Positions 1 through 6,181 of a stretch of DNA of 6,181 bases are shown piece after piece. The number at the start of each line of letters is the position of its first letter. Within the stretch, counting starts at the first letter, position 1. The translations under genes were made by a program, and so were the position numbers. The stretch is from Clostridia bacterium. GTDB lineage: Bacteria; Bacillota_A; Clostridia; Christensenellales; Borkfalkiaceae. The notes beneath the pieces were generated by a model. The model was not told the DNA's origin and searched no databases. It saw only the letters and a list, made by a program, of their open reading frames with translations. The DNA lies in the NCBI GenBank assembly GCA_017462505.1, contig JAFTQY010000073.1, positions 1 to 6,181 on the forward strand, read 5' to 3'.

Positions 1-33
1 ATAACAGCCGTTTTTTGGCAAAAGGGGTATACC

Positions 34-753
34 GTGTCTGCGTTGAAACGCTATTTTGTGGATAAAAATGAAGAGGTGACCGAGCTTTGCGGCGAGGAAT
101 TCGAGCACGCGAAAAACGTGTTGCGTTTGGGCGTGGGCGACGAAGTGATCTTGCTGGATAATAGCGGCAAGGAATACACCGCCGTCATCGCGCAGGCGGA
201 AAAAAAGCGCATGCTCTTAAACGTCGTGCGCGAAGAAGTGGGCGAACGAGAACCGCGCGCGGACGTGTGTCTTTTGTTCGGGTATCTGAAAAACGCCGAT
301 AAAAACGAATTTATCGTGCAAAAGGCGGTGGAACTGGGCGTAAAGAAGATCGGCGCGTTCTCGTCGGAATTTTCTTCGGCGTATATGAACGCCAACAAGC
401 TGGAACGCTTGAACAAGGTCGCAAAAGAGGCGGCGAAACAATGCCTGCGTGCGACTGCGCCCGAGGTGGTGTATTTTGACAAGCTGGAAAAGGCGTTGTC
501 GGCGGCGGACGGGTATGAAAACAAGCTGTTTGCGTGCGAGTTTGCGACCGAAAGCAAGCGGGACGTGTCGGCTTTGGCGGGGTCGACCGCGATCGTGATC
601 GGGAGCGAGGGTGGCTTTTCCCGTGCGGAAGAGGAGCTGGCAAGCTCGCTTGGGTTTGCCTCGGTGACCCTCGGCAAGCGGATATTGCGTGCGGACACGG
701 CGGCGGTTGCGCTTACGTCCGTGGTCATGTTTAGCTTGGGGGAACTTCGATGA
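34..753 (+). CDS. rsmE: 16S rRNA (uracil-1498-N3)-methyltransferase RsmE
   Basis: RsmE methylates N3 of U1498 in 16S rRNA within the 30S subunit, using S-adenosylmethionine; it belongs to the SPOUT class with a C-terminal knotted domain. The 239-residue protein has the family's usual length. Residues 1-70 form the PUA-like N-terminal domain (RYFVD at 6-10 is the typical opening). The block around 85-140 has the family pattern LKNADKNEFIVQKAVELGV and later EAAKQCLRA. The SAM-binding knot motifs are IGSEGGF (189-195) and LGKRILRADTA (213-223); the usual forms are IGPEGG and LRAETA, so Pro to Ser and Glu to Asp are mild variants. The start is GTG at 34, preceded by AAAGGGG at 21-27 with 6 bases between; a TTG at 43 is less well placed. 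The reading frame is open back to the window edge. The stop overlaps the mtaB start (ATGA), so the two are co-translated. In many Bacillota prmA lies just upstream. Confidence 0.95.
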   Translation: MSALKRYFVDKNEEVTELCGEEFEHAKNVLRLGVGDEVILLDNSGKEYTAVIAQAEKKRMLLNVVREEVGEREPRADVCLLFGYLKNADKNEFIVQKAVELGVKKIGAFSSEFSSAYMNANKLERLNKVAKEAAKQCLRATAPEVVYFDKLEKALSAADGYENKLFACEFATESKRDVSALAGSTAIVIGSEGGFSRAEEELASSLGFASVTLGKRILRADTAAVALTSVVMFSLGELR

Positions 754-2006
754 AAGCGGTGGTATATACCCTCGGTTGCAAGGTCAACGACGTGGAGAGC
801 GGCTCGATCATACGGGGCTTGGAAGAGCTGGGTTACATCGTTTCGCGGGAGTTAGAGCCTGCCGATTTGTATATTATCAACACGTGTGCGGTGACCGCCG
901 AGGCGGAGCGAAAAAGCCGTCAGACGGTGGGGAAATTTATCAAATGCAACCCTGCCGCCAAGGTGATCGTGTGCGGGTGCGCCTCTCAAAAGTCGCCAAG
1001 CGCGTTTTTGGAAAAGGGAGAGGGCGTGTACGCGGTGACGGGCGCGCAACGGAAAAACAGCGTGCTGGAAATCGTGCGCGAGGGCTTGCTTGGCGCGCGC
1101 AAAGGCGCGCTGATCGAAAGCGAAAAGACCTACGGGGAAATGCCCTTGCCCGAGTGTTTGAAAACGAGAAATTTCGTCAAGATACAGGACGGGTGTAATC
1201 GGTTTTGTTCCTATTGCGTTATCCCGTATTTGCGGGGCAGGAGCAGATCGCGTTCGTTGGAGAGCGCGGCGGCGGAAATTTTGCAAAGCACGGCGCAGGA
1301 AACTGTGGTGACGGGCATAGACGTATCCGAATATAAGGACGAGCAGGGGCGGGATCTTGCCGATTTGATGCTTGCGATCAAGGACGCGGACACCCGTATC
1401 CGTTTGGGGTCGTTAGAGGTCAGCTTGATCACGGACAGATTTTTGTCCGCTTTAAAGCAGGTGAAACGGTTTGCTCCGCAATTTCATCTGTCATTGCAAA
1501 GCGGCTCGAACGACGTTTTAAAGAGTATGAACCGCCATTATACCCGCGAGGAATATCTTGCGGCGTGTCAAAGGATATACGCGGCGTTTCCAAACGCGGC
1601 GATCACGACGGATATTATCGTCGGTTTTCCTACGGAAACGGAAGAGGATTTTTTGCAATCCTTGAAAATTGTGGACGAGGCGGGGTTTGCGCAGGTGCAT
1701 GCCTTTCCCTATTCCCCGCGCGAGGGGACGAACGCGTACAAGCGGTATAAGGAGCTGCCCGCCGCGCTGAAAAAAGAGCGCGTGGAAAGGTTGCTCGCCG
1801 CGGCGGCGGCGCAAAAGCGGCGGTACATGGAAAGCTTTATCGGCAAGGACGTGGAGCTTGTGCCCGAGAACTGTTTCGACGGGTATACGGAGGGGTATTC
1901 CGAAAATTATATCCGCACGTACGTGGCGGGGGATATCGGCAAAGAGCCAACCCATGTCTGCATTGAACGGCTGTTTAAAGACGGTGTTTTGGCGCGACCC
2001 GTATGA
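750..2006 (+). CDS. mtaB: tRNA (t6A37) methylthiotransferase MtaB
   Basis: MtaB converts t6A to ms2t6A at position 37 of ANN-decoding tRNAs, stabilising codon-anticodon pairing. It is a radical-SAM enzyme with two [4Fe-4S] clusters. The 418-residue protein shows all three parts of the family. The N-terminal UPF0004 domain has cluster cysteines at C10 (in TLGCKVN), C46 (in NTCAVT) and C77 (in CGCAS). The radical-SAM domain has the C149-x3-C153-x2-C156 motif. A C-terminal TRAM domain starts near residue 363. TLGCKVN at the N-terminus separates MtaB from MiaB and RimO. The length is at the short end of the family, with a compact TRAM region. The ATG at 750 overlaps the rsmE stop by 4 bases and has a GGGGGAA ribosome-binding site about 6 bases upstream inside rsmE, so translational coupling is expected. 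The same order (yqeU-yqeV) is found in Bacillus subtilis. Confidence 0.95.
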   Translation: MKAVVYTLGCKVNDVESGSIIRGLEELGYIVSRELEPADLYIINTCAVTAEAERKSRQTVGKFIKCNPAAKVIVCGCASQKSPSAFLEKGEGVYAVTGAQRKNSVLEIVREGLLGARKGALIESEKTYGEMPLPECLKTRNFVKIQDGCNRFCSYCVIPYLRGRSRSRSLESAAAEILQSTAQETVVTGIDVSEYKDEQGRDLADLMLAIKDADTRIRLGSLEVSLITDRFLSALKQVKRFAPQFHLSLQSGSNDVLKSMNRHYTREEYLAACQRIYAAFPNAAITTDIIVGFPTETEEDFLQSLKIVDEAGFAQVHAFPYSPREGTNAYKRYKELPAALKKERVERLLAAAAAQKRRYMESFIGKDVELVPENCFDGYTEGYSENYIRTYVAGDIGKEPTHVCIERLFKDGVLARPV

Positions 2007-2062
2007 GGGGCGCGCATAAAAAAGAAGATTTTTGATTGCCGCAAGGCAAAGGAGAAAGGATT

Positions 2063-2398
2063 ATGGAAAACTGTATTTTTTGTAAAATTATCGCGGGGGA
2101 TATCCCGTCGCCGAGACTGTACGAGGATGATAAAATGATCGTCATTCGCGATATCGAACCAAAGGCAAAACTGCATTATCTGTGTATTCCCAAGGCGCAT
2201 TTTGCGTTGCTGTCCGAAATGGACGATCAGCGCGCGGAAATCGTAAAGCATTGCTTTCAGGTGATCCCCACGATAGAAAAAGAGCTTGGCTTGGAGGGCG
2301 GCTATCGCGTGATCATCAATCAAGGCGAAAACGGCGGGCAGACGGTTCACCATTTGCATATCCACCTGCTCGGCGGTGAAAAGCTGGCGGATTTTTAA
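2063..2398 (+). CDS. HIT-family (HinT-like) nucleotide-binding hydrolase
   Basis: This 111-residue protein is a HIT-domain purine nucleoside phosphoramidase of the HinT branch, a small homodimeric cytoplasmic enzyme that hydrolyses AMP-lysine or other adenosine phosphoramidates. The physiological substrate in bacteria is not settled. It carries the defining histidine triad H97-L-H99-I-H101-L-L, with H99 the expected nucleophile, and the N-terminal CIFCKI motif (C4, C7) that with PKxH (H46) is typical of the HinT group. Length matches the family. The ATG at 2063 is chosen because AAAGGAG lies at 2048-2054, 8 bases upstream; an in-frame TTG at 2036 has no such site. The gene follows mtaB by 56 bases with no terminator between, so it is probably in the same transcript, and it is closed by the hairpin at 2443-2482. 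Confidence 0.93.
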   Translation: MENCIFCKIIAGDIPSPRLYEDDKMIVIRDIEPKAKLHYLCIPKAHFALLSEMDDQRAEIVKHCFQVIPTIEKELGLEGGYRVIINQGENGGQTVHHLHIHLLGGEKLADF

Positions 2399-2442
2399 GG
2401 CTTTTTCAAAGGACAAGGTTTAAAAGTAAATAATCGGGCAAT

Positions 2443-2482
2443 AATACTCGCACGGCAAACAAAGCCGTGGGGGTATTTTTTT
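2443..2482 (+). terminator. Intrinsic terminator after the HIT gene, abutting the next start codon
   Basis: The stem CACGGC (2451-2456) pairs with GCCGTG (2464-2469) around an AAACAAA loop. After one G-G mismatch it continues with seven more pairs (2443-2449 with 2471-2477, one of them G-U). The T tract runs 2476-2482, and the ATG of the next gene begins at 2483. The GGGGG run (2469-2473) that could act as ribosome-binding site for that gene lies in the 3' arm of the stem. Confidence 0.85.
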
Positions 2483-2926
2483 ATGCTGTTTCGGCGGTTT
2501 TATCAATTTATTACGGCGTTGGTTGCGCTTGCGATCGTGTGCGTGATCGGGCTTGGGTTTTGCGCCGCAAACGTCAGCAAGCTTGACGGGCTTTCGGGGG
2601 AGCGGGTGTTTTATTTAGACAGTCCGTCGTCGCAGGGCTTGCGCAAGGAAGAGCTTTCGCCGCTCGATATTTTCCGCGTGGAGGGGGAGAGCGTGCGTTT
2701 TGCGCGGACGGAGGAAACGGAAGAGGCGCTGGTGTCGCGTATTCGGGATATGTACGGGGCGAGGGTGCTGTTTTCGGAAAGCGCTTGCGGGGTGACGTCC
2801 TATTATTGTTACGTAGGCGCGTGGCAAAACGGCGTGGAGCTGGACGGCGTAACCGTCAATTTGCATATCGCGGTATCGGAAACCGCCTGCGCGGTGGGTA
2901 CGCCGATTATTTTCGACGGATTTTAA
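2483..2926 (+). CDS. Small membrane-anchored or secreted protein, weakly YwmB-like
   Basis: I do not firmly recognise this 147-residue protein. Residues 1-7 carry two arginines, followed by a hydrophobic segment at about 8-28, which suggests a signal anchor or signal peptide with the rest outside the membrane. The exported part begins near VFYLDSPSSQ (42-51) and contains LSPLDIFRVEGESV (58-71), a Glu-rich helix (76-90), YGARVLF (91-97), a Cys/Tyr-rich VTSYYCY (104-110), and ends with VNLHIA (125-130) and GTPIIFDGF (139-147). The VNLHIA...GTPII ending recalls the C-terminus of the YwmB family, which sits in a sporulation-linked gene cluster in Bacillus; this is a resemblance from memory and is weak. 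There are four cysteines outside the hydrophobic segment or at its end (C27, C102, C109, C136). The ATG at 2483 is the only start that keeps arginines before the hydrophobic stretch. The next gene follows after 89 bases and is of SpoIIQ type. Confidence 0.75.
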   Translation: MLFRRFYQFITALVALAIVCVIGLGFCAANVSKLDGLSGERVFYLDSPSSQGLRKEELSPLDIFRVEGESVRFARTEETEEALVSRIRDMYGARVLFSESACGVTSYYCYVGAWQNGVELDGVTVNLHIAVSETACAVGTPIIFDGF

Positions 2927-2953
2927 GAAAGTGCGTTTTGAGAAAAAAAGACG

Positions 2954-2983
2954 GGTATAAATACCGTCCGTATGGGCAAACAT
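2954..2983 (+). promoter_or_regulatory. Candidate sigma-F/G-type promoter upstream of the spoIIQ-like gene
   Basis: GGTATA at 2954-2959 is followed, after 15 bases, by GGCAAACAT at 2975-2983. This resembles the forespore sigma-F pattern (about GYATA, 15 bases, GGnnAnAnT), with the A at the seventh position of the -10 replaced by C. A transcript would start about 25 bases before the coding start and just ahead of the GGAGG ribosome-binding site. The match is partial and rests on the SpoIIQ assignment for much of its weight. Confidence 0.3.
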
Positions 2984-3015
2984 TTACATACAAAACGATT
3001 TTCGGAGGCGAAAAA

Positions 3016-3732
3016 ATGGAAAACAACCAAACGAACGACAACAAGGAAAAGAAAGAAAAAGCGTTTGACGGCGGCGAAGCGCCCAAGACGGAAAAGAAGA
3101 ACGAAAAGGGTAAGAAAAAGCGCATGAACGGCGAAAAGAAATTTTATTTGTTCACGGCGATCAGCTGCGCGGTGGTGTTGCTTGCCATTATCATTGTGGC
3201 GGTGATAGTGACGAACTCGGGCGCGAGCGAACAGGTGGGCGTACGCCCCGGTATCAGCAGCGAAAGTTCTTCGGACGGCGGGGATAACAGCGGGGACGAG
3301 CCTGTGATCACCTTGCCCGAGGGTATGATCTCGCCCGTGGCGACGGTGACGGTAGGGAATGATTACGGTTTCCACCAGAGCCAAACGCTGGGCTGGTATT
3401 ACGTGCACGAGGGGGTCGATTTCACAGCGGCGGCGGGTACGGAAGTGCTTGCGGCGGACGACGGCGTGGTGGAAAGCGTGTATAAGGACGACCTGCTTTT
3501 GGGCACGGAGATCGTGATTTCGCACGGGGACGGGTTGAAAACGCTGTATCGGTTCGTGACGGAAACGGACGGCTTGACGGTCGGGAAAACGGTGAAGAAG
3601 GGGGACGTGATCGCGACGGTCGCAGAGCCCACGGGCAACGAATATAAGGACGGCGCGCATTTGCATTTTGAGGTTCTTGAAAACGGCAAGAGCGTAGACC
3701 CCACCAAATATTTGACCTTGGAAGAAAAATAA
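3016..3732 (+). CDS. SpoIIQ-like membrane-anchored M23 (LytM) domain protein
   Basis: This 238-residue protein has a Lys/Glu-rich cytoplasmic tail (1-42), one transmembrane helix (about 43-66), a Ser/Gly/Asp-rich linker (70-98) and an M23/LytM domain (about 105-234). Expected zinc ligands are present: H131 and D135 in HEGVD, and H217 in HLHFEV, with H215 also kept. The other catalytic His of active LytM enzymes (in T-x-Y-x-H) is Phe here (TLYRF, F180). The tail-helix-LytM layout with no coiled coil, and the S-x-T-L-x-W...H-x-G-x-D pattern ahead of the first ligand, match clostridial SpoIIQ. That protein sits in the forespore membrane and joins SpoIIIAH to bridge the engulfment gap. Another M23 envelope protein is possible. 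The ATG at 3016 follows GGAGG (3004-3008) by 7 bases; upstream in-frame codons extend into the preceding gene and are not used. A 15-bp-stem terminator follows. Confidence 0.9.
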   Translation: MENNQTNDNKEKKEKAFDGGEAPKTEKKNEKGKKKRMNGEKKFYLFTAISCAVVLLAIIIVAVIVTNSGASEQVGVRPGISSESSSDGGDNSGDEPVITLPEGMISPVATVTVGNDYGFHQSQTLGWYYVHEGVDFTAAAGTEVLAADDGVVESVYKDDLLLGTEIVISHGDGLKTLYRFVTETDGLTVGKTVKKGDVIATVAEPTGNEYKDGAHLHFEVLENGKSVDPTKYLTLEEK

Positions 3733-3764
3733 TTTTTCGGCGCGCGGAATTTTCGGCTTTTTTG

Positions 3765-3802
3765 GCGCGGCGGTCGTGAACGGTCACGATCGCCGCGCTT
3801 TT
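3765..3802 (+). terminator. Long-stem intrinsic terminator after the M23 gene
   Basis: A 15-bp stem pairs 3765-3779 with 3784-3798 (one G-T wobble at 3773/3790) around a four-base ACGG loop, followed by TTTT and then CC and a second T-rich stretch. The stem is long and very GC-rich in its outer half. The opposite strand has an A run after the stem, so it should terminate only + strand transcription. Confidence 0.8.
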
Positions 3803-3894
3803 CCGTTCTTATTGCCTTTTACGCGCTAAAATAGGACATATTCTCTGCGCCTGCCGCATAAGATAACTTGGCAAAAAATAAGCGGAGAAATGCT

Positions 3895-5361
3895 ATGAAA
3901 AGAGGGACGAAAAGAATAGGTGCGGCGTTGCTTGCTCTCGCTTGCGCACTTTTGGGGCTGTTGGGGTTTGTCGGTTGTAAAAAGCCGACGAAAAGCTATA
4001 CGCGCTATGAGATCACGGCGGAATACGCCCCCGAAAACCGCACGCTTGCGGGCACGGCGAAGGTCACGTTTGAAAACGGCGGCGACGGCGCGGTTTCCCT
4101 TTTAAAATTCCGCTTAGCCCCCAACGCGTATCGAAAAGACGCGCTGTATAAGCCCGTTTCCACGGCGTTGCATGCGGCGGCGTATTACGACGGGGAAAGC
4201 TATGGCGAAATGGTGATTTCCAGCGTGCACGGCGCAAAGAGCTGGGAAGTAATGGGCGACGACGAAAATATCCTTTACGTGTACCTGCCCGAAACGCTGT
4301 ATCAAGGGGATCGGGTCGTGCTGGATATCGGTTTTTTGACCAAGCTTGCCGCGGTCAACCACCGTACTGGCGTGAGTAAAAAAACGGTCAATCTCGGCAA
4401 TTTTTATCCCACTCTTTGCGGGGTGAAAAACGGCGGCTTTTACGAAACGGCGTACTATGCCGAGGGCACGCCCTTTTATACCAATACCGCCGATTATTCC
4501 CTGCGCTTGACCCTGCCTAAGGACTACGTGGTGGCGGTGACGGGCGGGAGCGTGGTCGAACGGACGCTGGAAAGCAAAAAGGTATGCGCCGCGTCCTGCG
4601 CGGGCGCACGGGAATTTGCCCTGACCCTTTCGCGGGCATACCGTGTTTTGGAAAAGCAGGTGGGCGATAACGAGCTGGCCTATTATTACTATGCGGACGA
4701 AAAACCGCAGGCGACCTTGGACGCGGCGGCACAGGCGTTTGCGTATTATGAAAATACGTTTGGGACGTACCCGTATCGCGATTATGCCGTTGCGGAAACG
4801 GGCTTGTGTCTGGATTACGCGGCGTATTCGGGCTTGCTGTTTTTGTCCGATAGCCTGACGGGCGCGGCGCGTACGGCGGCGGTGGCGGAGGGTATCGCGC
4901 GACAATGGTGGGGGGAAACCGTGGGCAGCGATAACCTCGAAAACGGCTGGCAAAGCGAGGGCTTGGCGGCGTATTCGGCGGCGTGCTTTTTCGATAGACA
5001 TGCCGATTACGGGGTGCGGCGGGACGATCTAGTGGCGCAATCGCTCAAAGAATACCGTTCCTATTACGACGTATACGGGAGCGTGTTGGGGCGGACGGAT
5101 ACGCGCATGACAAAGCACCTTTCCGAGTTTGTGGGCGGCTACGAATACCGTTGTATTGCCCGCGATAAGGCGGTGGTGATGTTCGATACCTTGCGCAAGA
5201 GCGTGGGGGATAAAAAATTTTTTGCCGCGCTTAGGCGGTATTACGGCGCAAACCGCTTTGCGATGGCGGGCGTGGGGACGCTGGTAGGCGCGTTTGAAAA
5301 ATCGGGCGTGGACGCGCACGGCTTTTTCGACGGCTTTTTGAGCGGTAAAGCGATTTTATAA
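3895..5361 (+). CDS. Lipoprotein with M1 aminopeptidase fold lacking the catalytic residues (pseudopeptidase)
   Basis: This 488-residue protein begins with a lipoprotein signal peptide: basic MKRGTKR, a hydrophobic stretch and lipobox F-V-G-C with C28 as the lipidated residue, so it should be anchored on the outer face of the membrane. Residues about 34-265 resemble the M1 N-terminal beta domain and 275-488 the gluzincin domain (FGTYPYRDY at 289-297, RQWWG at 336-340, LRRYYG late). M1 enzymes cleave N-terminal amino acids with zinc held by HEXXH-x18-E. Here the HEXXH positions read E332-G-I-A-R336. The third ligand E355 is kept at exactly the right distance, but the Tyr of the VPYxKG motif is R423, and the GxMEN region (around 307-311) reads DYAAY. 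It should therefore not be an active peptidase; a binding or scaffold role is possible but unknown. The frame is intact. ATG 3895 follows GGAG (3884-3887) by 7 bases; an upstream TTG at 3868 lacks a ribosome-binding site. Confidence 0.88.
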   Translation: MKRGTKRIGAALLALACALLGLLGFVGCKKPTKSYTRYEITAEYAPENRTLAGTAKVTFENGGDGAVSLLKFRLAPNAYRKDALYKPVSTALHAAAYYDGESYGEMVISSVHGAKSWEVMGDDENILYVYLPETLYQGDRVVLDIGFLTKLAAVNHRTGVSKKTVNLGNFYPTLCGVKNGGFYETAYYAEGTPFYTNTADYSLRLTLPKDYVVAVTGGSVVERTLESKKVCAASCAGAREFALTLSRAYRVLEKQVGDNELAYYYYADEKPQATLDAAAQAFAYYENTFGTYPYRDYAVAETGLCLDYAAYSGLLFLSDSLTGAARTAAVAEGIARQWWGETVGSDNLENGWQSEGLAAYSAACFFDRHADYGVRRDDLVAQSLKEYRSYYDVYGSVLGRTDTRMTKHLSEFVGGYEYRCIARDKAVVMFDTLRKSVGDKKFFAALRRYYGANRFAMAGVGTLVGAFEKSGVDAHGFFDGFLSGKAIL

Positions 5362-5363
5362 GC

Positions 5364-5401
5364 AGAAAACGCTTGCAAAATCCTCGCCGCAGGGGTATAA
5401 T
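5364..5401 (+). promoter_or_regulatory. Sigma-A-type promoter of the fmdB-like gene, with cre-like overlap
   Basis: TTGCAA (5373-5378) and TATAAT (5396-5401) are separated by exactly 17 bases, giving a start near 5408 and a 5' leader of about 26 bases. AGAAAACGCTTGCA at 5364-5377 overlaps the -35 box and matches 8 of the 10 fixed positions of the CcpA cre consensus TGWNANCGNTNWCA. The promoter is well supported; the operator reading is weak. Confidence 0.75.
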
Positions 5402-5433
5402 GAAAGGACAAAGACGAACAGGAAGTGACAAAA

Positions 5434-5631
5434 ATGCCCTTTTTACAGTACAAATGCAAAACCTGCGGCAAGAAATTTGACGAGCTGGTGAAGGTATACA
5501 CGGACAAAGTACCCTGCCCCGACTGCGGCGGAGAAACGGAACGCGATTATTCGGGCGAAATGTATTCCGCGACGGGCAAGGCAAGCAAAAAATGTAGCGG
5601 GAATTGCAAAACGTGCAGCGGCTGCAAATAA
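5434..5631 (+). CDS. FmdB-type small zinc-ribbon protein
   Basis: This 65-residue protein opens with MPFLQYKC, the usual start of the FmdB regulatory/zinc-ribbon family, whose members are small and mostly of unknown function (the name comes from a putative regulator of formamide and acetamide genes). The zinc ribbon is formed by C8-x2-C11 and C28-x2-C31 (CPDCGG). The C-terminus adds four more cysteines, C54-x3-C58-x2-C61-x2-C64, in a Ser/Lys/Gly-rich tail that could hold a second metal. The ATG at 5434 is preferred over an in-frame GTG at 5425 because AGGAAG (5420-5425) lies 8 bases upstream and because MP[IF]xxYxC is the family's N-terminus. It has its own promoter 33 bases upstream and a terminator 18 bases after the stop, so it is probably a single-gene transcript. 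No function should be assigned from the family name. Confidence 0.9.
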   Translation: MPFLQYKCKTCGKKFDELVKVYTDKVPCPDCGGETERDYSGEMYSATGKASKKCSGNCKTCSGCK

Positions 5632-5648
5632 TAAATTGTGCTAAACGG

Positions 5649-5672
5649 ACGGGCGACCGCCCGTTTTTTCTT
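5649..5672 (+). terminator. Intrinsic terminator after the fmdB-like gene
   Basis: A perfect 6-bp stem ACGGGC (5649-5654) with GCCCGT (5659-5664) closes a GACC tetraloop, followed by a T tract (5664-5669) and CTT. It separates the protein-coding part of the window from the rRNA promoter region. Confidence 0.88.
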
Positions 5673-5774
5673 GCACGTGAAATGCTTCGCGCGACATATT
5701 ATATATAATAGTGCATTTTACACGGAGAAAAAGGCGTATAAAAACGGGAGATTTTCGCTGAAAGAAATTTTTTT

Positions 5775-5843
5775 GAAAAAAGTAAAAAAAATTGAAAAAG
5801 TTTGAAAAAAACGCTTGACTTTCTTTTTTGTAAATGGTATTAT
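5775..5843 (+). promoter_or_regulatory. Strong rRNA-type promoter with A-tract UP element
   Basis: TTGACT (5815-5820) and TATTAT (5838-5843) are 17 bases apart, and TGG at 5835-5837 makes an extended -10. Upstream lie four A tracts centred near 5778, 5787, 5797 and 5808, spaced about one helical turn, which is the form of an UP element and should curve the DNA. Transcription would start near 5850 and run into the 23S gene. Confidence 0.85.
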
Positions 5844-5849
5844 ATCTAA

Positions 5850-6142
5850 GCTGTCGCTCGTTAAGGGGCGGATTTAACGGCGCGTATCTGTTGATACGGA
5901 CAAAAAGAAGATTAACAACTGCATAGCAAATAGTGATGTTTTTATTATGTGGAAATGTAATAAAGACGAGTACGAAAGGCAAAGAAATTCATATTAGTTA
6001 AAAAGAAAGCTAATTTGGTTAATAAAGCAAAAGACGTTAAAAGCAATTTTAAGGCTCTTGAAAATGCGAAACGAATTAGTCGAGTAGAAATAATAGAATT
6101 TTCTTGTAAAAAGAATGTAAAGACGAGTAGATGAAAGAGAAA
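5850..6142 (+). other. Transcribed leader of the 23S rRNA gene
   Basis: About 290 AT-rich bases with no protein, 16S or tRNA gene. It looks like a 16S-23S spacer placed directly behind a promoter. It contains small hairpins: CGTTAA/TTAACG (5859-5864 with 5874-5879), CGTATC-TGTT-GATACG (5883-5898), and 5993-5999 with 6008-6014. Two boxA-like sequences are GCTCGTTAA (5856-5864, against GCTCTTTAA) and GGCTCTTGAAAA (6053-6064, close to the spacer boxA of Bacillota). AACTGCATAG at 5917-5926 also recalls clostridial spacers. An imperfect repeat is listed separately. Antitermination and RNase III processing are expected from position, not shown. Confidence 0.6.
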
Positions 6143-6145
6143 GAT
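5954..6145 (+). repeat. Imperfect direct repeat in the pre-23S leader
   Basis: AATGTAA-(TA)-AAGACGAGTA with a following GAAAG..AAAGA occurs at 5954-5986 and again at 6114-6145, where it runs into the 23S 5' end. A shorter related copy, AGTCGAGTAGAAA, lies at 6078-6090. The unit is about 30 bases with a few small differences. Confidence 0.55.
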
Positions 6146-6181
6146 CAAGCTACAAAGGGCTTACGGATGATGCCTTGGTAC
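6143..6181 (+). rRNA. 23S ribosomal RNA, 5' end (partial, runs off the window)
   Basis: GATCAAGCTACAAAGGGC followed by ACGG and GATGCCTTGG corresponds to the conserved 5' end of bacterial 23S rRNA (GGTTAAG...AAGGGC...ACGGTGGATGCCTTGG in Bacillus). Only the first 39 or so bases are inside the window. The mature 5' end is placed at 6143 by alignment from memory and may be off by a base or two. Helix 1 pairing predicts CTTGATC at the 3' end of the same gene. Confidence 0.93.

Follow-up and report, generated by a model that had tools for sequence, protein, structure and literature searches.

The window analyzed here (the whole stretch of 6,181 nucleotides) carries a gene for an M1-like lipoprotein in which the metallopeptidase active-site positions are occupied by other residues, and the question that it raises is whether the product is an enzyme in decay or a protein retained for another role. 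An earlier note on this DNA had argued for the latter. Pseudoenzymes are often explained by duplication, with one copy remaining active while the other drifts. At this locus, single-copy orthologs within one bacterial group appear to have switched in place many times, with near relatives carrying intact and dead versions at the same position.

Architecture, fold and catalytic positions

The features identified in the window are listed in Table 1. The reading frame is open throughout, and the good ribosome-binding site and the lipobox described in the earlier note are both present, the latter as a lipobox-like sequence whose -3 residue is an atypical Phe; Leu is usual at this position. All 48 aligned relatives have Cys28, as do all 13 rows of the clade described below. 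The signal peptide and lipobox Cys mark the product as a bacterial lipoprotein, for which lipidation is predicted.

Table 1. Features of the window, in order of position
Feature	Position	Strand	Basis
M23 domain protein with N-terminal hydrophobic stretch, neighbor	3016..3732	+	Pfam PF01551, 81.7 bits; synteny
Terminator-like hairpin 3' of the M23 gene, before the M1-like gene	3764..3799	+	16-pair stem with T-run
Ribosome-binding site GGAG, 7 bases 5' of ATG	3884..3887	+	Read in sequence
M1-fold lipoprotein lacking the catalytic residues, 488 aa	3895..5361	+	ORF open from ATG at 3895 to stop at 5361
Signal peptide, lipobox-like GFVGC; Cys28 presumed lipidated	3895..3978	+	Sequence and Cys28 conservation
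T192 (Asp in 277/280 core-intact relatives)	4468..4470	+	Alignment
C231-A-A-S-C235, clade-specific Cys pair, N-terminal domain	4585..4599	+	Each in 11/13 clade rows
D307-Y-A-A-Y311 instead of GxMEN (intact relatives mostly GGMEY)	4813..4827	+	Alignment
E332-G-I-A-R336 instead of HEXXH	4888..4902	+	Alignment; clade E332 13/13, R/K336 13/13
E355, third zinc ligand position, still acidic	4957..4959	+	Acidic in 58/58 site-lost rows
A359 (Glu in 30/30 intact rows compared)	4969..4971	+	Alignment
Y418, conserved Tyr of YEY	5146..5148	+	Tyr in 121/121 rows
R423 instead of catalytic Tyr	5161..5163	+	Clade: R 9, H 3, Y 1
FmdB-type zinc-ribbon protein, downstream neighbor	5434..5631	+	TIGR02605 over cut-off; synteny

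The protein can be assigned to the M1 family without reliance on the catalytic motif. Its Pfam M1 score of 26.3 bits lies slightly below the cut-off of 27.7, a profile built from 48 relatives, both intact and site lost, matches M1 chains in the PDB (E 9e-10), and the predicted model superposes on M1 structures over approximately 390 residues. Sequence and predicted fold thus agree on an M1 protein with an N-terminal beta domain and a thermolysin-like domain, and the comparison with M1 structures proposed in the earlier note indicates that, in the model, the fold is kept. A predicted M1 fold was likewise found for the EGxAR clade and for a separate clade of 30 site-lost rows. The two-domain M1 aminopeptidase M1dr of Deinococcus radiodurans (PDB 6a8z and 6iff) is close to the M1-like lipoprotein, at 16% identity, but is a zinc metallopeptidase according to its PDB titles, whereas the M1-like lipoprotein lacks the zinc His residues, the general base and the catalytic Tyr. 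Tricorn interacting factor F3 (PDB 1z1w), a 780-residue zinc aminopeptidase, shares 14% identity. TAF2 was absent among the 50 structure matches listed per search, which is no test of kinship with TAF2.

In an alignment of 121 rows, consisting of the M1-like lipoprotein and 120 listed homologs, the register is set by 91 rows in which E310, H332, E333, H336, E355 and Y423 are all present; the M1-like lipoprotein has A, E, G, R, E and R, respectively. The residue numbering and register of the earlier note were borne out by this alignment: EGIAR occupies the HEXXH positions, E355 follows at exactly 18 residues, DYAAY stands in place of GxMEN at 307 to 311, and R423 occupies the catalytic Tyr position, with the neighboring Tyr at 418. 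From the HEXXH-x18-E motif of active M1 enzymes, which includes the general-base Glu, only E355 is therefore retained. Glu310 of GxMEN is found in 274 of 280 core-intact rows and the catalytic Tyr in 237 of the 277 that have a letter at this position. Asp192 and Glu359, both conserved in intact copies, have additionally been lost (the 30 rows compared at position 359 are those of L012 to L042 with an intact HEXXH). In the available part of a study of aminopeptidase B, all 18 zinc-motif mutants were inactive (PMC2241622), and it is therefore very unlikely that the M1-like lipoprotein still cuts peptides; the protein is also predicted to be zinc free.

Orthology and repeated loss of the active site

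The rows nearest to the M1-like lipoprotein (69 to 88% identity) share its altered pattern and form a clade of 13 rows, all of which have E332, G or S at 333, R or K at 336, an acidic residue at 355, A309, and D or E at 307. Support for this clade was 99 in a tree made with the catalytic stretches removed and 100 in a larger FastTree, and no intact-site row fell inside it in the trees made. The EGxAR type is thus a conserved clade, which contradicts the case raised in the earlier note of a recent lone mutant beside intact close homologs. All 13 rows are full length (476 to 524 aa), and the 30-row lost clade is near full length (455 to 491 aa) and, in prediction, M1 folded after loss of the site. 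One member of the dead clade, P0008, is named "M1 family metallopeptidase" in public records, and most of the 120 listed proteins are unnamed.

Thirteen separate losses were counted with FastTree on 341 rows, and the same number was obtained with IQ-TREE on 79 hand-picked rows that included the sisters of lost rows. L076, L085 and L087, which gave wrong, truncated or no readings, were omitted from the trees, and the near-duplicates P0002, P0008, P0009, P0206 and P0149 were omitted from the 341-row tree and from the 58-row counts given below. As the best 120 protein matches were used from each of 533, 460 and 734, this sample may contain more losses than were counted, so that 13 is a lower bound, and the frequencies are not those in nature. 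A 30-genome subset was picked by eye among low scores and was not strictly the lowest. Partial losses beyond the 13 were also seen: Tyr423 is replaced in 40 of 277 zinc-site-intact copies (V in 20, F in 9, others in the remainder), and E310 is missing in 6 of 280 core-intact rows. Outside the genus, L060 and L089 each show a partial loss of the core; one has an intact HEXXH with E355 changed to Ala, and in the other the general base alone of the core has been lost (HATAH).

L001 comes from genome G001, in whose genus the M1-like protein has matches in 50 of 57 genomes, one in each. An fmdB gene lies downstream in 47 of these loci and an M23 gene upstream in 36, as judged from the stretch fetched; it was unseen in the other 14, for some of which the stretch was short, and for L007 and L009 no M23 gene was found over 6 kb upstream. 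Among the 50 copies, 39 retain all six residues, eight (L010, L011, L038, L048, L049, L054, L058 and L059) have lost at least two of H332, E333, H336 and E355, and three (L012, L016 and L055) differ only at 310 or 423. The intact orthologs (L013, L015, L025 and others) share 59 to 62% identity with the M1-like lipoprotein and occupy the same gene slot at 484 to 492 aa but, unlike it, carry HETAH, GMEY, E355 and Y423 together.

In G001 and G002, the two genomes of the clade, the dead copy sits at the position that belongs to the lone M1 gene. The active paralog that the earlier note had suggested looking for was not found in these two genomes using PF01433 and a protein search. The PF01433 search covered nine genomes and then 398 of the family, of which 359 matched; double matches in the rows listed are confined to G039, G286 and G376, and those of G376 are adjacent on one contig. 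Absence of a paralog is weak evidence, as most of these genomes were assembled from metagenomes and their completeness is unstated. Seven genus genomes gave no match: in G013 and G052 other genes come after the M23 gene, in G024 the contig ends there, and G025, G028, G042 and G046 had no M23 match either, with G025 giving a weak PF01433 match (L087). At L094 and L095, from two genus genomes, unrelated genes come after a ywmB-M23 pair and no M1 gene was found, possibly reflecting whole-gene loss.

Selection and the dismantled zinc site

Using the NG86 method, dN/dS was 0.124 to 0.147 for three clade pairs versus 0.067 to 0.139 for eight zinc-site-intact pairs, values that are rough because synonymous distances were around 1 or above (the pairs L086/L088, L067/L068, L064/L067, L061/L072 and L060/L071 were omitted). 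YN00 and maximum-likelihood estimates, which partly differ from those of NG86, were 0.06 to 0.15 in the clade and 0.01 to 0.15 in intact pairs. The clade gave 0.10 to 0.12 for the N-domain versus 0.04 to 0.18 in seven intact pairs, and 0.12 to 0.16 for the catalytic domain versus 0.03 to 0.11, a slight rise. Constraint on the N-domain thus matches that in intact copies, with the catalytic domain slightly less constrained, which fits some relaxation. The ratios show purifying selection, the clade is conserved and holds no intact row, the fold is kept in the model, and the earlier note's view of a selected, nonenzymatic M1 lipoprotein as opposed to a decaying one has stood up. A homologous fold conserved under selection after loss of the catalytic residues makes the protein a pseudoenzyme, with a noncatalytic function predicted. 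It is one of an ordinary kind, since dead metallopeptidases are known; it is unusual that bacterial orthologs with no duplicate seen convert repeatedly along a similar route.

A set of 41 intact rows has 127 conserved columns. The clade retains 96% of those in the N-domain and 78% of those in the catalytic domain; for single intact rows, each left out in turn, the average is 97% of the 127, with 85% the lowest. Among other lost lineages the overall figure ranges from 54 to 95% (95% for P0047 and P0106; 54% for L086/L088, with 50% in the N-domain), so conservation of the N-domain is not a general rule. Compared with its M23 neighbor, the clade M1 gene is less conserved (75 to 81% versus 82 to 90% identity), and intact pairs go both ways.

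Across the 58 rows that have lost the site, position 355 is Glu in 35 and Asp in 23, and R or K is found at 332 or 336 in 43. Counted on the tree, Arg or Lys was the outcome in eight of 11 changes at His332 and, at 16 other His columns taken as controls, in 40 of 209. Fisher's test gave p 3e-4 but was chosen once the pattern had been seen; the excess at 336 was not significant (4 of 10, p 0.12). Some excess of Arg is expected by mutation, as His to Arg is a single base change. An apparent pairing of Lys with Asp355 in 23 rows (Fisher p 0.008) vanished in the 58 rows (9/20 versus 14/38, p 0.58). The three M1 ligands touch one ion, at 2.0 to 2.1 Å in the aminopeptidase B model in the available part of that report (PMC2241622), and the residues that replace them should thus be neighbors. 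As read from the alignment, the zinc ion would be replaced in this clade by a charge pair, with R/K336 placed between E332 and E/D355, and in most other losses, where the arrangement is mirrored, R/K332 may face acid 355 instead of zinc. Such a pair could stand in for the metal by holding the two zinc-ligand helices together. The orthologs provide a natural series for studying metallopeptidase roles beyond catalysis and the dismantling of a zinc site without unfolding.

The possibility that the clade had no new conserved His or Cys was refuted by C231 and C235, which are new in the clade: C231 is found in 12 of 280 core-intact rows and C235 in none of them. Both lie in the N-terminal domain, away from the catalytic motifs, and perhaps form a disulfide gained after loss of the enzyme.

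Candidate roles and gene neighborhood

We favor, with moderate confidence, the reading that this M1 lipoprotein of spore-forming gut Clostridia, present in one copy and tethered to the membrane, has ceased to cut peptides, has a second role at the surface and carries a charge pair where zinc once sat. The two-domain M1 body would be kept for this noncatalytic role, and a partner or ligand would be bound or scaffolded by surfaces away from the former active site, which in this clade are most likely those of the N-terminal beta domain. A surface scaffold or binding role is favored because the body, mostly the N-domain, and the lipid-anchor Cys have been kept. In M1 exopeptidases, E310 holds the peptide N-terminus. 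As E310 and D192 have been lost (D192 having only a presumed part in this), the usual binding of peptide N-termini is disfavored, and the peptide binding offered in the earlier note is weakened, the pocket columns also being no more conserved than random ones.

TAF2, a eukaryotic and nuclear protein, is not known to have the zinc site. Its aminopeptidase homology domain is used in a scaffold as a subunit of TFIID, according to the available text of PMC6220335, much as proposed here for the M1 body of the M1-like lipoprotein; the M1-like orthologs differ in being bacterial and in having lost the site many times. More generally, dead metallopeptidases serve in binding or scaffolding (PMC11266112, a review whose main text, as available, contains neither "M1 family" nor "TAF2"). 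A search of titles and abstract openings, with most subscription journals outside its scope, turned up no study of inactive bacterial M1 lipoproteins.

A broader proposal, which we advance tentatively and hold to be possible but doubtful, is that the main job of this lipoprotein in Clostridia was never proteolysis. Catalysis would then have been optional and lost at least 13 times at a mostly single-copy locus without duplication, with Arg or Lys convergently replacing zinc opposite acid 355, a residue still acidic in every one of the 58 site-lost rows.

It is unlikely that the old pocket has been reused, with R336, R423 and D307 binding an anion, or a peptide by a new mode, or supporting new chemistry. 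The invariance of E332, A309 and Y311 in the clade, the charge kept in 13/13 rows at D/E307, R/K336 and E/D355, and the R or H at 423 in 12/13 would suit such a site. However, the replaced pocket columns as a set are no more conserved than random clade columns (0.652 versus 0.549 bits, with 72% of random sets at or below), other losses carry other residues at these positions, E310 is lost, and D192 is mostly lost.

Slow decay, in which the peptidase became dispensable in gut lineages and the catalytic residues dropped out first, with the rest to follow, we consider improbable. It would account for the 13 or more losses, for G013 and G052, where no M1 gene was found and the M23 gene precedes other genes, for the slightly relaxed catalytic domain, for the lower conservation of M1 than of M23 in the clade, and for the replacement of Tyr423 in 40/277 zinc-site-intact copies, but it fits poorly with 13 full-length clade rows that keep Cys28, a dN/dS of 0.12 to 0.15, a 30-row clade that is near full length and predicted to be M1 folded after site loss, and acid 355 kept in 58/58. 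Least credible, and very improbable, is a rebuilt metal site with kept or new activity, made from E332, E355 and D307 (three acids at the old site by alignment) or from the clade-specific Cys pair of 11/13 rows, since all 13 rows have a cation at 336, the general base E333 is Gly or Ser, and the Cys pair lies in the N-domain, where CxxxC alone offers too few ligands and a disulfide explains it equally well.

Gene content marks the hosts as spore formers, with SpoIVA over its cut-off in 52 of 57 genus genomes, and SpoIIQ is among the best matches of the M23 neighbor (68 bits, far below the cut-off of 250); we make no claim of a sporulation role for the M1-like lipoprotein. A single operon of the M23 and M1-like genes was rejected because of the hairpin between them (-31.9 kcal/mol, z -5.4); terminator-like sites in the window numbered three versus 4.6 expected in shuffles. 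Co-loss in the M23 protein was also rejected, as HxxxD and HxH are present in the relatives' rows listed, with the exceptions of L045 and L059, which end before HxxxD; L054 has HLH. The M23 protein of the window itself keeps HxxxD and HxH but has YRF where many M23 enzymes have YxH; YRF is shared by most relatives whose stretch matched the search pattern. In region 5815 to 6181, a promoter-like site, TTGACT-17-TATTAT, lies upstream of a stretch at the end of the window that we take to resemble the 5' end of 23S rRNA. As no 16S precedes it, an unlinked 23S gene would be a candidate, but neither the window nor five related loci had an rRNA match in Rfam. Positions 2483 to 2926 encode a small, fast-evolving protein that is hydrophobic over an N-terminal stretch and matches DUF1779 below threshold. 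In the 30 of 50 genus loci that yielded both genes, its gene precedes the M23 gene.
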